Of a stretch of DNA of 64,000 nt, positions 1-64,000 are shown one piece after another. The notes beneath the pieces are model-generated. The model worked only from the letters and a program-made list of their open reading frames with translations. It made no database searches and had not been told where the DNA came from. The position numbers were made by a program, and so were the translations under genes. Each line of letters starts with the position of its first letter. The stretch's first letter is position 1. This DNA comes from Sphingopyxis macrogoltabida (GTDB taxonomy: Bacteria > Pseudomonadota > Alphaproteobacteria > Sphingomonadales > Sphingomonadaceae), in the NCBI RefSeq assembly GCF_001314325.1, contig NZ_CP009429.1:1736501-1800500 (forward strand), written 5' to 3'.

Positions 1-147
1 GTCATCGCAATCCCGGGAATGCTGCTGCTCTGGATCCTGTGGAAGAAGGGTTTCGTCGTCCAGACGGTGCGCCAGCCGAGCACCGAGGACGACGGTCACG
101 AGATTGCCCATCCCGAAGAGGACAAGCCGAAGCCGGCAGCAATCTAG
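1..147 (+). CDS. C-terminal end of a membrane protein, possibly an AmpG-like MFS transporter (partial)
   Basis: The frame is open from base 1 and ends at TAG 145-147, giving 48 residues; the start lies outside the window. What remains is one hydrophobic segment (AIPGMLLLWILW) followed by a charged, proline-rich cytoplasmic tail ending in KPKPAAI. This is the usual shape of the last transmembrane helix and tail of a major facilitator transporter. AmpG-type muropeptide permeases of sphingomonads end in a similar way, but that is a guess from a short tail. The gene converges on folC, with only nine bases between the two stop codons. Confidence 0.6.
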   Translation, partial: VIAIPGMLLLWILWKKGFVVQTVRQPSTEDDGHEIAHPEEDKPKPAAI

Positions 148-156
148 GTCCTGAAC

Positions 157-1506
157 TCAGCTAGGGAACTCTTCGTTGAGTTCGAGCGCCTGCCCGACCA
201 GATAGAGCGATCCGCCGATCAATATGTTGCGCGCCGGGCTGTCGGCCGCGAGCGCACGGAGCGCCGACGGCAGGTCGCCCTGCGCCGAAGCCTGCACGAT
301 GCCGCTGTCGCGGGCGATGCGAACCAGATCGGCGGGAGCGTGATGCTCGTGCCCCGGTATCGGTACCGCGACCAGCCTGCCGACGTGCGGGGCGAGCAGG
401 GCGAGAAAGCCGGCGACGTCCTTGTTTGCGAGCATGCCGAGGACAAGGTCGACCGGCTCGCGCCGGGCGAGCGTCTGGCCAAGGAAGTCCGCAAGTTGCA
501 GCGCCGCGTCGAGGTTATGCCCGCCGTCGATCCAGATATTCTGCTCGCCGGACATTGCGGCGGTGAGCGGGCCGCTGCCCAGCAACTGCATGCGTCCCGG
601 CCAGAAGGTGCCCGCAATGCCGCGGACGATATCGGCGTCGGCAGGGCGCGGCTCGGCGAGCCGTGACATCGCGATCGCAAGCCCGGCGTTGCGCCGCTGG
701 TGCGGACCCGCCATGCGCGGGAACAATGCTTCGCCAACCGCGCCGAGCGATGCCGACGACCAGCGAAAACCGTCGCCCTCGGGATCGACCTGCCAGCCGC
801 TGCCCTCCAAGAACAGCGGCGCACCGGCGGCGGAAGCGCGCGCCGCGATGATGTCGGTGACCGCCGGGGGGTAGGAAAGCGTCGCAACCCGGGTGCCGGG
901 CTTGATGATGCCCGCCTTCTCCCATGCGATACGCGTGGCGGGCTCCTGCGGCGTACCCGCTTCGGGGGCGAGCAGGAAGGCTTCGTGGTCGATCCCGAGC
1001 GATGCGATGCCGCACACCGCCGGGGCAGGGATGATGTTCGTCGCGTCGAGGCGTCCGCCAAGCCCGACCTCGATGATGCAATCGTCGGCCGGTGTCCGCG
1101 CAAAGGCGAGGAAGGCGGCGGCGGTCGTCACCTCGAAGAAGCTCGCGTGCAGGTCGGCGGCAATGTCGAGCACCTCCTCAAGCAGCGAAGCAAGCAATTC
1201 GTCGTCGATCAGCGTCCCGGCAAGGCGGATGCGTTCGTTGAACCGGACGAGGTGCGGGCTGGTATAGCTGTGGACCCGGCGCCCGCCGGCCTCGAGGATC
1301 GCACGAAGGAAGGCGCAGGTCGAACCCTTGCCGTTCGTCCCCGCGACGTGAAAGGTGCGCGGAAGCCGCTCTTGCGGATTGCCGAGCCGCGCACAGATCT
1401 CGGCGATGCGTTCGAGGCCCAGGATATCGCGCCCCGGGGACAGCGCCGCAAGGCGATCGAGTTGCGCCTGCACCGCAGGGTCGGAGGAATGCGCGTGGTC
1501 GGCCAT
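157..1506 (-). CDS. folC: Bifunctional folylpolyglutamate synthase / dihydrofolate synthase
   Basis: 449 residues. FolC adds glutamate to dihydropteroate and then to reduced folates, an ATP-dependent cytoplasmic reaction of folate synthesis. The Mur-ligase-type P-loop is at residues 55-63 (AGTNGKGST), followed by the TSPHL motif typical of FolC, the EVGLGGRLDATN metal/ATP segment, the IDHE motif and the C-terminal glutamate ligase domain (DGGHNLDAA). Length is normal for the family. It is the last gene of the run trpF-trpB-trpA-accD-folC and begins 17 bases after accD, an accD-folC arrangement common in proteobacteria. The ATG at 1506 gives a full N terminus. Confidence 0.96.
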   Translation of the reverse strand: MADHAHSSDPAVQAQLDRLAALSPGRDILGLERIAEICARLGNPQERLPRTFHVAGTNGKGSTCAFLRAILEAGGRRVHSYTSPHLVRFNERIRLAGTLIDDELLASLLEEVLDIAADLHASFFEVTTAAAFLAFARTPADDCIIEVGLGGRLDATNIIPAPAVCGIASLGIDHEAFLLAPEAGTPQEPATRIAWEKAGIIKPGTRVATLSYPPAVTDIIAARASAAGAPLFLEGSGWQVDPEGDGFRWSSASLGAVGEALFPRMAGPHQRRNAGLAIAMSRLAEPRPADADIVRGIAGTFWPGRMQLLGSGPLTAAMSGEQNIWIDGGHNLDAALQLADFLGQTLARREPVDLVLGMLANKDVAGFLALLAPHVGRLVAVPIPGHEHHAPADLVRIARDSGIVQASAQGDLPSALRALAADSPARNILIGGSLYLVGQALELNEEFPS

Positions 1507-1522
1507 GGCAGGATATGGTGGC

Positions 1523-2370
<848 letters not shown>

Positions 2371-2374
<4 letters not shown>

Positions 2375-3162
2375 GCGGCGATCTCCTTTGCGCCGTGGAT
2401 AGCATCGGCAAGCGAACGGGTGAAGGTTTCGACGTGGGGCGCGGCATCGTCGCCATGCTCGGTGATGATGTCGATAAAGGCCGAGCCGACGACGACGCCG
2501 TCGGCGACCTTGGCAATCGCATGCGCCTGCTCGGGCGTCCGCACGCCGAAGCCGACCGCGACAGGCAGGTCGGTCGCTGCCTTGAGCCGTGCGACGGCTT
2601 CCTCGATACTCGCCTGCGCCGCCTGCTGCTGACCGGTGATGCCCGCGACCGAGACATAATAGAGAAACCCGCTCGCGCCGCTGAGCACATCGGGCAGCCG
2701 CGCCGCGTCGGTGGTCGGCGTCGCGAGACGGATCAGATCGACCCCGGCACCACGGAGCGCCGGGCCGAGTTCGGCGTCCTCTTCCGAAGGGATATCGACG
2801 CAGATGACGCCATCGACACCCGCTTTTGCGCATTCGGCGGCGAACCAGTCGGCCCCGCGGATCGTCATCGGATTGGCATAGCCCATCAGGACAAGCGGCG
2901 TATCGGGATGGCGCGACCGGAACGCGGCGGCGATCGCGAAGATGTCGGCGGTCGTCGTGCCCTTGGCGAGGCTGCGCAGGTTCGCGGCCTGGATCGCCGG
3001 ACCGTCGGCCATCGGATCGGTGAAGGGCATGCCGAGTTCGATCACATCGGCGCCGCCCGCGACGAGCGCATCGAGGTTCGCGGCGGTATCGCCGTCGCCC
3101 GCGGTGATGAAGGCGACGAGCGCGGTGTGCGGCTTCGCGAAGGTGGCAGCGAAGCGGCTCAC
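2371..3162 (-). CDS. trpA: Tryptophan synthase alpha chain
   Basis: 263 residues. TrpA cleaves indole-3-glycerol phosphate to indole and glyceraldehyde-3-phosphate and passes indole to TrpB through a tunnel. The catalytic acids are in place: E42 in IELGMPF and D53 in MADGPAIQ, spaced eleven residues apart as in the E. coli enzyme. The phosphate-binding [11 protein letters not shown] and GSAFID segments of the TIM barrel are also present. It overlaps trpB upstream and accD downstream by four bases each, so the three genes are probably translated in a coupled way from one message. Confidence 0.97.
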
Positions 3163-4370
3163 AGCTTCACCCCCAGCGCATCCGCTACGGTGAAAATGTC
3201 CTTGTCGCCACGGCCCGAGCAGTTGACGATGATGATCTTGTCCTTGCCGAGTGTCGGCGCGATGCGTTCCGCTGCCGCGATGGCGTGGGCGCTTTCGAGT
3301 GCGGGGATGATGCCCTCAAGCTTGGTCAGCTTCTGGAAGCTGGCGAGCGCCTCGGCGTCGGTGACCGGTTCATAGCGGACGCGGCCGATTTCGTGGAGCC
3401 AGCTATGCTCGGGCCCGATGCCCGGATAGTCGAGCCCTGCCGAGATGCTGTGCGCCTCGGTGATCTGGCCGTCCTCGTCCTGCAGCAGGTAGGTCTTGTT
3501 GCCATGAAGAATGCCGGGGCGACCGCCGGCGAGGCTCGCGGCATGCTTGCCATCGAGACCTTCGCCGGCCGCTTCGACGCCGACGATCTCGACGCTGTCG
3601 TCGTCGAGGAACGGGTGAAACAGCCCGATCGCGTTCGAGCCGCCGCCGACCGGGGCGATCAGCATATCGGGCAAGCGGCCCTCGGCTTCGAGGATCTGCG
3701 CACGCGCTTCGTCGCCGATCACCGACTGGAAGTCGCGGACCAGTTCGGGGTAGGGATGCGGGCCCGCGACCGTGCCGATGATGTAGAAGGTGTCGTGGAC
3801 GTTGGCGACCCAGTGGCGCAGCGCTTCGTTCATCGCGTCCTTCAGCGTCTTGGCGCCGCTTTCGACCGCGACGACTTCGGCGCCGAGCAATTTCATACGG
3901 AACACGTTCGGCTGCTGCCGCGCAACATCGACCGCGCCCATGAAGATTGTGCAAGGCAGGCCGAACAGGGCCGCGACGGTCGCGGTCGCGACGCCGTGCT
4001 GGCCGGCGCCGGTTTCGGCGATGATCTTCGTTTTGCCCATCCGCTTCGCGAGCAGGATCTGGCCGATGCAATTGTTGATCTTGTGCGCGCCGGTGTGATT
4101 GAGATCCTCGCGCTTCAGATAGATTTTGGCGCCGCCGAGCTGCTCGGTCAGCCGCTCGGCGAACCACAGCGGGCTCGGGCGGCCGACATAATGCTTCAAC
4201 AGATAGTCGAATTCGGCCTTGAAGCTGTTGTCTTGCTGCGCCGCGCGATAGCAACGCTCGAGATCGAGGATCAGCGGCATCAGCGTTTCGGCGACATAGC
4301 GGCCGCCGAACTGGCCGAAATGGCCGCGTTCGTCGGGCTGGGTACGGAGGCTGTTCGGTGCGTGGGTCAT
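3159..4370 (-). CDS. trpB: Tryptophan synthase beta chain
   Basis: 403 residues. TrpB joins indole with L-serine to make L-tryptophan using pyridoxal phosphate. The cofactor lysine is K97 in HTGAHKINN, and the phosphate-binding loop is [10 protein letters not shown]. The N terminus has the usual GGRYVAETL segment. Length and ends fit the TrpB1 type. It overlaps trpF upstream by four bases and trpA downstream by four bases. The TrpA/TrpB order and tight overlaps are standard for an alphaproteobacterial trpFBA operon. Confidence 0.97.
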
Positions 4371-4996
4371 CGACCCGCCGCTTTAAGGAAAGCCGCGATC
4401 TTGTCCATATCCTTCACGCCCGGCGCGCTTTCGACGCCCGAGGATACGTCGACCAGCGGCGCGCCCGTCGCCGCGAGTGCCTCGGCGACGTTGGCGGGGG
4501 TCAAGCCGCCCGCGATCCCCCAGTCGATGCTGTGGCGATGATTGACGAGCAGCGACCAGTCGAAGCGGGTGCCGGTGCCGCCGGGCATCGCCTGCGCCGG
4601 GGCGTCGAAGAGGATACGGTCGACGGCGCCGTCATATTGGCGGATGCGGTCGAGCGTCCCGGCATCTTTCAGCCCTACCGCCTTCCAGACCTCGGCGGGG
4701 ATCGAACGCTTCACCGCCGCGACCCATTCGGGCGCCTCGCTGCCGTGGAACTGGACGATATCGGGGCGCACCTTGCCGAGCGCTTCGGCGGTGGCGATTT
4801 GCGACGCGTTGACCAGCAGCAACGCGACCTTGACCCGCCCTTCGGCGCACTTGCGCAGTTCGGCGGCGGTCTTGAGGTCGACGTAGCGCGGGCTCGGTTC
4901 ATAGAGGTTGAGACCGATATGCGTCGCGCCGAGGCGGATGGCGGCATCGACATCTTCGGGTGTCTTGAGGCCGCAGATTTTAACGAGAGGGGGCAT
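4367..4996 (-). CDS. trpF: Phosphoribosylanthranilate isomerase
   Basis: 209 residues from [17 protein letters not shown]. TrpF converts N-phosphoribosylanthranilate to the carboxyphenylamino-deoxyribulose phosphate in tryptophan synthesis. The KICGL motif near the N terminus carries the catalytic cysteine, and DVSSGVES near the C terminus forms the phosphate site of the TIM barrel. The frame continues 18 codons upstream into a palindromic repeat, so the internal ATG at 4996 was chosen because it gives the family start. The coding sequence overlaps trpB by four bases. Confidence 0.94.
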
Positions 4997-5018
4997 GGCT
5001 GGCTCGGCTATCCTGTAT

Positions 5019-5098
5019 CCGTTCGCATCGAGCGAAGTCGAGATGCCCATCGGTCATGCGCGCCTTCGGGGTGTCTCGACTTCGCTCGACACGAACGG
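5019..5098. repeat. Imperfect palindromic intergenic repeat (REP-like)
   Basis: Two 30-base arms, 5019-5048 and 5069-5098, are inverted copies with 26 of 30 positions matching, around a 20-base centre. The core of the arm is TCGACTTCGCTCGA. Palindromes with this core are familiar between genes of sphingomonad chromosomes (recollection, not a search). It sits between pyrF and trpF, where it could stabilise or end the upstream message. Confidence 0.7.
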
Positions 5099-5113
5099 GT
5101 ATTGCTGGTGGGC

Positions 5114-5788
5114 TTAAAGCGTCGCCTCGATTTCGCGTGCGGCGAGGTCGGGGTCGGGCGACTGGCTGATCGGGCGCCCGACGACGAGGATCGAGGCGCC
5201 GTCGGTCATCGCCTGCGCCGGGGTGACGATCCGCTTCTGGTCGCCGGCAGCGCCGTTCGCAGGCCGCACCCCGGGAACGACGTAGAAGCCTCCGGGCCAT
5301 GCCTTGCGCGCCGCCTTCACTTCCTGTCCCGAACAGACGATGCCGTCGACGCCCGACTGGCGCGCCAGCGCCGCGAGCCGGACGACCTGGTCGTGCGGGG
5401 TGCCGCCGACGCCGATGTCATCGAGATCGGGCGCGTCGAGGCTGGTCAGCACCGTCACCGCGATGACCTTGGTACTCGTGCCCGCGGCCGCCTTGGCTTC
5501 CTCGAGCATCGCGCGGCCGCCCGCGGCGTGGACGGTCAGGATGGCGGGTTCGAGCGGACGCAACGCCTGGATCGCCTTGGCGACCGTATTCGGAATGTCG
5601 TGCAGCTTGAGATCGAGGAAGATCGGCAGGCCGAGCTTCGCCATTTCATGGACGCCGTGATGGCCGTTGGCGCAGAAGAATTCGAGCCCCAGCTTCAGCC
5701 CGCCGACATGGTGCCGCACCTTCTGCGCCAGCGTCAGCGCCGCATCGAGGTGGGTGGTATCGATGGCGAGATAAAGCGGCGAACTCAT
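5114..5788 (-). CDS. pyrF: Orotidine 5'-phosphate decarboxylase
   Basis: 224 residues. PyrF decarboxylates OMP to UMP, the last step of de novo pyrimidine synthesis. The catalytic tetrad motif is complete: D59, K61 and D64 in FLDLKLHDIPNT. The phosphate gripper near the C terminus reads ILVVGRPISQSPDP. Length is normal for the short bacterial class. It overlaps the upstream LapA-like gene by four bases and is separated from trpF by the palindromic repeat. Confidence 0.96.
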   Translation of the reverse strand: MSSPLYLAIDTTHLDAALTLAQKVRHHVGGLKLGLEFFCANGHHGVHEMAKLGLPIFLDLKLHDIPNTVAKAIQALRPLEPAILTVHAAGGRAMLEEAKAAAGTSTKVIAVTVLTSLDAPDLDDIGVGGTPHDQVVRLAALARQSGVDGIVCSGQEVKAARKAWPGGFYVVPGVRPANGAAGDQKRIVTPAQAMTDGASILVVGRPISQSPDPDLAAREIEATL

Positions 5789-6114
5789 GGGGTCTCCAAT
5801 GGCGATGGCGGGATGTCGTTGACGGGGGCCGACGCCGGGGCGGGGTCGGACGGGCGGTTGGCCATGGCGCGCAGGTCGGCAAGCTGGCGCTCGCTGTTGT
5901 CGAGGCGCCGCTTCATCGACCAGCGTGTCGCACGCAACGCGATCCAGGTCGGGATGCTGCCGAGCAGGAAAGCGATGAAGATCAGCATCGGCAATTTGGT
6001 TTCGAGATCCTGCCCCGGCCAGATGCGGACCGTCACCGGAATCCAGTTCGCCATCGCGAAAACGACCAGTACGATGGTCAGGAAAACCCAGATGATCGTT
6101 CGCAGGATTCCCAC
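5785..6114 (-). CDS. LapA-family (DUF1049) inner membrane protein
   Basis: 109 residues with two strongly hydrophobic stretches, about residues 5-24 and 42-62, followed by a charged helix rich in Arg, Glu and Gln (MKRRLDNSERQLADLR) that probably forms a coiled coil in the cytoplasm. This is the arrangement of the LapA/DUF1049 family, whose E. coli member works with LapB in lipopolysaccharide assembly. The proline-rich tail is not conserved. It overlaps pyrF by four bases and is probably the first gene of the pyrF-trp run. Confidence 0.8.
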   Translation of the reverse strand: MGILRTIIWVFLTIVLVVFAMANWIPVTVRIWPGQDLETKLPMLIFIAFLLGSIPTWIALRATRWSMKRRLDNSERQLADLRAMANRPSDPAPASAPVNDIPPSPLETP

Positions 6115-6183
6115 TTGGCCTTGCTCCTCGGTCGGTCTTCGCGCGACCCTAGGACAGATTGCCGCGGGTTTCCAGCCCGCGCA

Positions 6184-7500
6184 CTATGCCGCCCCGAACA
6201 CCCGCGCAAAGATCGTGTCGACATGCTTCATATGATAGTCGAGGTCGAACAGCGCGGTGAGCTCGTCCGCCGACAGCCGCGCGGTCACGTCGGCATCGGC
6301 CTTGAGCAGTTCGAGCAGCGACAACTGGCCGTCGCTTTCCCACACCCGCATCGCGTTGCGCTGGACCAGCGCATAACTGTCTTCGCGGCTGGCGCCCGCC
6401 TGGGTCAGCGCCAGCAGCACGCGCTGCGAATGGACGAGCCCGCCCATCCGATCGAGGTTCTTCTGCATCCGCTCAGGATAAACGAGCAGCTTGTCGACCA
6501 CCCCGGTCAGCCGCGCGAGCGCGAAGTCGAGCGTGATCGTCGCGTCGGGACCGATGAAGCGCTCGACCGACGAATGGCTGATGTCGCGTTCGTGCCAGAG
6601 CGCGACATTCTCCATCGCCGGGGTCACGGCGCTGCGCACCATGCGCGCGAGGCCGGTGAGGTTTTCGGTCAGCACCGGATTGCGCTTGTGCGGCATCGCC
6701 GACGAACCCTTTTGCCCCGGCGAGAAATACTCCTCGGCCTCGAGCACCTCGGTGCGCTGCAAGTGACGGACCTCGACCGACAGGCGTTCGATCGACGAGG
6801 CGATGACGCCGAGCACCGCGAAGAACATGGCATGCCGGTCGCGCGGGATCACCTGCGTTGATACCGGCTCGATGGCAAGGCCGAGCTTGGCGGCAACATG
6901 TTCCTCGACGCGCGGGTCGATGTTGGCGAAAGTGCCGACCGCGCCCGAAATGGCGCAGGTCGCGATTTCGGCGCGCGCCGCCTGCAGGCGGAGTTTGCAG
7001 CGCGAGAATTCGGCATAGGCCTCGGCGAGCTTGAGCCCGAAGGTCACCGGTTCGGCATGGATGCCGTGGCTGCGGCCGATCGTCGGGGTCAGCTTGTGCT
7101 CATAGGCGCGGCGCTTGATCGCTTCGAGAAGGGCGTCGAGGTCGGCGAGCAATATGTCGGCGGCCTGCGCGAGCTGGACGGCGAGGCAGGTGTCGAGCAC
7201 ATCGCTCGACGTCATGCCCTGATGCATGAAGCGCGCCTCGTCGCCGACATTCTCGGCAACCCAGGTCAGGAAAGCGATGACGTCGTGCTTGGTCACCGCC
7301 TCGATCGCGTCGATCGCGGCGACGTCGATCACCGGCTTGGTGGCCCACCAGTCCCACAGCGCCTTCGCCGCCGATTTGGGAACTGTACCCAGTTCCGCGA
7401 GCGCGTCGGTCGCGTGCGCTTCGATCTCGAACCAGATACGAAAGCGATTCTCGGCCGACCAGATAGCGGTCATGTCCGCCCGGGCGTAACGCGGAACCAT
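6184..7500 (-). CDS. purB: Adenylosuccinate lyase
   Basis: 438 residues from MVPRYARADM. PurB removes fumarate from SAICAR and from adenylosuccinate in purine synthesis. The fumarase/aspartase superfamily signature GSSAMPHKRNP is intact, and the TSSDVLDT and GRSHGIHAEP segments that build the shared active site are present. The frame is open 30 codons further upstream, but the ATG at 7500 has a good ribosome binding site (AAGGAAGG) and the normal family start. It is separated from the following lapA-pyrF-trp genes by 69 bases. Confidence 0.96.
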   Translation of the reverse strand: MVPRYARADMTAIWSAENRFRIWFEIEAHATDALAELGTVPKSAAKALWDWWATKPVIDVAAIDAIEAVTKHDVIAFLTWVAENVGDEARFMHQGMTSSDVLDTCLAVQLAQAADILLADLDALLEAIKRRAYEHKLTPTIGRSHGIHAEPVTFGLKLAEAYAEFSRCKLRLQAARAEIATCAISGAVGTFANIDPRVEEHVAAKLGLAIEPVSTQVIPRDRHAMFFAVLGVIASSIERLSVEVRHLQRTEVLEAEEYFSPGQKGSSAMPHKRNPVLTENLTGLARMVRSAVTPAMENVALWHERDISHSSVERFIGPDATITLDFALARLTGVVDKLLVYPERMQKNLDRMGGLVHSQRVLLALTQAGASREDSYALVQRNAMRVWESDGQLSLLELLKADADVTARLSADELTALFDLDYHMKHVDTIFARVFGAA

Positions 7501-7686
7501 TGATTTTCCTTCCTTTTGCGGCGTCTCATCGGAGAATCCGTCCGAAACTGCGACGGAGCGCCCCCTAGCAGGGACAGAGTGTTTCGCCAATCACGACCGG
7601 CGCGCAACTTTCGGCAAATCGGGTGAGTTGACCCCATGCCCCATCAGAAAGGTGGCGGGTCGCACCATCGCAAGCCGTCGCCCCTA

Positions 7687-8030
7687 CAGGAGTAATATCG
7701 TGATTAAACAAGTGCTTTTGATCGGCGCGGCAGCAATCAGCTTCCCCGCTCTGGCGCAGACGACCGAACCGACGGACAGCGATCCGGCACCGACCACGCA
7801 GTCGGAGCCCGCACCGACGGCCGAGCCGGCACCCGCGCCTGCTCCGACCGACAGTACGACCCCGACCGAGGAACCGGCGCCCGATGCGGACAAGGCCGAT
7901 CCTACGGACAGCACCCCGCCGGCCGAGCCGGCCCCGGAGCCGGAATCGGCTCCCCCGCAGGAGTAATATCATGCTGAAACAGATGCTTTTGATCGGCGCC
8001 GCCGCGGTGAGCTTCCCCGCGCTGGCCCAG
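7687..8030 (+). repeat. Direct duplication of a leader: 7687-7759 and 7958-8030
   Basis: The 73 bases holding the ribosome binding site, start codon and signal peptide of the gene at 7700 recur 271 bases downstream at the gene at 7971. The CAGGAGTAATATC block is identical in both, and the signal peptides are near-identical (K-Q-x-L-L-I-G-A-A-A). In the second copy the ribosome binding site is read as the last codons and stop (CAG GAG TAA) of the first gene. Confidence 0.8.
7700..7966 (+). CDS. Secreted low-complexity Pro/Ala/Thr-rich protein
   Basis: 88 residues from a GTG start preceded by AGGAG at good spacing. The first 20 residues are a signal peptide ending in PALAQ. The rest is low complexity, made of Pro, Ala, Thr, Asp and Glu repeats such as EPAPAPAP, with no recognisable domain. 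It looks like the leader and linker of the neighbouring EF-hand protein without the EF-hand part, and probably arose by tandem duplication of that gene's 5' half. It may be a spacer-like periplasmic protein or a gene relic; no function is assigned. Confidence 0.65.
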   Translation: MIKQVLLIGAAAISFPALAQTTEPTDSDPAPTTQSEPAPTAEPAPAPAPTDSTTPTEEPAPDADKADPTDSTPPAEPAPEPESAPPQE

Positions 8031-8489
8031 GAAACGCCGCCCGCCGACCCGGCCGCTCCGGCGACCTCGCAGCCGGCACCGACCGATACTACGACGACGC
8101 CCGCGCCGGCTGAGCCGGCTCCGGCTCCGGCACCCGATGCCGCAACTTCGACGCCGCCCGCCAGCGAGGCTCCGGGTACGCCGCCGGCCGGCGACACCGC
8201 AACGCAGCCTGCGCCTTCGGGCGGCACGGCAGCCTCGCCGACGCAGGTCGCACAGATCGTGGACCAGGAGTTCCCGACCTATGACGCCGACAAGTCGGGC
8301 GAACTCAGCGACGCCGAATTTGCGGCGTGGATGAAGAAGCTGCGGACTGCCACCGATCCCTCGGTCGATCCCGAATCGGCTGATGTGAAGACGTGGATTG
8401 GCCAGGCCTTTGCCGCCGCCGATGGCGATAAGTCGGGTCAGGTCAGCAAGACCGAGCTTACCGGTTTCCTGTCGCGCGGCGCTGGTTAA
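7971..8489 (+). CDS. Periplasmic EF-hand calcium-binding protein
   Basis: 172 residues. A signal peptide ending in PALAQ is followed by a Pro/Ala/Thr-rich linker (about residues 22-90) and then two EF-hand loops. The first is DADKSGELSDAE and the second is DGDKSGQVSKTE, each with acidic or oxygen ligands at positions 1, 3, 5 and 12. Exported EF-hand proteins of this size are common in sphingomonads and are thought to bind calcium in the envelope. The start ATG is four bases after the previous stop and shares its ribosome binding site with the end of that gene. A hairpin follows the stop codon. Confidence 0.85.
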   Translation: MLKQMLLIGAAAVSFPALAQETPPADPAAPATSQPAPTDTTTTPAPAEPAPAPAPDAATSTPPASEAPGTPPAGDTATQPAPSGGTAASPTQVAQIVDQEFPTYDADKSGELSDAEFAAWMKKLRTATDPSVDPESADVKTWIGQAFAAADGDKSGQVSKTELTGFLSRGAG

Positions 8490-8511
8490 ACGGCGTCCCT
8501 GACTGGGTGGT

Positions 8512-8539
8512 GAAGCCGTCGGAGCGATCCGGCGGCTTC
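8512..8539. terminator. GC-rich hairpin between convergent genes (possible terminator)
   Basis: Arms 8512-8523 and 8528-8539 pair over 12 bases with one G-T wobble around a GCGA tetraloop. There is no clear T-run on either side, so intrinsic termination is uncertain. It lies between the EF-hand gene and the convergent Rnk-like gene, where a two-way terminator or message-stabilising hairpin would be expected. Confidence 0.5.
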
Positions 8540-8567
8540 ATCGCGTCAGGGGTATTGCCAACGTGCG

Positions 8568-8966
8568 TCAGGGCTGCCGGACCTTCACGATCGTCAACCG
8601 ATGCTCCTCGCCGCCCCGGTCGGGCCAGAGGATCGACTGGCCGGTACTGAGCCCGATCAACCCGGCGCCGATCGGAGTGAGGATCGATATTCGCCCCGCC
8701 GAAATGTCAGCGTCGCCCGGATAGACAAGACGCACCGTCCGTTCGGTGTCGCTCTTCTCGTCGAGAAAGGTCACTTCCGACCCCATCGTCACGACATCGT
8801 CCGGGATGTCCGCGCTGCTGTGGATCGCGGCGCGGTCGATTTCGCCGAGTAACAGTTCGTAAAGGCGGATATGGTCGCGTTGCTTCTGCAAAGTAAGCTC
8901 GGTCAGCGCATCGGCCTCGCTGTCGATCATATGGATATGCGGCCGGATGGCCTCTTCGTTTTTCAT
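8568..8966 (-). CDS. Rnk/GreA-type RNA polymerase-binding regulator
   Basis: 132 residues from MKNEEAIRPHIHM. The C-terminal two-thirds forms the GreA/GreB C-terminal (FKBP-like) domain: VTMGSEVTFLDE, RTVRLVYPGDAD, ISILTPIGAGLIGLSTG. The N-terminal part is a short helix, not the long coiled coil of GreA. This matches Rnk, the regulator of nucleoside diphosphate kinase, which binds RNA polymerase in the secondary channel region. The frame is open 16 codons further upstream, but this ATG gives the usual start. It stands alone, convergent with the EF-hand gene. Confidence 0.85.
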   Translation of the reverse strand: MKNEEAIRPHIHMIDSEADALTELTLQKQRDHIRLYELLLGEIDRAAIHSSADIPDDVVTMGSEVTFLDEKSDTERTVRLVYPGDADISAGRISILTPIGAGLIGLSTGQSILWPDRGGEEHRLTIVKVRQP

Positions 8967-9033
8967 GGTGCGGACTTTCCAGCACGCGCGCAGCAGAACA
9001 GCCGCACGCAACAATAGAATCTAGTGGAAATTT

Positions 9034-9070
9034 GCCCCGGGTTCGGGGCAGTCGCGCCGGAACCCGGGGC
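9034..9070. repeat. Perfect 11-bp inverted repeat, intergenic
   Basis: Arms GCCCCGGGTTC (9034-9044) and GAACCCGGGGC (9060-9070) with a 15-base loop. It lies between radC and the start of the Rnk-like gene. There is no T-run, so it may be a REP-like element rather than a terminator. Confidence 0.55.
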
Positions 9071-9171
9071 TAGATGCCCGCGAGAAGCTGTCCCCCATGG
9101 AAACGGAAAAGGCTACGCATCATCGGCATGGCGCGATGATGTCGCCCATGCTCGCGAAAGTCAAATCGCGC

Positions 9172-9891
9172 CTAAAGGAGCCCCATGGCGCGCAGGCTGC
9201 GAAAATCCGAGCCGCCGATGATGATATGATCGTGAAGCGCGATGCCGAGCTTTGCCGCCGCCGCGGCGATGTCGCGCGTGATCGCGATATCCTGCCGGCT
9301 CGGTTCGGGGCTGCCGCTCGGGTGATTGTGCACAAGGATGATTGCCGAGGCGCCGAGTTCGAGCGCGCGCTTGATCACCTCGCGAACGTAGATCGCCGAC
9401 TGGTCGATCGATCCCTCGCTCGCCAGTTCGTCGCGGATCAGCATATTGCGCGAATTAAGGTAGAGGACGCGGACGCGCTCGACGTCGATCGGCCCCATGT
9501 CGGCACGCAGCCAGTCGAGCAGCGCGTCCCAGCTCGAGAGCAGGGGCTTGTCGCGAAACTCGCCCTTCAGCATCCGCAGCCCTGCCGCCTGAACGATCTT
9601 CAGTGCGGCGATCGCGCCTTCGCCCATGCCGTCGACGCGGCGCAGCGATTCGGGGTCGGCGCTGATCAGTTGCGCGAGCGAGCCGAATTCGCGGAGCAGC
9701 GCCTTGGCCAGCGGCTTGGTGTCGCGGCGCGGAATGGCGAGGGCCAGAAGATATTCGACCAGCTCGTAATCGGCGAGCCCCTCCGCATCGTCGAGCAGGC
9801 GGGCGCGGAGCCGCGCGCGGTGGCCGATATGATCTGGTGCTTCGCTGTCCCCCATCCGCCTCCGAATAACCGCCTTGTGGGGCGCACTCAA
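9172..9891 (-). CDS. radC: RadC family protein (JAB/MPN domain)
   Basis: 239 residues, or 227 if the ATG at 9855 (MGDSEAPDHIGHR) is used. An N-terminal helix-hairpin-helix-like part (residues about 20-105, with GSLAQLISADPESLRRVDGMGEG) leads into the JAB metalloprotease-fold domain with the metal motif HNHPSGSPEPSRQDI. RadC proteins were once linked to DNA repair, but their true role is unsettled. The metal ligands (His, His, Asp) are intact. Confidence 0.92.
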   Translation of the reverse strand: MSAPHKAVIRRRMGDSEAPDHIGHRARLRARLLDDAEGLADYELVEYLLALAIPRRDTKPLAKALLREFGSLAQLISADPESLRRVDGMGEGAIAALKIVQAAGLRMLKGEFRDKPLLSSWDALLDWLRADMGPIDVERVRVLYLNSRNMLIRDELASEGSIDQSAIYVREVIKRALELGASAIILVHNHPSGSPEPSRQDIAITRDIAAAAAKLGIALHDHIIIGGSDFRSLRAMGLL

Positions 9892-10053
9892 CGGTCATAG
9901 GAAACGGATGATGGCGATCCGGACCAATCTCCTGCAGCGAAACGGGATTTCCGGCGTTTTCATCCCGGACAGGGTTTGGGCCGGAGGACGATTTTTGCAC
10001 GGCATGACGTCATCGGGCGATCTCGGCGTTTCCGCACTTCCCGGGGGCAGGCC

Positions 10054-13000
10054 GTGAGCCAGGCGGATGAGCAGCCCCGGCCCCGGTGGCGATACCGGAC
10101 ATTGTTGTTCAAGAAACGCTGGCTGACGGCGGGTGCGGTTGCGGCGTTGATCGCCGGGGTATGGCTGGCGCGCGAGCCGATCGCCGACCGCTTCATTCGC
10201 GAAGAACTCGACAGCCGCGGCATCGCAGCAAGCTATCGCGTCGAAGACATCGGTTTTCGCACCGAGCGGCTGTCGAATGTCGTCATCGGCGACCCAAAAC
10301 GCCCCGACCTGATCGCGAAAACGGTCGTCGTATCGCTCGGCTATGGCTGGTCGGGGCCCTATGTTTCCCAAATTCGCGCCGACGGAGTACGGCTTTACGG
10401 GCGCTTTACCGAAGGGCGGATGTCGTTCGGAGCACTCGACAAGTTCCGCGATCCGACCAGTACCGATCCCTTCGCCTTGCCGGACCTGTCGGTGGTGCTG
10501 AAAGACGCCCGGGCGCGAGTCGAGACGCCGTGGGGCGATGTCGGCGCGGCGCTGAATGGCGGCGGCAACCTGCGCAACGCCTTTACTGGCAAGCTGGCGC
10601 TCGTCGCGCCGGACATCACCGCGGCGGGATGCAGCGGCGACGGAGTCACCTTCTATGGCACTGTGTCGGTGCGCGATGTGCGGCCGCGCCTCGTCGGGCC
10701 GCTGCGCGGGAAGTCGCTGCGCTGCGCGAACGGCAGCGTGACCGCCGCCGCGCCGCAGATCGCGCTCGACCTCTCGCTCTCCGAAAACCTGCAAAGCTGG
10801 AAGGGCAGCGCCGATGCCAGCATCGCGAAGCTGGCGGCGGGACCGGTGCAGGCGGACCGGCTGGGGGTCATCGCCCGCTTCGACGGGACGGCGGCGCAGA
10901 CCCGCCTCGACATCGACGCCGATATGGCGCGCCTGCGTGGCGCCGATTTCGCTGCCGATTCGGTCAATCTCGATGCGAAAGGCATCGTCGGCGCAAAGGC
11001 GCCGAGGCTCGACGGGCGTATCGCCTTTGCCCGCGCGAGTGCCAGTGCGGGGCTGCGGCAGTCGATCGCTGCGAGCGCCGATGGCCTGAAGGCAACGCCC
11101 ATCGGCCCCTTGGCCACCAAGGCGACCGCAGCGCTCTCGCGCATGCTCGCCGACGCCGGCGGCAGCGCGCAATTCCTGTTGGCGGGCGAAGGGGAGGCGG
11201 CGCGAGTCGATGTGGTCGCCTTGCAGCTCTCGAGCGCTAGCGGCGCGCGATTCAGCGGCGATGCCGACAGCCGCATCTCCTACCTCTGGGCGGCAGCGAA
11301 ACCGGCGATGCTGATCGCCGGGCGCTGGAGCTTCGGTGGCGGCGACCTGCCGACGGGTGACCTCGACCTCGATCGGCGCGCCGATGGCGCGGTCAGCGGG
11401 CTCGCGCGACTCGATCCCTATAGTGCGGGCGATGCGCGGCTGGCGCTCGCCCCGGTCCGTTTCTCGGGCGAACCGGGCGGCCTCGTCCGCTTCGCGACGC
11501 GCGCCGAACTGTCGGGCCCGCTTGCCGACGGGCGGGTCGACGGGTTGACGGTACCGCTGGTGGGCGTGCTCGCCCCGACCGGCGCGCTGGCCCTCAATGG
11601 CGGGTGCAGCCGAGTTGCCGCACAACGGATCGCGATCGCGGGTTTCCGGCTCGGCGCCAGCGCGATCGACCTGTGCAGCCGCCCCGGCGCACCGTTGCTG
11701 AGCGCGGGCCCCGACGGGCTGCGCGGCGACATCCGCATTCCGGGCATCCGACTGCGCGGTGCGAGCGGCACGTCGCCCTTCGCCTTCGACAGCGGCCCGG
11801 CGCGGATCGACCTTGCATCGATGCGCTGGTCGCTCGCGCGCGCCGACGTGCGGCTGGGCGAGGGCGACAGCGTCACCCGCTTCGCCGCCGAAACGTTGTC
11901 GGGACGCAGTACCGCAAATGGCCTTGCCGGCGAACTCGGCGGGGCGAGCGGCAAGATCGGCGTCGTGCCGCTGAACATGAGCGAGATTGGCGGCGGATGG
12001 CGCTGGGCAGGCGGCGCGCTGTCGCTCGACGGCGCAATGGTGCTGACCGATGCCGAAGCCGACGCGCGCTTTTCGCCGTTGATCAGCAACAACGCCCACC
12101 TGTCCTTTACGAATGGCGTGATCGACGCAACCGCCGGGTTCGACGAGCGGAAGTCGGGCGTCCGCGTCGTCGATACGGTCATCCGCCACCGGCTCGCCGA
12201 CGGAACCGGTTCGGCCGACCTCAAGGTCACTGAATTGCGCTTTGGCGACAATTTCCAGCCCGACCAGCTGACCCGCCTCGCGCTCGGCGTCGTCGCCAAT
12301 GTCCAGGGATCGGTGGTCGGCGACGGCCGCATCGACTGGTCGCCCGCCGGAGTGACCAGCCGCGGCACATTCGCTACCGCCGACACCAACCTGGCCGCCG
12401 CCTTCGGTCCGGTCACCGGGCTGACGACCACCCTGACCTTCGACGACCTGATCGGCCTCAGGTCCGCGCCGGGGCAGATCGCCAAGATCAAGGAGATCAA
12501 TCCCGGCATTCCGGTGATCGACGGCGAGATCGAATACCGGCTGCTCGGCGACAACAAGGTGCGCGTCGAGGGAGGAAGCTGGCCGTTCGCGGGCGGCAAG
12601 CTGTTGCTCCACCCGACGACGCTCGATTTCAACGCCACCGAGCCGCGGCGGCTGTCGTTCGACATCGTCGGGGTCGATGCCGCGGTCTTCCTGCAGAATT
12701 TCGGCTTCGACAATATCAACGCGACCGGCAAGTTCGACGGGACGCTGCCGGTCGAGTTCGGCGGCCTCGGCGGCAAGATCGTGAATGGCCGCATCGATTC
12801 GCGCGAGGGTGGCGGCACGCTCGCCTATGTCGGCGAACTGTCGAACCACAATCTGGGCGCGATGGCCAATTTTGCCTTTGGTGCCCTGCGCAGCCTGAAA
12901 TATGACGATCTGACGATCATCCTCAACGGCGATCTCGACGGCGAGATGGTGACCGATATCCGCTTTGGCGGCGTCGGGCAGGGTGAGGGGGCGACGCGCA

Positions 13001-13221
13001 ATTTCCTGATCAACCAGATCGCGAAGCTGCCGTTCGTCTTCAACGTCAAGATCCAGGCCCCCTTCCGCCAGCTCGTGACATCGGCCAAGGGCTTTTACGA
13101 CCCGACAGTGTATATCGAACAGAATCTGCCCGCGCTGCTCCAGGCGCAGGAAGACGCCAAGGCAGCCGCCGCCAACCCGGCCAATCCCGTTCAGCCCCCA
13201 GCAAGCGAGCCCGTGCAATGA
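10054..13221 (+). CDS. ydbH: YdbH-family intermembrane lipid transport protein (AsmA-like)
   Basis: About 1055 residues from a GTG start at 10054 behind GGGGG. One transmembrane anchor near the N terminus (AVAALIAGVWLA) precedes a very long periplasmic region of beta-rich repeats, as in the AsmA-like bridge proteins TamB, YhdP and YdbH. The C-terminal part holds GGKLLLHPTTLDFNA, FDGTLPVEFGG and TYIEQNLPALLQAQ-like features of the YdbH C-terminal domain (DUF748-like). Known E. coli YdbH forms an inner-to-outer membrane bridge for phospholipids with the lipoprotein YnbE, and YdbL modulates it. The next two genes are exactly those partners, which supports the call. The opposite strand carries a long shadow frame caused by the high GC content. 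Confidence 0.85.
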   Translation: MSQADEQPRPRWRYRTLLFKKRWLTAGAVAALIAGVWLAREPIADRFIREELDSRGIAASYRVEDIGFRTERLSNVVIGDPKRPDLIAKTVVVSLGYGWSGPYVSQIRADGVRLYGRFTEGRMSFGALDKFRDPTSTDPFALPDLSVVLKDARARVETPWGDVGAALNGGGNLRNAFTGKLALVAPDITAAGCSGDGVTFYGTVSVRDVRPRLVGPLRGKSLRCANGSVTAAAPQIALDLSLSENLQSWKGSADASIAKLAAGPVQADRLGVIARFDGTAAQTRLDIDADMARLRGADFAADSVNLDAKGIVGAKAPRLDGRIAFARASASAGLRQSIAASADGLKATPIGPLATKATAALSRMLADAGGSAQFLLAGEGEAARVDVVALQLSSASGARFSGDADSRISYLWAAAKPAMLIAGRWSFGGGDLPTGDLDLDRRADGAVSGLARLDPYSAGDARLALAPVRFSGEPGGLVRFATRAELSGPLADGRVDGLTVPLVGVLAPTGALALNGGCSRVAAQRIAIAGFRLGASAIDLCSRPGAPLLSAGPDGLRGDIRIPGIRLRGASGTSPFAFDSGPARIDLASMRWSLARADVRLGEGDSVTRFAAETLSGRSTANGLAGELGGASGKIGVVPLNMSEIGGGWRWAGGALSLDGAMVLTDAEADARFSPLISNNAHLSFTNGVIDATAGFDERKSGVRVVDTVIRHRLADGTGSADLKVTELRFGDNFQPDQLTRLALGVVANVQGSVVGDGRIDWSPAGVTSRGTFATADTNLAAAFGPVTGLTTTLTFDDLIGLRSAPGQIAKIKEINPGIPVIDGEIEYRLLGDNKVRVEGGSWPFAGGKLLLHPTTLDFNATEPRRLSFDIVGVDAAVFLQNFGFDNINATGKFDGTLPVEFGGLGGKIVNGRIDSREGGGTLAYVGELSNHNLGAMANFAFGALRSLKYDDLTIILNGDLDGEMVTDIRFGGVGQGEGATRNFLINQIAKLPFVFNVKIQAPFRQLVTSAKGFYDPTVYIEQNLPALLQAQEDAKAAAANPANPVQPPASEPVQ

Positions 13222-13433
13222 TGACCACCAATGGAGAAGCAAGGAGGCAGGGTGTCGCGAGCCGGTATCTGGCGCTATTGATCGGAACAGTCGGCCTTGC
13301 GGGCTGCGTTCAGATCGATACGCCCGACAAGCCGATCGAGATCAACCTGAACATCAACATCCGCCAGGAAATCGTGTACAGGCTGGATGGAGACGCCAAA
13401 AAGCTGATCGAACAGAATAGCGAGATATTCTGA
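13218..13433 (+). CDS. ynbE: YnbE-like outer membrane lipoprotein
   Basis: 71 residues. A signal sequence ends in a lipobox-like LAGC (VGLAGCVQID), so the mature protein would be lipidated at that Cys. The short mature part has the YnbE signature of alternating Asn/Ile residues (INLNINIRQEIVYRLD), a strand thought to extend the YdbH beta groove at the outer membrane. The start overlaps the ydbH stop by four bases. Confidence 0.88.
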   Translation: MMTTNGEARRQGVASRYLALLIGTVGLAGCVQIDTPDKPIEINLNINIRQEIVYRLDGDAKKLIEQNSEIF

Positions 13434-13439
13434 CAGGGA

Positions 13440-13853
13440 ATGATGACGATGAAGACATATTTCAAACATATGAAGCCGACCGGACTGGCGATGGCCGCCC
13501 TGGCCGTGACCGCTGCGGTGGCCGTGGCGGTGCCCTCGGCGACCGCACAGCGCAACCCGGCCTATGAAGCCGCGCGCGCGGCGGGGCAGGTCGGCGAGCA
13601 GCCCGACGGTTACCTCGGCTATGCCTCGACCCCGACCCCGGCGGTGCGGGCAATCGTCGACGACATCAACATCAAGCGCAAGGCCGCCTATACCAGCGGC
13701 GCGCCGCAGGGCAGCACGGTCGAACAGTTCGCTTTCGTCACCGGCTGCAACCTGATTGCCAAGACCAAGCCGGGCGAAAAATACAAGGCGCCCGACGGGA
13801 GCTGGAAGACGCGCGACGGCGGTGCGCCGGTGCGCGATTCGCGCTGCCCGTAA
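13440..13853 (+). CDS. ydbL: YdbL-family periplasmic protein (DUF1318)
   Basis: 137 residues with a signal peptide that ends near ATAQRNP. The mature part begins NPAYEAARAAGQVGEQPDGYLG, the hallmark of DUF1318/YdbL, whose members modulate the YdbH-YnbE bridge. Two cysteines near the C terminus (TGCNL and SRCP) could form a disulfide. The gene starts six bases after ynbE, completing the ydbH-ynbE-ydbL operon, and is followed by a strong terminator. Confidence 0.88.
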   Translation: MMTMKTYFKHMKPTGLAMAALAVTAAVAVAVPSATAQRNPAYEAARAAGQVGEQPDGYLGYASTPTPAVRAIVDDINIKRKAAYTSGAPQGSTVEQFAFVTGCNLIAKTKPGEKYKAPDGSWKTRDGGAPVRDSRCP

Positions 13854-13890
13854 CGCTCGGCCAACGAACAAGGGCGCCTGCGGGCGCCAT

Positions 13891-13926
13891 ATGCCGCCGC
13901 GCCCCTAAACGCGGCGGCATTTTTGT
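13891..13926 (+). terminator. Rho-independent terminator after ydbL
   Basis: An 11-base perfect stem (ATGCCGCCGCG with CGCGGCGGCAT) around an eight-base loop is followed directly by TTTTTGT. It ends the ydbH-ynbE-ydbL operon. A smaller hairpin (GGGCGCC-TGC-GGGCGCC) lies just before it at about 13872-13888. Confidence 0.85.
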
Positions 13927-14109
13927 GTGCGTGCGCCAAGTTCATTTGCGCGCTGCAACATAATGTTGCGCTGCGCCCACGCGCGGGCATTGACTTCACA
14001 GGGCGTCGTTCCTAAACGGACCGCGCCTTAGGGGTCCCCCGATTTTTCGGGCCTTTTTTCGCAGGCAGGATCGCGGTTTTCCGCTTCTGTTTCAGGAGGA
14101 TGGCGCAAG

Positions 14110-14430
14110 ATGACGGGTAACGGCAGCGATCCGGAACCAACTTCGGAGGATTCGCGCCTGGTCTCGCTCGAAGAGCGATTGGACCGGGCCGAAGCCGCAG
14201 AAGCGAAACGGACCGCGGTGACCGCCGGACCGGAATCCGATGCCAATTACCGGCTCGGCAACCGGGTATTGGCGGAACTGCTGGGCGGATTGATCGGCGG
14301 CGCACTGTTCGGGTGGCTGATCGATCGCTTCGCCGGCACGTCGCCCTGGGGCTTGTTGGGGATGTTGTTTCTGGGGATCGTCGTGGCGTTCCGGAACATC
14401 ATCCGCCTGACAAAGACGCCCCGCAACTAG
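14110..14430 (+). CDS. atpI: ATP synthase-associated protein AtpI (AtpZ/AtpI family)
   Basis: 106 residues. A charged, coiled N-terminal third precedes two transmembrane helices (about residues 55-73 and 77-95) linked by a short FAGTSPWG loop. AtpI is a small membrane protein encoded first in F0 operons; it helps c-ring assembly and may carry Mg or Ca. A ribosome binding site (AGGAGG) lies a few bases upstream. It is followed by atpB after 68 bases. Confidence 0.88.
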   Translation: MTGNGSDPEPTSEDSRLVSLEERLDRAEAAEAKRTAVTAGPESDANYRLGNRVLAELLGGLIGGALFGWLIDRFAGTSPWGLLGMLFLGIVVAFRNIIRLTKTPRN

Positions 14431-14498
14431 CGGAGCAAACAGGAATTTATCGGCGGGACGGCCCCAAAAGCCGCCCCGCAATGCGCGTGGAGTGAAGA

Positions 14499-15284
14499 GT
14501 GGCGGCGGAATCCGGCAAGATCGACCCGATGCACCAGTTCGAGGTGACCCCGCTCGGCGGCGGTTTCAACCTCGGCGGGCATGAAGTCCTGTTCACCAAC
14601 AGCGCGCTGTGGATGGTGATCGCCGCCGTCGTGCTCGGCCTCTTCATGTGGGGCGGGATGCGCCGCCAGCTCGTTCCGGGCCGCTGGCAGGCTGCGGTCG
14701 AAGGCTTCACCGGCTTCATCTCGAACATGATGACCGCGAATATCGGCAGCGAAGGGCGCAAATATACGCCTTATGTCTTCTCGCTTTTCATGTTCATCCT
14801 GTTCTGCAACCTGCTCGGCATGTTGCCGCTGGGCGTGCTGGGGCTCCACCCCTTCACCGTCACCAGCCACATCGCGATCACCGGCGTGCTCGCGCTGCTT
14901 TCTTTCTCGATCGTGCTCGTCGTCGGCTTCTGGCGCCATGGCCTGCACTTTTTCTCGCTGTTCGTTCCGCACGGTACGCCGTTGCCGATGATCCCCTTCA
15001 TCGCGGTGATCGAGTTCATCTCCTTCATGATTCGCCCGTTCAGCCTCGGCCTGCGGCTTTTCGTCGCGATGACCGCCGGCCACGTGCTGCTGAAGGTGCT
15101 GTCGGGCTTCGTGATCAACGGCTTCAACGCCGAAAATATCGCGATCGGTTCGGTCGTGTCGGTGCTCAGCTTCCTCCTGATGATCGGCATCAGCGCGCTC
15201 GAACTGCTCGTCGCCGGCATCCAGGCCTATGTTTTCGCCCTGTTGACCTCGCTTTACATCAACGATGCGGTCAACCTTCACTAA
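14499..15284 (+). CDS. atpB: F0F1 ATP synthase subunit a
   Basis: 261 residues from a GTG start. Subunit a forms the two proton half-channels next to the c-ring. Five to six transmembrane helices are seen, and the essential arginine helix is present in SFMIRPFSLGLRLFVAM. The N terminus (DPMHQFEV) is typical of alphaproteobacteria. It is the second gene of the separate F0 operon atpI-B-E-F'-F; the F1 genes are not in this window. Confidence 0.95.
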   Translation: MAAESGKIDPMHQFEVTPLGGGFNLGGHEVLFTNSALWMVIAAVVLGLFMWGGMRRQLVPGRWQAAVEGFTGFISNMMTANIGSEGRKYTPYVFSLFMFILFCNLLGMLPLGVLGLHPFTVTSHIAITGVLALLSFSIVLVVGFWRHGLHFFSLFVPHGTPLPMIPFIAVIEFISFMIRPFSLGLRLFVAMTAGHVLLKVLSGFVINGFNAENIAIGSVVSVLSFLLMIGISALELLVAGIQAYVFALLTSLYINDAVNLH

Positions 15285-15325
15285 TCCCGTTTTATAATAA
15301 ACGCTTACACCCAAGGAGTATTACA

Positions 15326-15553
15326 ATGGACGCAGAAGCAGCAAAGCTGATCGGTGCAGGTCTCGCCGCTATTGGTGCCGGCATGGCCGCCATCGGCGTG
15401 GGCAACGTCTTCGGCAGCTTCCTCGAAAGCGCGCTGCGCAACCCGGCGGCCGCCGACGGCCAGCAGGGCCGCCTGTTCATCGGCTTCGCCGCTGCCGAAC
15501 TTCTCGGCCTGCTGGCGTTCGTCGTTGCGATGATCCTGCTCTTCGTCGTCTGA
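15326..15553 (+). CDS. atpE: F0F1 ATP synthase subunit c
   Basis: 75 residues, behind a perfect AAGGAG ribosome binding site. Two transmembrane helices form a hairpin with the polar loop RNPAA. The first helix holds the GxGxGxxG-like packing motif (GAGLAAIGAGMAAIGVG), and the proton-carrying carboxylate is the Glu in AAAELLGLLAF in the second helix. Subunits form the rotating c-ring. A strong hairpin follows the gene. Confidence 0.96.
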   Translation: MDAEAAKLIGAGLAAIGAGMAAIGVGNVFGSFLESALRNPAAADGQQGRLFIGFAAAELLGLLAFVVAMILLFVV

Positions 15554-15571
15554 TTTCAGCGACGACCGGTG

Positions 15572-15595
15572 ACGCCGGCTTTTCGGAGCCGGCGT
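15572..15595 (+). other. Intercistronic hairpin after atpE
   Basis: A nine-base perfect stem (ACGCCGGCT with AGCCGGCGT) closes a six-base loop TTTCGG, 18 bases after the atpE stop. It has no proper T-run. A hairpin here could stabilise the atpB-atpE part of the message or reduce read-through into the b-subunit genes, fitting the need for many c subunits per b dimer. Confidence 0.55.
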
Positions 15596-15636
15596 TCGCC
15601 TGTGCAGGTTTTTCCAGATTTTAGGGTTCGCCTTTC

Positions 15637-16137
15637 ATGCCCCAGATAGCCCAGCTAACCGCTGACAATTGGTACCTTGCCTCGCAGCTTTTCTGGCTGC
15701 TGGTCGTCTTTGCCGGTATTTATATCGTCATCGGCCGCGGCATGCTGCCCAAGATCGAAGCGACGGTGGACGCGCGCGACCGCAAGGTGGCGGACGATCT
15801 GGCGGCGGCAAAGGCGGCCCATGCTGCCGCCGACACGCTCGAGGAAAGCTACCGCCAACAGGGCGACGCGGCACGCGCCGCTGCCCAGAAGGCGGTTGCC
15901 GACGCGAAGGACAAGGCCGCGAAGGATGCCGAAAAGCGTCTTGCCAAGGTCGATGCCGAACTGGGCGACAAGCTGTCGGCGGCCGAAGCCGAAGTCGCCA
16001 GCGCGCGCTCCTCGGCAATGGCTGAAATCGAATCGGTCGCGGCCGAGGCGGCGGGTGACCTCGTTGCCAAGCTGTCGGGCGTGAAGGTCGTCGCGGCGGA
16101 TGCCAAGGCGGCGGTGAAGGCGGTGCTCCATGGCTAA
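15637..16137 (+). CDS. F0F1 ATP synthase subunit b' (b-prime)
   Basis: 166 residues. One N-terminal transmembrane helix (FWLLVVFAGIYIVI) is followed by a long Ala/Lys/Glu-rich coiled coil that forms half of the peripheral stalk. The LPKIEATVDARDRKVADDL segment is typical of the b' form found in alphaproteobacteria and phototrophs. Its end overlaps atpF by eight bases, so the two stalk subunits are translated together. Confidence 0.92.
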   Translation: MPQIAQLTADNWYLASQLFWLLVVFAGIYIVIGRGMLPKIEATVDARDRKVADDLAAAKAAHAAADTLEESYRQQGDAARAAAQKAVADAKDKAAKDAEKRLAKVDAELGDKLSAAEAEVASARSSAMAEIESVAAEAAGDLVAKLSGVKVVAADAKAAVKAVLHG

Positions 16138-16672
16138 TCCCCTGATCATCCTGTCCGAAGCGGCGGGCGAAGCGCATGCCGATCCGACGGCGTTCGGCAT
16201 GGACGCCACCGTCTGGGTGTCGATCGCGATGCTCGTCTTCATCGGCATTTTGCTGTGGAAGGGCGTTCCCGCGATGATCGCGGGGATGCTCGACAAGCGG
16301 ATCGCGGAGATTTCGAAGCAGCTCAATGAAGCCGAACAACTTCGTCTCGACGCCGAATCGCTGAAGGCGGAATATGAGGCAAAGCTCGCCGACGCGGCCA
16401 AGGAAGCCGACGAAATGCGCGTCCGCGCCGACGCGGAGGCCGAGGCGCTGGTCACCAAGGCCAAGGCCGACGCGACTGCGCTGATCGCGCGCCGCAAGCA
16501 GATGGCCGAAGACCGCATCGCTGCGGCCGAAGCCACCGCGCTCGCCGACGTGCGCAGCGCCGCAGCCAAGGCAGCGACCGAAGCCGCGGCCAAGCTGATC
16601 GCCGAAAAGCATGACGCCAAGGCCGACAAGGCGCTGGTTGATCAGGCAATCGCAGGTGTCACCAAGGGCTGA
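16130..16672 (+). CDS. atpF: F0F1 ATP synthase subunit b
   Basis: 180 residues. A short periplasmic N terminus is followed by one transmembrane helix (about residues 22-42, WVSIAMLVFIGILLW) and a coiled coil rich in Ala, Glu and Lys to the C terminus. It pairs with b' in the peripheral stalk that holds F1 still against the rotating c-ring. It is the last gene of the F0 operon and is followed by a terminator. Confidence 0.94.
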   Translation: MANPLIILSEAAGEAHADPTAFGMDATVWVSIAMLVFIGILLWKGVPAMIAGMLDKRIAEISKQLNEAEQLRLDAESLKAEYEAKLADAAKEADEMRVRADAEAEALVTKAKADATALIARRKQMAEDRIAAAEATALADVRSAAAKAATEAAAKLIAEKHDAKADKALVDQAIAGVTKG

Positions 16673-16698
16673 CCCTCGGCAACATTGCTGAAACAAGG

Positions 16699-16724
16699 CG
16701 CCCGCGGATTTCCGCGGGCGTTTT
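16699..16724 (+). terminator. Rho-independent terminator after the F0 operon
   Basis: A ten-base perfect stem (CGCCCGCGGA with TCCGCGGGCG) around a two-base loop is followed by TTTT. It starts 27 bases after the atpF stop. Confidence 0.88.
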
Positions 16725-16918
16725 GCTATGGGCTGCGGGGCGAATGGCAGGTTTCCGACCGATCCAGGTCATTCGACATTGAGCGGGTTGAGCAGAATGC
16801 TTTGAAGGTTTCCGCCCGACTCTATACCGGGACCGGATTGGTTGCTTCCATCGCCTTGCGCCCGGCTGCCGCGCCCAGCCATTCGTGCAAGAGCAGATCG
16901 CCGGGATTTTGGATTACG

Positions 16919-17749
16919 ATGAATTATCGCCATAGCTTTCATGCCGGCAACAGCGCCGATGTCGTAAAGCACAGCCTGCTGATCGCCCTGGTGCGGGCGT
17001 TGCAGCTTAAAGAGGGCCCGCTTACTCTGATCGACACCCATGCCGGCTGCGGCCTGTACGACCTTGGCGGCGAGGAGGCGAGGCGCACCGGTGAGGCTAC
17101 ACAGGGCGTAGTGCGCGCCTTTGCCGACACGAACCCCTTGCTGGACGACTATCGCGCCGCCGTGCGGGCGGTAAATGCCGGGGCCGAGCCGCGCCTCTAC
17201 CCAGGATCGCCGCGATTTCTGGCGCAGCTTCTGCGTCCGCAGGATTTTCTGATCCTGAACGAGAAACATCCCGACGACGCCTATGCCCTGCGCGGCGCGA
17301 TGCGCGATACATCCGCTGCGGTACATCAGCGCGACGCCTACGAACTTTGGCTGGCGATGCTGCCGCCCCGCACCGCGCGCGGCGTGGTGGTGGTCGATCC
17401 GCCCTACGAGCAGACCGATGAACGCGCCCGTATTACCGCCACCCTCGCCGCCGCTCACCGCAAATGGGCGCATGGCGTGACGGCGATCTGGTATCCGCTG
17501 AAAGACCGCGCCACGCATGTGCGGTGGAAGGCGCAGCTACGCAAGCTCGGCATCCCGAAGTTTCTTGTGGTGGAGCATTGGTTGTACGACAGCGATCAGC
17601 CCGACATCTATAACGGCGCGGGCCTCTTTATCGTCAATCCGCCCTACGCCTTCACACAGGCGCTGCCGCCTCTGCTCGAAGCCCTGCGCGCCGCGCTAGT
17701 ACCGGAGGGGCATAGGGGAAAGATGACGACCGATTGGTTGGGCGATTGA
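16919..17749 (+). CDS. rlmJ: 23S rRNA (adenine2030-N6)-methyltransferase RlmJ
   Basis: 276 residues from MNYRHSFHAGNSADV, the typical RlmJ start. The enzyme methylates A2030 of 23S rRNA using S-adenosylmethionine. Visible motifs are the KHSLLIALVRAL helix, the SAM-binding DTHAGCGLYDL and the catalytic DPPY (VVVDPPYEQTDE). The frame continues 78 codons upstream past the atpF terminator, but nothing there looks coding. Its 3' end is overlapped on the other strand by a weakly supported small gene. Confidence 0.93.
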   Translation: MNYRHSFHAGNSADVVKHSLLIALVRALQLKEGPLTLIDTHAGCGLYDLGGEEARRTGEATQGVVRAFADTNPLLDDYRAAVRAVNAGAEPRLYPGSPRFLAQLLRPQDFLILNEKHPDDAYALRGAMRDTSAAVHQRDAYELWLAMLPPRTARGVVVVDPPYEQTDERARITATLAAAHRKWAHGVTAIWYPLKDRATHVRWKAQLRKLGIPKFLVVEHWLYDSDQPDIYNGAGLFIVNPPYAFTQALPPLLEALRAALVPEGHRGKMTTDWLGD

Positions 17750-17937
17750 AATAAACCCTCAACTTCCCCTTGACGCAGAGGAGGAATTGCCGCGCTGCAG
17801 CTTGCCTCTATGCGCAAGGAGACTGTCACGCCCTTCCAGCCATCGGAAGAGGACAGTCGGGGCTCACTCACGAGGTCCCAGTCATATTTGACACCATCGA
17901 TTTGGACAGTGCCGCCGCGGCCGTGCGTGTGAAGCAT
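17644..17937 (-). CDS. Small hypothetical protein, possibly decayed
   Basis: 97 residues starting two bases after the stop of the gene at 17940, which suggests translational coupling. The first 45 residues (GGTVQIDGVKYDWDL, then DGWKGVTVSLR) look like a small beta-rich domain that I recall from sphingomonad hypothetical proteins. The last 40 residues do not look like that family and run antisense to the end of rlmJ, so the C-terminal half may be out of frame. Function unknown. Confidence 0.35.
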   Translation of the reverse strand: MLHTHGRGGTVQIDGVKYDWDLVSEPRLSSSDGWKGVTVSLRIEASCSAAIPPLRQGEVEGLFQSPNQSVVIFPLCPSGTSAARRASSRGGSACVKA

Positions 17938-17939
17938 AT

Positions 17940-18518
17940 TCAGGCCGGCGGCACTTCCCACAGCATCAGCTTGGTCGCATGGACATTCTCGCGCGCCTTG
18001 GTCGAGTCGAGCCGTGTCAGTTTCACGTCGCCTTTCAGCGCGCCCATTTCCAGCATCGCATCGATCACCACGACGCCGCCGGCGCCGACCTCGATCTCGA
18101 TTTCACTCGGACGCGCGAGGCTCGCCTTGGCGGTGGCGGCCTGAATGCGGTGCGTTCCCGGCGCGACATCGGCGAGCAACATCTGGCCCGACTTGATCTG
18201 GCCCCTGGCAGCGTCGTCGAGCGTGATGTTCATGCCCTGCAACGCAGCGACGAAGCCGCGGCGGGCGATATAGATGCGCGCCTTGCCCTCGGGCGCCTGC
18301 ATCGCCCGCGCGTTGGCGACGGCCGCATCGTCGGCCTTGGCGCCGCCCTTGTTGCTCGACAGGGCCCAGAAACAGAAGATGACGACGCCGCCGATCAGCA
18401 GCACCGAAAGGATCAGCAAGGTGCCCGGCGAAAAGATGCTGGCGAGCGATGGCCCCATGAAGGCCCCGAAAATGGCTGCGAGGAAAATGATCGTCAGCCA
18501 CATTGCGTTCTTGCTCAT
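17940..18518 (-). CDS. Hypothetical membrane protein with two transmembrane helices
   Basis: 192 residues. Two hydrophobic segments (about residues 6-27 and 31-52) form an N-terminal membrane hairpin. The rest is soluble and beta-rich: KARIYIARRGFVAALQGMNI, then GQMLLADVAPGTHRIQA and EIEVGAGGVVVIDAM. The pattern resembles DUF2846-type domains (a strand, a 'G-x-x-x-L-P-G-x-H' turn and further strands), but this is only a resemblance. It lies 12 bases after the carbonic anhydrase gene on the same strand, so the two are probably co-transcribed. Confidence 0.7.
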   Translation of the reverse strand: MSKNAMWLTIIFLAAIFGAFMGPSLASIFSPGTLLILSVLLIGGVVIFCFWALSSNKGGAKADDAAVANARAMQAPEGKARIYIARRGFVAALQGMNITLDDAARGQIKSGQMLLADVAPGTHRIQAATAKASLARPSEIEIEVGAGGVVVIDAMLEMGALKGDVKLTRLDSTKARENVHATKLMLWEVPPA

Positions 18519-18530
18519 GCCGTCCTCCTG

Positions 18531-19169
18531 TTACGCCGGGGCAAATTCTCCCGTCGCTTCGTCCATCACATGCAATATGCCGTCGCTGATCGCAAAAAAT
18601 GCGCCGCGCAGTTTCAGCGTACCGCGTTTTTCCTTCTCCTGAATACAGGGGAAAGTGCGGAGATTGTCTATGCTCACGCGCACAGCCGCCATTTCCATCG
18701 CGCGGCCTGCGGTGCGGTTGTCGAAATCGGGATATTCGGCGCGAATCCCGGCGCTCGCGTCGTCGAGCAGGGCGATCCAGTCGGCGATGAAGCCGCCGCG
18801 GCCCGGCTCGGCGCCCTCCATCGATTTGTGAAGCGCGGCGTGGCACCCGCCGCACAGACCGTGCCCCATCACGACGATTTCCTCGACCTTCAGGAACTGC
18901 ACTGCGAATTCGAGCGCGGCCGAGACGCCGTGGCGGCCCGGCGTCGTTTCGAACGGAGGCACCAGCGCCGCGACGTTGCGCACGACGAAGATTTCGCCGG
19001 GATTGGTATCGAAAATCTGCGACGGTTCGGATCGGCTGTCCGAACAGGCGATGACCATCACCTTGGGCGACTGGCCCTCTGCCAGCTGTTCCCAGCGCTC
19101 GCGTTGCTCCGCCCAACCGCCGTTACGGAAACGACGATATCCTTCGATCATGTCTGCAAAGTGAGTCAT
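18531..19169 (-). CDS. can: Beta-class carbonic anhydrase
   Basis: 212 residues. The enzyme interconverts CO2 and bicarbonate, supplying carboxylases such as acetyl-CoA carboxylase. The zinc and catalytic motif is present: C42-S-D44-S-R46, then H103 and C106 in GHGLCGGCH. The RNVAALV segment is also typical. Length fits the prokaryotic beta class. It is divergent from lipA, with the promoters of both within the 62 bases between them. Confidence 0.95.
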
Positions 19170-19231
19170 GGACGCGCCTTAGCATAGGATGCGAGGTTGA
19201 GAAGAGGCGCGTGCACGACTATGTGGGCGAA

Positions 19232-20179
19232 ATGAACGCTCCCGCACAGCCCGTTTCCCCGGCGGCATCGACGCCCAGCCAGCGCAGCCGCAAGCCCGAC
19301 TGGATCCGCGTCAAGGCGCCGACCAGCCCCGGCTATGCCGAAACGCGCAAGCTGATGCGCGAACTGAACCTGCATACGGTGTGCGAGGAAGCAGCCTGCC
19401 CGAACATCGGCGAATGCTGGACCAAAAAGCATGCGACGGTGATGATCCTCGGCGACACCTGCACGCGGGCCTGCGCCTTTTGCAACGTCAAGACCGGCAT
19501 GCCGCGTCCCGTCGACCTGCTCGAGCCCGAGCATACCGCGATCGCCGCGGCGAAGATGGGGCTCAGCCACATCGTCATCACCTCGGTCGACCGTGACGAC
19601 CTGCCCGATGGCGGTGCGAGCCAGTTCGTCAAGGTGATCAACGCGCTGCGCCGCGAAACGCCGAAGACGACGATCGAGATCCTGACGCCCGATTTTCGCA
19701 ACAAGCCCGAAAGCGCGGTTGCGGCGATCGTCGACGCGCGGCCCGACGTTTATAACCACAATCTCGAAACCGTCCCCCGGCTTTATCCGACGATCCGTCC
19801 GGGCGCGCGCTATTATGCGTCGCTGCGCCTGCTCGAAAGCGTCAAGCGCCGCGATCCGTCGATCTTCACCAAGTCGGGGATCATGCTGGGCCTCGGCGAG
19901 GAACGGATGGAGGTCCATCAAGTGATGGACGACATGCGCAGCGCCGACATCGACTTCATGACGATGGGGCAATATCTGCAACCGACGCCGCGGCACGCCA
20001 AGGTGATCGACTTCGTGACGCCGCAGGCGTTCGATTCCTATGCCCAGATCGCGCGCGCCAAGGGCTTTCTGCAGGTCGCGTCGTCGCCGCTCACCCGGTC
20101 AAGCTATCATGCCGGCGACGATTTCGAGCGCATGCGCGCCGCGCGCGAGGCGCAACTGGCGCGCGCCAGGGCGGACTGA
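19232..20179 (+). CDS. lipA: Lipoyl synthase
   Basis: 315 residues from [10 protein letters not shown]; a GTG seven codons upstream (19211) is an alternative start. LipA is a radical SAM enzyme that inserts two sulfur atoms into octanoyl groups on lipoyl domains. Both iron-sulfur clusters are visible: the auxiliary cluster C51, C56, C62 ([12 protein letters not shown]) and the radical SAM cluster C77, C81, C84 (CTRACAFC). The C-terminal [11 protein letters not shown] carries the serine that ligates the auxiliary cluster. Confidence 0.96.
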
Positions 20180-20186
20180 CGCCGCG

Positions 20187-20627
20187 TTGCCGAGGCACCA
20201 CGAAAGCCGCGTCCTGCCGTACAGCGCAGAACAGATGTTCGCGATGGTCAGCGACATCGCGCATTATCCCGATTTCCTGCCGTGGGTGATCGCGCTCCGC
20301 ATCCGCAGCGAAAGCGAGGAGGAGGCGGTCGCCGACATGATCGTCGGCTTCAAGGGATTGCGCGAAAGTTTTTCGTGCCGTGTCCACAAGCAGCGGCCGA
20401 GCGACGTGTCGGTCAGCTATATCGACGGGCCGATGCGCCATCTCAGCAACGAATGGCATTTCGAACCGACCGAAGAGGGCTGCTGCCGCGTCGATTTCAT
20501 GGTCGATTTCTCGTTCCGCAGCCGGGTTTTCGAAACGCTGGCAGGCCAGATGTTCGACAAGGCGCTGCGCAAGATGATCGCGGCGTTCGAAGCGCGCGCC
20601 GACGAGCTTTACGGGGTAGCCGCGTGA
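20187..20627 (+). CDS. COQ10/RatA-like START-domain protein
   Basis: 146 residues from a TTG start seven bases after lipA. The protein is a single START-fold polyketide cyclase-like domain: YSAEQMFAMVSDIAHYPDFLPW at its start, written in part here, and the amphipathic C-terminal helix FDKALRKMIAAFEARA. Members include the yeast coenzyme Q chaperone COQ10 and E. coli RatA. In alphaproteobacteria the gene is usually next to lipA, and a ubiquinone-binding role is the likelier reading. The TTG start is inferred from family length. Confidence 0.85.
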   Translation: MPRHHESRVLPYSAEQMFAMVSDIAHYPDFLPWVIALRIRSESEEEAVADMIVGFKGLRESFSCRVHKQRPSDVSVSYIDGPMRHLSNEWHFEPTEEGCCRVDFMVDFSFRSRVFETLAGQMFDKALRKMIAAFEARADELYGVAA

Positions 20628-20629
20628 GA

Positions 20630-20806
20630 ATGCCCAAGCGCTTTTCGGGAGCTATAGGCCTGTTGGCCGGCGCTCTCGTCGTTGTCCTGCTTTTCGGAGC
20701 AACACTGAAAAATGTCGCGCCCGTTCTTGCCGCGGCATCGCTCCTGATCGGCTATTCATTGATCGAATTGTTGATCGAGCGCAGCAAACGGAAGCGGAAC
20801 GGCTAG
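20630..20806 (+). CDS. Small inner membrane protein
   Basis: 58 residues (MPKRFSGAIG...) with two hydrophobic helices (about residues 7-24 and 29-46) and a basic tail RSKRKRNG. The ATG is two bases after the preceding stop; an overlapping GTG at 20624 is an alternative. Co-transcribed with lipA and the START-domain gene. No family recognised. Confidence 0.6.
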   Translation: MPKRFSGAIGLLAGALVVVLLFGATLKNVAPVLAAASLLIGYSLIELLIERSKRKRNG

Positions 20807-20828
20807 GCCCTTCCCGAGCTTATATGTT

Positions 20829-21386
20829 TTACTCTGCCGGCAGGGTGATATCCTCCGACGGCCGCAGCGCATCCTTGCCGGGCTGAAGCAGTTCGAGCGC
20901 GAACATCGTCGCGTGATGGCGAATGCCTGCGCGGTCGCCGCCTTCGAAGAAGACGCGCTGGGTGAAATAATCGTCGGGATCCTGTCCGCGCACCGCGCGC
21001 GCGAAAACAACGGTTCCCACCGGCTTCTTTTCCGAACCGCCGCCGGGCCCCGCGATCCCGGTGATTGCGACCGCGACATCGGCGTCGCTGTTCGCCAGCG
21101 CGCCGGCGGCCATCGCCCACGCCGTCGCGAGCGACACTTCGCCGAAGGTTTCGAGGATTTCGCTGCTGACGTCGAGCTGGCGCTTCTTCGCTTCGCCCGA
21201 ATAGGTGACGAAACCGGCGCTGAACACGTCCGAGCTGCCGGCGATGTCGGTCAGCGCGACCGCGACCATGCCGCCGGTGCAGCTTTCGGCGACCGCGATC
21301 TTGCGGCCGGCGGCGCGATTTTCGGCCAGCACGTCGGCGGCAAGCGCGTCGCGCGCGGCAAGGCGCGTTTCAAAGTCGGACGGCAC
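20829..21386 (-). CDS. CinA-family nicotinamide-nucleotide amidohydrolase (PncC type)
   Basis: 185 residues forming only the CinA C-terminal domain. PncC deamidates nicotinamide mononucleotide to nicotinic acid mononucleotide in NAD recycling. The active-site segment AESCTGGMVA and the glycine-rich AITGIAGPGGGSEKKPVGTV are both typical. It lies four bases after ispDF on the same strand, a neighbourhood common in sphingomonads and rhizobia. Confidence 0.9.
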   Translation of the reverse strand: MPSDFETRLAARDALAADVLAENRAAGRKIAVAESCTGGMVAVALTDIAGSSDVFSAGFVTYSGEAKKRQLDVSSEILETFGEVSLATAWAMAAGALANSDADVAVAITGIAGPGGGSEKKPVGTVVFARAVRGQDPDDYFTQRVFFEGGDRAGIRHHATMFALELLQPGKDALRPSEDITLPAE

Positions 21387-21390
21387 GGGG

Positions 21391-22572
21391 TCAATTCTCC
21401 GGAAGTTGCAGGGTAGCGACGGCCTGGGCCGCGATCCCCTCGCGGCGGCCGGTGAAGCCCAGCCGCTCGGTCGTTGTCGCCTTCACACTAACCCGCACGG
21501 GGGAAATCGCAAGGATTTCGGCGATGCGTTCGCGGATCGCGGTGCGGTGCGGTCCGATTTTCGGCGCTTCGGCGATGATCGTCAGGTCGATATGGCCGAT
21601 CCGTCCGCCGCGTGCCGCGATACGTTCGGCCGCGAAGGACAGGAAGCGGTGCGATGCCGCGCCGCGCCATTGCGGATCGCTGGGCGGGAAATGATCGCCG
21701 ATGTCGCCTTCGCCGAGCGCGCCGAGCAGCGCGTCGGTCAGCGCATGAAGTGCGACGTCGGCATCGCTATGGCCTTCAAGTCCATGACTATGCTCGATTT
21801 CCAGTCCGCCGATCCACAGCGGCTTGTCGGCAACCAGGCGGTGCACGTCATAACCCATGCCCACCGCGGTCTGCATCATGACGCTGCTCCCCAATAGTCC
21901 CGACAGGATCGCCATATCGTCGGCATATGTCAGTTTGTGGAGCCTGGCATCGCCCTCGACCACAGCGACGGCGACGCCAAGCCGCCGTACGAGCTGCGCA
22001 TCGTCGGTCGCCGAACCGTCGCGCGCGGCGGCATGCGCGCGGCGCAATGTCCCCAAATGAAACGCCTGCGGTGTCTGCACCCGCGCCAGCGCGCCGCGGT
22101 CGACGACCGCGCCCGCTTCGCCATCCGCCTGTTCGACGAGGGTATCGGGGACGGGCAGCGTCGGAATGGCTGCCTTGGCGCCATCCTTTAGCGCATCGAG
22201 CAGCCGGCCGATCACGGCCGCCGACACACCGGGCCGCGCGGCATCGTGCACCAGTACCAACGCGTCATCGTCCCGGTCGGCGAGGACCGCGAGGGCATTG
22301 GCCACCGAATCCTGCCTTTCCGTGCCCGGCACGGCGGTTTCCCACCCCGCCGGGAGCGGCCCGATCGCCGCAGCGACGTCTTCGCTTGCGACCAGCACGC
22401 CCGCCGCAATCGCTTCATGCGCCGCCAAGGCGTCGAGGCTCCAGCGCAGCACCGGCTTGCCCGCCAGCTCCGCGAGTTGTTTCGGCAATTCGAATCCCGC
22501 GCGCTTTCCCAGACCGCCGGCCAGCAGAACGGCTACGGCGTGCGGGGCAGGGGAGGATGCGGACTCGCTCAT
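21391..22572 (-). CDS. ispDF: Bifunctional IspD/IspF enzyme of isoprenoid synthesis
   Basis: 393 residues from MSESASSPAP. The first half (about residues 1-230) is the cytidylyltransferase IspD, with the nucleotide loop LLAGGLGKRAG and VLVHDAARP. The second half is the 2C-methyl-D-erythritol 2,4-cyclodiphosphate synthase IspF, with the metal-binding GYDVHRL, GHSDADVALHALTDALLGAL (shown within 20 residues) and KATTTERLGFTGR. Fusion of these two MEP-pathway enzymes is frequent in alphaproteobacteria. The frame opens eight codons earlier; this start is chosen from family comparison. Confidence 0.95.
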   Translation of the reverse strand: MSESASSPAPHAVAVLLAGGLGKRAGFELPKQLAELAGKPVLRWSLDALAAHEAIAAGVLVASEDVAAAIGPLPAGWETAVPGTERQDSVANALAVLADRDDDALVLVHDAARPGVSAAVIGRLLDALKDGAKAAIPTLPVPDTLVEQADGEAGAVVDRGALARVQTPQAFHLGTLRRAHAAARDGSATDDAQLVRRLGVAVAVVEGDARLHKLTYADDMAILSGLLGSSVMMQTAVGMGYDVHRLVADKPLWIGGLEIEHSHGLEGHSDADVALHALTDALLGALGEGDIGDHFPPSDPQWRGAASHRFLSFAAERIAARGGRIGHIDLTIIAEAPKIGPHRTAIRERIAEILAISPVRVSVKATTTERLGFTGRREGIAAQAVATLQLPEN

Positions 22573-22668
22573 CGCCCGCGCGGTTAGCGCAGCCACGCCT
22601 TGCAGGAAAGCGGCTTAGCGTGTAGGGGCGTGCTCAATTTTTAGGCAATTCGACGAAAGCTCCCCGCC

Positions 22669-23667
22669 ATGGCGCCGCTCCGGCCCATCCAGATCGGCAA
22701 CATCACCATCGCGGATCCCGTGATCCTCGCGCCGATGACGGGCGTCTCCGACCTGCCGTTCCGCAAGCTCGTCCGCTATTATGGCTCGGGGCTCAACGTC
22801 ACCGAGATGATCGCGAGCCAGGCTGCGATCCGCGAAACGCGCCAGTCGATCCAGAAAGCCGCATGGGACCCGATCGAGGAGCCGGTGTCGATGCAGCTCG
22901 TCGGCTGCACCCCCTATGAAATGGGCGAGGCGGCGAAGCTCAACGAGGATCGCGGCGCCGCGATTATCGACATCAACATGGGCTGCCCGGTCCGCAAGGT
23001 CACCAACGGCGATGCGGGTTCGGCATTGATGCGCGACCTGAAACTCGCCGCCGCCCTTATCGACAGCTGCGTGAAAGCGGTGTCGGTCCCGGTTACGGTC
23101 AAGATGCGCATGGGCTGGTGCCACGATAGCCTGAACGCCCCCGAACTCGCCCATATCGCCGAGGACCTCGGCGCCAAGCTGGTGACGGTTCATGGCCGGA
23201 CACGGAACCAGATGTACCGCGGCGAAGCCGACTGGCGTTTCGTCCGCACGGTCAAGGATGCGGTATCGATCCCCGTCATCGTCAACGGCGACATCTGCTC
23301 GTCCGACGATGCGAAGGCCGCGCTCGCGCAGAGCGGGGCCGATGGCGTCATGATCGGCCGCGGCGCTTATGGCCGGCCCTGGCTGCTCGGACAGGTGATG
23401 GCGGCGCTGCGCGGCGAAGCCGAGCGGCCCGATCCGGGTATCGACGAACAATATGACGTCATTACATCGCATTACCGTGCGATGATCGACCATTATGGCG
23501 AGATGACCGGGGTCAATATGGCGCGCAAGCACCTTGGCTGGTACGTCAAGGGACTGCACGGCTCGGCCGAGTTCCGCAACAAGGTCAACCAGATCCCCGA
23601 CAGCAAGGGCGTGCTCGACGCGCTCGAAGCCTTCTACGGGCCGCATTTGACCCGGGCCGCCGCGTGA
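22669..23667 (+). CDS. dusB: tRNA dihydrouridine synthase DusB
   Basis: 332 residues. DusB reduces uridines in the D-loop of tRNAs using FMN and NADPH. Seen are [12 protein letters not shown] at the N terminus, the [12 protein letters not shown] motif, the catalytic-loop KMRMGW, and the FMN phosphate site ([23 protein letters not shown]). It heads the dusB-ntrB-ntrC-ntrY-ntrX cluster, the usual alphaproteobacterial arrangement, and its stop overlaps ntrB. Confidence 0.95.
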
Positions 23668-24757
23668 GCGCGCTCACGTCGAGCATCCCGACCTTCGATC
23701 ACGACGAGCTGATCCAGTCGCACCCGATCGCGACGCTGATGATCGACAAGGGCGGAGTAATCCTGTTCGTCAACGCCGCCGCCGAGCAGCTTTGCAACGT
23801 CAGCCGGGCCGCGATGGTCGGCCGCGTCGTCTATGACGTCATTCGCATGGACCGCAGCTATCGTCAGCGGATGAACGATCCCGGCTACTCGGCACTGTTC
23901 GCGCACCGCGCCGAAATCTCGGTCGGCGCCCGCCGTTCGATCTTCGTCGACATGCAGATGGTGTCCTATGGCCAGAGCGGCCACCGCATCCTCGCGCTGG
24001 TGCCGTCGCAGAATGAGGCCGAGCTGATGGGCGGCGCGATCGGGCGCTCGGGACGCGCCGCCGGCGCCGCGGCATCGATGCTGGCGCACGAGATCAAGAA
24101 CCCGCTCGCCGGCATCAAGGGGGCGGCGCAACTGCTGGCGCGCAAGACCGATATAGGAGGGGAGCGTTTCACGACGCTGATCTGCGCCGAGGTCGACCGC
24201 ATCACCACGCTGATCGACCAGATGGAGCATTTTTCGCGCGGTCAGCCGATCGCCTGTTCGGCGATCAACCTCTATCAGGCGATTCATCAGGCGATGGAGG
24301 CGGTGCGCGCGCGGCAATTGCCCGATATCCGCTTCTTCGAGGACTTCGATCCGTCGCTGCCGCTGGTGCTGGGCAACCATGACGCCATGGTGCAGATATT
24401 GCTCAACCTCGTCACCAACGGCTGCGAGGCGCTGAGCGGCCAGCGGGACGGCACGGTGCGCATCGCGACCGCCTATCGTCACGGCCTGTCGATCGACAAT
24501 GGCGACGGGCGCGGCCGCATCGCGCTGCCGATCGAGGTCAGCGTCAGCGACAATGGCCCGGGCGTCCCCGCCGAGATTCGCGGCGACCTGTTCGATCCCT
24601 TCGTCACTACCAAGCGCGAGGGGCGCGGTCTCGGCCTTGCGCTCGTCGCCAAGCTGGCGCGCGATATGGGCGGCACGGTCCAGCATATGCGCGACGGCGA
24701 ATGGACGCGCTTCCGCATCCACTTGCCTGCCGCGCCGGCGGGGAAGGGGGGCGCCCG

Positions 24758-24761
<4 letters not shown>
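23664..24761 (+). CDS. ntrB: Nitrogen regulation sensor histidine kinase NtrB
   Basis: 365 residues from a GTG overlapping the dusB stop. NtrB phosphorylates NtrC under nitrogen limitation and is controlled by PII. An N-terminal PAS domain (about residues 10-115, [21 protein letters not shown] in part) leads to the H-box with H142 ([12 protein letters not shown]), the N-box LVTNGCEAL, and the G-boxes DNGPGVP and GRGLGLALV. There are no transmembrane segments, so it is cytoplasmic. Confidence 0.94.
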
Positions 24762-26176
<1,415 letters not shown>

Positions 26177-26279
26177 TCCGCTCCGCGCTCGGTTCGACCG
26201 GGCAGAAATCGGGCCGATCGAACCGCAAAACGCACTTTGTGTGTTTTCTATGCAACAGGTTTGTCGTAACGCAGCAACA

Positions 26280-28586
26280 ATGGCGCAACTCGCTCCCCCC
26301 GCCAATGACATCGATTCGGGCGTGGACGACGCACGGGCGAACGACTGGCAGTTTGCGGCGCCCGAATATTACACGCTCGGCATCATGATCAGCGTCGCGA
26401 TCGCGACCTATATCTTCGTTACCGGCGACAGTCAGAGCCAGCGGCTGCTGACTCCCGCGATTGTCGCCGCGATCATGGTCGCCAACCTTGTGCCCGCGAT
26501 GGCGCTGATCGTGCTGATCGGCAGCCGCGTCGCGCGGGCGCGCGCCGTGCGGTCGATGGCGGGCGGGAATGGCCGCCTCCACGTCCGCCTCGTCGCGCTT
26601 TTCTCGCTGCTCGCGGCAACTCCGACGCTGCTCGTCGTCATTTTCGCCTCGCTGCTGTTCCAGTTCGGCGTCGACTTCTGGTTTTCGGACAAATCGCGCG
26701 GCATGTTCGAGAATGCGGCAAACCTGGCCGAGGGCTATTATCAGGAAAACCAGCGCGAGGTGGGAGCGAACACCGCGAAAATGGCTGAGGATCTCGGCCG
26801 TATCCTGACGCGCCTGAAGATCGATGACCCTGATTTCTCCAACTATTACTTTCAACAAGTCGTTGTTCGCAGCCTCAACGAATCAGCGATCATCGAGATC
26901 GGCGCCGATGACGTTGCGCGTACCGCGGCAGCGATCAATCCCGACAATCGAGCGGCTGAAAACCGTCTGTCGAAGATGATGGTGAGCCGCCTCAATGCTG
27001 GTGAAGATGTGGTCGTCGTCCGCCAGCCCGACCGGATCGAGGCGGCGACACGGCTGCCCGGGACGGAACGCGCCTATCTCTACGCCTCGCGCGATTTCAA
27101 CGTGCCCGGTTTCCAGCAGTCGGTGCGCGCCGGCAATGTGCTCGCCGACTATAATGCGCTGTTCAAGCGCTCGCAGCTTTTGCAGTTGCAGTTCAACGGC
27201 GCGCTGTTCCTCGGTGCGCTGTTGCTCTTGGCGCTGGCGGTGGTCGCGGCGATCGTCGTCGCCGACCGTATCGTCCGCCCCCTCGGAACGCTGGTCGGGG
27301 CGACGCGCACCGCGGCCGATGGCGATCTTTCGGTGCGGGTGACGCCCCCGGCGCGCGACGACGAAATTTCGGTGCTGACGCGGGCTTTCAACCGCATGAC
27401 CGAGCAGCTCGAAGGTCAGACCGGCGCGCTCGTCAGCGTCAATGAGCAACTCGAGGCCCGCCGCAGCTTCATCGAAGCGGTGCTCAGCGGCGTGTCGTCG
27501 GCGGTGGTATCGGTCGATGCCGACCATCGCATCCTGCTCGCTAATGCCGCGGCCGAGCGGTTGATCTGCCAGTCGAGCGACTGCCTGACGGGTCGCAATC
27601 TCGCCGAGGTTGCGCCTGAACTCGCCGAGCTGCTCGCCAGCGACGAGCGCGAGGCGATCGTTCAGCACGCGCGGAAGGATGCCGAACCGGCCACGCTCGC
27701 CGCGAAGGCGGTGGCGCAGGGCGACGGATTCGTACTGAGTTTCGAGGATATCACCCAGCAATTGCTCGATCAGCGCCGCGCGGCCTGGTCCGACGTCGCG
27801 CGGCGCATTGCGCATGAGATCAAGAATCCGCTCACCCCGATCCAGCTCGCGGCGGAGCGTCTCCAGCGCCGGTTCGGCGACAAGGTCGAAGGCGACAGCG
27901 CCACCTTCCGCAAGCTGACCGATACGGTGATCCGCCAGGTCCATGACATGCGGCGCATGGTCGACGAGTTTTCCAGCTTCGCACGCATGCCGAAGCCGAC
28001 TTTCGGGGTCGAGGATATCCGCGACATCCTCCGCCAGGCGGTTTTCCTGTTCGAGGTCGCCAAACCCGAAATTGCCTTCACGATCAAGACGGCGGACGAA
28101 ATCGAGCCGCTCGTTTGCGACCGCCGCCTGCTCTCGCAGGCGCTCACCAATATCGTCAAAAATGCCGTCGAAGCGATTGAAGAAAAACCGAAAGATGCCG
28201 AAGCCAACCCGGTCGGCCATATTCTCGCCGAACTCGAAGCGGGCGCCCGCGATTCGCTGATCATCCGCATTTGCGACGACGGGATAGGGCTCCCCGAAGC
28301 CCGCGAGGCGATCGCCGAACCCTATATGACGACGCGGCAGGGCGGAACGGGCCTCGGTCTCGCGATCGTCAAGAAGATCGTCGAGCAACATTATGGCGAG
28401 CTGGAATTTTCGGACAATCCGGCGGGGCAAGGCGCGTGCGTGACGCTGACCCTGCATCCCGACCGGTTGCGCGCGCTTGCGGACCGGGGGGTCGGCAAGG
28501 GCGGCGAGGGGACAGTGATAGGGCAGGCAGAATCGGTACCGGGGCGGGTACGGCACCGGCAGGACAGAGAAGAACATGGCGCTTGA
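26280..28586 (+). CDS. ntrY: Sensor histidine kinase NtrY
   Basis: 768 residues from MAQLAPPANDID; an ATG at 26250 is also possible. The membrane part has four hydrophobic segments, three near the N terminus and one at about residues 300-325 after a periplasmic region. It is followed by a HAMP domain (DRIVRPLGTLVGATRTAADGD, in part), a PAS domain (residues about 400-500) and the kinase core with H-box [18 protein letters not shown]-box TNIVKNAVEAIE, and G-boxes CDDGIGLPE and GGTGLGLAIV. NtrY pairs with NtrX in nitrogen, redox and envelope control. It starts 103 bases after ntrC and overlaps ntrX by 11 bases. Confidence 0.94.
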   Translation: MAQLAPPANDIDSGVDDARANDWQFAAPEYYTLGIMISVAIATYIFVTGDSQSQRLLTPAIVAAIMVANLVPAMALIVLIGSRVARARAVRSMAGGNGRLHVRLVALFSLLAATPTLLVVIFASLLFQFGVDFWFSDKSRGMFENAANLAEGYYQENQREVGANTAKMAEDLGRILTRLKIDDPDFSNYYFQQVVVRSLNESAIIEIGADDVARTAAAINPDNRAAENRLSKMMVSRLNAGEDVVVVRQPDRIEAATRLPGTERAYLYASRDFNVPGFQQSVRAGNVLADYNALFKRSQLLQLQFNGALFLGALLLLALAVVAAIVVADRIVRPLGTLVGATRTAADGDLSVRVTPPARDDEISVLTRAFNRMTEQLEGQTGALVSVNEQLEARRSFIEAVLSGVSSAVVSVDADHRILLANAAAERLICQSSDCLTGRNLAEVAPELAELLASDEREAIVQHARKDAEPATLAAKAVAQGDGFVLSFEDITQQLLDQRRAAWSDVARRIAHEIKNPLTPIQLAAERLQRRFGDKVEGDSATFRKLTDTVIRQVHDMRRMVDEFSSFARMPKPTFGVEDIRDILRQAVFLFEVAKPEIAFTIKTADEIEPLVCDRRLLSQALTNIVKNAVEAIEEKPKDAEANPVGHILAELEAGARDSLIIRICDDGIGLPEAREAIAEPYMTTRQGGTGLGLAIVKKIVEQHYGELEFSDNPAGQGACVTLTLHPDRLRALADRGVGKGGEGTVIGQAESVPGRVRHRQDREEHGA

Positions 28587-29955
28587 TATTCTGATCGTCG
28601 ACGATGAGCGCGACATTTGCGACCTGGTCGCCGGCGTCATGGAGGACGAAGGCTATGAAGCGCGCACCGCGTCCGACAGCGACGCGGCGCTGGAGGCGAT
28701 CCGCCAGCGGCGGCCGTCGCTCGCGCTGATCGATGTCTGGTTACAGGGCTCGCGGCTCGACGGGTTGGGGCTGGTCGAGGCGATCAAGGCGTTCGACCCG
28801 ACGTTGCCGATCATCGTCATTTCGGGCCATGGCGGGCTCGATACCGCGGTCGCGGCGATCCGCCGCGGCGCCTTCGACTTCATCGAAAAGCCGTTCGAGG
28901 CCGAGCGGCTGCTCCATCTCGTCGCGCGCGCGACCGAGAACGAGCGGCTGAAATTCGAATATGAGCAGCTTCGCGAAAAGGCGGGTCCCGCCGACGAACT
29001 GACCGGCACCAGCGCCGCGATCAACAATGTCCGCGCCACGCTGAAGCGCGTCGCCGGTACCGGCAGCCGGGTGCTGATCACTGGCGCGCCGGGCGTCGGC
29101 AAGGAAGTCGCATCCCGCGTGCTCCATGGTTGGAGCGGCCGGCACAACGCGCCGTTCCGCGTCATCTCTTCGGCGCGAATGGATCCCGAGACGGTCGAGA
29201 TCGAGCTCTTCGGTTCCGAATCCGACGACGGATCGATCCGCGTCGGCCTGCTCGAACAGGCGCATGGCGGCACATTGTTCCTCGACGAGGTCGCCGACAT
29301 GCCGCTGACGACGCAGGGCAAGATTTTGCGCGTGCTGACCGACCAGAGTTTCACGCGCGTCGGCGGGCGAACGATGATCCGCGTCGATGTCCGGATTATT
29401 TCGGGTTCGGCGCGCGACCTGATGGCCGAAATCGCCGAAAACAGGTTTCGAGAAGATCTTTATTACCGCCTGAATGTCGTGCCGGTGCATATTCCGCCGC
29501 TGCGCGAACGGCGCGACGACATCGCCAGCCTTTGCGACCATTTCGTTCGCCGCTACGCCGCCGACCGCCGTGTCCCGCCGCCGGAAATCAGCGCCGAAGC
29601 GATGGCGGCGCTGCAGGCGCACGACTGGCCGGGCAACGTCCGCGAACTGCGCAACGTCATCGAACGCGTGATGATCCTTGCTCCCAGCGACCGGCTCGCA
29701 CGGATCGACGCCGACATGTTGCCCGCCGAGCTGGTGCGCGGCGGCGCCGATATTCTGCCGAACAGCGAATCGATCACCGCCATTCCGCTCAAGGAAGCCC
29801 GCGAGAATTTCGAACGCGAATATCTGCGTATCCAGATCAACCGTTTTTCGGGCAATATCTCACGTACCGCAACCTTCATCGGGATGGAGCGTTCGGCATT
29901 GCACCGCAAACTGAAGCTGTTGGGATTGAGCGACAATAGCGATGGCGAAGGGTAA
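28576..29955 (+). CDS. ntrX: Response regulator NtrX, AAA+ domain without the GAFTGA loop
   Basis: 459 residues. Receiver domain with D53 (LIDVWLQGS), AAA+ domain with Walker A GAPGVGKE and Walker [11 protein letters not shown], and a C-terminal Fis-type helix-turn-helix ([19 protein letters not shown]). Where NtrC has KGAFTGA, NtrX here reads [17 protein letters not shown], so the sigma-54 contact loop is missing. That fits the known behaviour of NtrX in several alphaproteobacteria, which acts with sigma-70-type polymerase. Overlaps ntrY by 11 bases. Confidence 0.93.
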
Positions 29956-30074
29956 GGGGCTTTGACGTAGACCTGCGGCGCGCTATGCCGCATATTGCGT
30001 GTGCGAAGAAGGTCAAAGATGCCGGCTGTGCCGACATCGCACCGCGGTTATACCGCCAAGAACAGGAGGCCAAT

Positions 30075-30572
30075 GTGTCCGATAAGAATCAGAATCTCCA
30101 GGATCTTTTCCTCAACGCCCTGCGCCGCAGCAAGACTCCGGTCACGATGTTCCTCGTCAAGGGCGTCAAGTTGCAGGGAATCATCACCTGGTTCGACAAT
30201 TTTTCGCTCCTTCTCCGCCGCGACGGACAGTCGCAGCTCGTCTACAAGCACGCCATCTCGACGGTCATGCCCTCGCATGACTTCGATCTCTCGCTCCTCG
30301 GCGACAATCTGCGCGATGCGCCCGCCAGCAAGGGCAAGGCCTTGCAGGATGTTTTCCTGAACGCGGTGCGGCGTTCGGACGAGTCGGTGACGATGTTCCT
30401 CGTCAACGGGGTGATGCTGCAGGGCGATATCGTCGCCTTCGACCTGTTCTGCATGCTGCTCGAACGCGAGCGGCAGGTGCAGCTTGTCTACAAGCACGCC
30501 ATTTCGACCGTCCAGCCGAACGGGCCGATCAACCTGACCGACAACGGCGACGACGACGCGGGCGGCGCCTGA
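30075..30572 (+). CDS. hfq: RNA chaperone Hfq with two tandem Sm domains
   Basis: 165 residues from a GTG behind AGGAGG. Two complete Hfq (bacterial Sm) domains lie in one chain: residues about 7-66 ([12 protein letters not shown] ... [10 protein letters not shown] ... [10 protein letters not shown]) and about 88-147 ([12 protein letters not shown] ... [10 protein letters not shown] ... [10 protein letters not shown]). Both keep the Sm2 YKHAISTV motif that builds the proximal RNA site. They are joined by a linker of about 20 residues and end in an acidic tail. Normal Hfq is a hexamer of one-domain chains; here three chains could make a ring. The place between ntrX and hflX is standard for hfq. 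Confidence 0.95.
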
Positions 30573-30592
30573 TCGATCGCCCGAACGCTCCG

Positions 30593-31948
30593 ATGAACGA
30601 TGACATTGGCGAGGTGACGCGCGGCGCCGCGGCGCTGCTGGTCGTGCCCGAATGGCATGGCCAGCGGTTGTCGCGCGACCTCGATGCGCGCGTTGAGGAA
30701 GCAAAGGGGCTCGCCATCGCGATCGGGCTGGTCGTCGTCGCGGCGCATCCGATCCGGCTGCGCCAGACGCGCGCCGCCACCTTGCTCGGCGTCGGGCAGA
30801 TCGACGCGATCAAGCCCGATATCGCGGCCCACGACGTCCAGGTCGTCATCGTCGACGCGGCGCTGACCGCGATCCAGCAGCGCAATCTCGAAACCGCGTT
30901 CGGGGCGAAGGTGATCGACCGCACCGGGCTGATCCTCGAAATCTTCGGCGAGCGTGCCGCGACCGCCGAAGGGCGGCTGCAGGTCGAACTTGCGCATCTC
31001 GATTATCAGGCGGGGCGGCTGGTGCGGAGCTGGACCCACCTTGAGCGCCAGCGCGGCGGCTTCGGCTTCCTCGGCGGCCCCGGCGAAACCCAGATCGAGG
31101 CCGACCGGCGGATGATCCGCGACCGCATGGCACGCATCCGCCGCCAGCTCGAGGATGCGCGCCGCACGCGCCAGCTTCAGCGTGCGAAACGCCAGCGCGC
31201 ACCATGGCCGGTGATCGCGCTTGTCGGCTATACCAACGCCGGGAAATCGACATTTTTCAACCGCTTGACGGGAAGTGACGTCATGGCGGAAGATATGTTG
31301 TTCGCAACCCTCGATCCGACGATGCGCGAGATCGGGTTGCCGGGGATCGACAAGGCGATCCTGTCCGACACGGTGGGCTTCGTGTCAGACCTGCCGACCC
31401 AGCTTGTCGCCGCGTTCCGCGCGACGCTCGAGGAAGTGACGACCGCCGACCTGATCGTCCACGTCCGCGACATCGTCCATCCCGACAGCGAGGCGCAATA
31501 TGACGATGTCCGCGCGATCCTCGACTCGTTGGGCGTCAACGGCGCGCAGGACGGGGAAGGGGGCGGCGATGCGCCCGACGCCATTCCGCAGATCGAAATC
31601 TGGAACAAGATCGATACCGCCGATCCCGAACGCCGCGCGGTGATCGCGGAAATGGCGGCGCGGCGGCCCGACGTAGCGCTGATCTCGGCGGTCACCGGCG
31701 AAGGCGTCGACGCCGCGCGTATCCTCATGGCGTTGCAATTGACCGCGCAGCACCAGACGCTGCGGATCTTCCTCGGCTTCGACCAAGGCGACGCGATGGC
31801 GTGGCTGCACGCGCGCGGCGAGGTGCTGAGCGACGAAGTGCAGGGCGAGGGGCATTTGCTCACGGTCCGGCTCGATCCCGCCGACCGGGCACGTTTCGAG
31901 CGATTGTGGCCGGCCAGACCCGACGCTACGAGCGCTCCGACGCCTTGA
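30593..31948 (+). CDS. hflX: Ribosome-associated GTPase HflX
   Basis: 451 residues. HflX splits stalled or hibernating 70S ribosomes during stress. The N-terminal HflX domain includes the glycine-rich linker GGFGFLGGPGETQIE, followed by a coiled coil (RMARIRRQLEDARR) and the GTPase domain with G1 GYTNAGKST, G3 DTVGFVSDLP and G4 WNKID. The hfq-hflX order is conserved. Its 3' end overlaps the convergent mazG by 23 bases. Confidence 0.95.
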   Translation: MNDDIGEVTRGAAALLVVPEWHGQRLSRDLDARVEEAKGLAIAIGLVVVAAHPIRLRQTRAATLLGVGQIDAIKPDIAAHDVQVVIVDAALTAIQQRNLETAFGAKVIDRTGLILEIFGERAATAEGRLQVELAHLDYQAGRLVRSWTHLERQRGGFGFLGGPGETQIEADRRMIRDRMARIRRQLEDARRTRQLQRAKRQRAPWPVIALVGYTNAGKSTFFNRLTGSDVMAEDMLFATLDPTMREIGLPGIDKAILSDTVGFVSDLPTQLVAAFRATLEEVTTADLIVHVRDIVHPDSEAQYDDVRAILDSLGVNGAQDGEGGGDAPDAIPQIEIWNKIDTADPERRAVIAEMAARRPDVALISAVTGEGVDAARILMALQLTAQHQTLRIFLGFDQGDAMAWLHARGEVLSDEVQGEGHLLTVRLDPADRARFERLWPARPDATSAPTP

Positions 31949-32699
31949 CGGCCTGCCAATGCGCTTCCTGCGCATCGAGCGACAGCCCGGCCAAGGAGCC
32001 GCCGGCCCGATCCTCCATGGCGGCAAAACGGCGCGCGAATTTGAGATTCGCGTCGCGCAGCGCGCCTTCGGCATCGACGCCGAGCTTGCGCGCATAATTG
32101 ACCACCGCGAACAGCAGGTCGCCAACCTCCTCGTGCCGCGCCGCATCGCTGTCCGCATCGGCGACCTCGGCCAGTTCCTCGGCAATCTTGTCGCGTGGCC
32201 CCTGGGCGTCGGGCCAGTCGAAGCCGACCCGTACGGCGCGCGCCTGCAGTTTCTGCGCGCGGAGCAGTGCGGGCAGCGACAGCGCGACGCCTGCCAGCGC
32301 GCCCTGCGGACCGTCGGCAGCACGCTCCGCCGCCTTGATCTGCTCCCATTGCATCCGGACGTCATGGGCCTTGGTGTCGCCGAAGATGTGCGGATGGCGG
32401 CGCTCCATCTTGTCGCTGATCGCCGCAGCGACGTCGTCGAACGTGAAGAGCCCGTCATCGGTCGCAATCTGGCTGTGAAAGACAACCTGGAGCAGCAGGT
32501 CGCCAAGCTCGTCGCAGATCGCAGCGGGGTCGCCGCCGGCGATCGCGTCGGCAACCTCATAGGCTTCCTCGATCGTATAGGGCGCGATCGTCGAGAAATC
32601 CTGCGCCAGATCCCATTCGCAACCGCCGTCGGGGTTGCGCAATTGGCGCATGATGGCAAGCAGGCGATCGATGGGGGACAGGCTTGTCGTTTCGGCCAT
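31926..32699 (-). CDS. mazG: Nucleoside triphosphate pyrophosphohydrolase MazG
   Basis: 257 residues. MazG hydrolyses NTPs and dNTPs to monophosphates and pyrophosphate, clearing odd nucleotides and tuning stress signals. Two MazG repeats are present: the first with the metal motif EEAYEVADAI ... ELGDLLLQVVFH, the second with the EELAEV ... EEVGDLLFAVVNYAR motif. Length is normal. The region just upstream is AT-rich and palindromic. Confidence 0.94.
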   Translation of the reverse strand: MAETTSLSPIDRLLAIMRQLRNPDGGCEWDLAQDFSTIAPYTIEEAYEVADAIAGGDPAAICDELGDLLLQVVFHSQIATDDGLFTFDDVAAAISDKMERRHPHIFGDTKAHDVRMQWEQIKAAERAADGPQGALAGVALSLPALLRAQKLQARAVRVGFDWPDAQGPRDKIAEELAEVADADSDAARHEEVGDLLFAVVNYARKLGVDAEGALRDANLKFARRFAAMEDRAGGSLAGLSLDAQEAHWQAVKASERS

Positions 32700-32701
32700 C
32701 C

Positions 32702-32724
32702 TATTATCCGATAATATATATTAT
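32702..32724 (-). promoter_or_regulatory. AT-rich palindromic region upstream of mazG
   Basis: Two overlapping perfect palindromes stand out in a GC-rich genome: TATTATCCGATAATA (32702-32716) and ATAATATATATTAT (32711-32724). They begin three bases upstream of the mazG start codon. They may be the mazG promoter or an operator, but no clear -35 element was found. Confidence 0.35.
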
Positions 32725-32763
32725 GTTAAATCATCATATGCAGGCGAGAAGCGGCGCGCCCCC

Positions 32764-32940
32764 TCACGCCACGAGCTGCCACGTCCGGATGACGATGAAC
32801 ACGAGCGCGAAGATCGCGAGCCAGGCCAGCCCCATCTTAAGCCAGTCGGCCAGTTTTAGCTGACGCGCGACGAGCGCACTGACAACGAGCGTCAGCGCCA
32901 TCGCGAACCACAGCATGTCGGCGCCGGTTTCCATGGTCAT
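32764..32940 (-). CDS. Small membrane protein downstream of the metallo-hydrolase
   Basis: 58 residues (MTMETGADML ... RTWQLVA) with two transmembrane helices, about residues 9-26 and 38-52, and a short basic loop between them. Its ATG overlaps the stop of the metallo-hydrolase gene by four bases, so it is translated with it. It looks like a small protein often seen after this hydrolase in sphingomonads. Function unknown. Confidence 0.7.
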   Translation of the reverse strand: MTMETGADMLWFAMALTLVVSALVARQLKLADWLKMGLAWLAIFALVFIVIRTWQLVA

Positions 32941-33701
32941 AGCTGCACCTCCAGCCCGTCATAACCCGGCTCGACGCCCGGCGGCAACTCGGCCGACAGA
33001 TCGTCATAGTCCATCGTGTTATCCATGTGCGTGATGATCGCACGCGGGCTGCCGACTTTGGCAAGGCCTTCGAGGGACATTTGCAGATGCGGATGCGTCG
33101 GATGCGGATAGCGCCGCAGCGCGTCGATCACGAACAGGTCGACACCCTGGAAAAAGTCGACCATCTCGTCGGTAAACTTCGAAAAATCCGTAGCATAGGC
33201 GATCTTGTGGGCACCGTCGCTGAAGATCAGCCCGGTCGCCTTGATCGGCCCATGCGGCATTTCGATCGCCGACACCTCGATCGGCCCGATCGATTGATGA
33301 TCCATCAGTTCGACCGGATCGACCGACGCCGGATAGCCGGCATTTCCGGCAAAGGCGTAAGTGAAACGCCATTTCAATATGTCGAGCACATGGTCGCGCG
33401 CGTAAGCCGGCACCGCCGAGCGCCGCAAATGCATGATCTGCCGAAGATCGTCGAGCCCATGGCAATGATCGGCATGCTCGTGCGTCCAGATGACCGCATC
33501 GACCTCGCCGACTTCGGCGTCGAGCAGTTGCAGCCGCATGTCGGGGCTCGTGTCGACGAGCAGCCGGAAGCCGCCGAGCGAGATCAGGATCGAGGCACGG
33601 CTGCGCAAATTGCGCGGATTGTCCGGATCGCACTGACCCCAGTCGTTGCCGATCCGCGGGACGCCCGACGACGTCCCGCAGCCAAGGATCCGAAGCTTCA
33701 T
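32937..33701 (-). CDS. MBL-fold metallo-hydrolase (PhnP-like)
   Basis: 254 residues from MKLRILGCGTSSGVPRIGNDWG, in part. The metal motif is THEHADHCHGLDDLR, with further ligands in MPHG, ATDFSKF and THMDN. The N-terminal GCGTSSGVP and overall layout resemble PhnP-type phosphodiesterases, but the gene is not near phosphonate genes and its substrate cannot be told. It lies 13 bases after tatD and overlaps the small membrane protein gene. Confidence 0.88.
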   Translation of the reverse strand: MKLRILGCGTSSGVPRIGNDWGQCDPDNPRNLRSRASILISLGGFRLLVDTSPDMRLQLLDAEVGEVDAVIWTHEHADHCHGLDDLRQIMHLRRSAVPAYARDHVLDILKWRFTYAFAGNAGYPASVDPVELMDHQSIGPIEVSAIEMPHGPIKATGLIFSDGAHKIAYATDFSKFTDEMVDFFQGVDLFVIDALRRYPHPTHPHLQMSLEGLAKVGSPRAIITHMDNTMDYDDLSAELPPGVEPGYDGLEVQL

Positions 33702-33714
33702 GGCGTGTCCGACG

Positions 33715-34491
33715 TCACGGCGCCGCCTTGTTGAAAAGCTTGTAGAAATTGGCGCTGGTCGTCGCCGCCAGTTCGTCGCGATCGTCACCGCGCAAATCGG
33801 CGAGATAGGCGAGCGTGTCGGCGACGAACGCCGGTTCGCTGGTCTTGCCGCGGTGCGGCACGGGGGCGAGGAAGGGGGAGTCGGTTTCGATCAGCAAACG
33901 GTGCTGCGGCAGCCACTTCGCGGTCGCCTGCAGGTCGGCGGCATTCTTGAACGTCACGATCCCCGAGATCGAGATATAGAGGCCAAGATCGAGCGCATGC
34001 CGGGCGAAATCATCGCTGGCGGTGAAGCAGTGGATGACGCCGGGAAAGACCGCCCTGCCCATTTCCTCGCCGAGCAGCGCCAGCGTATCCTCCTCGGCAT
34101 CGCGTGTGTGGACGATGACCGGCAAACCGCTTTGCTGCGACGCGTGAATATGGCGGCGGAAACTATCCTGCTGCCGCTGCCGGTCGCTCTTGTCATAATA
34201 ATAGTCGAGCCCGGTCTCGCCGATGCCGATCACGCGCGGGTGCGCGGCGCGCTCGACGAGTTTCGCGGTGTCGACGTCGGGATGCTGGTCGGCGTCATGC
34301 GGGTGAATGCCGACGCTGGCCCAGACGTCGGGATTGGCTTCGGCCGCCGCGAGCACATCGTCCCATTCGCTTTCGCGCGTCGCGATGTTGAGCATCGCCG
34401 TGACGCCCCGCTGCCGCGCCCGCACCAGCACCTCGCCCTGCTGTTCGGCAAGCCCCTTGTAATTGAGGTGGCAGTGCGAATCGACGAGCAT
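33715..34491 (-). CDS. tatD: TatD-family metal-dependent hydrolase
   Basis: 258 residues. The N-terminal DSHCHLNY carries the first metal ligands; further ones are in GETGLDYYYD, HTRDAEED, HCFTAS and ETDSPFLAP. TatD proteins are TIM-barrel DNases/hydrolases linked to DNA repair. It overlaps metG by one base. The set metG-tatD-hydrolase following holB and tmk is conserved in alphaproteobacteria. Confidence 0.93.
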   Translation of the reverse strand: MLVDSHCHLNYKGLAEQQGEVLVRARQRGVTAMLNIATRESEWDDVLAAAEANPDVWASVGIHPHDADQHPDVDTAKLVERAAHPRVIGIGETGLDYYYDKSDRQRQQDSFRRHIHASQQSGLPVIVHTRDAEEDTLALLGEEMGRAVFPGVIHCFTASDDFARHALDLGLYISISGIVTFKNAADLQATAKWLPQHRLLIETDSPFLAPVPHRGKTSEPAFVADTLAYLADLRGDDRDELAATTSANFYKLFNKAAP

Positions 34492-36071
34492 CAGGCCTCC
34501 CCTTCCCCCTCATTCTCTTCGGCAGGCAGTTCGAGGCGCGGGAAGATCGGGACGGGCTGGCCGACGGTGAAGCCGCTGGCGGCGAGCTTCGCGAACCAGT
34601 CGGTTTCGGCCAGCGCGGCAAAATCGCGGGCGTCTTCGGCGATCCCCATCTGGTCGAGCAATGTGTCGGCGGCCGCCGGCACGACCGGACGGATCGCGAT
34701 CGCGAGCGTCCGGACCGCCTTGAACAAAGTCATCAGCACCGCGCGCATCCGCTCAGGATCGGTCTTGCGCAGCGCCCAAGGCGCCTGCGCGTCGACATAT
34801 TGATTGCACGCGAACACCGCGCGTAGCCAATCCTCGATACCGACCGAAAAGGCCAGTTGCTCGAAGGCATGTGGCAGGCAATTGCGCGCCATTTCATTGA
34901 CTTCGCCGAGCAGGTCGAGATCATCCTGCGCCTGCCCATAGTCAGAGGAAAGAGCACCATCCAAATTCTTGAAAATCATCGACAAGCTGCGCTGCGCCAG
35001 ATTGCCGAAACTGTTCGCCAGATCGGCATTGGCGGTGCGCACGATCGCCTCGGCCGAATAGGTGCCGTCCTGCCCGAAGCTGACTTCGCGGAGCAGATAA
35101 TAGCGGAGCGGATCTACGCCATAATGTTCGGCGAGCGCCATCGGGTCGACGACATTGCCCAGCGACTTCGACATCTTCTCGCCGCGGTTGAGCAGGAAGC
35201 CGTGGCCGAACACCTGTTTGGGCAGCGGCAGACCGGCGCTCATCAGGAAGGCCGGCCAGTAAACCGTATGAAAACGAACGATATCCTTGCCGATCATGTG
35301 GATATTCGCCGGCCAGAACTTGCCGAAATCGCTGGCGGGATCGGGATAGCCGAGGCCCGAGAGATAGGTGGTCAGCGCGTCGACCCAGACATACATGACA
35401 TGCCCCGGCGAGCCCGGCACCGGCACGCCCCAGTCGAAGCTGGTGCGCGAGACGCTGAGATCCTTGAGCCCGCCCTCGACGAAGCGCAGCACTTCGTTGC
35501 GGCGGCTTTCGGGACGGATGAAATCGGGCTGGTCGTTGTACAGTGCGAGCAACCTGTCCTGATAGTTGGACAGGCGAAAGAACCAGCTTTCCTCGACGGT
35601 CCATTCGACCGGCGTGCCCTGCGGCGAGAGTTTGGTTTCCCCCTCTCCTTCCGTCAGTTCGCTCTCGTCGTAAAAGGCTTCGTCGCGGACCGAATACCAG
35701 CCTTCGTAGCGGTCGAGATAGAGATCGCCATTGGCCTCCATCGCCTTCCAGATCGCCTGCGACGCCGCATGGTGCGCGGCGTCGGAGGTACGCATGAAAT
35801 TGTCATAGCTGATATTCAGCCTGGCATACATCTCACGGAAATATCCCGACATTTCGTCCGCGAGATCGATCGTCGCGCGTCCCTGGTCGCGCGCCGTCTG
35901 GAACATCTTCAGCCCATGCTCGTCGGTGCCGGTGATCAGCCGCACGTCGCGACCGCGGGCGCGCTGGAAGCGGGCCATGACGTCGGTGGCGATCGCTTCA
36001 TAGGCATGCCCGATATGCGGGCGGCCGTTCGGATAGCTGATCGCGGTGGTGATATAAAAGGGGTCTGACAT
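34491..36071 (-). CDS. metG: Methionyl-tRNA synthetase
   Basis: 526 residues. Class I synthetase that charges tRNA-Met. The HIGH motif is in GRPHIGHAYE (residues 16-25), and the KMSKS motif in GEKMSKSLGN. The anticodon-binding helical domain follows, and there is no C-terminal dimerisation domain. No C4 zinc-knuckle of the E. coli type was seen between the motifs, which fits the shorter (MetG2-like) form common in alphaproteobacteria. Confidence 0.95.
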   Translation of the reverse strand: MSDPFYITTAISYPNGRPHIGHAYEAIATDVMARFQRARGRDVRLITGTDEHGLKMFQTARDQGRATIDLADEMSGYFREMYARLNISYDNFMRTSDAAHHAASQAIWKAMEANGDLYLDRYEGWYSVRDEAFYDESELTEGEGETKLSPQGTPVEWTVEESWFFRLSNYQDRLLALYNDQPDFIRPESRRNEVLRFVEGGLKDLSVSRTSFDWGVPVPGSPGHVMYVWVDALTTYLSGLGYPDPASDFGKFWPANIHMIGKDIVRFHTVYWPAFLMSAGLPLPKQVFGHGFLLNRGEKMSKSLGNVVDPMALAEHYGVDPLRYYLLREVSFGQDGTYSAEAIVRTANADLANSFGNLAQRSLSMIFKNLDGALSSDYGQAQDDLDLLGEVNEMARNCLPHAFEQLAFSVGIEDWLRAVFACNQYVDAQAPWALRKTDPERMRAVLMTLFKAVRTLAIAIRPVVPAAADTLLDQMGIAEDARDFAALAETDWFAKLAASGFTVGQPVPIFPRLELPAEENEGEGEA

Positions 36072-36118
36072 GCCCGCGCCTTAGCGGGTGCGGAGCAGGA
36101 GGGGAAGTATCCCGACGA

Positions 36119-37105
36119 TTATCGCGCCGCCGCGACTTTGGGCGCGAGTTCGGCAAGGCAATTGCCGATCTCGAACCCGACCATCGCGCCGTCGTAGGAA
36201 CCGCGGATCGCATCGCGCACCGTCCGCTGGATGCGGTCCCATTGCGCCAGCACCGGTGCGATCTCCGCTACCGGACGCTCGCGCGCCAGCCGGGCAAGCA
36301 GGCCCGGAACGATGTCGATCACCAACTCGAGCCGGGCGCGGTTACTGGTGCCCGCGACTTCGCGCGCCAGCGCTTCGCGCAGCCGGTTTCCGGGATCGCC
36401 GCTCGCCGCAATGGCGAGCAATTTCTTCTCCATCGCCGCAACGTCGCTGTCGATCAGGGCGATTGCCTTTCCCGGCACCCCGCCCGATGCCGCAACGATC
36501 GCGCGCACCTCCGCCATTTCGAGCATCGGGCGCAATTCGTGCAGCCAAGATGTCATGACGTCATGTGCAACCGGTTGAAAACGAAGCGTTCTGCATCGCG
36601 AACGGATCGTCGGCAGCAAGCGTCCGGGTGAGTGACTGATCAGCAAAAACAGCGTTCTGGCTGGCGGCTCCTCGAGTGTCTTGAGCAGGGCATTCGCGCC
36701 ATCGGTCTCGAGGTCGTCGACCGCATCGACGATGATCACGCGCCACTCGCCGAGCGAAAGCGACAGGTGCAGGCGGCGGATGATGCCGCGCACCTGGTCG
36801 ATGGTGATGTTGCGCGCGAGTTCCTTGCCCTTGTCCTTCGGCTGACGCGTCAGTGAAAGAATCTCGGGATGGTTGCCGGCGTCGACAAGGCGCGATGCGG
36901 CGATATCGCCGGGGTCGTCGAGCGATACCGGCACGCCGTCACCACCGCTCCCGTGGGTGACGAGGAACCGCGCCACCCGCTCGGCAAAGGCACCCTTCCC
37001 CATCCCCTGCGGTCCCGCGAGCAACCACGCATGGTGGAGCCGCCCCGCAGCCCATGCCTCGATAAAGGCGCTTTCGGCGTCCTGATGGCCGATCATGCCA
37101 GCCAC
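36119..37105 (-). CDS. holB: DNA polymerase III subunit delta prime
   Basis: 328 residues. The delta-prime subunit is the stator of the clamp loader. The AAA+ fold is visible with a P-loop-like GPQGMGKGAF, the sensor 1 region LLLISHSPGRLLPTIRSRC (in part) and the SRC motif RSRCRTLRF. It overlaps tmk by 13 bases, the usual tmk-holB pair. Confidence 0.92.
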   Translation of the reverse strand: MAGMIGHQDAESAFIEAWAAGRLHHAWLLAGPQGMGKGAFAERVARFLVTHGSGGDGVPVSLDDPGDIAASRLVDAGNHPEILSLTRQPKDKGKELARNITIDQVRGIIRRLHLSLSLGEWRVIIVDAVDDLETDGANALLKTLEEPPARTLFLLISHSPGRLLPTIRSRCRTLRFQPVAHDVMTSWLHELRPMLEMAEVRAIVAASGGVPGKAIALIDSDVAAMEKKLLAIAASGDPGNRLREALAREVAGTSNRARLELVIDIVPGLLARLARERPVAEIAPVLAQWDRIQRTVRDAIRGSYDGAMVGFEIGNCLAELAPKVAAAR

Positions 37106-37719
37106 TCCTGAAGGTCGGCGAGGATCGCCGCGGTGACCGCATCGGCAGGAGCATCGGCCTCGATCACCCGCCAGCGCGCAGGTTCGCTCGCCGCCATCTC
37201 GGCGAAGCGCGCAGCGAGGCGCGCCTGATAGTCGGCGGGCTTGCTGCCCATGCGGTCGGCGCCGCCCGCATCGCGCGCCGCCAGCCGCCGCGCGGCTTCA
37301 TCGGCGCCGACGGTGAGCAGGAAGGTCCGGTCGGGGAGCAGCCCCAGCGAACCGAAGCCATGGAGCGCCATGATGTCCGCATCGGTGATCCCGCCGCCGC
37401 CGCCCTGATAGGCGCGCGACGAATCGACGAAGCGGTCGCACAGCACCCACGCGCCGCGTTCGATCGCGGGCCGGATCGTCCGCGCGACATGATCGGCGCG
37501 CGCTGCGGCAAAAAGCAAGGCTTCGCTGCGGACGTCCCAGCGGTCGTCGCTGCCTTCCATCAACAGCGCGCGGATCGCCTCGGCGCCCACGCTGCCGCCG
37601 GGTTCGCGCGTCACGACGCTTTCGATGCCGCGTCCGGCCAGCGCCGCGGCGAGCGCGCGGATCTGCGTCGATTTCCCGACACCCTCCCCGCCTTCGAGGG
37701 TGATGAAACGCCCGCTCAC
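37093..37719 (-). CDS. tmk: Thymidylate kinase
   Basis: 208 residues from a GTG that overlaps the dac stop by four bases. Tmk phosphorylates dTMP to dTDP. The P-loop is GGEGVGKST, followed by the TREPGG motif and the DRFVDSSRAYQG segment with the DR(F/Y) substrate motif. The lid region (RDAGGADRMGS) is Arg-poor in the way of class I enzymes. The frame is open far upstream within dac but only this start gives the kinase N terminus. Confidence 0.94.
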   Translation of the reverse strand: MSGRFITLEGGEGVGKSTQIRALAAALAGRGIESVVTREPGGSVGAEAIRALLMEGSDDRWDVRSEALLFAAARADHVARTIRPAIERGAWVLCDRFVDSSRAYQGGGGGITDADIMALHGFGSLGLLPDRTFLLTVGADEAARRLAARDAGGADRMGSKPADYQARLAARFAEMAASEPARWRVIEADAPADAVTAAILADLQEWLA

Positions 37720-38948
37720 CAGCCCGTCAGCCGGTAAAAGCCGGTGCGCGCCCGCGCCCACCAGCCGCCTTCGCCGACGTCGGCCGCCGCAAGCAGCGGC
37801 GTCGTCTGCGGCGGCAACCCGTCCGGAGTAACGACCAGATCGGCGATCGGCGTCCCGCGCACGACGGGCGCCGCGAGCGGCGAGCGGGTGCGCATCACTG
37901 CGCGATAACCGCCCGAATAGCCTTTCGGCACCGTCATCCGCACCGCCATGCCGGTTTCCGTCGCGACGACCGGCTTGGCGCCCTTGCCGACATCGATGCG
38001 GCCGACGCTGGCGCCCGCGGGGACCAGTTCGCGGCCCTCCCATTGCTCGAAACCCCAGCTCATCAGCCGTTCGGCCTCGTCGCGGCGCGCCTTCTCGCTG
38101 CTCATCCCGGCAACGACCATGATCAACCGCCGCCCGCCGCGCTTCGCCGAGCCGAGGAAGCAATAGCCCGCTTCGGCGGTGTGCCCGGTCTTGAGCCCGT
38201 CGGCACCCGCGAAACGGCCGAGGATCGGGTTGCGGTTCGGCTGGACGATCGGCTTGCCATCGGGCGAAGTGCCGTGCTGGAGCCGCGGCATCGAAAAATA
38301 GCGCGCATAGCCTTCGGGATGATCGCGGATCAGCCGGTCGGCAAGCGTGATCAGATCGGCGGCGCTCACCTTCGTCACCCCGCCGTCGGGCCAGCCATTC
38401 GGTGTCCCGAATTTGCTCGACGACATACCAATATTGTCCGCTATGACATTCATTCGTTTGACGAATGCTTCCTCGCTACCGTCGATCCCGACCGCCAGCA
38501 CCGCCGCGGCGTCATTGCCCGAAACGGTGATCAGACCCTTGAGCAGTTCGTCGACCGACACCTTCTCGCGCGGCCGCAGGAACATCGTCGATCCGCCGGT
38601 GCTGCCGTTCCACTTTTTCCACGTCGCTTCATCGACGGTGAATTGCTTGTCGCGCGACAATTCGCCCTTGCGGATCAGGTCGAGCACAACATAGGCGGTC
38701 ATCACCTTTGCCATCGACGCCGGCGCGAAGCGCTTGTCGGCGCCGCGCGAGAAGAGGATCGCGCCCGAATCGAGATCCTTCAGCATCACGATCGGCGCCT
38801 GCGTAACGTAGAGCGGGCGGCTCACCGGCGCCGGAGGCGCCTTGCCCCCTGCCGAGGCAGCTGGCAACGCTGCGGCAACCGCCAGCGCGGCAAGCGCCGC
38901 AGCACCGCCCCTGATGATGATCGCCCGTCGCATCGGCCGGCGGGTCAC
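37716..38948 (-). CDS. D-alanyl-D-alanine carboxypeptidase (PBP5/6 type)
   Basis: 410 residues. An N-terminal signal peptide (residues about 9-33) precedes the peptidase S11 domain with the three penicillin-binding motifs: S78-MAK81 (PASMAKVM), SGN (VSGNDAAA) and KTG (DGLKTGHT). The C-terminal beta domain follows. The enzyme trims the fifth residue from peptidoglycan stems in the periplasm. No obvious membrane-anchoring amphipathic helix is seen at the very end apart from the short ARTGFYRLTGW, which may serve that role. Confidence 0.93.
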   Translation of the reverse strand: MTRRPMRRAIIIRGGAAALAALAVAAALPAASAGGKAPPAPVSRPLYVTQAPIVMLKDLDSGAILFSRGADKRFAPASMAKVMTAYVVLDLIRKGELSRDKQFTVDEATWKKWNGSTGGSTMFLRPREKVSVDELLKGLITVSGNDAAAVLAVGIDGSEEAFVKRMNVIADNIGMSSSKFGTPNGWPDGGVTKVSAADLITLADRLIRDHPEGYARYFSMPRLQHGTSPDGKPIVQPNRNPILGRFAGADGLKTGHTAEAGYCFLGSAKRGGRRLIMVVAGMSSEKARRDEAERLMSWGFEQWEGRELVPAGASVGRIDVGKGAKPVVATETGMAVRMTVPKGYSGGYRAVMRTRSPLAAPVVRGTPIADLVVTPDGLPPQTTPLLAAADVGEGGWWARARTGFYRLTGW

Positions 38949-39943
38949 CGGTCGCGAACGACCACTGCGTCGCGGAAACCCTTTGCCTTTGCCTTGCCGA
39001 GCGCAGCCTGCGCCTCGGCGTCGCTGGCGAACGGTCCCATACGGACCCGCCAGAGATTGCCCGCCTTGACGACGCTGCCGCCGACCGACTTCGCGGCGGC
39101 GTTGGCGCGGCTCTGGCTGCCGAACGCAGCGACCTGCACGGCGTGGCTACCGCTCGCGGCGGACGGCGCCGGCGCAGGCTTGGCAACGGGTGTGGCCGGT
39201 TTGGCGGCAGGCTTTGCCGCAGGCTTCTTCGCGCCGGGGCCTTCGACGATGAAACGGTCGCCGCCCGCGGGCTGCGCAGGCGCCGGAGCAGTCGGCGTCG
39301 ATGGCGTCGCCGCCGCGACATTGGCGGAAACGCCCGCCGGAACCGGCATGCCCTTGAGCTTGCTGCGCAGGATCATCAGCAGCGAGTCGGGCGTCGCGAT
39401 CCGGTCGGGAACCGCGCCGCCGGCACGCAGCTGCGCCCTTTCGGCGGCGGGCGGATTGGTGCGCCGGACGCGGACGGCGGCGACGCCGCCGGTCAGGCCA
39501 AGCTGCTCGGCGGCGCCGCGCGACAGGTCGATCAGCCGGTCGTTCGCCATCGGCCCGCGATCGTTGACGCGCACAAGGATCGTGCGCCCGGTATCGAGCG
39601 CGGTGACCTCGACATAGCTCGGCAGCGGCAGCGTCTTGTGCGCGGCGGTGATCGCGGCGGGATCGAACGCTTCGCCATTGGCTGTCGGGCGCCCGGCCAG
39701 TTCCTCGCCATACCAGCTCGCATAGCCGACGTCGTCATAGTCGGCGATATCGGCGGGCGTATAGGTGGTGCCGCTGATCGTGAAGGGCTCGCCGAGCTTG
39801 GCCGGTCCATCGACCCCGGCGGTCGCAGGCGCCGGCCCCGCTATGGGCCTGCTGTCGCCCTTGCCTCCACCCAGATTGCCGCATCCGCTGAGCAGCAACG
39901 CCGCCCCTGCCATCAGGCCCCCGCCCCTAACGATCGATTTCAT
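38945..39943 (-). CDS. rlpA: Septal ring lytic transglycosylase RlpA family lipoprotein
   Basis: 332 residues from MKSIVRGGGLM. The lipobox LLLSGC places lipidation at Cys21. The double-psi beta barrel domain follows (YASWYGEELAGRPTANGE, AAHKTLPLPSYVEV, VRVNDRGPM), then a Pro/Ala/Lys-rich linker and a C-terminal SPOR domain (HAVQVAAFGSQSRANAAAK, in part) that binds denuded septal glycan. It overlaps the dac gene by four bases and the transglycosylase gene by 17 bases. Confidence 0.93.
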   Translation of the reverse strand: MKSIVRGGGLMAGAALLLSGCGNLGGGKGDSRPIAGPAPATAGVDGPAKLGEPFTISGTTYTPADIADYDDVGYASWYGEELAGRPTANGEAFDPAAITAAHKTLPLPSYVEVTALDTGRTILVRVNDRGPMANDRLIDLSRGAAEQLGLTGGVAAVRVRRTNPPAAERAQLRAGGAVPDRIATPDSLLMILRSKLKGMPVPAGVSANVAAATPSTPTAPAPAQPAGGDRFIVEGPGAKKPAAKPAAKPATPVAKPAPAPSAASGSHAVQVAAFGSQSRANAAAKSVGGSVVKAGNLWRVRMGPFASDAEAQAALGKAKAKGFRDAVVVRDR

Positions 39944-40988
39944 CCGCCAGCAACCCCACAGAAAGCGCGTAAAAGTTGGAACAATTATAGTCGAGTATCG
40001 CACGATAATTGCCGGTCAGCAAATAGGCGGTGTTGCCGGGACCATCGGGTTCGAGCAACGTCGCCTGCACCTGCCCGTCGGGCCAGCGGCCGTTCAGCGG
40101 TTGGAAGCCGTCGGCGCGCCATTCCGCCATGCTCCGCCAACGGCTGTAGCGCGCGAAAACGCGCGGGCAGCGGGTCGGCTGGAGCCGCGTCGCAAAACGA
40201 TTGCGGTCGAAACCGGCGGGCACGCGCACCGCGACGCCCCACGGCTGCCCGGCGCGCCAGCCGGCGCGGCGCAGATAGGCCCCGATCGACTCGATCGCAT
40301 CGGCCTCGCTCGACCAGATACGCGCGACGCCGTCGCCGTCGCCGTCCTCGGCAACCGCCAGATAAACCGAGGGCAGGAATTGCGGATAACCGAACGCCCC
40401 CGCCCAGCTTCCTTTCAGCACGCTGCGCGGCACGCCCTTTTCGACCATTTCCAGCGTCGCAAGAAATTCGGGTTCGAACAGGCTGCGGCGGCGGCCTTCA
40501 TAGGCCAATGTTGCCAGCGCCTCGGGCAAGTCGAAATTGCCCGTCACCTTGCCATAGGCGGTCTCGTGGCCGAAAATCGCGATCATGATGCTCGTCGGCA
40601 CGCCGGTGCGCTGTTCGATCCGCGACAGCATGGGCAGCAGCCGGTCGTGAACCGCGCGCCCGCCGCCGATCCGCGCCGCATCGACATGCTTCGCCTTATA
40701 GGGGGCAAAGGCGGGGATCGGCGTGTTGGGATTGGGGGGTGCGCCAAGGTTGTCGCGATCGAGCGCCACGACACGGGGGTTATAGACCAGCCCCGCGGTC
40801 ACCCGGTCGAAGGTCGCGCGCGATACCCCGCGCGCCTGCGCCTTCGGCCACAGCGACTGGACATAGGTGGTAAAGCCGGCATCGCTCCCCTGTGCGTGGA
40901 GCGGCGCCGATGCGGTGAGCGCCCAGGCCGACAGCATCGTGGCTGCCAGCTTGAAAACGCGTCCGATTCTGAAACTGCTAGCGTGCAT
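39927..40988 (-). CDS. Membrane-bound lytic murein transglycosylase B-like protein
   Basis: 353 residues from MHASSFRIGR, with a signal peptide that ends near PLHAQGSD. The SLT2/MltB domain holds the catalytic glutamate in IFGHETAYGK and the GAFGYPQFLPS motif. It cleaves glycan strands with formation of anhydro-muramic ends. The frame is open well upstream, but a signal peptide is found only with this start or the ATG a few codons earlier (MGGDVMHAS). It pairs with rlpA and dac in a cell-wall gene block. Confidence 0.92.
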   Translation of the reverse strand: MHASSFRIGRVFKLAATMLSAWALTASAPLHAQGSDAGFTTYVQSLWPKAQARGVSRATFDRVTAGLVYNPRVVALDRDNLGAPPNPNTPIPAFAPYKAKHVDAARIGGGRAVHDRLLPMLSRIEQRTGVPTSIMIAIFGHETAYGKVTGNFDLPEALATLAYEGRRRSLFEPEFLATLEMVEKGVPRSVLKGSWAGAFGYPQFLPSVYLAVAEDGDGDGVARIWSSEADAIESIGAYLRRAGWRAGQPWGVAVRVPAGFDRNRFATRLQPTRCPRVFARYSRWRSMAEWRADGFQPLNGRWPDGQVQATLLEPDGPGNTAYLLTGNYRAILDYNCSNFYALSVGLLADEIDR

Positions 40989-41228
40989 GACGTCCCCACC
41001 CATAGGCAATGTCTTGCACAGATGCGAGCGCCTTGACCACCCCGCGCCAAGACAAGCCGAGTCATTCGCGCGCCGGACCGATACACCCGGTTCGCTTGCC
41101 ACGTGCTCGACCGGTTCCGGCCCTTTCGGTGTGCGGATCGAGGTAATAAGAAGCATCGACGTCATTCGGATTGCCGCCAGCCAGAGCGAGCGGGCTCGGC
41201 ACCGGAGATTGCCGGAGGGGAACGGGAA

Positions 41229-42368
41229 TTGCAGACAGCCGATTTTCTGATCGTGGGCGGCGGCATCGCCGGCGTATCGGCAGCCGCGCGGCTTACCGCG
41301 CACGGACGGACCGTGCTGCTCGAAGCAGAGAGTGGCTTCGGCTATCATTCGAGCGGCCGCAGCGCGACCTATTATCATTTCGGCATCGGCAAATCGGTGG
41401 TGCGCGGCATGACGGCATTCAGCCGCGCGCATTTCGAAACCCCCAGCGCAAATGGCACCGCGCTGTCGCGCCCCTCCGCCGCGCTGTTCATCGCGCCGCC
41501 GGAGATGCTCGCGGGGCTCGATCTACTCGAAGCGGAAATGCGGCCCTATAGCGACCGGCTCGAGCGGCTCGACGCCGACGCCGCGCGCGACATCGTGCCG
41601 GTACTCCGCTGCGGCGGCGACGGGATCGTCGCCGCGGTGCTCGACCGCGCCGCGCGCCGCCTCGACAGCGAAATGCTGCAGCAGGATTATCGCGCGGCGA
41701 TCAAGCAAGCGGGCGGCCAGTCGATCCCGGGTGCCCGCGTCGTTGCGATCGCGCGTGAAGGAACGAACTGGGTCGTGACCACGGCGACCGGCGACCGCTT
41801 CTCCGCACCGATCCTCGTCAACGCGGCGGGCGCCTGGTGCGACGAGATCGCGCGCCTCGCGGGCGTCGAGCCGCTCGGCCTTCAGCCGCTGCGCCGGACG
41901 ATCATCGCCTTCGACGCCCCGCCGGATCAGCAGATCGGCGACTGGCCCTTCACCAAGACCGCGGTCGACGATTTCTACATGCTGCCCGAATCGGGTCGCC
42001 TGCTCGCCTGTCCCGTCGACGAAGTGCCGAGCGAGCCGACCGACGCCCAGCCGGAGGAATATGACATCGCCCTCGCCGCAGCGAAGGTCGAACATTATAC
42101 CTCGCTCGCCGTCCGGCGGCTCAGTCATAGCTGGGCAGGGCTACGCACGTTCACGCATGATCGCGTTCCGGTCGCCGGCTTCGCGCCCGATACAGAGGGG
42201 TTTTTCTGGCTGGCCGGTCAGGGCGGATATGGCCTGCAGACCGCCCCCGCGATGGCCGCTGCGACGGAATCGCTGATCACCGGCGGCAACTGGCCCGCCG
42301 GCTTGACGGATTGGGGTGTCGATCGGGCCGATCTTGCGGTCGAACGGCTCCAGATCGCAGGAAATTAG
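41229..42368 (+). CDS. FAD-dependent oxidoreductase (glycine oxidase/DadA-like)
   Basis: 379 residues from a probable TTG start behind GGAGGGG. The N-terminal dinucleotide fold is FLIVGGGIAGVSAAARL, followed by LLEAESGFGYHSSGRS, where a family of amine/amino acid oxidases binds FAD. The C-terminal FAD contact is WLAGQGGYGLQTAPAM. It belongs to the DAO superfamily, with a D-amino acid or glycine type substrate likely but not provable. It stands alone, divergent from the transglycosylase gene, and is the last chromosomal gene before tRNA-Ser. Confidence 0.87.
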   Translation: MQTADFLIVGGGIAGVSAAARLTAHGRTVLLEAESGFGYHSSGRSATYYHFGIGKSVVRGMTAFSRAHFETPSANGTALSRPSAALFIAPPEMLAGLDLLEAEMRPYSDRLERLDADAARDIVPVLRCGGDGIVAAVLDRAARRLDSEMLQQDYRAAIKQAGGQSIPGARVVAIAREGTNWVVTTATGDRFSAPILVNAAGAWCDEIARLAGVEPLGLQPLRRTIIAFDAPPDQQIGDWPFTKTAVDDFYMLPESGRLLACPVDEVPSEPTDAQPEEYDIALAAAKVEHYTSLAVRRLSHSWAGLRTFTHDRVPVAGFAPDTEGFFWLAGQGGYGLQTAPAMAAATESLITGGNWPAGLTDWGVDRADLAVERLQIAGN

Positions 42369-42618
42369 CTCGACCATCCGAGCGCCGGGAAGCAATCAAC
42401 GAACAGTGCGCGCGCCACGCGGCGCCTCACGAGCGGCGGCAACATTTATCGACTGCCAAGCGAAAGAGGACTCTCGACAATCCGGCAGGCAGCAGAGTAT
42501 CGGCCATATTTCACCGCCGAGGAGCAAGTTGCTGCCAAGGAGGTGTCCCGGCAGGTGCCCCACGCCACAACGGTTTCGCGGGCCGCAGCTTGGAATGAAT
42601 GGCGGTAATCCGCCGTGC
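42369..42618. other. Intergenic stretch before tRNA-Ser, nothing recognised
   Basis: No gene, hairpin with T-run or repeat was found between the FAD oxidoreductase and tRNA-Ser. The tRNA promoter should lie in its last 60 bases. Confidence 0.5.
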
Positions 42619-42708
42619 GGACAGGTGGCCGAGTGGTTTAAGGCAGCGGTCTTGAAAACCGCCGTGGGTGCAAGCTCACCGTGGGTTCGAATCCCACCCT
42701 GTCCGCCA
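42619..42708 (+). tRNA. tRNA-Ser (anticodon UGA)
   Basis: 90 bases with encoded CCA. The acceptor stem is GGACAGG with CCTGTCC, the discriminator is G (the serine identity base), the anticodon loop reads CTTGAAA with anticodon TGA, a long variable arm (CGTGGGTGCAAGCTCACC) follows, and the T-arm is GTGGGTTCGAATCCCAC. The last 14 bases are repeated at 48940-48953, so the gene serves as an integration site. Confidence 0.97.
42695..42708 (+). repeat. attL: 3' end of tRNA-Ser
   Basis: CACCCTGTCCGCCA, identical to 48940-48953. The identity stops at both edges (C against A before, A against G after), so the shared core is exactly 14 bases. Confidence 0.85.
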
Positions 42709-43066
42709 ATTTTCGTTGATTTTTTTGTAGTTTTTCCCGAAAGTTGGCTCCATTCCCATAATCGCTCCCCGATAGGTCACCCGCTAGGCGCATAGCCTCG
42801 CTATGCAGCCGGAATGGGTTTGCAGATCGGGCAGGCCAGATCGGGGGACTTTCCCGGCTGGTGCGGGTGCAGTTCGATACACACCCTACGCGACAAGTCG
42901 CGGCTGGGAATGGCGGAGCGGCGCGGGGTTCGAGAGGTGGCAGCTTCCCAATTAAAAATGACTTGCGACTTGAATTCGACTGCAAGCGCGGTTTTCTACC
43001 AGTTTGCAGCAAATAATTTCCGGGTCGCTTCGAAACCAGCCGCGCGACGCACCCAAGGGACGGTGC
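42709..43066. other. Left end of the integrative element, no gene recognised
   Basis: About 360 bases between tRNA-Ser and the toxin gene. A T-rich start (TTTTTTTGTAGTTTTTCCC) may end tRNA transcription. An open frame across the tRNA on the other strand is judged spurious. Recombinase arm sites might lie here but were not identified. Confidence 0.45.
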
Positions 43067-43534
43067 CTATCCAGCTTTGCCCTTCTTGACTGCCTTTTTC
43101 AGCTTCTTTTGCGCCGACTGAAAATCAATCGCAACCGGCTGTAGCTCTCCGGTCTCATTGATGTTCCACGGCGGACGAAAGCATTGCCGGGGCTTCATGG
43201 CGATGATGCATTCTTCAATCCTTGCCCACCACATGAGGATATGGGCAGATTGCATAGTGCCTTTCGCCTGCCCCCATTTTGGCGGCAGATGGATGACCTT
43301 TGCGCCAGTCCGAAAGACGGCATCGACTTGAGGCGGATTTTCCAGAAAGTCGCGGTCGGCTGATAGGATCACATCGCCGCCATCGGCCATAAACTCTGTG
43401 ATCCAATGTACGTCGGACTTCCCGGCTTGTCTCGCGCTCACGACGGAATCCAGTGACCAGCCGTCCCGCAACGCAATCTCGCGGACCGCTTTGATTATCG
43501 CTTCAGCGACGTGCTCGTCCGCCCTTATCCTCAA
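43067..43534 (-). CDS. PIN-like toxin of a VapBC45-type pair
   Basis: 155 residues from a TTG that overlaps the upstream stop by four bases. The N-terminal IRADEHV and the central DVILSADRDFL carry acidic residues in the pattern of PIN-like (DUF5615/VapC45) nucleases: D6, E7 and the D of SADRDF. A Lys-rich C terminus follows. It is preceded by a DUF433 protein, the antitoxin partner of this group. The predicted role is a ribonuclease toxin that stabilises the integrated element. Confidence 0.75.
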   Translation of the reverse strand: MRIRADEHVAEAIIKAVREIALRDGWSLDSVVSARQAGKSDVHWITEFMADGGDVILSADRDFLENPPQVDAVFRTGAKVIHLPPKWGQAKGTMQSAHILMWWARIEECIIAMKPRQCFRPPWNINETGELQPVAIDFQSAQKKLKKAVKKGKAG

Positions 43535-44235
43535 CTTGCCAATTCAAGCTCAAAGCGCACGGCCCCCTCAACCTGACCGCGTGACACGTTGAACCAGCGC
43601 GCCACTCTGTCAAAGTTGCCGTCTTCCGCTTTCCATTGCCGAAACAAGGCATCGGTCGGGATGCCTGCACTGTCCACTAGCGGCTTCCCGAATGCCCGCG
43701 CCGGATCGAGAACAATATCGGGATGGTCGCCCGGGCGAGGCTTCCAGCGCGATGCCAAATGCGTCGCCGGATCAAAGACAACTCCCTTGGCAATAGACGC
43801 TTCGATTGCATCCCAGATCAGATATTGACCCGTCACCATTTCCCAAGTTGGTCGATCGCCAACCTCCTCGGAAGCCTGAGCAATCACGCGGCGACGGTCG
43901 GTTAGATATTTCACATCGGACAGGGCGAAGGGATGCTGAACACTCCATTCCTTGCGCGCCAGTTCGGCAGCCTTGCGAAGCGTCTGCATCGAGACGCCTT
44001 GGCCACGAAAATACTCAATGAACCGCAGTTCCATCAGGTCCAGAAAACTGACCGTCGGGGACTTCTTGAAGTCGCGATCCACAATCGGCCCGGATTTGCT
44101 ACTTGGCCAGCCATTGATCCACCCACGCAGCTTGGCCGCATGGGATACGCCCAGCAATCGGGTGGCGTCCCCGATGCTGTAGAAGCCCGCAAGCAGCGGA
44201 TCGCGGTCAATGGCCTCCATTACACCCATGCTCAT
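43531..44235 (-). CDS. DUF433 antitoxin of a VapBC45-type pair
   Basis: 234 residues. The N terminus is a MerR-like helix-turn-helix (YSIGDATRLLGVSHAAKLRGWI, in part), the middle has LMELRFIEYFRGQGVSMQTLRKA and the C terminus is the DUF433 domain (DIVLDPARAFGKPLVDSAGIPTDAL, quoted in part), which usually neutralises a PIN-like toxin. It probably represses its own operon. The toxin gene follows with a four-base overlap. Longer than most DUF433 antitoxins because of the added DNA-binding part, but this two-part layout is known. Confidence 0.8.
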   Translation of the reverse strand: MSMGVMEAIDRDPLLAGFYSIGDATRLLGVSHAAKLRGWINGWPSSKSGPIVDRDFKKSPTVSFLDLMELRFIEYFRGQGVSMQTLRKAAELARKEWSVQHPFALSDVKYLTDRRRVIAQASEEVGDRPTWEMVTGQYLIWDAIEASIAKGVVFDPATHLASRWKPRPGDHPDIVLDPARAFGKPLVDSAGIPTDALFRQWKAEDGNFDRVARWFNVSRGQVEGAVRFELELAS

Positions 44236-44279
44236 ATCCTAGCGGCTGGACCGTCCAATTACACCCCCAAATGGCAAGG

Positions 44280-44543
44280 CTAGCACTCCACCTCCCGCAC
44301 CAGCCGCGCAATTTCCTTCACGTATCGGGCCGCTGCCTTTGCCTTTGCGGAATAGCCGCCGTGCTTTCGGGCGTTGCGGTTACCTGTAGGTGCGCCGGGA
44401 TTCGTCCCGCCGTGCATTCTGCAACGTCGCTTTCCCTTCAATGCCGGGGACTGGCACTCCGTTCCCGAGCGGGTCCGGGCTAGGCAGCGCGACGATTGTG
44501 CCAGCTGGGCCGGTTGCATCGGATTGTTTGTCTGATTTTCCAT
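44280..44543 (-). CDS. HGG-motif small protein
   Basis: 87 residues from MENQTNNPMQPAQ. The motif CRMHGGTNPGAPTGNRNARKHGG is characteristic of small proteins from prophages and satellites annotated as HGGxTG-domain proteins, sometimes near terminase genes; two Cys upstream (SRCLARTRSGTECQ) may join the CRMH in a zinc site. Its first 164 bases overlap, in another frame, the end of the gene at 44380. Confidence 0.75.
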   Translation of the reverse strand: MENQTNNPMQPAQLAQSSRCLARTRSGTECQSPALKGKRRCRMHGGTNPGAPTGNRNARKHGGYSAKAKAAARYVKEIARLVREVEC

Positions 44544-45081
44544 TTCCCCCCTCCCCTCTGTGCTGGTGGAAGTGATCGGCAACCACGGCCTGTCCACCCT
44601 CGTTCACATGAACGTGCTTCACGGTTTGCTCTCGGGGCTGGTGGAGCCTTGTGAGCGCTTCCAGCGTCGCCCGGCAGGCAGCTTGGGCCTTTAGCGCCAG
44701 CCGCATGTACCTGTCGGCTGCGTCGGGATAGTGCCCCATATTGCTGCCAGAGCGCCGGGCCATTTCCGTAAAGAGTGCGTCTAGCGATATTGCCTGAGAT
44801 GCAAAGATGCGGCTGGCCAGCGACAGGTCGCCCTTCACCGCGCGCTGTAGTTCCTCGGCTAGCACTGCGCTGCTTTCAGCAATGGTGGGCTGGTGGCGGT
44901 CCCCAAACATTTGTGAGCCGAATGACATGGCGAGATGCGCGTTGCGGGTTTGCGGGTCCAACGTCACCCGCGCCAGCGTTCGCCCGATGTTTTCGTCCGG
45001 CCGCTTTTCAACTTCGAGCACTGCGGGTTCCCCGCGCGTCGCGAGGCCGTCCCCCGGTTTTGCCTTTGTCCGTTTCGCCAT
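44380..45081 (-). CDS. Phage-satellite-type hypothetical protein
   Basis: 233 residues from MAKRTKAKPG. The middle is helical (LAEELQRAVKGDLSLASRIF; ADRYMRLALKAQAACRATLE), followed by QTVKHVHVNEGGQAVVADHF, a segment I recall from many alphaproteobacterial prophage-like islands. Its last part overlaps the HGG gene in a different frame by 164 bases; both frames look genuine because each matches a known type of protein. Function unknown. Confidence 0.75.
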   Translation of the reverse strand: MAKRTKAKPGDGLATRGEPAVLEVEKRPDENIGRTLARVTLDPQTRNAHLAMSFGSQMFGDRHQPTIAESSAVLAEELQRAVKGDLSLASRIFASQAISLDALFTEMARRSGSNMGHYPDAADRYMRLALKAQAACRATLEALTRLHQPREQTVKHVHVNEGGQAVVADHFHQHRGEGGNGKSDKQSDATGPAGTIVALPSPDPLGNGVPVPGIEGKATLQNARRDESRRTYR

Positions 45082-45083
45082 TG

Positions 45084-45905
45084 TCAGTCCTTCCGCGCCT
45101 TCGCGCCAATGTTTTGAGAGGTGCCGCAACGCTTGCCGATGATGCGCCCGCCCGGCTCCAGCCGCTCCAGGCCGAAGTGTGACGCTGCCTCAGCACTTGC
45201 CCCTTTCAGCACGTAGGCGAGCGCCGCTGCATGATTGACCGCGTGCAGATCAGGATTGGCAGTCTCCAGCCCCAACCTGCCGCCAATCGGCTTGCTGTGG
45301 ATGACGCGCGCCCGGTAAGGCTGGCCCGTAATCCGGCGAAGCCATCCCCGCTGCAATGCCGTCACGACGGGCACCAGATCGGCGGGCACATGGGCAAGCA
45401 AGTGGCAATGCCCGCCTTTGTCGGGGCCGTTGCCGGGCGCATTTTCATGGGTCCACAGCCAAGCGGTACCGCTTCCGTGCCGGGCCAGCGCCTTCGCCAT
45501 GAGATCGGTAAAGCGGCCGGTCGCCTTCGCCATGCCTGCCAAGGGCACTCCAGCGGCCTGCCAGTGAATCGAGATCATACGAGTGAAAGGCTGCCCGATT
45601 TTTTTGGCATGGCGCTCAGCGGCCTTCAGATTGGCAATTTGAGCCGCTGTCAGTGCATGGCTCTCCCGGTCGGCACGGTTGCGTGCGCCGCCCCGGCCGG
45701 TGGGCCTAGCGGAAAGGTCTCCCACACCAGATGTAAGGTAATTAACCGCAAGCGCCGTGCCACTTCTGAAAATCGGTGGATTTGCGGGCGATTGCGGCTG
45801 GAGCACCGCAATTGAAACTTCACCGAAACCGCAATCACGGTGAAGTTTCAAAGCGCCGCCATGCCGGGCGCTATCAAGCGGCTTTGGCATGGCGGCAGCG
45901 ATCAT
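45084..45905 (-). CDS. HUH-like replication protein (candidate)
   Basis: 273 residues. The central WTHENAPGNGPDKGGHCHLLAHVP, in part, holds H166-C-H168, an HUH-type metal motif next to a strand. About 63 residues on, ALAYVLKG gives Y231 and K234, the place of the catalytic tyrosine in rolling-circle initiators. This resembles replication proteins of inoviruses and small plasmids more than relaxases. If right, the element can copy itself after excision. It lies two bases upstream of the gene at 45081 and overlaps the winged-helix gene by four bases. Confidence 0.6.
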   Translation of the reverse strand: MIAAAMPKPLDSARHGGALKLHRDCGFGEVSIAVLQPQSPANPPIFRSGTALAVNYLTSGVGDLSARPTGRGGARNRADRESHALTAAQIANLKAAERHAKKIGQPFTRMISIHWQAAGVPLAGMAKATGRFTDLMAKALARHGSGTAWLWTHENAPGNGPDKGGHCHLLAHVPADLVPVVTALQRGWLRRITGQPYRARVIHSKPIGGRLGLETANPDLHAVNHAAALAYVLKGASAEAASHFGLERLEPGGRIIGKRCGTSQNIGAKARKD

Positions 45906-46192
45906 GGGGCAATCCAGACAATGGCCAGCTTGCCGGTGCGGTTCGGCCTGCGCTGTCCGCTGTCACGAATAAGCCCTTTTCGCTTCAACTCACTGGTGCG
46001 CGGCTGGATAGACCAGCGGTCCATATCGAGCCGTCCGGCCAGTTCGTCGGCAGTCAGGCCATGCGCGCCAGCATCGCGGATTGCGCCCACTGCCATGCGC
46101 TGGAGCCGCCCCAGCTTTGGCGCAAGAGCTTCAGCAGCGGCAATCGAGGTTTCCACGTTCCGGTGCCCCGGTGCATCGGGATAGGGGCTCAT
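45902..46192 (-). CDS. Winged helix-turn-helix DNA-binding protein
   Basis: 96 residues from MSPYPDAPGHRNVE. The second half is a winged helix (GAHGLTADELAGRLDMDRWSIQPRTSEL, in part, then KGLIRDSGQRRPNRTGK as wing), similar to MarR-like or replication-control proteins in satellites. It overlaps both neighbours by four bases, so it belongs to the same operon as the replication protein. Confidence 0.7.
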   Translation of the reverse strand: MSPYPDAPGHRNVETSIAAAEALAPKLGRLQRMAVGAIRDAGAHGLTADELAGRLDMDRWSIQPRTSELKRKGLIRDSGQRRPNRTGKLAIVWIAP

Positions 46193-46392
46193 GCCGCGCC
46201 TCCCTCTGCCATGGGCGGCAAGCCTGCGCGTGCCAGTAGTTTGCCCAGCCAATCGGCCTGCGCTTCACTCATGGGCGATGGATCGACCGCAAGCTGGCCA
46301 AGAAACTGCCCAGCCTTGCGGCTTAGACGGCCGGTGCCGCTCAGCAGGGCAAGCGCCGCTGCGCGATGATCGAGAAAGGGCGGCTCAGTCAT
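46189..46392 (-). CDS. Small hypothetical protein
   Basis: 67 residues (MTEPPFLDHR ... MAEGGAA), helical, with the segment SPMSEAQADWLGKLLARAGL. Similar short proteins with a 'W-L-x-x-L-x-x-R' helix are found in phage satellites of alphaproteobacteria. Overlaps neighbours by four and eight bases. Confidence 0.55.
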   Translation of the reverse strand: MTEPPFLDHRAAALALLSGTGRLSRKAGQFLGQLAVDPSPMSEAQADWLGKLLARAGLPPMAEGGAA

Positions 46393-46576
46393 TGCAGCCC
46401 TCCCCAAAGCAGAGCCACACCACGTCCCGCGCCATCGAGGGCGGCAGGCAATAACGGGAGGCAAGCATTTGCACCCGCCAGTCCTGTGCGGTAGAGAGGG
46501 GATGCGACCAGCCACCCAAAAGCAGATCGCGCGAAGCCCCGGCCTGCACGCCGGGGTTTTGCATTTTTATCGCCAT
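46385..46576 (-). CDS. Small hypothetical protein
   Basis: 63 residues ending ARDVVWLCFGEGCND. The pattern 'aromatic-Cys/Ala-FGEG' at the C terminus and a helix before it (MLASRYCLPPSMARD) recall short satellite proteins. Starts three bases after the excisionase gene. Weakly supported beyond its place in the operon. Confidence 0.5.
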   Translation of the reverse strand: MAIKMQNPGVQAGASRDLLLGGWSHPLSTAQDWRVQMLASRYCLPPSMARDVVWLCFGEGCND

Positions 46577-46579
46577 TGC

Positions 46580-46762
46580 TCATGCTCCCGCCTGATAAGT
46601 CGGGAGGCTGGCAAGGTAGGCTTCGAGATCGGCAAACGAGATCAACGTGCGCCGCCCGGCTTTCCGAGCCGTAATCTTGTTTTTCTGGAGCAATTCATAA
46701 AGCCGCGTGCGCGACATGCCCGTGAATTGCTGAGCTTCGGGCAAAGTGCCGTATGCTTTCAT
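46580..46762 (-). CDS. AlpA/MerR-like excisionase
   Basis: 60 residues. A helix-turn-helix of the excisionase type: LPEAQQFTGMSRTRLYELLQ followed by the wing KITARKAGRRTLISFADLEAYL, in part. AlpA-like proteins control excision of P4-type islands together with the tyrosine recombinase. The strong fit to the family outweighs the small size. Confidence 0.85.
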   Translation of the reverse strand: MKAYGTLPEAQQFTGMSRTRLYELLQKNKITARKAGRRTLISFADLEAYLASLPTYQAGA

Positions 46763-46837
46763 GGGGAAGTATCCCGCAAGGTCCGTGCGGGATTGCCCGA
46801 ACGTTGCCGGGCAGTTTGGAACAGTGATTCGTTCCGT

Positions 46838-47536
46838 CTAAAATGGGGGTTTAGCAAGAAAGTTTGCTGGTGGCCGGTTTATCCAGTCATGCTTGAGTAG
46901 CAACTTGGCCCAATCTAATGGTCGATCTCGTGCTACGGGACTGTCGAGCATGAGGCGATAGAGCTGATTGTCGGGCCTTTCCTCCCGTAGCGCCCTAACC
47001 CGCTCCCGAATCTCTCGTAACTCCTTGTCATCGGGCTTAATGTCCCAACTCGATTCTCGTATCAGTTTAGCTGCCAACTTGCAGCCCTCTACCATGTAGG
47101 CTCGTGTCCCTTGCTTCCGGCAATGGCTGACGCAGCAATCTGTAATGACGGCGAGATAACCCTCGAATTCCAAGTGGCGTGCAGGTGTGGGTGGCGCTCC
47201 CCCGCCTACTCTATCCGGCCGAAAAATTGGACTTTCAACGCCACGGCGGGCATCCACGATTGCGGCTTGGACTTCATAGATCGGCGACAATGCAGCATAA
47301 GGAACGCCGACATTGGAAAAGTATTCCAGTAGCGCGTTCATTCCCAACGCAACGCCGAATCGGCCGCCATCGCCCACTTGCTCCATACGCAGCGCGGCCT
47401 GAACCAATTTTGCATGAACGGCAGCCAAGGCGCTTTCGAGACCTTCCTTTGGATCAAGTCTTTCCAACATGCGCTCCCGCATCTCTACAGGCGGCAGGCT
47501 TTCGGGGTACTCAGGCGGGAGTCTCTTGGTGCTCAT
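46838..47536 (-). CDS. Hypothetical protein coupled to the integrase
   Basis: 232 residues from MSTKRLPPEY; the ATG overlaps the integrase stop by four bases. The chain is mostly helical, with MRERMLERLDPKEGLESALAAV near the start, a Cys pair (TDCCVSHCRKQGTRAY) in the middle and a charged helix (KELREIRERVRALREER). No catalytic motif or family was recognised. Its coupling to the integrase suggests a role in the element's maintenance or in host effects. Confidence 0.7.
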   Translation of the reverse strand: MSTKRLPPEYPESLPPVEMRERMLERLDPKEGLESALAAVHAKLVQAALRMEQVGDGGRFGVALGMNALLEYFSNVGVPYAALSPIYEVQAAIVDARRGVESPIFRPDRVGGGAPPTPARHLEFEGYLAVITDCCVSHCRKQGTRAYMVEGCKLAAKLIRESSWDIKPDDKELREIRERVRALREERPDNQLYRLMLDSPVARDRPLDWAKLLLKHDWINRPPANFLAKPPF

Positions 47537-48795
47537 GCCACTCCTCGGATTGGCGAAACCTTCGCACCAGCAGCGCCGTCGCTGGCGCAATAGGATGCCC
47601 AATCGGCCATGAGCCGCCGCCGCTTGTCGAATAGATCGCCGCGCCGGTAAGCCGCTTCGGACTTGTTGCCGATCACATGAGCCAGCGCCATTTCGCAGAC
47701 TTCGTGGGCATAGCCGGTGCATTCGGCTGCCCAATCGCGGAAGCCCGAGCGGAAGCCGTGAACGGTGCATTCCAGCTTCATACGGCGAAGCAGCATCGAC
47801 ATGGCCATTGTGGATAGCTTGCCGCCCTTGTCGGCTGGAAACAGGTTCGCTTTACCTAGCGGTTTCACGGCCTCCAGAATCTCGACAGCGCGGGGCGACA
47901 AGGGAATGCGATGTTCCTTGCTCGCCTTCATGCGGGACGCTGGCACGGTCCAGATTGCCTTGTCCAAATCGACTTCGGCCCAAGTTGCCCCCAGCACTTC
48001 GCTGGTGCGCGTTGCAGTGAGAATGACAAACTCCAACGCGAGCGCCGCTATCGCCTCCCGCTCGCGCAGCCTCGCCATGAACGCCGGGATTGCCTCATAG
48101 GGCATGGCCTTGTGATGCCCGCGCGTGAGCCGGGAACGGGGCGGCAGGATTTGCGCGATATGGCCGCGCCAGCGGGCAGGGTTTTCGCCATCCCGGTATC
48201 CGCGCGCCTTGGCGGCATCGAGCACGGTTTCTATCCGCCCCCGGATGCGGCTGGCAGTTTCGGGCTTGTCCTGCCAGATCGGCTCAAGGATTTTCAGCAC
48301 ATGCGCCGTGGCAATGTCGGCAACCGGCAATTCGCCCATGACGGGATAGACGTAGCTTGCCAGCGTGTTGCGCCATTGCTGCCGGTGCTTGTCATTGCGC
48401 CAGCTTGCCTCATTTGCGCCGATATAAGCCTCTGCCACGGCTTTGAACGTCACCCCGGCTATCGCTGCCGCCTGAGCCGCCGCAAGCGCATCTGTGGCTT
48501 CCCGCTGGCGTTCCTCCAGAGGATCAATCCCGGCCTTCACCTTGAGCCGCAGGGCATCGCGCGCCGTCCGGGCATCGGCAAGGGAAATGCCGCCCTGTCC
48601 AGCCGCGCCCAAGCCAATGTCGCGCGACTTGCCCTTGAGCATGAAGCGATACACCCATGACCGAGCGCCGGTTTCCTTCACCAGCAAGTGCAGCCCTCCC
48701 CCGTCCGCATGGCGTCCGGGCTTGGCATTCTTGACCGCCAGAGGGGTTAGCACGTTGCTGAGCTTGCGAGGCATGGCTGGCGTCTCCGTTACCAA
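47533..48795 (-). CDS. P4-type tyrosine recombinase (integrase 1)
   Basis: 420 residues, or 413 from MPRKLSNVL. An N-terminal DUF4102 DNA-binding domain (GGLHLLVKETGARSWVYRF, in part), a core-binding SAM-like domain, and the catalytic domain with R (TATRTSEVLG), H-x-x-R (VHGFRSGFRDWA), H (MALAHVIG) and the nucleophile Y (EAAYRRGDLF). All key residues are intact. It is the recombinase that most likely placed the element in tRNA-Ser; its gene starts 145 bases from the right att site. Confidence 0.93.
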   Translation of the reverse strand: MVTETPAMPRKLSNVLTPLAVKNAKPGRHADGGGLHLLVKETGARSWVYRFMLKGKSRDIGLGAAGQGGISLADARTARDALRLKVKAGIDPLEERQREATDALAAAQAAAIAGVTFKAVAEAYIGANEASWRNDKHRQQWRNTLASYVYPVMGELPVADIATAHVLKILEPIWQDKPETASRIRGRIETVLDAAKARGYRDGENPARWRGHIAQILPPRSRLTRGHHKAMPYEAIPAFMARLREREAIAALALEFVILTATRTSEVLGATWAEVDLDKAIWTVPASRMKASKEHRIPLSPRAVEILEAVKPLGKANLFPADKGGKLSTMAMSMLLRRMKLECTVHGFRSGFRDWAAECTGYAHEVCEMALAHVIGNKSEAAYRRGDLFDKRRRLMADWASYCASDGAAGAKVSPIRGVA

Positions 48796-48939
48796 ATCCG
48801 TTCCCCGATAATACGCTGGTTTTATGGGAACGCAACCGGATAGAACGGGACGGGAACGGAGTCGGATTGTGCCGATTATCGCCTATTTTCGATGCCTATT
48901 TTAATGCTGGTGGATGCATCGGGATGCTAGTTTTGGGGA

Positions 48940-48953
48940 CACCCTGTCCGCCA
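48940..48953 (+). repeat. attR of the first element / attL of the second
   Basis: Exact copy of the last 14 bases of tRNA-Ser (CACCCTGTCCGCCA). It lies between two integrase genes that point away from each other, so it can serve both elements. Confidence 0.85.
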
Positions 48954-49084
48954 GGTTTCAATCCCACTCTTTCCCGAACCGTCTCCGAGACCCCAGCGTA
49001 GCTGCGGGTTTGAGGTGCGATTCGTATCCCTGTGCGTCCCACATGATCCAGGCCGACATTTTTGCCAATGTGGGACTAAATTTT

Positions 49085-50248
49085 ATGATCAGAGGGATGA
49101 ACAGCACTTCGACAGGGCTCTCGCAGCCCAAGAGCAAACAGCGGCGAGTGAGTCTCGGCGACGGCCTTATGCGCCTCGAACGACCGGGAGGCACCAGCAG
49201 CTGGGTGTGCCGGGTCCAGAGCGATGGCGTGCGCCGCGACTTCGGCCTTGGCAGCTGCCAGAAAGTCAGCTTGGCGCAGGCGCGCGAACTCGCGCGGGAG
49301 ATTCGCAGCCAGGTCGAGTTGGGCGTTGACCCGCAAATAGAGAGGCGCAAGCGGCAGGCAGTGCCGACCTTCAAGGAGGCCGCCGCCAAGACTTACGAGA
49401 TACATTCAAAGACGTGGCGCAACGGCAAGCATCATGCGCAATGGATGCGCACAATGGAGCTTTACGCCTTCCCGCACATCGGAAAGTTCAAAGTCGATCA
49501 GATCACCGGCCCGATGATCCGCGACCTGCTCGCGGAAATCTGGCTGGCCAAGCCAGAGACGGCGCGCCGCGTCCGCCAGCGGATCGGCGCTGTCCTCGAT
49601 TGGGCCTATGCCTCGGGCTACCGCGAAACCGATGCGCCGATGCGCGCGATCACCAAAGGCCTGCCTCGCCAGCCGCGTCGCGACAATCATTTCGCGGCCA
49701 TGCCCTATGAAGATGTGCCTGCCTTCGTGCAGCGTCTCCGCGAGCGAGAATCGTTCAGCCGCCTCGCGCTCGAATTTGCGATCTTCACCGCCGCCCGGTC
49801 CGGCGAGGTTCGTGGCTCGACGTGGGTAGAGTTCGACCTCGAAAAGGGGCTGTGGAAGCTCTCCAAAGACCGCATGAAGGCATATCGGGAGCATGTCGTC
49901 CCCCTCACCCGCCGACCGCTGCGCATCGTCGAGCGGTGCGCGCGGTTGCGGATCAAGGGCTGCGACCTTGTCTTTCCCGGCCTGCGGCGCAATCGACCTC
50001 TGTCGGATCAGACGCTGACCAAACTGCTCAAGGAAATGGGCGAGCCTTACACGGCGCATGGCTTTCGCTCGTCGTTCCGCGATTGGGTGAGCGAGGAAAC
50101 CAACCATCCGAGCGACGTCGCTGAAGCCGCCCTCGCCCATACTGTCGCCAACAAGGTTGAGGCCGCATACCGGCGCGGCAATCTTCTCGAAAAGCGCCGC
50201 CTGATGATGGAGGATTGGGCGAACTATTGCGATGGGAGGAAGCGGTGA
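49085..50248 (+). CDS. P4-type tyrosine recombinase (integrase 2)
   Basis: 387 residues if the ATG at 49085 is used; 49097 (MNSTSTGLSQ) is close by and equally possible. Catalytic residues are complete: R (TAARSGEVRG), H-x-x-R (AHGFRSSFRDWV), H (AALAHTVA) and Y (EAAYRRGNLLEKRR). It resembles integrase 1 in places (MPYEDVPAFVQRLRERE against MPYEAIPAFMARLRERE) but is clearly a different protein. It adjoins the att site and is followed by an overlapping small gene, so it belongs to a second element that extends to the right. Confidence 0.92.
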   Translation: MIRGMNSTSTGLSQPKSKQRRVSLGDGLMRLERPGGTSSWVCRVQSDGVRRDFGLGSCQKVSLAQARELAREIRSQVELGVDPQIERRKRQAVPTFKEAAAKTYEIHSKTWRNGKHHAQWMRTMELYAFPHIGKFKVDQITGPMIRDLLAEIWLAKPETARRVRQRIGAVLDWAYASGYRETDAPMRAITKGLPRQPRRDNHFAAMPYEDVPAFVQRLRERESFSRLALEFAIFTAARSGEVRGSTWVEFDLEKGLWKLSKDRMKAYREHVVPLTRRPLRIVERCARLRIKGCDLVFPGLRRNRPLSDQTLTKLLKEMGEPYTAHGFRSSFRDWVSEETNHPSDVAEAALAHTVANKVEAAYRRGNLLEKRRLMMEDWANYCDGRKR

Positions 50249-50493
50249 GCCGCTACACCCGCGCGCGGCGTCACCTGCTCCGCAAATATGAGCGCGCCGT
50301 CGATCGGATCGACGAGGAGGATCGTGAGATCTTCCTTGGCCACCGCGTCGAGGAGCTGAACTATCGCGAGCTTGCTGAGCGCCATGGCGTCAGCGTTGCC
50401 GAGGTCGAACAGGCGATGATCCGCAGTTTGCGGGTCATCGCCCAGTCGGTCGATGGAAAGAACCGTAGGTGGTGGCAATTCTGGCGGCGATGA
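50245..50493 (+). CDS. Sigma-70 region 4-like small protein
   Basis: 82 residues from a GTG overlapping the integrase stop by four bases. The helix-turn-helix EELNYRELAERHGVSVAEVEQAMIRSLRVI, in part, with the preceding DREIFLGHRV, follows the pattern of sigma factor region 4.2. There is no region 2, so it is not a full sigma factor. It may steer transcription of the element or regulate the recombinase. It ends in a Trp/Arg-rich tail (RRWWQFWRR). Confidence 0.7.
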   Translation: MSRYTRARRHLLRKYERAVDRIDEEDREIFLGHRVEELNYRELAERHGVSVAEVEQAMIRSLRVIAQSVDGKNRRWWQFWRR

Positions 50494-50545
50494 AGCCGCT
50501 TCGATCTTGCCAATCAGCCGCCGCGCCGACAGGGTGCCGCCAGCG

Positions 50546-51475
50546 ATGAAAACCGACCTCGACCATCTTCCGGCCAACAAGCAGCGCGAGCTGGAACGCG
50601 TAAAGGCAATCATCTTCGAAGAGTTCGAGGATGCGCTGGCGCTCGGCACGATGAGCTGGAAGAAGAAGGGCCGGATCGACAAGATCATCCTCTATGGCAG
50701 CTATGCGCGCGGCGGCTGGGTTGATGAGCCGCACACCGCCAAGGGCTATCGCTCGGACTTCGACCTTCTCATTATTGTCAACGACAAGCGGCTGACCGAG
50801 AAGGTTGATTTCTGGGGTAAGCTTGAGGACCGGCTTATCCGAGAACTGGCGATCGACAAGACGCTCAAGACGCCGGTCAATTTCATCGTGCACACCTTAC
50901 AGGAGGTGAACGACGGGCTCGCTCATGGGCGCTATTTCTTCATGGACGTCGCGCGCGACGGGATCGCGCTCTACGAGTATGATGACAAGCCGCTCCACAC
51001 CCCCAAGCCCAAGACGCCTGAGCAGGCGCTTGCGATGGCTCGGGAGTATTTTGACGAGTGGTATCCGAGCGCAGGGGAATTCTTCGACGATTTTCGCTCA
51101 AACACGGAGCGGGGTCGATACAAGAAGGCCGCGTTTGAGCTCCACCAAGGCGTCGAGCGCCTGTACCACTGCGTCCTCTTGGTCTGCACATTCTACACGC
51201 CGCACGTTCACAATCTCGCCTTCCTGCGCACGCAGGCTGAACGGATCGACATGCGGTTGGTCGATGCTTGGCCGCGCGAGCGCCGCGAAGATCGGGCGCG
51301 GTTTGAGAAGCTCAAGGAGGCCTATGTGAAGGCCCGCTATTCGAAGCACTACCGCATCACCGAAGAAGAGCTGACGTGGCTCGGTGGCTGCGTCGAGGAA
51401 CTCGGTCGCGCGGTCCACGCAATCTGCGGAGAGCGCCTCGCCGAACTTGAAAAAATGGCTTCCGCGCCCGTTTGA
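50546..51475 (+). CDS. Fused MNT nucleotidyltransferase-HEPN protein
   Basis: 309 residues. Residues about 1-135 form a minimal nucleotidyltransferase domain: the G51-S52 signature in LYGSYARGG and the D71-x-D73 pair in SDFDLLI. The place of the third carboxylate seems to read VNF (N112), so catalysis may be altered. Residues about 155-305 are a helical HEPN domain containing ARYSKHY (R264, H268, Y269), close to the R-X4-H-X-Y motif of HepT toxins but one residue shorter. Two-gene MntA-HepT pairs act as toxin-antitoxin systems in which the transferase AMPylates the HEPN tyrosine; here both halves are one chain. Confidence 0.8.
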   Translation: MKTDLDHLPANKQRELERVKAIIFEEFEDALALGTMSWKKKGRIDKIILYGSYARGGWVDEPHTAKGYRSDFDLLIIVNDKRLTEKVDFWGKLEDRLIRELAIDKTLKTPVNFIVHTLQEVNDGLAHGRYFFMDVARDGIALYEYDDKPLHTPKPKTPEQALAMAREYFDEWYPSAGEFFDDFRSNTERGRYKKAAFELHQGVERLYHCVLLVCTFYTPHVHNLAFLRTQAERIDMRLVDAWPRERREDRARFEKLKEAYVKARYSKHYRITEEELTWLGGCVEELGRAVHAICGERLAELEKMASAPV

Positions 51476-51700
51476 TCATTTCTCCTCGATGTTTCGGTGA
51501 GTGCCTGAACCTAGCGGTTGCGCGAAGAGACCAATCTCAAAGAGTTCGCAGGTACTGGTCAAAACGCCATCAATCTAAGTTTGTCATTTTCGGTTCAGGT
51601 ATTCGAGCCAACCTCATCGTCAGATTCGGACGCCGAGCCCAGAAATAAGGCCACGACCTTGATGCCTATGTGGCGCCGGATCCCAGGGTGGGAGGCACCA
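51476..51700 (+). other. Noncoding stretch upstream of the IS110-family gene
   Basis: 225 bases, lower in GC than the surrounding genes. It presumably holds the left end of the IS110-family element, whose borders cannot be fixed because these elements lack terminal inverted repeats. No clear hairpin was found. In IS110-subgroup elements this place can encode the guide (bridge) RNA. Confidence 0.4.
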
Positions 51701-52770
51701 ATGAGCAAGCGGCTATGGGTGGGTCTCGACGCAGGCGTGTATGCGACATCAGTCTGTGTGCTAAATTCAGCCGGGGAACCAATCCAGCAAGGCGATCTTC
51801 CGACGTCCGTCGAGGCAATCGATGCCTTTATCCGCCCTCTCCGGCGCGGGAACATAGAGGTCATTGCCATGGAGTCGGGCTCCTCCAGCATCTATTTGGC
51901 GCGCGGACTTGAACGCTTGAAATATTCCGTGGCCGTTTTCGATGCCCGGCAAATTTCCGCCTTTCTAGGCCTGAAGCAGAACAAAACGGATCGCAATGAC
52001 GCTCGGGCAATAGCGGATGTCGCGCGAAGCGGACGATCAGCAGTGTCGGAAGTGTTGGTAAAGAGCGTGGAATGCCAACGCATCCGATCCATGCTGGCAA
52101 ACAGGAAACAGATGCTTCGAATGAGAATTGCGAGCGAAGCCGCGATCGGAGCACAATTCAATCTTTATGGCGGCAAACTGGCCAAGTGCCATTCTGCGGC
52201 AACGCTGCGTCGTAAAGCAAATTTAGAAATGGATAGATTACGCAAAGAGCAAAAGATCGACTTGCGACCAGATATAGAACCCGTTCTCTCCATTTGCGCA
52301 GGGCTGCGAGATTATGTTCAGCACCTGGATCGCAAATTTGCGGATATGGCGGTCAACATCGATATCTGCCGCCGCTTCATGGAAATACCTGGCGTTGGTC
52401 CGCTTACCGCGCTCTCTTTCTACAGCGCCATCTGCGATCCTGACCGGTTTGCTAGATGCATCGACGTTGGACCCTATTTGGGGCTTGTACCCCGTGTCCG
52501 ACAGTCTGGCGGCACAGTCGCGCGATTCCGGATCAGCAAAATGGGTAACACGATGACCCGCCAACACTTGGTTACAGCCGCGATGCATCTGCTTCGCGCG
52601 CGCTCGACTGACAGCAGTTTGAAGCGTTGGGGTCTCAACCTTCGGGAGCGTAGGGGTGGAGGACGCGCTAATACTGCAGTGGCTCGAAAGCTATCTATCG
52701 TCATGTTGGCGATGTGGAAGGGTCGCGTCCGTCAAGGTGGTGTAATTTCGGCTGTGGCCGTGGGCCATCG

Positions 52771-53985
52771 TCAGGCGGCTTTGGCGGTGATGTGTAGGGG
52801 CTGATTTTCCTCCTCGATCATGGGTTGGTTGAGTTCGGCCATGCCTTCGATCTGCATGTATCGGTGCTGGAGCTGCCACTCGTCGTTCTGCTCCATCAGC
52901 ACAGCCCCGACGAGGCGGATGATGCTGTCTTCGTTCGGGAAGATTCCGACGACGTCGGCGCGGCGCTTGACCTCCTTGTTGAGCCGCTCGAGCGGATTGG
53001 TTGAGTGTAACTTCGTGCGGTGCTGGGTGGGAAAGCCGGTGTAGGCGAGCACGTCGGTTTCGGCCTCGTCCATGCAGGCGCCGAGCTTGGGCCAACGGGT
53101 GCGCAACTGGTCGGCGACCTGTCGCCAGACCTGCGTTGCGCTTTTCTGATCGGGCTGCAGGAAGACCTGGCGGATCGCGGCGGCGACGACAGTGTTCTGG
53201 CCCTTGGGCACATAGGACAGGGCATTGCGCATGAAGTGCACCCGGCAGCGCTGCCAGGTGGCGCCCATGACGCGGGTGATCGCGCCCTTGAGGCCCTCGT
53301 GAGCATCGGAGATGACCAGCTTCACGCCGGTAAGACCGCGCCGAACAAGGTCCTTCAGGAAGTCGGACCAGAAGACCTCCGCTTCCGAGGGGCCGATATG
53401 CAGGCCGACGATCTCGCGCCGGCCCTCGGTGTTGACGGCCATGGCGATTATTGCGGCAACGCTGATGATCCGCCCGCCTTCGCGTACCTTGAGATAGGTG
53501 GCATCGAGCCAGAGATACGGCCATTCGCCGGTGAGCGGGCGTTTCAGAAAGGCATGGACGCGCTCGTCAATGTCCTTGCAAAGCTTGGAGACGGTGGACT
53601 TGGAGATGCCGGTCATGCCCATGGCCTGGACGAGTTCATCGACCCGCCGGGTGCTGACCCCGCCGATCCACGCTTCCTGGATCACCGCAACCAGCGCTTT
53701 CTCGACCATCTTGCGGGGCTCAAGGAAGCCCGGAAAGTAGGACCCAGCACGCAGCTTGGGGATTTTCAGGTTCAGCGTGCCTACCCGGGTATCCAGCGAA
53801 CGGTCGCGATAGCCGTTGCGCCAGGTCGCGCGCTCGCTGCTGCGTTCGTGGCGACCCGCGCCGATCAGGCCATCAACGTCGGCCTCCATGATCAGCTGCA
53901 GCACGTTCTCGGCGATGGTGCGCAAAAAATCCGGTTGGCCGCCCTTCGCAGCAAGCTCTTCGATCAGTAATCTGTCCTCGGTCAT
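52771..53985 (-). CDS. IS256-family (mutator type) transposase
   Basis: 404 residues from MTEDRLLIEELAAKGG. Family motifs in order: ERATWRNGYRDR, TLNLKIPKLRAGSYFPG, WLDATYLKVREGG (first catalytic D), VISDAHEGLKGAI (second D), CRVHFMRNALSYVP, and LHSTNPLERLNKEVKRR (in the conserved C-terminal block near the catalytic E). Intact and probably active, given the clean target duplication. The frame stays open 39 codons upstream through the palindrome, but the ATG at 53985 gives the normal start. Confidence 0.95.
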   Translation of the reverse strand: MTEDRLLIEELAAKGGQPDFLRTIAENVLQLIMEADVDGLIGAGRHERSSERATWRNGYRDRSLDTRVGTLNLKIPKLRAGSYFPGFLEPRKMVEKALVAVIQEAWIGGVSTRRVDELVQAMGMTGISKSTVSKLCKDIDERVHAFLKRPLTGEWPYLWLDATYLKVREGGRIISVAAIIAMAVNTEGRREIVGLHIGPSEAEVFWSDFLKDLVRRGLTGVKLVISDAHEGLKGAITRVMGATWQRCRVHFMRNALSYVPKGQNTVVAAAIRQVFLQPDQKSATQVWRQVADQLRTRWPKLGACMDEAETDVLAYTGFPTQHRTKLHSTNPLERLNKEVKRRADVVGIFPNEDSIIRLVGAVLMEQNDEWQLQHRYMQIEGMAELNQPMIEEENQPLHITAKAA

Positions 53986-54063
53986 CGGGAACTCCTCTTC
54001 GTCACGGTTGAAGTGTGCAAACTCCACCATAACGATGAACCCGGTGGCCACCAGCGACGCCGC

Positions 54064-54095
54064 ATTCCGGGGTGGGGCATGCCCCACCCCGGAAT
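54064..54095. repeat. Perfect 32-bp palindrome inside the IS256-family element
   Basis: Each half is ATTCCGGGGTGGGGCA and its complement, meeting without a spacer. It lies between the right inverted repeat and the transposase start. Such a palindrome could form a cruciform, act as a transposase or repressor site, or block transcription entering from outside. Confidence 0.8.
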
Positions 54096-54238
54096 ACACC
54101 ATCGCCTACACCGGAAATTACACCACGAGCGCGGACGCTAACATGTGGAAGCGCGGAACGACCTGGAACGCGTTTGAGAGCCTGACTTCGCAATTCCCTA
54201 AATCTCCAATCGCTGAGATGTAGCTTCCCTCGCGGAAG

Positions 54239-54307
54239 CGGCAGGCCCGAAAACCGAAATCGGATTCAGAGCATCGACTCTGTATAATATTTGGGTCGGG
54301 CCTGCCG
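54239..54307 (+). ncRNA. Candidate structured RNA after the IS110-family gene
   Basis: A perfect 12-base outer stem (CGGCAGGCCCGA at 54239-54250 with TCGGGCCTGCCG at 54296-54307) encloses two inner hairpins: CCGA-AA-TCGG (54254-54263) and CAGAG-CATCGA-CTCTG (54267-54282). The element starts 16 bases after the transposase stop codon. IS1111-type members of the IS110 family carry their guide RNA downstream of the transposase gene, so this is a plausible guide RNA or terminal structure; a terminator is the simpler alternative, though no T-run follows. Confidence 0.45.
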
Positions 54308-54646
54308 AAATGGGGCAGTGCTTTCGCGTAATAAAGCTGAATGGGGGGTATCTGCTTAGGGTGGATTGCCAAGCCTTAAGCAAACACGCCAATTCGGTTC
54401 TAACCATCAAAGCCATACGAAAAGTGCGCCGCTGCGCGCCGCCTTTGCGCGCAGGGTATGGCATTTTTGCGCCTTGCCATACGCTCAAAGCCGCAGAAAA
54501 CCGACCATCGCGTGCCCGGAGCTGGCACGGCTTTTATCTTGCCCTCTTAATTTGCACCCGTTTTTCCAAATTTTCGCCGTCACCGCTGCCCGCTGGGAGG
54601 AAGTCGGCTGATAATAATCGACGCGAATGCGCCCGGAACTCGTGCG
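54308..54646. other. Noncoding stretch, no gene recognised
   Basis: About 340 bases between the candidate RNA and the minus-strand operon at 54647. Lower in GC than the core genome. It probably contains the right end of the IS110-family element. No convincing frame or repeat was found. Confidence 0.45.
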
Positions 54647-55204
54647 CTAACCTAAGCCTATGACGGCTGAGAAGCCCGCTAGAGCATTCACAATGCCAGG
54701 TGACATCGCATTGCCTAAAGCGCCCCCGATCGCACCCTCCAGCACGGTTCGAATTGTATGCCCCGCCTCCTGCACGATCGTCGTGTTCGGTACAGGCTTG
54801 ACTAGCTGGCTTCGGATCGTGGCCGCCTCTGGCTCAAGTTCGGCAAGCAATTCATCCGGAACGTCCGCGAGTTGCACGAACAGATGATCGAGCGAAGCCG
54901 CAATGGCCTCTGCGCTCAGATTGACGGTGTTGGCCTGTATCGCCGAGCCTCCAGCCTGTTGCACACCTCCAATCACGTTTGTCGCGTGGACAATGTTGGT
55001 CACAGAGGCCACCCGCGCATTCTGATTAGTATCGGCGCCCAATTCGAACTCCCGCAATTTGGCTTCAAGCCGCTGCTTCGCCTGCGAGACCAATCCCTCC
55101 ATGGCCCTCAAAGCGCTGTCTGGCGGACGTCGCGTGCCAACCCTATAGGCGGTTTCCGTGGTGGCGAGCTCGGCAACTATCGAAGATAAATGTTCGACGA
55201 TCAT
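54647..55204 (-). CDS. Unknown protein with Gly-rich hydrophobic C terminus
   Basis: 185 residues. The N-terminal 60 residues are helical and charged (LVSQAKQRLEAKLREFEL). A middle segment is Asn/Gln/Val-rich (NIVHATNVIGGVQQAGGSAIQ), like the beta-helical turns seen in some defence effectors. The C terminus is glycine-rich and hydrophobic (LEGAIGGALGNAMSPGIVNA) and could insert into membrane. No family recognised. The start overlaps the upstream gene's stop by four bases; either the two are translationally coupled or one ancestral gene has been split by a frameshift. Confidence 0.65.
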   Translation of the reverse strand: MIVEHLSSIVAELATTETAYRVGTRRPPDSALRAMEGLVSQAKQRLEAKLREFELGADTNQNARVASVTNIVHATNVIGGVQQAGGSAIQANTVNLSAEAIAASLDHLFVQLADVPDELLAELEPEAATIRSQLVKPVPNTTIVQEAGHTIRTVLEGAIGGALGNAMSPGIVNALAGFSAVIGLG

Positions 55205-55455
55205 CTCGCGCGCACGCTTGATCGGAGGACCGGACCAGCCCAGCGATCCGCGAGGGCCATGGTTGCGGCAAGGTAGTCAGACAGCGTCTGCTCCATCGCG
55301 GAGACACCCTGTTTGAGCGTCCCTCCGCTGTTCAAAGTGCCCCGCGAAGCGGCTGTGGTCAAAACTTGCTCTCGCGTCCTCCGCAATTGGTCCTCAACGC
55401 CGGGCCTACGCCCATCCAGAAACTGCTGAAAATCGATTTCCTGCGCGTCACTCAA
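55201..55455 (-). CDS. Unknown helical protein, first gene of a two-gene operon
   Basis: 84 residues from a TTG behind GGGGGAGGGG; the frame is open 15 codons further. The sequence DFQQFLDGRRPGVEDQLRRTREQVLTTAASRGTL, in part, and LKQGVSAMEQTLSDYLAATM predicts two or three amphipathic helices with a 'S-R-G-x-L-x-S-G' turn. No family recognised. It overlaps the following gene by four bases. Confidence 0.6.
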   Translation of the reverse strand: MSDAQEIDFQQFLDGRRPGVEDQLRRTREQVLTTAASRGTLNSGGTLKQGVSAMEQTLSDYLAATMALADRWAGPVLRSSVRAR

Positions 55456-56092
55456 AACCCCTCCCCCTTTAGTATCGGCGTCGTATGAACGAGCGTGCAA
55501 AGCCGGGAATCTCTCGCCTCAGCCGGTCAGTCGCCCCTAGGCTGCTACTGCCAACCGATCCTAATTTTCGGGCCGCGATGCTTCGCATCGGACCCACAAT
55601 TTATAATCACACACCTTACGCACGGGTGCATAGCGCTTTTCTGCCACTTTTCGAGGCGACAATCCGACTACACCGCTGCCTCGTTCCCGCAAAGCGACGG
55701 TATTCTGCCACGTTTCGAGGCTGCGCATCGCACTCTCGCCGGACACGAATATGGCGGACGAAAATGACCTGAGCGGCGGATCAACCGCGCGCGAATTGGA
55801 AGCGCTGAACCGCTGTCCGGGTGACGTGTAGATCCGCCCTCCGGGCGAAAGCCGCTGTCCCTCGACACTCCGCCAACGTCCGCAAACGCGTGGCGATGCT
55901 CCCGTATGCGGAGCCGTCCGGCGACAACCCAGAGCATCCAAAGGGGCGAGTTGCGGTAGCTGGGCGTAGAAAAACAGGCATTGGCGCACAAACGTCGTGT
56001 GGAACGGCGCAGCACAAATTGGGATAATCAAGCGAGACGGGGCGGCAACCCTTCCAGCCGTCCCGTCACAGTTGAACAGCGAGGGTGCCGTT
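55456..56092. other. 637 bp without a convincing gene
   Basis: Short frames on both strands have unlikely composition. Two copies of a 16-17 base sequence, CTGCCAC(T/G)TTTCGAGGC, occur at about 55641 and 55705. The AAAGGGGGAGGGG ribosome site of the minus-strand operon is at its left edge. It may contain degraded remnants of transferred genes. Confidence 0.4.
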
Positions 56093-56440
56093 GTGCCTTT
56101 TCAGTCCCCTGCCCCACCACCGTCCTCACCGCTTGCAATCGAGCCCATCAGCATGCGGGTTCCGGATGCTTGTCGATTTACGGGACTCAGCCGCAGTTCC
56201 CTCTACCTTCTCATCGCAAGGGGTGAAGTTGAGATCGTCAAGATGGGCGCCGCGACCTTGGTCCTGACGGAAAGTCTCCGCAACTTGATCGAGCGGCAGC
56301 GCGGTACTTCTACCAGCCAGACGGCGGCGCCGATCCGACGCCGCAGTGATCAGGGCGAAGCCCGGAAGTCTGGTCGGCAATCTCGCAGCAGGCGCGCGGC
56401 CAACGATTTTGCGTCTATTCCCCTCTTCGAGCGGGAATAG
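56093..56440 (+). CDS. Helix-turn-helix (excisionase/MerR-like) protein
   Basis: 115 residues from a GTG; the frame is open upstream to 55997. Residues about 18-60 (MRVPDACRFTGLSRSSLYLL, then RGEVEIVKMGAATLVLTESL) form the winged helix of an excisionase-like protein. A basic, Arg/Ser-rich linker follows to the C terminus. It may be an excision or regulatory factor of the second element. It stands alone. Confidence 0.65.
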   Translation: MPFQSPAPPPSSPLAIEPISMRVPDACRFTGLSRSSLYLLIARGEVEIVKMGAATLVLTESLRNLIERQRGTSTSQTAAPIRRRSDQGEARKSGRQSRSRRAANDFASIPLFERE

Positions 56441-56739
56441 GCAGCTTCGCGCCTCAACCAAGTCGTAGCCGTCCGCCGGCCGGCTGCCCTAAACCTGCCG
56501 TTCCCACATGTGAGTACAGAAAACGGCGAGGAACTGATCTCTCGGCGCCACAGCTCGCCTTTTCGCTGTTTACCGGTCTTCTCGGCCAGTGCGCGTCACT
56601 CCTAAGGCTCAATTTGCAGATGAACGCATTCGTGAAGTCGATTTGGCTTGTGCGCGTCGGTTATTTCGGCAGCCACTGCCACGCGACGATGCAGCGGGAA
56701 GATGTGGCGAATCCCTACGATCGTCGCTATATATTGGCC

Positions 56740-57081
56740 ATGGCCAAGCATAGCACTTCCAAGAGATCCTCGTCCGACGGCAAGTTTGTCGCAATCAAAG
56801 GAGTCTCCGGACAACGGAATGTGACGACGCGTCTGGGCAATGTTACCGTAAGCGGACGGCGGCCGAGCGCCGATGTTGTAAGTTCGAATGTGGCCGCCAG
56901 CACAGCAGCTTTGGAGCGCGTCGGAACCAAATTGACCAAGCCTGGCGTCCGTCTCCCGCAGAAGAAGGGTGTGCCGCGCTATTCCGCCGACGAGAATAAC
57001 CCCGGCGTTTTCATTCGGCGGCTGGACGGGAAGGTCACGACAGGCAAGCTTCAAAACGGTCAGTTCGTCGAAACTAAGTGA
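56740..57081 (+). CDS. Unknown basic protein, likely partner of the zeta toxin
   Basis: 113 residues from MAKHSTSKRSSS. Ser/Lys/Arg-rich start, a middle with VTTRLGNVTVSGRRPSADVV, and a C terminus GVFIRRLDGKVTTGKLQNGQ. It does not look like the three-helix epsilon or PezA antitoxins. Its end overlaps the zeta toxin gene by four bases, the position of an antitoxin. A TATATT sequence about 12 bases upstream of the start could be part of the promoter. Confidence 0.65.
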   Translation: MAKHSTSKRSSSDGKFVAIKGVSGQRNVTTRLGNVTVSGRRPSADVVSSNVAASTAALERVGTKLTKPGVRLPQKKGVPRYSADENNPGVFIRRLDGKVTTGKLQNGQFVETK

Positions 57082-57818
57082 CCCAGCTTAGCGCCGCGGT
57101 CGAGCAAATCCTCGACGCCCAAAAGCGAACGAAGAAGCCGCTGGCGATTATCTTGGCGGGCCACAATGGTTCCGGAAAATCGACCATGTGGCGCAAATCG
57201 CTTTCGGGGCAATTGCAAATCCCTCTTCTCAACGCCGACCGCATGATGCTGTCGATTCTTCCAGAGGCGGACAGCAGTGGCGCGCTTGTCGATTGGGCTC
57301 AGGCTCTGCGCGACACCGATCTTGGTTGGATGCAGGTTGCACAGTCCGGCGTGAAGGCCTTTGCGGCGCATGCCATGGCGGCGAAGGTACCATTTGCTAT
57401 GGAGACAGTCTTTTCTCACTGGGATATCCAGGAGGATGGCACTGTTAAATCTAAGATCGACCTAATCACCGACTTGCAGGATGCCGGTTACTTCGTCTTG
57501 CTGTTATTTGTGGGTCTTGCAAATGTAGATCTGTCCGTTCTGCGTGTGATGTCGAGAGTAGCGGATAATGGGCACAACGTGCCGCAGGACAAATTGGTCC
57601 AGAGGTTTCCTCGGACGCAGCTCGCCATTCGTGAAGCCGCGAAGGTCGCGGACGCGACAATCTTCACCGACAATAGCAGAGACGAGAAGCGGGCCTTTAC
57701 CGTATCTCGCGTTCAACTGGGCGAGGAGGCGATCTTTGACTTGCGCGCGGAAGGTCGCATTGTTGCGCCCGTCATTTTGGAATGGCTCGAGAAAGTCAGT
57801 CCGGTCGATGTCCCCTAG
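57078..57818 (+). CDS. Zeta-toxin family kinase
   Basis: 246 residues from a GTG overlapping the previous stop. Walker A GHNGSGKST at about residues 28-36, NADRM at about 52-56 and METVFSH carry the ATP and substrate residues of zeta toxins, which phosphorylate UDP-N-acetylglucosamine and block cell wall synthesis. The C-terminal half (LLLFVGLANVDLSVLRV, RFPRTQLAIREAAKVAD) follows the usual zeta-type layout. A role as a toxin depends on the unrecognised first gene being its antitoxin. Confidence 0.85.
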   Translation: MTQLSAAVEQILDAQKRTKKPLAIILAGHNGSGKSTMWRKSLSGQLQIPLLNADRMMLSILPEADSSGALVDWAQALRDTDLGWMQVAQSGVKAFAAHAMAAKVPFAMETVFSHWDIQEDGTVKSKIDLITDLQDAGYFVLLLFVGLANVDLSVLRVMSRVADNGHNVPQDKLVQRFPRTQLAIREAAKVADATIFTDNSRDEKRAFTVSRVQLGEEAIFDLRAEGRIVAPVILEWLEKVSPVDVP

Positions 57819-57885
57819 CGCCCATGTGTGTACGTGGCGTTGGGCTTCTTACCATTGAACCAACGGCGGCATTGCGCCTCGCAAT

Positions 57886-58182
57886 TTATTTGCGGCCAGA
57901 GAAAAATGGCCAACGCTTAGCAGGCTGGGTCGGTGCCTCAGTCATTGTTGAGATTTCCGAGGAACTCTCAACCTCGAATTTCCCTATTAGCTGACTGATC
58001 TCCCACTTTTCTAGATCAATGTATGTAGGTGCTGGCACATCAATCATGGGCCGAGGACTTTCCTCATACCATTGAAGAGCAACTCCATCTTTTTTTCTTT
58101 TCCCTTTTTGGAAGATATCGCGATATCGGTACGGAGAAATGCCCAAAAATGGCAAGAACGAGACTCGTCCTGCACTCTCTTG
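57886..58182 (-). pseudogene. C-terminal fragment of an anti-phage dCTP deaminase
   Basis: About 98 residues without a start. RVSFLPFLGISPYRYRDIF, then KRKKDGVALQWYEESPRP and YIDLEKWE, is the conserved C-terminal block of anti-phage dCTP deaminases (AvcD-like), which deplete dCTP during phage infection. It is cut at 58183 by the left end of an IS3-family element. The N-terminal fragment of the same protein type lies beyond the other end, at 60731-60894, on the same strand. Confidence 0.8.
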
Positions 58183-58214
58183 TGACGTGACCCCCTGGTT
58201 TCCACCAGCCGGGA

Positions 58215-58863
58215 TTAGAGCCCAGCAGCTTTGTTGCGCATGAGCGCGGTGTAAGCAATGGCCTGCGCAGCGGAGCCCGAAGGGCGTAGCTGCGCAGGCC
58301 ATTGCTTATGCAGTTCGGCGGCGAACGCCGCCGGTGTCTCATATCCAAGTGCCGAGTGCGGCCGCGACTGGTTGTAATCTTCGGCCCAGGCCGCGATCAC
58401 TGTGCGGGCATGGTCGAGGTCGAGGAACAGCGTCTCGTTCAGAAGCTCATCACGCATCCGGCCATTGAAGCTCTCGACATAGCCGTTCTGCATCGGCTTG
58501 CCGGGTGCGATATAATGCCACTCGACGCCGACCTCACCGCACCATGCGAGCACCGCGTTCGATGTCAGCTCGGTCCCGTTGTCGCTGACGATCATCCCCG
58601 GCCTGCCGCGTTCCTCGATCAGATCGCTGAGCTCGCGCACGACCCGGCGCCCGGAGATCGACGTGTCGGGCACCGCGCGCAGGCACTCCCGCGTCACGTC
58701 GTCGACGATGTTGAGCACCCGGAACCGCCGGCCTGACGCCATCTGATCATGCACGAAGTCGAGGCTCCACCGCTGGTTCGGTAGCGCCAGCACCGGTGCG
58801 GGCGCCCGAGCACCGATCGCCCGGCGCCGGTTACGTCTTCGTCGGACCATCAGTCCTTCCTCC
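58215..58863 (-). pseudogene. 3' part of orfB of the outer IS3-family element
   Basis: Integrase core of the rve type: [20 protein letters not shown] (first D), [14 protein letters not shown] (second D) and [18 protein letters not shown] (catalytic E), ending NKAAGL. It is separated from its 5' part (60143-60411) by the inner element. Joining across one copy of CTCC gives the continuous frame [14 protein letters not shown], which is the normal sequence of such transposases. Confidence 0.9.
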
Positions 58864-58897
58864 TGGTCTGCCCCCACCGAGTGGACCGATTGGTTTG

Positions 58898-59806
58898 TTA
58901 GTGCATTAAGCTCATCGCCGCCATATCCGGACGGAGGTGGAGCGAAGCGGAACCGGAGGCCGGATATGGCGGTGTCGCCGTTTCCGGTGCCGGTGGCCGG
59001 TAGCCCAAGCTGCTATGCGGGCGGACGGTGTTGTAATGCCGCCGCCATGCCTCGATCAGCACCCTGGCCTCGGCGAGGCTGTAGAAGATCTCGCCATTGA
59101 GCAGTTCGTCGCGAAGCGACCCGTTGAAGCTTTCGTTATAGCCATTTTCCCATGGTGATCCCGGCGCGATATAGAGGGTCTTTACGCCGATCTGCCCCAG
59201 CCATTTCTGGACGGCGGTCGCGATAAACTCGCTACCATTATCGGATCGTATATGCGCTGGCGGCCCACGCGAGATGAACAGGTCGGCCAGGGCCGCCAGA
59301 ACATCCTCATGCTTGAGTTGCCGTGCAACGATGAGCGCCAGGCATTCCCTGCTGGCCTCGTCGATGATCGTGAGGATGCGGAACTTGCGACCGTCATGCG
59401 TCCGCCCCTCGACGAAATCGTAGGCCCAGACATGCCCCGGATATTCGGGGCGTAGCCGGATGCACGATCCGTCATTGAGCCATAGACGCCCGCGCTTTGG
59501 CTGGCGCTGCGGGACTTTCAGTCCTTCACGCCGCCATATCCGCTCGACACGTTTATGGTTCACCGTCCATCCCGCATGGCACAGCAACGCCGTGACCCGG
59601 CGGTAGCCGTAACGACCATATTGCTTCGCCAATGCAATGATGTCCTCGGTCAGTGCCTGTTCGTCATCCGCCCCGCGCGGCATCTTGCGCTGCGTCGATC
59701 GATGCTGACCCAGCACCCGGCATATCCGTCGCTCGGATACCCGGACTGGCAGATCCCGTCGTACCTGATCGATGCAGCGCCGCCGCCGCGCGGGGCTCAG
59801 AAGTTT
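58898..59806 (-). CDS. orfB of the inner IS3-family element (transposase catalytic part)
   Basis: About 302 residues, expressed as an OrfAB fusion by -1 frameshifting at 59803-59809. The HTH_21 region ([19 protein letters not shown]) precedes the rve core with [19 protein letters not shown] (first D), [15 protein letters not shown] (second D) and [19 protein letters not shown] (catalytic E). It appears intact. Confidence 0.92.
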
Positions 59807-60075
59807 CCCCGTGCAGCCTCCTGCAAGATCAGCTTGTCCAAGGTCAGGTCCGAGATCGCCCGGCGCAGCCGCTGGTTCTCCTTCTCCAGATCCTTCATCC
59901 GCCGCGCCTGGTCGGTCTTCAGGCCGCCATACTCCTTGCGCCACCGATAATAGGTCTGCTCGCTGACCGCGATCCGGCGACAGGCTTCAGCCGTGCTCGC
60001 TCCCTGCGCCAGCACAATCTCAACTTCACGCAGCTTGCCGATGATCTCTTCCGGCTTGTGCTTCTTGCTCGGCAT
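59797..60075 (-). CDS. orfA of the inner IS3-family element
   Basis: 92 residues. Helix-turn-helix ([21 protein letters not shown]) followed by a leucine-zipper-like coiled coil ([20 protein letters not shown]). Ends just past the slippery sequence GGGAAAC. Confidence 0.92.
59803..59809 (-). other. -1 frameshift site GGGAAAC
   Basis: In the orfA frame the sequence reads CGG GGA AAC, a classic X-XXY-YYZ heptamer, three codons before the orfA stop. The orfB frame continues from it without a stop. Confidence 0.8.
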
Positions 60076-60142
60076 TCAATGTCCCTTTCATGGTCCAGAC
60101 TATCATAGTCTCTGGGCCACTCAGCGGGGGGCAGATCACTCC

Positions 60143-60411
60143 CGATACAGGCGCTGAGTCTTCTTCCTGTTGATCATCACGCCCTCCCGGCGCAGCAGGA
60201 TATGCAGGCGTCGATAACCGAACCGGCGACGCTGCTGCGCCAGCTCGCGCAGCTTCTCCCGAACCTCGGCATCGTCACCACGCTGCGACCGGTAGCGCAT
60301 GCTCTTCCGATCGGCCCCTGTGACACGGCACGCCCGCCGCTCGCTCATCCCATGGCAAGCCTGGAGATGGGCGACCGCTTCCCGCTGAACGGCGGGCGTC
60401 ACCATTTTTTT
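60143..60411 (-). pseudogene. 5' part of orfB of the outer IS3-family element
   Basis: Runs from the frameshift site to the inner insertion: MVTPAVQREAVAHLQACHGM, ERRACRVTGADRKSMRYRS and RRFGYRRLHILLRREGVMIN, the HTH_21 part of IS3-type OrfB, ending RLYRE at the insertion point. The rest lies at 58215-58863. Confidence 0.9.
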
Positions 60412-60665
60412 GTGAGAAGATCCTTCAGCGCCGCATTGTCGAGCATCGAGTCCGCAAGCAGCCGCTTCAGCTTCGCGTTCTCGTCCTCGAGCGAGCGCAG
60501 CCGCTTCGCCTCGGACACCTCCAGGCCGCCATACTTGGCCTTCCAGTTGTAGATCGTTGCTTCCGACACCCCGTGTCGCCGCGCCAGCTCGCCGGTCTTC
60601 GCGCCCGCCTCCGCTTCCTTCAATACCCCGATGATCTGCTCTTCCGAAAACCTCAAACGCTTCAT
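60399..60665 (-). CDS. orfA of the outer IS3-family element
   Basis: 88 residues. Helix-turn-helix (GELARRHGVSEATIYNWKAK) and coiled coil (LEDENAKLKRLLADSMLDN). Near its end the run of seven A bases (AAAAAAA; Ts at 60405-60411 on the plus strand) is a slippery site for the -1 shift into orfB. OrfA alone is intact, but no active transposase can be made by this element. Confidence 0.92.
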   Translation of the reverse strand: MKRLRFSEEQIIGVLKEAEAGAKTGELARRHGVSEATIYNWKAKYGGLEVSEAKRLRSLEDENAKLKRLLADSMLDNAALKDLLTKKW

Positions 60666-60730
60666 CTGTCCGTCCTTCCTTCAAGGCCGGACTCTAATCA
60701 CTGTTGGAGGAAAATCAGGGGGTCACGTCA

Positions 60731-60894
60731 TCGTCCTTAATCTCGTCGGTGATCCGTATGTTGATCGTCTTATAGTCGACAGCTTGCAGCGCATTGGTGA
60801 GCGTTTGAGAGATTGCATCGATATCGATGCCGATGGGGCCCGCGATCCCAAAAACCAATTCAGGGTGTGCAATCGCATTCGGTTCGTCGAACAT
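60731..60894 (-). pseudogene. N-terminal fragment of an anti-phage dCTP deaminase
   Basis: About 55 residues from MFDEPNAIAHPELVFGIAGP. PELVFGIAGPIGIDIDAI, then NALQAVDYKTINIRITDEI, is the P-loop-kinase-like N terminus of AvcD-type deaminases. The gene is cut at 60730 by the right end of the outer IS3-family element; read on, it gains DVTP and stops at 60715. Together with the 57886-58182 fragment it accounts for roughly 150 residues, so the middle, including the deaminase active site, is gone. Confidence 0.8.
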
Positions 60895-60974
60895 TGGTAC
60901 CCTCTTGTATGATTGTGCTGGAAAGGGGATCATAAATCGGGCATCAAATGCGCGCGGCAAATGGGAGGCAAAAA

Positions 60975-61145
60975 ATGACAATCAGAGATCAGCGTACTCT
61001 AGATGTCATAAACGAAGTTTCTCGAACTGCTGATCGTCTTGCTCGTAGAATGGGCGGTCACTACGTTTTGAACAGGGATGTGAGAACGGCATTGGACGAG
61101 CGTCAAGACGTTCGGGCCCGAGCTGACGCGCAACAATTTCGATAA
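60975..61145 (+). CDS. Small hypothetical protein, divergent from the broken deaminase gene
   Basis: 56 residues (MTIRDQRTLD ... ADAQQFR) behind a good GGGAGG ribosome binding site. Charged and helical (LDVINEVSRTADRLARRM; NRDVRTALDERQDVRARAD). No family recognised. Its promoter region of about 80 bases is shared with the deaminase fragment. Confidence 0.55.
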   Translation: MTIRDQRTLDVINEVSRTADRLARRMGGHYVLNRDVRTALDERQDVRARADAQQFR

Positions 61146-61243
61146 GCCTCCCAATTAATTTGGAGGATTATTATATCGAGCTGTCGGTTCGCGCAAGAAA
61201 TTCGCGTGCCGCGATTCAGCACGAGATAATTTCCGGTGCGGAT

Positions 61244-61642
61244 TTATCTTCGGTAAAATTGCTCAGGCTTATCACTAAGCGATACGCCGCTGTCAGCGCA
61301 CAATTCGATCACACCTCGCCTCACCCAGAAATGCGCGAAGGAACCTACTGTCTGCCTTACCGAAGGGTAGATAGTTGGCCGACCGAGAAAATCCCATTTA
61401 ACCCGCCAGCAAGGTCTATGATTCCGCATCAACGATAACTGGATAATCTCCGTCTGATCCTCTGGGCAACGGAAATAGGCCCATTTCTGAAAATCCCGAC
61501 CACCCACTACGTAAACAAATCCATCCTTGATCTCATCGTCCATCGGATGTTCATTCACCAGGCAAACCAGAAGTTGTGGCCTTGAAATGATTCCAAGAAA
61601 AATCAGAAGTCGGCGGGTTAGCTTTATCATCGTGGTCTGCAT
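61244..61642 (-). CDS. DUF6527 protein of the ubiquitin-like operon
   Basis: 132 residues from the ATG at 61642; a TTG two codons earlier overlaps the E1 stop. A hydrophobic or basic start (IKLTRRLLIFLGIISRPQLL) precedes the DUF6527 core: GRDFQKWAYFRCPEDQTEII, then RPCWRVKWDFLGRPTIYPSV and FAHFWVRRGVIELC. Most members have a G-C-x-S-H-F motif before the W; here it reads GSFAHFW, so one Cys of the likely metal site is replaced. DUF6527 genes recur at the end of bacterial ubiquitin-like operons; their biochemical role is not settled here. Confidence 0.75.
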   Translation of the reverse strand: MQTTMIKLTRRLLIFLGIISRPQLLVCLVNEHPMDDEIKDGFVYVVGGRDFQKWAYFRCPEDQTEIIQLSLMRNHRPCWRVKWDFLGRPTIYPSVRQTVGSFAHFWVRRGVIELCADSGVSLSDKPEQFYRR

Positions 61643-61644
61643 GT

Positions 61645-63066
61645 TCAACCAACCCGGCCGATAAACGGATCCGCATCCCCTCGGCCCCAGAGGCCGTCAT
61701 CATCGCAGATGCGGCAACCCGTCCTCGGACGATAGCCGGGACGACGATCTTCGCAGAGATGGAACTTGCGAACCCGGTTTGCCGCGCTTCCCTCCAATTT
61801 CCGAAACCCCACCATCCTCTGCAGCAGCTCGTTAACCGCCATACAGGCGACCTCGGTGGTGAAGGTGACTACAGCCGGAGCTGGATTTCCTTCGCCGACA
61901 ACATACGCTTCTCTCTTTTGCTTTTCATAATCATCTGGATTTTGGCGCTTCAAAGCTTCCGCGCGTGCAATTTCGGGATCGACGAGTCCGCTACATACCA
62001 GACACGGATTTTCAGGCCCGAGCACACTTACTCGACCATCCATTGCCTCGATCTCGGGCGGATCTCCGTCTGAAACATCGATCGCAAGGCCCATATCTAC
62101 TACCGGAACAAGATAGTAGTAAGCGAACCGGTTCAAAAACATACGGCCATCGTGATCGTCGGTGCAGCCGAAAATTACATCGCATGATCGGAGTGCATCA
62201 CGATTCTCCTTCGCACCGATCCATTCTTCGAAAGGCAATACCCTTACGCCCAGCCCCATTTGTGCAATATGAGCCGCGACGACGTTGACTTTGGAGTTCA
62301 TACCATCGGCGTCGCACTGCGTGGCTCCGTGAAGCCGATTGAGATTACTGGCCTCGACGATATCGTTGTCGAACAGTGCGATTTGTCCAACGCCGAGCCT
62401 CGCAAGTAACATGGCAAGGGCGCTGCCGGTGCCGCCGCAACCTACCACACCGACACGCATCCGCTTGAGATCACTATTGAGTGCATTCCCGAACGCCAAT
62501 GCCTGGCGCGCTAGAACCGTAGAAGATTGGGCCGGGTCGGTGTCGGCAAACCAAAACCGAAGATCGCTTCCCCACGCCCGGATTGCGCGCAATTTTTCCC
62601 AACCCTTGTTAGCGGGACGCAGCCACACTCGCCCAAAAAGCTGGTTCTCGCCAGCGAGAACCAGGCTAATCAATTTTGTGCCGGGACCATTGCGATTGAC
62701 AGCGAGTTGAGCAAGGTCTTGCTCGTTTTCATCGTCCTGGCCCGAAAACTCGGCGAAACCGGACGGATGAGAGTGGACGATGGCCACGATGTGATTATTC
62801 GCCTCGGCATCACGCAGAGCCCTCACATAGGAGTCCGTGAGCCAGCTAACATGAGTGCCGTCCGCGCTTACGATATCCTCGGGCGGAATCTCGCGAACGT
62901 TCACGGATAGGAACTTCTCGTGTGACTCCCGATCCCACGGATCGCGTTGAATATCGGCAGAACTGAAAAACACGTACGCCGCATGCTCCTTGCCGTCATC
63001 GTGGCGGAGTAACGATTTCAGGCGCTCGAGATGCCGTTGTTGTAGTGTGGCACTGTACTGGGTCAT
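61645..63066 (-). CDS. JAB-E1 fusion: Ubl protease and activating enzyme
   Basis: 473 residues. Residues about 20-160 form a JAB/MPN metalloprotease domain with H98-S-H100-PSG and D111/D112, the ligands expected for a Ubl-removing or -maturing isopeptidase. Residues about 200-450 form a ThiF/E1 adenylation domain: nucleotide loop VGCGGTGSALA (208-217), FDNDIVEASNLNR with D235, N241 and R244, and a zinc site C355-x2-C358 with C451-x2-C454. C408 (EVACMAVNEL) is one candidate for the thioester cysteine. It overlaps the E2-like gene by four bases. Confidence 0.92.
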   Translation of the reverse strand: MTQYSATLQQRHLERLKSLLRHDDGKEHAAYVFFSSADIQRDPWDRESHEKFLSVNVREIPPEDIVSADGTHVSWLTDSYVRALRDAEANNHIVAIVHSHPSGFAEFSGQDDENEQDLAQLAVNRNGPGTKLISLVLAGENQLFGRVWLRPANKGWEKLRAIRAWGSDLRFWFADTDPAQSSTVLARQALAFGNALNSDLKRMRVGVVGCGGTGSALAMLLARLGVGQIALFDNDIVEASNLNRLHGATQCDADGMNSKVNVVAAHIAQMGLGVRVLPFEEWIGAKENRDALRSCDVIFGCTDDHDGRMFLNRFAYYYLVPVVDMGLAIDVSDGDPPEIEAMDGRVSVLGPENPCLVCSGLVDPEIARAEALKRQNPDDYEKQKREAYVVGEGNPAPAVVTFTTEVACMAVNELLQRMVGFRKLEGSAANRVRKFHLCEDRRPGYRPRTGCRICDDDGLWGRGDADPFIGRVG

Positions 63067-63443
63067 GCGGCAACCAATAGGGCGTGCTCAACACGCTTGA
63101 GCATCGTCCAAATGCCGTCGATGCCAGGCCGCCAATCGTCACAATGGCGTGACCAGCGCTGCCAATTCTGGCCATTAAATATTACGGGTTGGTCCGCCGC
63201 GTTTGGATATTTGTTCCCAGTCCTCAGTTTCACCCAAGGGATCAGGTGGAACATGTCCGGCCGAACGTCAGGATATCCGTTAGGTATGAGGATGAGGACA
63301 TCCGCTCGCTCCGCGTCATACATCCCATCAGGTAATAGCCAGCCGCGAATGATAACGGCATTAGCATTCCCCTCCGTGAGTTCTTCGAAGCTAGTGCCCC
63401 TTGCTTGAAGGTACTCTAAATCCTCTGGCGGCAGAAAGCTCAT
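63063..63443 (-). CDS. E2-like ubiquitin-conjugating protein (prokaryotic E2 family E)
   Basis: 126 residues. The central strands (ADVLILIPNGYPDVRPDMFH) and the block NWQRWSRHCDDWRPGIDGIW follow the prokaryotic E2 family E layout. C101 is the only cysteine in the protein and sits right after the conserved S-R-H, so it is the sole candidate for carrying a Ubl thioester. The start follows the Ubl stop directly and its stop overlaps the E1 start. Confidence 0.85.
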   Translation of the reverse strand: MSFLPPEDLEYLQARGTSFEELTEGNANAVIIRGWLLPDGMYDAERADVLILIPNGYPDVRPDMFHLIPWVKLRTGNKYPNAADQPVIFNGQNWQRWSRHCDDWRPGIDGIWTMLKRVEHALLVAA

Positions 63444-63689
63444 TCAGCCCTCCGTGGAAGTTTTCTTGCCGGTGAAAAATTTTTCAACGCCGGGCTGGGT
63501 GAGGTCAACGGATTGGTCATCCGCAATGGGGAGGTCTTCCGGTCCTGCGACGTCTTGCCAGACATTATAATTGGCAACGTCCACGCCGGCGAGATTTTTG
63601 ATCTGCAGCCCGGTGATGGTGTCCTGGCTCCAGTCGTACTTTTTACGGTCGATAAAGATGTGGTCGGGCTTGTTAGGCTTGTTCGCCAT
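63444..63689 (-). CDS. Ubiquitin-like protein (multiubiquitin type, single domain)
   Basis: 81 residues. One beta-grasp-like domain: FIDRKKYDWSQDTITGLQIK, LAGVDVANYNVW, then DDQSVDLTQPGVEKFFTG. This matches the multiubiquitin domain pattern (an ITGxQI motif and a terminal K-F-F-T). The tail is KKTSTEG, ending in a single glycine and not Gly-Gly, so the conjugating end is either this Gly or is made by trimming. Most relatives carry several repeats; here there is only one. Confidence 0.85.
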   Translation of the reverse strand: MANKPNKPDHIFIDRKKYDWSQDTITGLQIKNLAGVDVANYNVWQDVAGPEDLPIADDQSVDLTQPGVEKFFTGKKTSTEG

Positions 63690-63704
63690 CGAAGTTCTCC
63701 TGTT

Positions 63705-63938
63705 TCAGCCTTTGGGGGGAAGGGGGTCGTTGCCGTGGCTGTCGCTACTTGCGATCCGGCCGTCACGATTGTGAATGCGAAATTCGGTTGACTGATTACG
63801 GCTGATCTCGCGGCCCCGATCGATCGCCTCGCGCTTCGTGTCGTGATGGCTGCTCGCGCGAGCGCCACCACCACGTTTCACATCCCATCCGCCATCCGGG
63901 TTGGGCACCACATGATGAGTCTTTGGTCCTTTGGGCAT
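63705..63938 (-). CDS. DUF2188 small protein
   Basis: 77 residues from MPKGPKTHHVVPN, with GGAG seven bases before the start; ATGs at 63950 and 63953 are alternatives. THHVVPNPDGGWDVKRGG is the typical opening of DUF2188, and TKREAIDRGREISRNQSTEF, then IHNRDGRIASSDSHGNDP, completes it. Short proteins of this family often sit beside the ubiquitin-like operons and other defence genes. It is the first gene of the operon as seen in the window and starts 15 bases before the Ubl gene. Confidence 0.85.
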   Translation of the reverse strand: MPKGPKTHHVVPNPDGGWDVKRGGGARASSHHDTKREAIDRGREISRNQSTEFRIHNRDGRIASSDSHGNDPLPPKG

Positions 63939-64000
63939 CTTGTTCTCCATCACTGAAATCCGTTATTCTGCGAATCCGCTAATTAGCGTACTTCGATTTA

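Follow-up and report, generated by a model that had tools for sequence, protein, structure and literature searches.

A bacterial ubiquitination-like (Bub) operon of Sphingopyxis macrogoltabida, probably controlled by a CapH-CapP-like switch

By their sequence relationships, five adjoining genes of Sphingopyxis macrogoltabida form a Bub (bacterial ubiquitination-like) operon, a kind only recently named. We consider it probable that the full unit comprises seven genes (capH, capP, DUF2188, Ubl, E2, JAB-E1 and DUF6527) inducible by a DNA-damage-type signal, and that its ubiquitin-like modifier (Ubl) is attached via the E1 and the E2-like protein and removed by the JAB domain. Gene content, gene order, conservation, the operator and the association of DUF2188 are read directly from the DNA; from them we infer function, namely that CapH represses, that the Ubl is conjugated, that Ser98 accepts it and that the system serves immunity.

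The five-gene set is real and intact. In the window, i.e. the whole stretch of 64,000 nucleotides analysed, the five ORFs are all encoded on the minus strand between 61244 and 63953, with the tight spacing already described by an earlier note on this DNA: a 15-nt gap separates DUF2188 from Ubl, Ubl and E2 abut (0 nt), the E2 and E1 frames share 4 nt, and DUF6527 begins either 4 nt inside E1 (TTG start) or 2 nt beyond its end (ATG start). The five proteins all pass their curated Pfam cut-offs, and the domain searches agree with the earlier reading of a ubiquitin-like conjugation operon made of a modifier, an E2-like protein, an E1-JAB enzyme and accessories. The Bub assignment follows from the nearest solved proteins, which are Citrobacter BubCD for the E1 and BubB for the E2. 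The extent first given to the operon holds for these five genes but not upstream, where the unit continues past the edge then considered with M78-peptidase and HTH genes. From the comparisons below, most traits formerly called unusual, like the TEG end and the joining of JAB to E1, are rules of the class.

The BubCD-like chain (61645..63066, minus strand, 473 aa) joins an N-terminal JAB domain (Prok-JAB, 1.5e-9) to a C-terminal ThiF E1 domain (Pfam ThiF, 1e-41). Its closest solved relative is Citrobacter BubCD (9ea4_A, 6e-41); its match to Cap2 is far weaker (5e-6), and E1 and E2 are encoded here by separate genes, not in one Cap2 chain as in type II CBASS (Cap2/Cap3). The JAB residues E27, H98, H100, S108 and D111 are all present, and the two H, the S and the D are each found in 51 of 52 loci. 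A metabolic sulphur-carrier pathway of the ThiS/ThiF type could be evoked by the ThiF fold and by NCBIfam matches to ThiF and MoeB, which fall far under their cut-offs; it is disfavoured as extremely improbable, the locus having an E2-like gene, a JAB domain and best matches to Bub proteins, and none of the five operon genes being metabolic. In the conjugation that we favour, the ThiF domain would adenylate the terminal Gly of the Ubl, which would then be joined to target proteins and taken off again by the fused JAB domain. We also considered that JAB integrity might be tied to a need for trimming the Ubl. The sole JAB-dead locus of the 52 (L065) does have a trimming-free Ubl; as 17 of the 52 Ubls need no trimming, this lone case proves nothing and the idea was dropped.

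The Citrobacter Bub proteins (BubA, BubB and BubCD; PDB 9ea4, 9ea5, 9ea8, 9eae and 9eav) share with the window a Gly-ended Ubl and a JAB-E1 single chain. A 2006 study had already reported this layout under the name of operon type 6e (PMC1779556), which has in common with our locus the JAB-E1 fusion, one to three Ub-like repeats, an E2-like domain characterised as lacking the Cys and a zinc-finger-like protein with a C-x3-C motif. The fusion noticed earlier is thus present, but it is not unusual, since Citrobacter BubCD and the type 6e operons also have it. Two differences from type 6e appear: the zinc-finger-like signature is broken in the DUF6527 protein of the window, and DUF2188 and CapH-CapP do not figure in that paper's passage on type 6e. 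A locus of Leclercia close to the Citrobacter Bub also departs from ours: its three-domain Ubl is fused to the E2 through an NNG-E joint, its E1 has no CxxC pair, and a hypothetical gene and a winged-HTH gene stand upstream, whereas our locus has DUF2188 and CapH-CapP at this place.

The Ubl (BubA-like; 63444..63689, minus strand, 81 aa) is a Multi_ubiq-type protein (Pfam, 1e-17) that ends with a glycine, STEG-COOH. It consists of one free-standing domain with a TEG end, which distinguishes it from the Citrobacter Bub; both features had been noted before and are indeed in the sequence, but TEG is no oddity, being shared by 30 of 31 close homologues. In 26 Ubl-E2 fusions the joint is TEG in 13, NG-E in 11, TAG in one and REG in one, and the Citrobacter BubA chains stop at NNG while the BubB chain 9eae_C starts with the next residue. 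TEG thus appears as the conserved mature end of this Ubl, which would be synthesised already mature, trimming being unnecessary. PDB 9d59 matches the same protein, as does BilA (8u38, 4e-11); the E1 finds its match in BubCD and the E2 in BubB, no Bil-named chain being among the matches listed.

The E2-like protein (63063..63443, minus strand, 126 aa) belongs to the Prok-E2_E family (4e-46) and resembles Citrobacter BubB (9eae_C, 7e-15), with which it shares the WSRH motif. We compared residues in 121 close E2s (the window protein and 120 homologues) and, separately, in 52 loci. S98 is present in 121/121 close E2s and in 46/52 loci, the other six loci having a different E2 class. C101, three residues past S98, is the sole Cys of the protein, as had been stated, but the catalytic role then given to it fits poorly with its distribution: position 101 is C in 29 of the 121 E2s and N in 86, and C in only five of the 52 loci. 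The proteins compared have no conserved active-site Cys, and the lack of conservation makes C101 a poor candidate nucleophile. A canonical Cys E2, passing the Ubl through a thioester on C101 to lysine residues of host or phage proteins, seems improbable to us: the proximity of this only Cys to S98, its maintenance in the window and in L004-L007 and its being the residue most often found in the nearest homologues would suit such a route, while the predominance of N at this position in the wider set and the absence of a Cys there in Citrobacter BubB argue against it. Conservation alone designates Ser98, rather than Cys101, as the candidate acceptor, the Ubl being accepted within the invariant W-S-R-H motif or close to it; the residue to examine in this class of E2 is therefore S98, not C101.

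Another reading is that the E2-like protein has no catalytic activity and, as an adaptor, only positions the E1 adenylate, from which the Ubl would go directly to the target protein or to some other group on the E1. The main E2 class has no conserved Cys, and the 2006 analysis already proposed that these E2-like domains are probably inactive for want of it (PMC1779556). Yet the long invariant motif WQRWSRH...W of the E2 homologues suggests more than an adaptor surface, and we hold this reading to be rather unlikely. It could further invoke C301 of the E1, invariant in 52/52 loci; this residue adjoins D303, in a stretch that we take to be structural in ThiF and MoeB proteins.

DUF6527, expected downstream in a Bub operon, is found there (Pfam, 5e-15; minus strand, 61244..61648 with the TTG start or 61244..61642 with the ATG start), presumably as an accessory. 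The usual Cys/His set of the family is C-x3-C plus C-x2-H (C61, C65, C103 and H106); the last pair reads C-x2-H in the intact loci and is printed H-x2-C in the type 6e description (PMC1779556). The window protein does not conform to this zinc-type pattern: it has no Cys at 65 and 103, so that the loss noticed earlier is real but concerns two positions instead of one. Both are changed in six of 53 loci (L002, L004-L007 and L013), a seventh, L008, not being readable at position 103; of the 56 closest sequences, 55 have both changes and one, P0173, keeps both Cys. By these alignments, the loss of two of the four positions appears confined to one clade. An iterated profile search, with a profile partly trained on the same loci, found DUF6527 in 55/55 loci (53 distinct). 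Searches of the PDB gave no sequence relative for the window protein or the family profile and, for the Leclercia DUF6527, a single match (E 0.39) taken as chance; the literature searched offered nothing joining DUF6527 to ubiquitin.

Just past the window edge, the sequence indicates a CapH-CapP-like pair, on the same strand as the operon: an M78 peptidase gene of the HExxH type, capP (window 64043-64762, contig 1800543-1801262, minus strand; Pfam Peptidase_M78 7e-5), preceded by an HTH gene, capH (window 64772-65098, contig 1801272-1801598, minus strand; Pfam HTH_3 3e-10). Both match the PADLOC models weakly (capP 1.7e-7, capH 4e-6), and HTH_VI (1e-10) outscores capH on the latter gene. The CapH-CapP regulators of CBASS and other immune operons likewise associate an HTH and an M78 peptidase gene adjoining an immune-type operon; here, by contrast, besides the weakness of the matches, the pair is co-directional and upstream, with putative operators at two promoters. 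One copy of this shared operator, a perfect 16-bp palindrome, stands before capH (copy 1, contig 1801621-1801636, beyond the window end), and the other, with the core palindrome CGCTAATTAGCG, just upstream of DUF2188 (copy 2, 63975..63990, unstranded). In a pattern scan of the genome its 14 bases stand before these two genes and nowhere else. Allowing one mismatch, the operator gives four matches and a reversed control pattern three, so that its rarity cannot by itself establish the operator, whose support comes from where the copies stand, from their palindromic form and from their recurrence in relatives. A consensus promoter scan called neither of the proposed promoters, their -10 (TACGCT) being poor. 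Absent from the earlier note are the switch beyond the window edge, the paired operator copies and the fact that DUF2188 occurs more widely.

The operator precedes both promoters in L004 and L005 too. On a plasmid of Rhizobium phaseoli (locus L013, NZ_CP013545) we found the identical seven-gene order, with an E1 60% identical, Asn at E2 position 101, the exact operator ahead of DUF2188 and a variant of the palindrome at capH. The pSYSX locus of Synechocystis sp. PCC 6803 (NC_005232) has in common with the window HTH, ImmA, Ubl, E2, JAB-E1 and DUF6527 genes and the TEG end, but differs by two Ubl domains, divergent regulators and an intact DUF6527 Cys pair; DUF2188 was neither annotated nor found in this locus. 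More generally, 15 of the 24 plasmid loci examined have an ImmA/IrrE gene annotated close to their Bub genes, and CapW or CapH+CapP were counted in 219 of 544 Bub operons (PMC13373217). By analogy, a DNA-damage-type switch probably precedes our operon. CapH would sit on the two operators, repressing its own promoter and that of DUF2188; single-stranded DNA would activate CapP, CapH would be cut and the locus turned on, as ssDNA-activated CapH cleavage is known for other CapH-CapP pairs (PMC13373217). The exact two-site putative operator is thus supplied for a CapH-like repressor.

The DUF2188 protein (63705..63953, minus strand, 82 aa; Pfam 6e-25), whose gene opens the Bub transcription unit, belongs to the PADLOC PDC-S16 subfamily (4e-37). 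It is not exclusive to Bub: Ubl and E2 genes occur within about 1.5 kb in just 3 of 30 PDC-S16 loci, and members of the subfamily are often next to M78 peptidases, ahead of Bub, CBASS, TRIP13 or Pycsar genes. From this association, CapH-CapP-DUF2188 has the look of an exchangeable cassette at the front of such operons, and DUF2188 would be an accessory belonging with the switch more than with Bub. It is conceivable, if somewhat short of an even chance, that this is a portable cassette placed before varied immune effectors (Bub, CBASS cyclases, a TRIP13 gene, Pycsar, another Ubl-ThiF pair), DUF2188 being its uncharacterised third part, for example a licensing or restraining factor made at induction, and that DUF6527 lost its metal site in the Bub branch bearing the cassette. 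The genomic association of DUF2188 connects this domain of unknown function with a DNA-damage-type switch in several immune systems together, and so provides a concrete hypothesis on what it does. Judged by titles and abstract openings, the DUF2188 literature has no defence link, and nothing was found on PDC-S16 within the literature searched. A published yegP homologue following capKS in 57 cases prompted us to compare DUF2188 with YegP (DUF1508); the kinship was rejected (HMM score 1.2 bits, hhalign probability 0.2).

The operon might also serve as a general modifier of the DNA-damage or stress response and not as an antiviral system. CapH-CapP-type control would agree with this, and a 2026 paper names the alternative and states that protection against phage has yet to be demonstrated for Bub operons (PMC13373217). 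Such a role is possible but doubtful in view of the patchy distribution of the locus—5 of 80 genus genomes and 19 of 397 family genomes, own genome counted—of its relatives on plasmids and of its neighbour, all of which suit defence without proving it. No relative of the E2 was found in 50,697 phage records.

This neighbour is, as formerly reported, a broken defence gene: outside the operon, 60715..60981 (minus strand) retains the N-terminal part of an anti-phage dCTP deaminase gene (NF041025, 1.5e-6, profile positions 1-43 of 437). It is interrupted by an IS3-family sequence with transposase domains and 19-nt inverted ends (58183..60730, minus strand), which is absent from the near-identical locus L004 and is probably one element nested in another.

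The five genes listed in the earlier note (DUF2188, Ubl, E2, JAB-E1 and DUF6527) are all present, closely packed on the minus strand, with scores above the respective Pfam cut-offs, so that the parts list was right. The upstream limit given there is only the window edge, and the operon runs on beyond it, on the same 5.17-Mb contig (genome of 5.75 Mb, 3 contigs). An M78 metallopeptidase of 239 aa with the motif HEYGH (contig numbering, G000:C1:1800543-1801262) and a helix-turn-helix protein of 108 aa (G000:C1:1801272-1801598) match weakly PADLOC capP and capH, respectively. The complete gene order, capH, capP, DUF2188, Ubl, E2, JAB-E1, DUF6527, is identical in the related loci (L-numbers) L004, L005 and L013, the last of these on a plasmid of Rhizobium phaseoli. 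L004, from a Sphingopyxis metagenome-assembled genome, is near-identical (99.2% over window 60731-65259).

The best solved relatives of the window E1 and E2 are BubCD and BubB of Citrobacter (E 6e-41 and 7e-15), and the Ubl matches multi-ubiquitin proteins of solved structure. The locus is a bacterial ubiquitination-like (Bub) operon of known kind, and a lineage variant of it, in which DUF6527 lacks two metal-type ligands and CapH-CapP-DUF2188 forms the front end. The layout has been known since 2006 as operon type 6e (PMC1779556), for which the relevant part of that paper describes Ub-like repeats (one to three), an E2-like domain that lacks the Cys and was judged probably inactive, and a metal-binding protein with C-x3-C. 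As the JAB lies at the E1 N-terminus in most type 6e operons (the same part of PMC1779556), the fused JAB, formerly considered unusual, is the rule. More recently 544 Bub operons were counted, of which 219 carry CapW or CapH+CapP (PMC13373217, 2026 EMBO J); in its passages on Bub this paper gives phage protection as not demonstrated. The window operon might plausibly serve in phage defence.

The TEG end of the Ubl is no oddity either: 30 of the 31 protein clusters near it end exactly so, the remaining one ending RVR. Tails were counted over 53 distinct loci. TEG is found in 19 stand-alone Ubls (14 stop there, 5 extend 2-8 residues further), the other stand-alone ones having FG (6, of which 3 stop there) or SPG (1), and the joint of the 26 Ubl-E2 fusions reads TEG (13), NG-E (11), TAG (1) or REG (1); L008 has neither Ubl nor E2. 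The Ubl is divided over ORFs in L018 and L021. In Citrobacter, the BubA constructs stop at NNG and the next residue is the first of the BubB chain 9eae_C. The conservation of TEG, the fusion joints and these Citrobacter ends make it very probable that conjugation takes place at the TEG Gly. Since this Gly is encoded at the end of the window Ubl, its maturation would need no JAB.

In the JAB-E1 protein, each of the JAB residues H98, H100, S108, D111 and E27 is retained in 51 of 52 loci; R244, K259, C301, D303, R308, D324 and G326 of the ThiF part are unchanged in all 52. C355 and C358 are found in 31 and 30 of these loci, and the stretch 386-411 holds no conserved Cys among the 52. In L065 the JAB motif is degenerate (H, H, S, D to R, Q, T, I), and the Ubl already ends TTEG. 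L008 (Novosphingopyxis baekryungensis) has just the final third of a related JAB-E1 and an apparently broken DUF6527, i.e. a decaying copy.

The E2 had been credited with a catalytic Cys, C101, which is probably wrong. In 121 sequences (the window and 120 matches listed of 534), position 101 is N in 86, C in 29, S in 4 and A in 2, C being commonest among the very closest homologues; among 52 loci, only the window and L004-L007 have it. Citrobacter BubB shares the WSRH of the window E2 but has no Cys at that place. C101 is therefore a lineage feature. S98, on the other hand, does not change in the same 121 sequences and is present in 46/52 loci; we propose from this conservation that S98 may be the acceptor. 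Bub chemistry may involve oxyesters, which is not counted here as evidence. The six loci without S98 (L075-L079, L087), one group on the E1 tree, form a second class of Bub E2, with a W-F-S-W-H motif, a Cys at position 64 in 6/6 and a Ubl ending FG. This class may use a different chemistry.

DUF6527 does deviate, as the earlier note said, by the loss of an expected Cys, except that two are changed and not one: C65 and C103 are both kept in 46 of 53 loci and both lost in the window locus L002 and in L004, L005, L006, L007 and L013; L008 is degraded, its position 103 unreadable. C61 is present in 53/53 loci, S96 and H106 in all 52 readable ones. The same six loci are those distinct loci where a profile search finds DUF2188 upstream of Ubl. 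As they form a single group on the E1 tree (support 95/69), this reflects one evolutionary event and not a repeated co-loss. In L020, where a diverged DUF2188 lies downstream, the Cys pair is intact. Among the 56 closest DUF6527 (the window and 55 matches), both Cys are absent in 55 and present in P0173; 55 of the 56 retain C61, and all of them S96, H106 and C117. The retention of C61 and H106 despite the loss of the other two hints at a non-zinc role.

Two putative operators accompany the front end. The first is a perfect palindrome, TACGCTAATTAGCGTA, 23-38 bp upstream of the capH start (G000:C1:1801621-1801636, window numbering 65121-65136); the second, with the core CGCTAATTAGCG, is directly before DUF2188 (window 63975-63990). 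Genome-wide, the 14-base pattern with at most one mismatch gives 4 matches, which are these two places only, each on both strands. With 3 matches for a reversed control pattern, rarity alone is not significant; the case is argued from position, palindromy and recurrence instead. No match appeared in 200 shuffles of the 20-kb L002. L004 and L005 have both copies; in L013 the copy before DUF2188 is exact and that before capH a variant. Neither copy was found in L006 and L007, whose M78 genes are different and divergent; L007 also has an HTH gene. By eye, each putative operator covers the -10 of a TTG-16/17-TACGCT promoter; a consensus promoter scan called neither promoter. CapH and CapP of the window operon are R. 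phaseoli-like (65% and 64% identity with those of L013), a different type from that of L007, L134 and L137 described below. Following the logic described in part of PMC13373217, where ssDNA-activated CapP lifts CapH repression, CapH would repress the window operon and ssDNA-activated CapP would relieve it.

The operon occurs patchily and in part on mobile elements, in the manner of defence genes. E2_E matches at E 1e-3, own genome included, occur in 5/80 genomes of the genus, 19/397 of the family (19 over cut-off), 4/385 of the class (3 over) and 9/398 of the phylum (6 over). Of 72,556 plasmid records, 122 hold an E1 relative at 1e-20, 56 of these being typed conjugative; none of 50,697 phage records has an E2 relative. 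The broken defence gene reported beside the operon is confirmed: window 60715-60981 encodes the N-terminal part of an anti-phage dCTP deaminase (matching positions 1-43 of the 437 of NF041025), directly followed by an IS3-type sequence with 19-nt inverted ends (58183-60730). A stretch of 1,189 bp of L004 is missing from the window, and the L004 deaminase gene is a single ORF of 578 aa, so that a relative has the gene intact. A Zeta-toxin-like P-loop gene (57078-57818, Pfam 2.5e-10) to the left of the inserted IS sequence is also present in L004. On a Nostoc plasmid (L014:7245-10259), genes annotated as nucleotidyltransferase and SAVED come after a Bub operon; there Bub adjoins CBASS-like genes.

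DUF2188 extends beyond Bub. That of the window matches the PADLOC subfamily PDC-S16 at 4e-37, which is found in 45/298 genomes of the family and 2/14 control genomes. Thirty of 46 matches were examined, and Ubl and E2 genes lie within ~1.5 kb in 3. Larger regions were taken for 20 of the other 27, the remaining 7 being seen at ~3 kb only; an M78 profile matched in 15/20 larger regions, 3/3 Bub loci and 1/7 of the latter, 9 of these 19 matches being its own members since its 9 training proteins were that of the window operon and 8 found in the 20 regions. The profile has no match in L003, which is 20 kb of the genome that holds the window; that genome has 5 Pfam M78 genes in total. PADLOC capP is matched at 2e-49 or better by five proteins (L126, L134, L139, L140 and L144 = L118).

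Downstream of or beside DUF2188 we found CBASS cyclases in L136 (= L108), L138 and L140 (= L112), a TRIP13 gene in L137 and a Pycsar cyclase in L134. L144 is another Ubl system carrying the same front end: DUF2188 is followed by a small Ubl (Multi_ubiq) and an E1 of DUF6791-ThiF type (L144:3230-4701), with strong capH/capP matches alongside (8e-25, 2e-62). L145 (= L120) has an AbiP-like gene upstream. Within 100 nt downstream, no effector was identified in L126, L127, L129, L130, L132, L139, L141, L142 and L143. In four regions without an M78 match, each from a genome of the window's family, DUF2188 is followed after 3 nt by an unknown protein of 208 aa with a start like 'PFERSVFINCPFD' (L128:4293-4919, L131:5231-5857, L133:4876-5502, L135:4085-4711); L131 and L098 (= L128), the two examined, gave no Pfam or PADLOC match. 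The pair is a possible two-gene system. Finally, two GTTCGG-type sites, 56-57 bp apart, stand directly before DUF2188 in L007 (Bub), L134 (Pycsar) and L137 (TRIP13), whose CapPs are 51-62% identical (CapH of L007 and L134, 69%). The regulator and DUF2188 might form a front cassette exchanged between effectors, which we hold for possible rather than probable.
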